Assembly: GCA_031273145.1 (NCBI GenBank)
Contig: JAISSL010000126.1
Location: forward strand, 1-5,254
DNA length: 5,254 nt
Reading direction: 5' to 3'
Origin: Zoogloeaceae bacterium
Lineage (GTDB): Bacteria > Pseudomonadota > Gammaproteobacteria > Burkholderiales > Rhodocyclaceae
Shown piece after piece: positions 1 to 5,254 of the stretch (within the stretch, counting starts at the first letter, position 1; every line of letters starts with the position of its first letter). A program made the position numbers and the translations under genes. The notes beneath the pieces were generated by a model. The model saw only the letters and a list, made by a program, of their open reading frames with translations. It had not been told where the DNA came from and made no database searches.

Positions 1-536
1 ATGTTCGTGCCTTCCTGCGCCGATTCCATACGCAGAGCCTCCATTAAAGCCCGAACAGCCCATTTTGTAGCGCAGTAAACCGCCGCGCCTGGGTATACTT
101 TTATTCCGGCAACCGATGAGGTTGCGATGACATGACCGGACTTCTGCTTCGTAAATTCCGGCAGGACGGCTTCGAGTCCATTCAGCACGCCCTTCAGATT
201 GACATCAACCATTCGATGCCATTCGCCCGTTTGCAGTTTCGATAAGGGCGCATTCGGCATAAGTCCGGCGTTGAGGAAAATAGCGTCAACCTGACCATAC
301 TCCGCTTTCGCCAGAGCAACCAGCTTGTGGTTGTCCCCAGCTTTTGTTACGTCCATCACCAGAAAAACCGCTTCGCCGCAGTTTTGCCTGATTTCCTCGG
401 TCAGCTTTTTCAGCTTAGCCTCACGCCTTGCGCCAAGAACCACCTTTGCGCCTTTGCTTGCCAGCATTTTTGCCGTCGCCTCGCCGATTCCCGACGACGC
501 GCCTGTGATGATGACCACCTTGTTTTGGATTGCCAT
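1..536 (-). CDS. Classical short-chain dehydrogenase/reductase (SDR), C-terminus beyond window
   Basis: This is an NAD(P)H-dependent oxidoreductase of the classical SDR family, presumably cytosolic; its substrate cannot be read from the sequence. I translated 178 codons from the ATG at 536-534; the frame stays open to base 1, so the 3' part (about 70 residues of a usual ~250) is missing. Family motifs are in order: the Rossmann glycine motif TGASSGIG at residues 11-18, the adenine-contacting D62 in MDVT, NAG at 89-91, N113, catalytic S141 in SSVAG, and Y154-x3-K158 (YCATK). Arginines after the second strand (GARRE, 36-40) are typical of NADP(H)-preferring members. The start is supported by GAGAGGA about 7 nt upstream. 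It is transcribed divergently from the cupin gene. All catalytic residues are intact, so it should be active. Confidence is high for the family and low for any specific reaction. Confidence 0.93.
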
Positions 537-562
537 GATAATTTCCTCTCAAATGCTGATTG

Positions 563-591
563 ATATTGCTTTTGAATTCCATTTTTGTCAA
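563..591 (-). promoter_or_regulatory. Candidate sigma70 promoter for the SDR gene
   Basis: On the minus strand a perfect TTGACA (591-586) is followed after 17 nt by CAATAT (568-563), a 3/6 match to TATAAT. This would give a leader of roughly 20 nt before the SDR start at 536, which still includes the GAGAGGA ribosome binding site. The -35 is strong and the -10 weak, as in promoters that need an activator. It was found by eye only. Confidence 0.4.
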
Positions 592-593
592 GG

Positions 594-608
594 CAGTCGC
601 TAAGACTG
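594..608. promoter_or_regulatory. Inverted repeat CAGTC-N5-GACTG, possible operator
   Basis: CAGTC (594-598) and GACTG (604-608) form a perfect 5-bp inverted repeat separated by 5 nt. It lies between the -35 boxes of the two divergent candidate promoters, 2 bp upstream of the SDR -35. This is a common position for a dimeric regulator controlling a divergent pair. No regulator gene is visible in the window, and a repeat this short can arise by chance. Confidence 0.25.
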
Positions 609-625
609 GTTCGTCAGAAAACCGT

Positions 626-653
626 TTGCCATTTTGCGTAATTTCAGTAAAAT
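626..653 (+). promoter_or_regulatory. Candidate sigma70 promoter for the cupin gene
   Basis: TTGCCA (626-631) is followed after 16 nt by TAAAAT (648-653), a 5/6 match to the -10 consensus. Transcription would start near 660, leaving a leader of about 77 nt before the ATG at 737. The leader holds a weak hairpin (TCGGG around 682-687 with CCCGA around 696-700). It was assigned by eye. Confidence 0.4.
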
Positions 654-736
654 CAGACTGCCGCACATGGCGAAGCAACCTTCGGGATGGTTCCCCGACG
701 GTTCAGGAATCCAAAAATTCTCACCAAGGAGTAGAG

Positions 737-1240
737 ATGAAACGCTTTTTACTTACTCTCGTCACACTTGCTCTGATAGCAGGCGCAAGCATCTACGGAG
801 GACAGACCATGGCTGAAGGTACCAAACAGACGCAAACCATCATTCGAGCTGGGGAGCAACCCTTCATCAAAGGACTCGGCGAATTCTTTACCGGCAATGT
901 GACCCTCCAGCGCCTGTTCGATCCCAAGCATCCTGATGCCCCTTTCGGAGCTGCGCGCGTGACCTTTGAACCGGGCGCCCGTACCTTTTGGCATGTACAT
1001 CCTGCCGGACAACATCTGATTGTTACGGATGGAGTGGGGCGTACCGGCACAGCAGGCGGTAAAGTCGAAGAGTTCCGAGCCGGTGACGTACTCTGGTGTC
1101 CTGCGGGCATAAAACATTGGCACGGAGCATCACCAGGTATGCCCATGACACATATCGCCCTGACCGGAACCCTGCCGGATGGGAAGAACGTGGAATGGAT
1201 GGAGGAAGTAACTGACCAACAGTATAACGGCGGGAAATAG
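737..1240 (+). CDS. Exported cupin-domain protein, related to cupin hydroxynitrile lyases
   Basis: The product is a 167-residue single-domain cupin, a small beta-barrel metalloprotein. Residues 1-26 look like a signal peptide: MKR, then a hydrophobic stretch, with likely cleavage after TMA, so the mature protein would be periplasmic or secreted. The cupin core shows motif 1 as WHVHPAGQ (H86, H88, Q92) and motif 2 as GDVLWCPAGIKHWHG (H127, H129), followed by MTH (H139) and a C-terminal WMEEVTDQQY. This pattern and the overall sequence resemble, from memory, the manganese-dependent (R)-selective cupin hydroxynitrile lyases of Acidobacteria, where two His, one Gln and a third His bind the metal. 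The true substrate may differ, since many members of this family are uncharacterised. The ATG at 737 was chosen because AAGGAG (726-731) precedes it and it gives a complete signal peptide. The frame is open further upstream but without support. The gene is convergent with the trpD remnant and divergent from the SDR. Confidence 0.92.
   Translation: MKRFLLTLVTLALIAGASIYGGQTMAEGTKQTQTIIRAGEQPFIKGLGEFFTGNVTLQRLFDPKHPDAPFGAARVTFEPGARTFWHVHPAGQHLIVTDGVGRTGTAGGKVEEFRAGDVLWCPAGIKHWHGASPGMPMTHIALTGTLPDGKNVEWMEEVTDQQYNGGK
797..811 (+). promoter_or_regulatory. Strong internal ribosome binding site and ATG (Met25) in the cupin gene
   Basis: GGAGGA (797-802) lies 6 nt before the in-frame ATG at 809-811, exactly where the mature domain begins (MAEGTK). 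Initiation here would give a 143-residue cupin without signal peptide. The SD match is at least as good as that of the upstream start. Either the gene makes exported and cytosolic forms, or the real start is here and the upstream signal-like stretch is fortuitous. The clear KR plus hydrophobic segment argues against the latter. Confidence 0.4.
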
Positions 1241-1276
1241 CACTACCGGAACAGGCAGCATCTCACCATCCTGTCT

Positions 1277-1521
1277 CATGCCCAATGCCTCAATGGCATC
1301 CGCCGAGCCGGATTTGGAAGATACGCCGCGATTGCCATGATGGTAGCGGCGGTAATTTCTCCGATGGCTTCCTTCTTGACGCGCAAGCCGGTAAGAATGG
1401 CGGCAGACATGACCGGCGTGAGCGACCCGGTCATGATCTGGCGCATCAGGTCGAGCATTTCGTCGTAAAAAATCTCGCGGTGCTCAATGGTGCGTTGCAG
1501 GGCTTCTTGTGGCGTAATGAT
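1277..1521 (-). pseudogene. trpD: Degraded trpD remnant (anthranilate phosphoribosyltransferase)
   Basis: TrpD transfers phosphoribose to anthranilate in tryptophan synthesis; this copy cannot. From 1521 down to about 1345 the minus strand encodes a near-canonical TrpD N-terminus: ITPQEALQ, then the block [29 protein letters not shown] and IGEI. The frame then jumps. From about 1339 to 1277, in another frame, comes [14 protein letters not shown] followed by AIEALGM, the conserved TrpD block normally found past residue 100. About 50 residues between the two parts, including the GTGGD phosphoribosyl-diphosphate loop, are gone, and the deletion is out of frame. Similarity stops near 1277, so roughly the last 200 residues are also absent. 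The expected start codon is ATC (1521-1519), although an AAGGAA ribosome binding site remains and the 2-nt spacing to the trpG stop is preserved. The call is by recognition of TrpD motifs; exact breakpoints are approximate. Confidence 0.85.
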
Positions 1522-1523
1522 GG

Positions 1524-2096
1524 CTATTCCTTTGCGTTATCCAGAAAGTTGCGGAACAGGTCGTGTCCGCGCTCGGAAAGCACCGACTCAGGATGAAACT
1601 GTACTCCTTCGACGAGACAGGTGCGATGGCGCAAGCCCATGATTTCGCCATCCTCTGCCCAGGCGGTAATTTCAAGGCAATCGGGGAGCGTTTCCCGCTC
1701 AACCGCCAGCGAATGATAGCGTGTACAGGCGAGTGGATTGGGCAATGCCCGGAACATCCCTTTGCCCTCATGCCGCACCTTGGAGCATTTGCCGTGCATC
1801 AGGCGTTTGGCGTGGACAACCTTGCCGCCGAAGGCTTCGCCGATGGCCTGATGCCCCAGGCAAACGCCCAGCAGTGGAATTTTTCCGGCAAACCTGCGAA
1901 TGGCGGCCAGCGAGATGCCTGCTTGCGCGGGCGCACAGGGACCGGGGCCGATGACGATCTGCGCGGGTTCGAGCGCGTTGATTTCTTCCAGCGTGATGGC
2001 ATCGTTACGGAACACCCGCACATCCGCCCCCAACTCGCCAAGATACTGCGCGATGTTCCAGGTGAAGCTGTCGTAATTGTCAATCATCAGCAGCAT
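1524..2096 (-). CDS. trpG: Anthranilate/aminodeoxychorismate synthase glutamine amidotransferase subunit
   Basis: This class I glutamine amidotransferase subunit hydrolyses glutamine and passes ammonia to TrpE (anthranilate) or PabB (4-amino-4-deoxychorismate). It has 190 residues, the normal full length. Visible motifs are DNYDSFTWN (7-15), the GPGP oxyanion region (50-53), the nucleophile elbow GVCLGHQ with catalytic C79, MHGK (100-103), TRYHSL (125-130), and the H168/E170 pair in [16 protein letters not shown] replaces the more usual CTPNEAG, a conservative-looking variation. The ATG at 2096 starts directly at the conserved [10 protein letters not shown]. No strong SD lies close to it; GAGG occurs about 26 nt upstream, beyond a small hairpin. 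trpG and pabA products are hard to separate by sequence and some are shared. The broken trpD downstream and the absence of trpE in the 250 nt upstream leave the PabA role open. Confidence 0.95.
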
Positions 2097-2106
2097 GGCG
2101 GGATTT

Positions 2107-2122
2107 GGGGCGCAATAGCCCC
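2107..2122 (-). promoter_or_regulatory. GC-rich hairpin in the trpG leader
   Basis: Read on the minus strand, GGGGC (2122-2118), a 6-nt loop and GCCCC (2111-2107) form a 5-bp all-GC stem, ending 10 nt before the trpG ATG. It sits between the predicted transcription start and the start codon. The only purine-rich SD-like stretch (GAGG) overlaps or abuts its 5' arm. It could bring that SD nearer to the ATG or limit initiation. There is no T-run, so it is not a terminator. Confidence 0.3.
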
Positions 2123-2139
2123 CTCAGGAAGAATGGATA

Positions 2140-2168
2140 ATTATAGCCGATTCTGCAAACGCAGTCTG
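2140..2168 (-). promoter_or_regulatory. Candidate sigma70 promoter for trpG
   Basis: A perfect TATAAT -10 box lies on the minus strand at 2145-2140. Seventeen nt upstream, at 2168-2163, is CAGACT, which keeps only the central GAC of the -35 consensus. Transcription would start about 37 nt before the trpG ATG. The weak -35 coincides with a palindrome listed separately. A perfect TTGACA at 2229-2224 has no acceptable -10 at 16-18 nt, so it is less likely to be used. Confidence 0.5.
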
Positions 2169-2171
2169 CGT
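2159..2171. promoter_or_regulatory. Palindrome ACGCAG-T-CTGCGT over the trpG -35, possible operator
   Basis: ACGCAG (2159-2164) and CTGCGT (2166-2171) are perfect inverted repeats around one base. They cover the -35 position of the candidate trpG promoter, where a bound repressor would block RNA polymerase. A further CTGC half-site lies at 2153-2156. The sequence does not resemble the E. coli TrpR operator (core CTAG), so any regulator would be a different one. Confidence 0.35.
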
Positions 2172-2309
2172 CTGGGTCTTGATGGCGAATCTTGCAGATG
2201 GCAAAAAGGTGTCCGAAGGGCAGTGTCAATGCCTCATTGCATTCAGAAAATAATGAAAGCAGTATCCGCCAGTCATGCGAATACGATTGTTGCGCCGCCT
2301 GTATGCCGC

Positions 2310-2334
2310 ATTCAGGGGCTTACCCCCTATGAAT
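2310..2334 (-). terminator. Stem-loop after the small-protein operon, no T-run
   Basis: ATTCAGGGG (2310-2318) pairs with CCCC (2324-2327) and TGAAT (2330-2334), with a 5-nt loop and a TA bulge, giving 9 bp. It starts about 17 nt past the stop codon of the last operon gene, where a transcript end is expected. There is no run of T after the stem, so it does not fit a standard intrinsic terminator; it may protect the 3' end of the mRNA. Confidence 0.35.
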
Positions 2335-2350
2335 TCATTTGCAAAGTATG

Positions 2351-2809
2351 TTACCGTTTTTCAGTGCCGATCAGCTCGCAAATCCGCTCGTAGTCGCCTT
2401 TTTTCTGGAAGTCCGTCGTCAGTTGTTTCCAGAGGTCAAATGCGCCGGTTGAGTTTTCCGCGTTTGGGGAACCGGAGATCAGTTTTTCCGCCTGCGCTGT
2501 GATTTCCGCATACGTCCACACTCTTTCTTCATTGACAAAGAAGAGTCCGCCCCGCCTGGCTACCTCATACTGCTCTGTCCTGGGTGTTTCCGCAGCCTGT
2601 TTTTTCTTCAACTGGTTCAGCTCCATCAATACAGGCGTCAGTTCCATGGAAACCGACATGTATCTGGATTCCAGACTGGAACGTTCAATGACATTTCCCT
2701 CAGGAACCTGATCCAGCAGATTGTTTATCTCGTTCAGTTCAGAGAGGATATTGCGGCTTTGCTCGGTCAGGTCGTCGAATCGGGCTTGTTCCCAGGCTTT
2801 GAGTTCCAT
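2351..2809 (-). CDS. Unrecognised coiled-coil protein with WTYAEITAQAE block (paralog of its upstream neighbour)
   Basis: I do not recognise this 152-residue protein. There is no signal peptide or membrane segment, so it is probably cytosolic. Residues 5-72 are a charged heptad-like helix with EINNLLDQVPEGN (27-39), matching EINALLASMPEEN in the neighbour. A short strand-like stretch YEVARRGGLFFV (81-92) leads into RVWTYAEITAQAE (96-108). The C-terminal part has LWKQLTTDFQ (126-135) and DYERICELI (139-147), both shared with the upstream gene. It is last of the five-gene operon, 9 nt after the preceding stop, and AGGAAG in that gap serves as ribosome binding site. The two genes look like an old tandem duplication that kept the C-terminal half best and drifted in the coiled coil. 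Function is unknown; a homo- or hetero-oligomer with its paralog is an inference from the coiled coils. Confidence 0.85.
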   Translation of the reverse strand: MELKAWEQARFDDLTEQSRNILSELNEINNLLDQVPEGNVIERSSLESRYMSVSMELTPVLMELNQLKKKQAAETPRTEQYEVARRGGLFFVNEERVWTYAEITAQAEKLISGSPNAENSTGAFDLWKQLTTDFQKKGDYERICELIGTEKR

Positions 2810-2818
2810 GGTCTTCCT

Positions 2819-3388
2819 TCAGGGTTGATTTTTGTTGTCCGGTTTTAGAGGCGTCGTCTTGCCTTGCAGAAAATCGCCGATGTCCTTTCTGCCAGTCGTG
2901 GAGCTGATCAGCTCGCAAATCCGCGCGTAATCCTCGGTATCCTGGAAATTCAACGTCAGGTCTTTCCAGAGACCATACACGCCCAGTTTGGCTTCCAGCC
3001 CCATTATGCCGGTAAGGGTTGTTTCGGTCTGGGCGGTGATCTCTTCATAAGTCCAAAGCCGCGCGCTTTCTCCGTTCTCGCCTCTGCCCACAAGGTAGAA
3101 GTGACCGTCGCGCATGACCACGGTGTATCTTCCGGCTCGTGAGGCTGCCGAACTTTCATTCCTCAGCTCTTCCAGCTTCTTGCCGACCTCCTCAAGTTCC
3201 CTGAAAACAAATTCCAGTTCGTCGGATTCATCTTCCAGCCTTCCTTCCAGGCTCAAGCGCGCATCCGCATTTTCTTCCGGCATTGAGGCCAGTAATGCGT
3301 TGATTTCAGCAACCTCTGACCGAATGGTGGCGATCTCCATCAGCAGCCTGTCGCGCCTTATCATGAGATGTTCTGTACCGTATGTCAT
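2819..3388 (-). CDS. Unrecognised coiled-coil protein with LWTYEEITAQTE block
   Basis: This is the largest product of the operon at 189 residues, and I cannot place it in a family. Residues 8-78 form a long, highly charged helix with heptad character (ending KKLEELRNESS). Then comes a likely beta hairpin, RYTVVMRDGHFYLV (87-100), a glycine/glutamate-rich turn, and the shared block RLWTYEEITAQTE (110-122). After it, GLWKDLTLNFQ (139-149) and DYARICELI (153-161) match the downstream paralog. A lysine/proline-rich tail (residues 165-189) is unique to this copy. It has no signal peptide or membrane segment. The ATG at 3388 follows TAGGAG by 6 nt and lies 9 nt after the stop of the preceding gene, so translation is probably coupled. 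The last shared segment is also nearly identical in DNA to the paralog (19 identical bases), supporting duplication. Confidence 0.86.
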   Translation of the reverse strand: MTYGTEHLMIRRDRLLMEIATIRSEVAEINALLASMPEENADARLSLEGRLEDESDELEFVFRELEEVGKKLEELRNESSAASRAGRYTVVMRDGHFYLVGRGENGESARLWTYEEITAQTETTLTGIMGLEAKLGVYGLWKDLTLNFQDTEDYARICELISSTTGRKDIGDFLQGKTTPLKPDNKNQP

Positions 3389-3397
3389 GACGTTCTC

Positions 3398-3664
3398 CTA
3401 TGTTCCGTCTTGCCAACTGCCGGGTTTTTTGGGATTGGTGTCCATCAGGCGTACCTGCCGTTCAAGATCGTCCTCAAACGCCTGTTCTTCACCTGGATCA
3501 AGCGCCTGATTTACCTTCGCAAGAGCCTTTTCGGCGCACTCCCTGTCTTCTGCGGAATGGGGGCCGACCCCAGAACCACCTTGCTCCAGATATTGCAGCA
3601 ATGCCTTGAGAACAACGTACAGTTCATCACTGCTGAAGGGTACTGCTGCCAGTGCCTGTATCAT
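3398..3664 (-). CDS. Unrecognised small acidic helical protein
   Basis: This 88-residue product has no family I recognise and lacks the WxYxExTAQ block of its neighbours. Residues 11-29 (SSDELYVVLKALLQYLEQG) and 38-76 (starting AEDRECAEKALAKV) look like two amphipathic, acidic helices. They are joined by a glycine/serine linker and followed by a polar tail ending PGSWQDGT. There is one Cys (C43) and no membrane segment. The start is well defined: GGAGGG sits 8 nt before the ATG, and only one base separates it from the stop codon of the gene before, so coupled translation is likely. Its position inside the operon, between two genes of the shared family, suggests it is a partner of them. This is inferred from position only. 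Confidence 0.8.
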   Translation of the reverse strand: MIQALAAVPFSSDELYVVLKALLQYLEQGGSGVGPHSAEDRECAEKALAKVNQALDPGEEQAFEDDLERQVRLMDTNPKKPGSWQDGT

Positions 3665-3665
3665 T

Positions 3666-4031
3666 TTATGTACCCTCCACAGAAAACAGGTATTTCATGG
3701 CTTCCTTGGCTTTCATGTCGACGCAGGCCAGGTTGGCTAGACGCTCATCGTCTTCCAGTTTCACGCAGCCGGTGTCCTTGACAAGATTATGCCAGTGCCA
3801 ATATGTTGTGCGCGCCCGGTCGAGCCACTGCAACATCGTTATTGCGCCTTCCATCTGTGGCGCTTCCATGATGTAGTGACGTATCCAGTACTCTGCCTGC
3901 GCCGTCAGTTCTTCGTAGCTCCACAGGCGCTTTCCATCCTCAGTTACAAACCTGGGCGAAGCGTCTGTATCCGCAAGTTTCTTGCCAATACGCCGTAGCG
4001 CCTCGTATTTTGTTTCGTCAGTTGTGTCCAT
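3666..4031 (-). CDS. Unrecognised protein with LWSYEELTAQAE block, no coiled coil
   Basis: This 121-residue product carries the same core as the two larger operon proteins but lacks their N-terminal coiled coil. A short helix (residues 8-20) leads to PRFVTEDGKRLWSYEELTAQAE (26-47), the clearest form of the shared block. Then comes a tryptophan- and histidine-rich stretch around 69-81 (WLDRARTTYWHWH) where the paralogs have LWKxLTxxFQ. A further 40 residues (DDERLANLACVDMKAKEAMKY) are specific to this copy. It has two cysteines (C89, C103) and no signal peptide or membrane segment. The ATG at 4031 follows AGAGGT in the end of the upstream gene, with a single base between stop and start. Function is unknown; it may be the minimal version of the domain. 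Confidence 0.84.
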   Translation of the reverse strand: MDTTDETKYEALRRIGKKLADTDASPRFVTEDGKRLWSYEELTAQAEYWIRHYIMEAPQMEGAITMLQWLDRARTTYWHWHNLVKDTGCVKLEDDERLANLACVDMKAKEAMKYLFSVEGT

Positions 4032-4032
4032 G

Positions 4033-4188
4033 CTATTTACCTCTTTGTTGTGGAGAATTCCCTGGCTGGTTGTCAGCTTCGTGGGTAAGCTTTTCCAGCA
4101 TGGGGCTGTCTTTGGTCTTGATGCGACCGGGTTTCCGCTTCATGAGTTCATGCAGGTTCTGCATTGTAGCTGGTTCCTTTGTTGCCAT
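4033..4188 (-). CDS. Small basic unrecognised protein, first gene of the operon
   Basis: The product is 51 residues from the chosen start, rich in Lys/Arg in its middle (LMKRKPGRIKTKDS, 15-28). It ends in a Pro/Gln/Gly/Asn-rich tail that is probably disordered. It has no cysteine, membrane segment or recognisable domain. The stop is one base from the next ATG, so it belongs to the operon. The start is uncertain. The ATG at 4188 has only GAGAA about 9 nt upstream. An ATG at 4326 in the same frame would give 97 residues (N-terminus MQRNDHECSQLLDPQ) with no better SD. The candidate promoter with a start near 4385 fits the longer form somewhat better. The 4188 start was preferred because MATKEP is a natural N-terminus and the extension has mixed composition. 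A basic, partly disordered peptide could bind nucleic acid or the acidic partners, but this is speculation. Confidence 0.55.
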   Translation of the reverse strand: MATKEPATMQNLHELMKRKPGRIKTKDSPMLEKLTHEADNQPGNSPQQRGK

Positions 4189-4563
4189 TTTAATGTTCTC
4201 ATCATTGTACTCCGCTTCAGGGATTTCGTTGTCCTTTACAAAAAAATACAGAAGGCGGGATAAGTGGACATGGTTGCGCGGCTGGGGATCAAGAAGCTGT
4301 GAGCATTCATGGTCGTTGCGCTGCATGGAGAGTACCCCAGGGTGGTCAAGAATTTCAGTTTGCCAGAATCAATTTCCAGGAACTCATTGATGTTATCATG
4401 GGCAACATGGAACGTGACAACGCTTCGAAGAACCTAACAAACCGCATGTCCTCACAATCTAGGGATATATCATGAATGCCGTTGGGTTTGCCTCTCACCC
4501 TCAAGTGGGCGGCTAATACCGTCGCTTAACACTTTAACCAAGCCGTCAGACATCCAATCAAGG
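4189..4563. other. Gene-poor gap between cysS and the small-protein operon
   Basis: I see no confident gene here. Several short frames stay open on both strands. One on the minus strand (about 4433-4240) reads protein-like, with SVVTFHVAHDNINEFLEID. A plus-strand frame around 4346-4474 also reads well (FQELIDVIMGNMERDN). Neither has a convincing start or known motif, so this may be a worn remnant of an older gene or mobile element. No intrinsic terminator is visible after cysS; only a weak TTAA-containing stem near 4523-4542 was seen. The candidate operon promoter lies within it. Confidence 0.4.
4392..4420 (-). promoter_or_regulatory. Candidate sigma70 promoter of the small-protein operon
   Basis: On the minus strand TTGTCA (4420-4415, 5/6 match) is followed after 17 nt by GATAAC (4397-4392, 4/6 match). 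Transcription would start near 4385, about 60 nt before the alternative ATG at 4326 or about 200 nt before the ATG at 4188. A TACAAT box just before 4188 has no -35 and would leave too short a leader, so it was not chosen. Confidence 0.3.
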
Positions 4564-5254
4564 CTAAACCCGCCGCCAGGTCGTTCCCTGGGGACTGTCT
4601 TCCAATAAAATCCCGGCTGCTTTGAGGTCATCCCGAATCTGGTCGGCGCGGGCGAAATTTTTGGCCTTTTTCGCGGCGGCGCGTTCCTCAATTTTTGCCG
4701 TGATGGCCTCGACGGAAATCGCTGCATCCGCTTCTCCCGGCAGGGCGCGCAGATAGTCAAGCGGATCGCGGGTCAGCAAACCAAGCAGAGCACCCAAGCG
4801 ACGTAGTTCTGCGGATAGCGCGCCATCCCGGTTCTTTCGGGCTTCGCTCGCCAGCAGAAACAGGGCGGCAATTGCGTTCGGCGTATCAAAATCGTCATCC
4901 ATTGCCGCCTTGAAACGCGCCGCATGGGGATTCTGCCAGTCAATCTCCGCGTTATCCATTACAGGCGGCACATCCCGCAGCGTGAAATAGAGCGTATCCA
5001 GACTTTCCCGCGCATCCAGCAGATGCGCGTCGGAATAGTTGAGCGGACTCCGGTAGTGGGCACGCAGCATGAAAAACCGGATAACTTCCGCATCGTAGTG
5101 TTTCAGCACTTCGCGGATGGTGAAAAAGTTGCCCAACGACTTGGACATTTTTTCGTCGTCGACCCGGACAAAGCCATTGTGCATCCAGTAATTGACGAAA
5201 ATCCCGCTGTGCGCCCCTTCGGATTGGGCAATCTCGTTTTCGTGATGGGGAAAC
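4564..5254 (-). CDS. cysS: Cysteinyl-tRNA synthetase, C-terminal half (5' end beyond window)
   Basis: CysRS charges tRNA-Cys with cysteine, using ATP, in the cytosol; it is an essential class I synthetase. The 229 visible residues run from the window edge to a TAG at 4566-4564; the family is about 460 residues, so the HIGH half is off the window. The first visible residues [12 protein letters not shown] contain two of the zinc-site ligands known in the E. coli enzyme (first His and second Glu of HHENE). The ATP-binding signature KMSKS is intact at visible residues 35-39, followed by [19 protein letters not shown] marks the DALR/helical domain. The end ([18 protein letters not shown] ... GTTWRR) is the normal CysRS C-terminus plus one valine. 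A start codon is not visible; the ATG at 5184 is an internal methionine (WMHNG). It runs in the same direction as the small-protein operon but is 375 nt away. Confidence 0.97.

Follow-up and report, generated by a model that had tools for sequence, protein, structure and literature searches.

Of the five genes at positions 2351-4188 of the window (the whole stretch of DNA analysed, 5,254 bp, which is the entire contig C4), three very probably encode members of one nearly unique protein family, two of them being full-length tandem duplicates. By sequence, these three products (g189, g152 and g121) and a paralog encoded elsewhere in the same genome (x201) are a lineage-restricted orphan family that has been expanded by duplication, because no family in Pfam or NCBIfam reached its cut-off and no clear relative came out of the searches of genomes, phages, plasmids and viral contigs. 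The family is an orphan with an unproven function, and no defence or toxin system is recognised in it.

Organization of the gene cluster

The cluster consists of five open reading frames (ORFs) on the minus strand. The first, g51 (4033-4188), encodes a basic protein of 51 aa (pI 9.9) without a family match. It is followed by g121 (3666-4031; 121 aa, pI 5.2), g88 (3398-3664; 88 aa, acidic, pI 4.4), g189 (2819-3388; 189 aa, pI 4.7) and g152 (2351-2809; 152 aa, pI 4.75). The ORF coordinates confirm the gaps of 1, 1, 9 and 9 nt given in an earlier, sequence-only reading of this DNA, and from this spacing we infer a single transcript for all five genes. Ribosome sites of the AGGA, GGAGG or GAGG type are visible by eye in the upstream bases of four ORFs, the same number as reported before; the 51-aa ORF lacks a clear one.

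Codon usage was scored against a reference of ten stretches of this genome, covering nine genes, with z values relative to base shuffles. The annotated frame is the best-scoring frame for all five ORFs, with a coding z of 3.9 to 5.9 for the four larger ones and 1.9 for g51. If g51 is extended in frame to start at the ATG at 4326, the extension has a z of 3.6 and the protein a length of 97 aa, so that the first gene, the least certain of the five, may in fact be of this length. We considered whether the added frame (4189-4326) is a degenerate copy of the sequence block described below and rejected this, the scores of the 97-aa form against four family members being reached by 33, 121, 162 and 565 of 1000 shuffles; the lowest of these counts, that for g121, offers no more than a weak hint. 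The products look soluble, as had been proposed, with GRAVY values of -1.4 for g51 and -0.5 to -0.7 for the other four.

Relatedness of the family members

A block of the form W-[TS]-Y-x-E-[IL]-T-A-Q-[AT]-E is present in three of the five products: as RLWSYEELTAQAE in g121 (residues 35-47; 3891-3929, minus strand), as RLWTYEEITAQTE in g189 (residues 110-122; 3023-3061, minus strand) and as RVWTYAEITAQAE in g152 (residues 96-108; 2486-2524, minus strand). These are exactly the genes, at 3666, 2819 and 2351, for which it had been described, and the likeness is beyond chance. Proteins g189 and g152 are paralogs over their full length, with 41% identity over 153 columns and a BLASTP E-value of about 1e-28 when nine proteins make up the database. 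Contig C135 of the same genome encodes another full-length member, x201, which is 65% identical to g189 over 180 residues, and a 177-aa protein of the JGI collection, P0005, is 58% identical to g152. In Smith-Waterman comparisons of g121 with g189, g152, x201 and P0005, none of 2000 shuffles attained the observed score for any pair, and the likeness of g121 to these proteins extends past the block, to a tryptophan and then ED-x-ER-x-x-x-L. The full-length relatedness of g189 and g152, the extended likeness of g121 and the paralog elsewhere in the genome had all been overlooked earlier. What had been taken for repeated use of one domain in different contexts is correct insofar as several versions of it lie in a tight cluster, but the g189/g152 pair is a duplication of the whole protein.

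The block belongs to a C-terminal domain of about 85 residues. A two-part build, with a predicted coiled-coil hairpin ahead of this domain, is seen in the sequences of g189, g152, x201 and P0005, and g121 consists of the block domain without the hairpin. Thirteen columns are invariant in the five sequences, two in the hairpin part and 11 in the C-terminal domain (R, W, Y, E, T, A, E, W, D, R, L). The C-terminus of g152 is shorter than those of g189, x201 and P0005, and a dispersed repeat lies directly against its stop codon. No clear likeness was found for g88, compared with g189, g121 and g152, or for g51, compared with g189 and g121: for these pairs, between 121 and 1864 of the 2000 shuffles attained the observed score.

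Between g189 and x201, dN is 0.27-0.28 and dS 0.85-0.95, which gives a dN/dS of 0.28-0.33. As this ratio is about 0.3, amino-acid change between the two appears to have been held back, and this speaks against the suggestion that the copies are variants exposed to selection.

Distribution of the family

A profile built from four rows (A1) was searched against 5.8 billion proteins and gave five matches at E<=1, namely g189, x201, g152, g121 and P0005, the last (E 1.2e-39) being the sole outside relative found. With single sequences, g189 recovered only itself and x201, and g121 only itself. This search needs shared exact words, and since the g189 query missed g152 despite their 41% identity, distant relatives may have escaped it. 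The g121 sequence is also present on a 13,654-bp contig, and P0005 lies on a 21,210-bp contig.

Among 60 relatives, g189 matched its own genome alone at E<=0.001. Profiles were also run on genomes of the genus (20), the family (395) and the order (399), three sets that overlap and include the own genome. Seven matches at E<=1 were obtained in the genus, the own genome and six weak ones; the family set gave one match, the own genome, and the order set two, the own genome and G702. We do not count the six weak genus matches as relatives (E 0.008-0.05; profile positions 3-84, that is, the coiled coil; frames of 217-566 aa), nor the one in G702 (E 2.5e-5, positions 6-92), which lies in a 697-aa frame and involves mainly the coiled-coil part. 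Searches of the viral contigs of IMG/VR with A1, P0005, A5, g88 and g121 confirmed no relative, and neither did those of the INPHARED phage records with g189 and g88, of plasmids with the cluster DNA, P0005, g88 and g121, or of species genomes with peptide patterns of g189 and P0005, a kind of scan that reaches close relatives only.

Neither Pfam nor NCBIfam holds a family that the window proteins match at its cut-off, and no enzyme family was matched; the earlier statements that the family is unrecognised and that its products lack a recognisable enzymatic motif are therefore upheld, and no match to a characterised family came to light. In PHROGs, nothing fell below E 0.06 for the five proteins. 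Among PADLOC models, g121, g88, g152 and g51 had no hit at E<=1, and g189 had weak coiled-coil matches only (JetC E 0.0075, LmuB E 0.0094). All or nearly all of the weak matches below cut-off, among them ASRP at E 0.01 (NCBIfam) and Mod_r at E 0.0011 for x201, fall in the coiled coil. In JGI, P0005 is called a 'DNA-binding HxlR family transcriptional regulator', a name that finds no support in Pfam at E<=10 and was set aside. Four peptides of the block gave no paper in a full-text search of the open-access literature, and wider literature searches brought up nothing on this family, as judged by titles and the starts of abstracts.

Three resemblances to known domains deserve mention. The hairpin weakly matches the effector-associated domain EAD9 (PF19962; E 0.028 for g189 and 0.055 for g152), but the scores of 14.6 bits (g189) and 13.7 bits (g152) compare with a cut-off of 25, and helical hairpins readily give weak matches of this type. 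In the ANL, or AMP-binding, adenylation enzymes, motif A1 has the form L-[TS]-Y-x-E-L, and the block resembles the strand-turn-helix of this motif. We reject such an identity for proteins of just 121-201 aa that show no AMP-binding match, either at E<=1 in Pfam and NCBIfam or, for pieces of 30 and 70 residues, at E<=10 in Pfam. Finally, LWKQLTTDFQKKGDYERI of g152 resembles helix A of a TPR, with its consensus W-x-x-L-x-x-x-F/Y-x-x-x-GDY. This was also rejected: it is one half-motif only, and the single alignments have E 71 or worse in the five matches listed, the E-values of the TPR matches being sums over the repeats of designed proteins.

Predicted structure

The AlphaFold2 model of g189, computed from three aligned sequences, begins with an antiparallel helical hairpin (residues 5-83; 3140-3376, minus strand), with ten-residue pLDDT means of up to 96, and of 88-96 over residues 11-70. 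Past residue 80 the model consists of strands and helices with ten-residue means of 31-56. For g121 (four rows), short strands and a helical bundle are modelled with a mean pLDDT of 69. Foldseek returned no match with E<=0.001 for either model, and the structure searches gave generic helical matches. Those in the VIA rows, in which a given family may be missed, are helical bundles and hairpins of a generic kind. A common fold of the domain and the Legionella effector lpg2328 is at most a tentative candidate. Searching solved structures by sequence yielded nothing but coiled coils of occludin, a single monobody and designed proteins, for the most part consensus TPRs. Helical hairpins are a usual means of oligomerization, and the family proteins are accordingly predicted, from the model, to form oligomers through the coiled-coil hairpin.

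A second locus on contig C135

On contig C135 (5,347 bp) the genes xre217, xre181 and x201 follow each other on the minus strand. The first two overlap, and 25 nt separate xre181 from the start of x201. XRE217 and XRE181 are themselves related, at 29-33% identity, and each scores above the curated Pfam cut-offs for both HTH_3 and HTH_31. An alignment of the pair has matches at E<=0.001 in 10 of the 20 genus genomes; the match is full in the own genome, and in the other nine it is confined to positions 9-89 of 218, in the HTH part. No relative of xre181 was found in the viral contigs, plasmids or phages searched. The end of x201 is adjoined by a truncated antitoxin frame that is MazE/VapB-like (273-413 of locus L006; MazE_antitoxin E 0.00045, 20.5 bits for a cut-off of 24.7).

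At the DNA level, the likeness between the window cluster and C135 is limited to g189 and x201, and the block of g121 matches x201 as protein. C135 holds no counterpart of g121, g88 or g51, so the five-gene unit is not preserved there. The picture of one indivisible five-gene set is in this way weakened in part, x201 standing beside two XRE genes without the other four. Conversely, no XRE gene was found by Pfam in or beside the window cluster, and the link between the family and XRE regulators therefore rests on one locus.

Genomic setting

The genome is a draft of 1.98 Mb in 294 contigs, with a completeness of 86%. Besides the cluster, the window contains a cut-off SDR dehydrogenase gene (3-536, minus strand), a cupin gene of the (R)-mandelonitrile lyase family (plus strand, with its coding part at about 737-1240), a broken trpD (1276-1480), trpG (1524-2096, minus strand) and the C-terminal part of cysS (4564-5253, minus strand). 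Within the genus, the best match of the CysS part has 84% identity and that of TrpG 82%, which fits membership of the contig in its genome. In relatives, a trpD match occurs within about 1.2 kb downstream of trpG in 11 of 15 loci, a count that leaves out the second locus of G018 (L052).

Downstream of cysS, gene content varies across the genus: among 16 flanks (four of them shorter than 700 bp, and that of G004 starting inside cysS, from a partial match), a tblastx match at E<=1e-10 links only four pairs, and no flank matches the window cluster at E<=1e-3. The eight genes of the two family loci have a GC content of 0.494-0.542, compared with 0.538-0.588 in 14 other stretches of the genome, a small sample in which the ranges touch and in which the cupin of the window is equally low in GC3. 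On the basis of the lower GC, the lack of a match in genus relatives and the variable neighbourhood of cysS, both family loci were likely acquired on islands. No integron attC site was seen by eye, and an Rfam search gave only two sub-threshold hits, which we take as chance.

Possible functions

The best explanation that we can offer, a tentative one, is that of a duplicated coiled-coil family, predicted to self-assemble, whose members would act as partners that tune XRE-type regulators. The functional part by itself, a role as XRE partner, is argued by analogy and is rather doubtful. It starts from x201, which would be the most likely partner because, among the co-directional neighbours of family members, the XRE pair alone have a recognisable function. 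The parallel comes from Streptomyces, where BldB/DUF397 proteins are proposed partners of XRE regulators (PMC10294661, PMC6262351). BldB is small and acidic, its paralogs adjoin XRE-type whiJ genes, and it hetero-oligomerizes with these paralogs; the same paper reports it as not binding DNA and calls its biochemical function unknown (PMC10294661). Since BldB/DUF397 proteins are, in these accounts, small, acidic, XRE-adjacent, hetero-oligomerizing and present as many paralogs, x201 may be read as a partner of the same kind.

The two systems are alike in having acidic proteins, several paralogs and, for the present family, predicted oligomers, and in that x201 is encoded directly after two XRE-type regulators. 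They differ in that the family proteins are larger (121-201 aa) and mostly carry a coiled-coil hairpin, and in that the three window copies have no adjoining XRE gene. DUF397 itself was absent from the Pfam hits at E<=1, and at E<=10 for P0005, P0002 and two pieces, so that the comparison is one of working alike and not of membership. On this model, the hairpin would assemble the family proteins into oligomers, and the C-terminal domain would bind XRE proteins or its own kind, as proposed for the small acidic BldB-type proteins with WhiJ-type regulators in Streptomyces. Protein x201 would be the cognate partner of its own XRE pair, and g189, g152 and g121 would be extra copies, acting in trans through mixed oligomers or having a related job.

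Two other explanations are both unlikely. In line with the sequence-only reading, the products may be subunits of one accessory complex, for example an anti-phage defence module made of paralogous coiled-coil subunits with g88 and g51. The tight spacing of the five genes, the predicted coiled coil and the likely island location are consistent with this, and the XRE proteins of C135 match PADLOC regulators (best E 1.2e-7 for HTH_VI, 3.3e-7 for RmrA and 1.5e-6 for capH). However, these are generic helix-turn-helix models, with matches to 13 families each, as expected of any XRE domain. Moreover, no product matched an enzyme or effector family, PADLOC hits of the window proteins at E<=1 are limited to the weak ones of g189, and the C135 paralog does without g121, g88 and g51. 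The sequence-only reading had likened the locus to defence, phage-derived or toxin-antidote loci, and this loses ground, the window proteins having weak coiled-coil hits only. Alternatively, the genes could be passengers of acquired islands, duplicated and slowly decaying, with little present function; chances are against this reading too. The broken trpD next to the cluster, the missing C-terminus of g152 with its stop codon at a dispersed repeat, and the extreme rarity of the family point in this direction, but all five frames are open, four have ribosome sites, and a dN/dS of about 0.3 separates g189 from x201.

An immunity or antitoxin-like array, in which tandem, divergent proteins would neutralise a toxin encoded elsewhere, is improbable. 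It would fit small, acidic, divergent paralogs in tandem and the truncated MazE/VapB-like frame that adjoins the second locus; against it, no known toxin gene was recognised in the window or on C135, no Pfam immunity family was matched at E<=1, and the change between g189 and x201 is restrained, not diversifying. Secretion into a host or a rival cell is very improbable, given a structure-match Z under about 13 (the tool's meaningful level for helical bundles), a g121 model of middling confidence, and an inspection by eye that showed neither a signal peptide nor a membrane segment.

Returning to the partnership with XRE regulators, a bolder form of it, which we regard as a long shot, would make the coiled-coil hairpin with its W-[TS]-Y-E domain a new class of XRE partner. 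One copy would be wired to its own XRE pair, an operon of free copies elsewhere in the genome would tune that pair by mixed assembly, and the whole would be an orphan, island-borne circuit near its birth in one species. If a regulator-partner reading is true, the family would be an independent parallel to the BldB-type partner proteins. More generally, duplicated families that are restricted to one lineage and have no known relative provide raw material for new bacterial functions, and a small family with a clear two-part build, found at two loci with different partners, may offer a test case for how orphan families gain copies and contexts.

Dispersed repeats beside the cluster

The five-gene cluster is bordered at window 2215-2350 by a mosaic of short dispersed repeats, with 15 additional sites elsewhere in the same genome (E<=0.001); none of the 19 other genomes of the genus had a match at the same threshold. 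In an alignment of nine copies, several run on into stretches of the type CGTCATTCC-x-GCG, which resemble the dRS3/NIME repeats of Neisseria. The stop codon of g152, a family member shorter than its relatives, adjoins the edge of the mosaic at window 2350. Upstream of the cluster, a 47-bp stretch (window 4482-4528) has an 83% match on contig C269, and is perhaps another dispersed repeat.

Other loci of the family

On contig C135, which carries x201, the copy of g189, two tandem XRE regulators occupy positions 1054-2249 of locus L006. Their C-terminal halves are related to each other, reach the cut-off of no Pfam family, and are matched in 0 of the 19 other genomes of the genus (E<=0.001). Directly adjoining the end of x201 is a truncated MazE/VapB-like antitoxin frame (L006 273-413), for which no accompanying toxin gene was recognised. 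A protein database search placed g121 (P0003) on another contig as well (two contigs counted, the longest of 13,654 bp), and P0005, the only outside relative found, is carried on a contig of 21,210 bp.

Neighbouring genes

The window also encodes a cupin that belongs to the (R)-mandelonitrile lyase family (737-1240; NF049940, above cut-off), the start of which resembles a signal peptide by eye and whose GC3, 0.53, is low for this genome. Next to it lies a trpD remnant (1276-1480), of which two short fragments survive, separated by an internal gap. An intact trpD of 321 aa is present on contig C232 (7075-8040) of the same genome, and window 1480 coincides with the end of that contig. The coexistence of a broken and an intact trpD may reflect a strain mixture, a duplication or a rearrangement.
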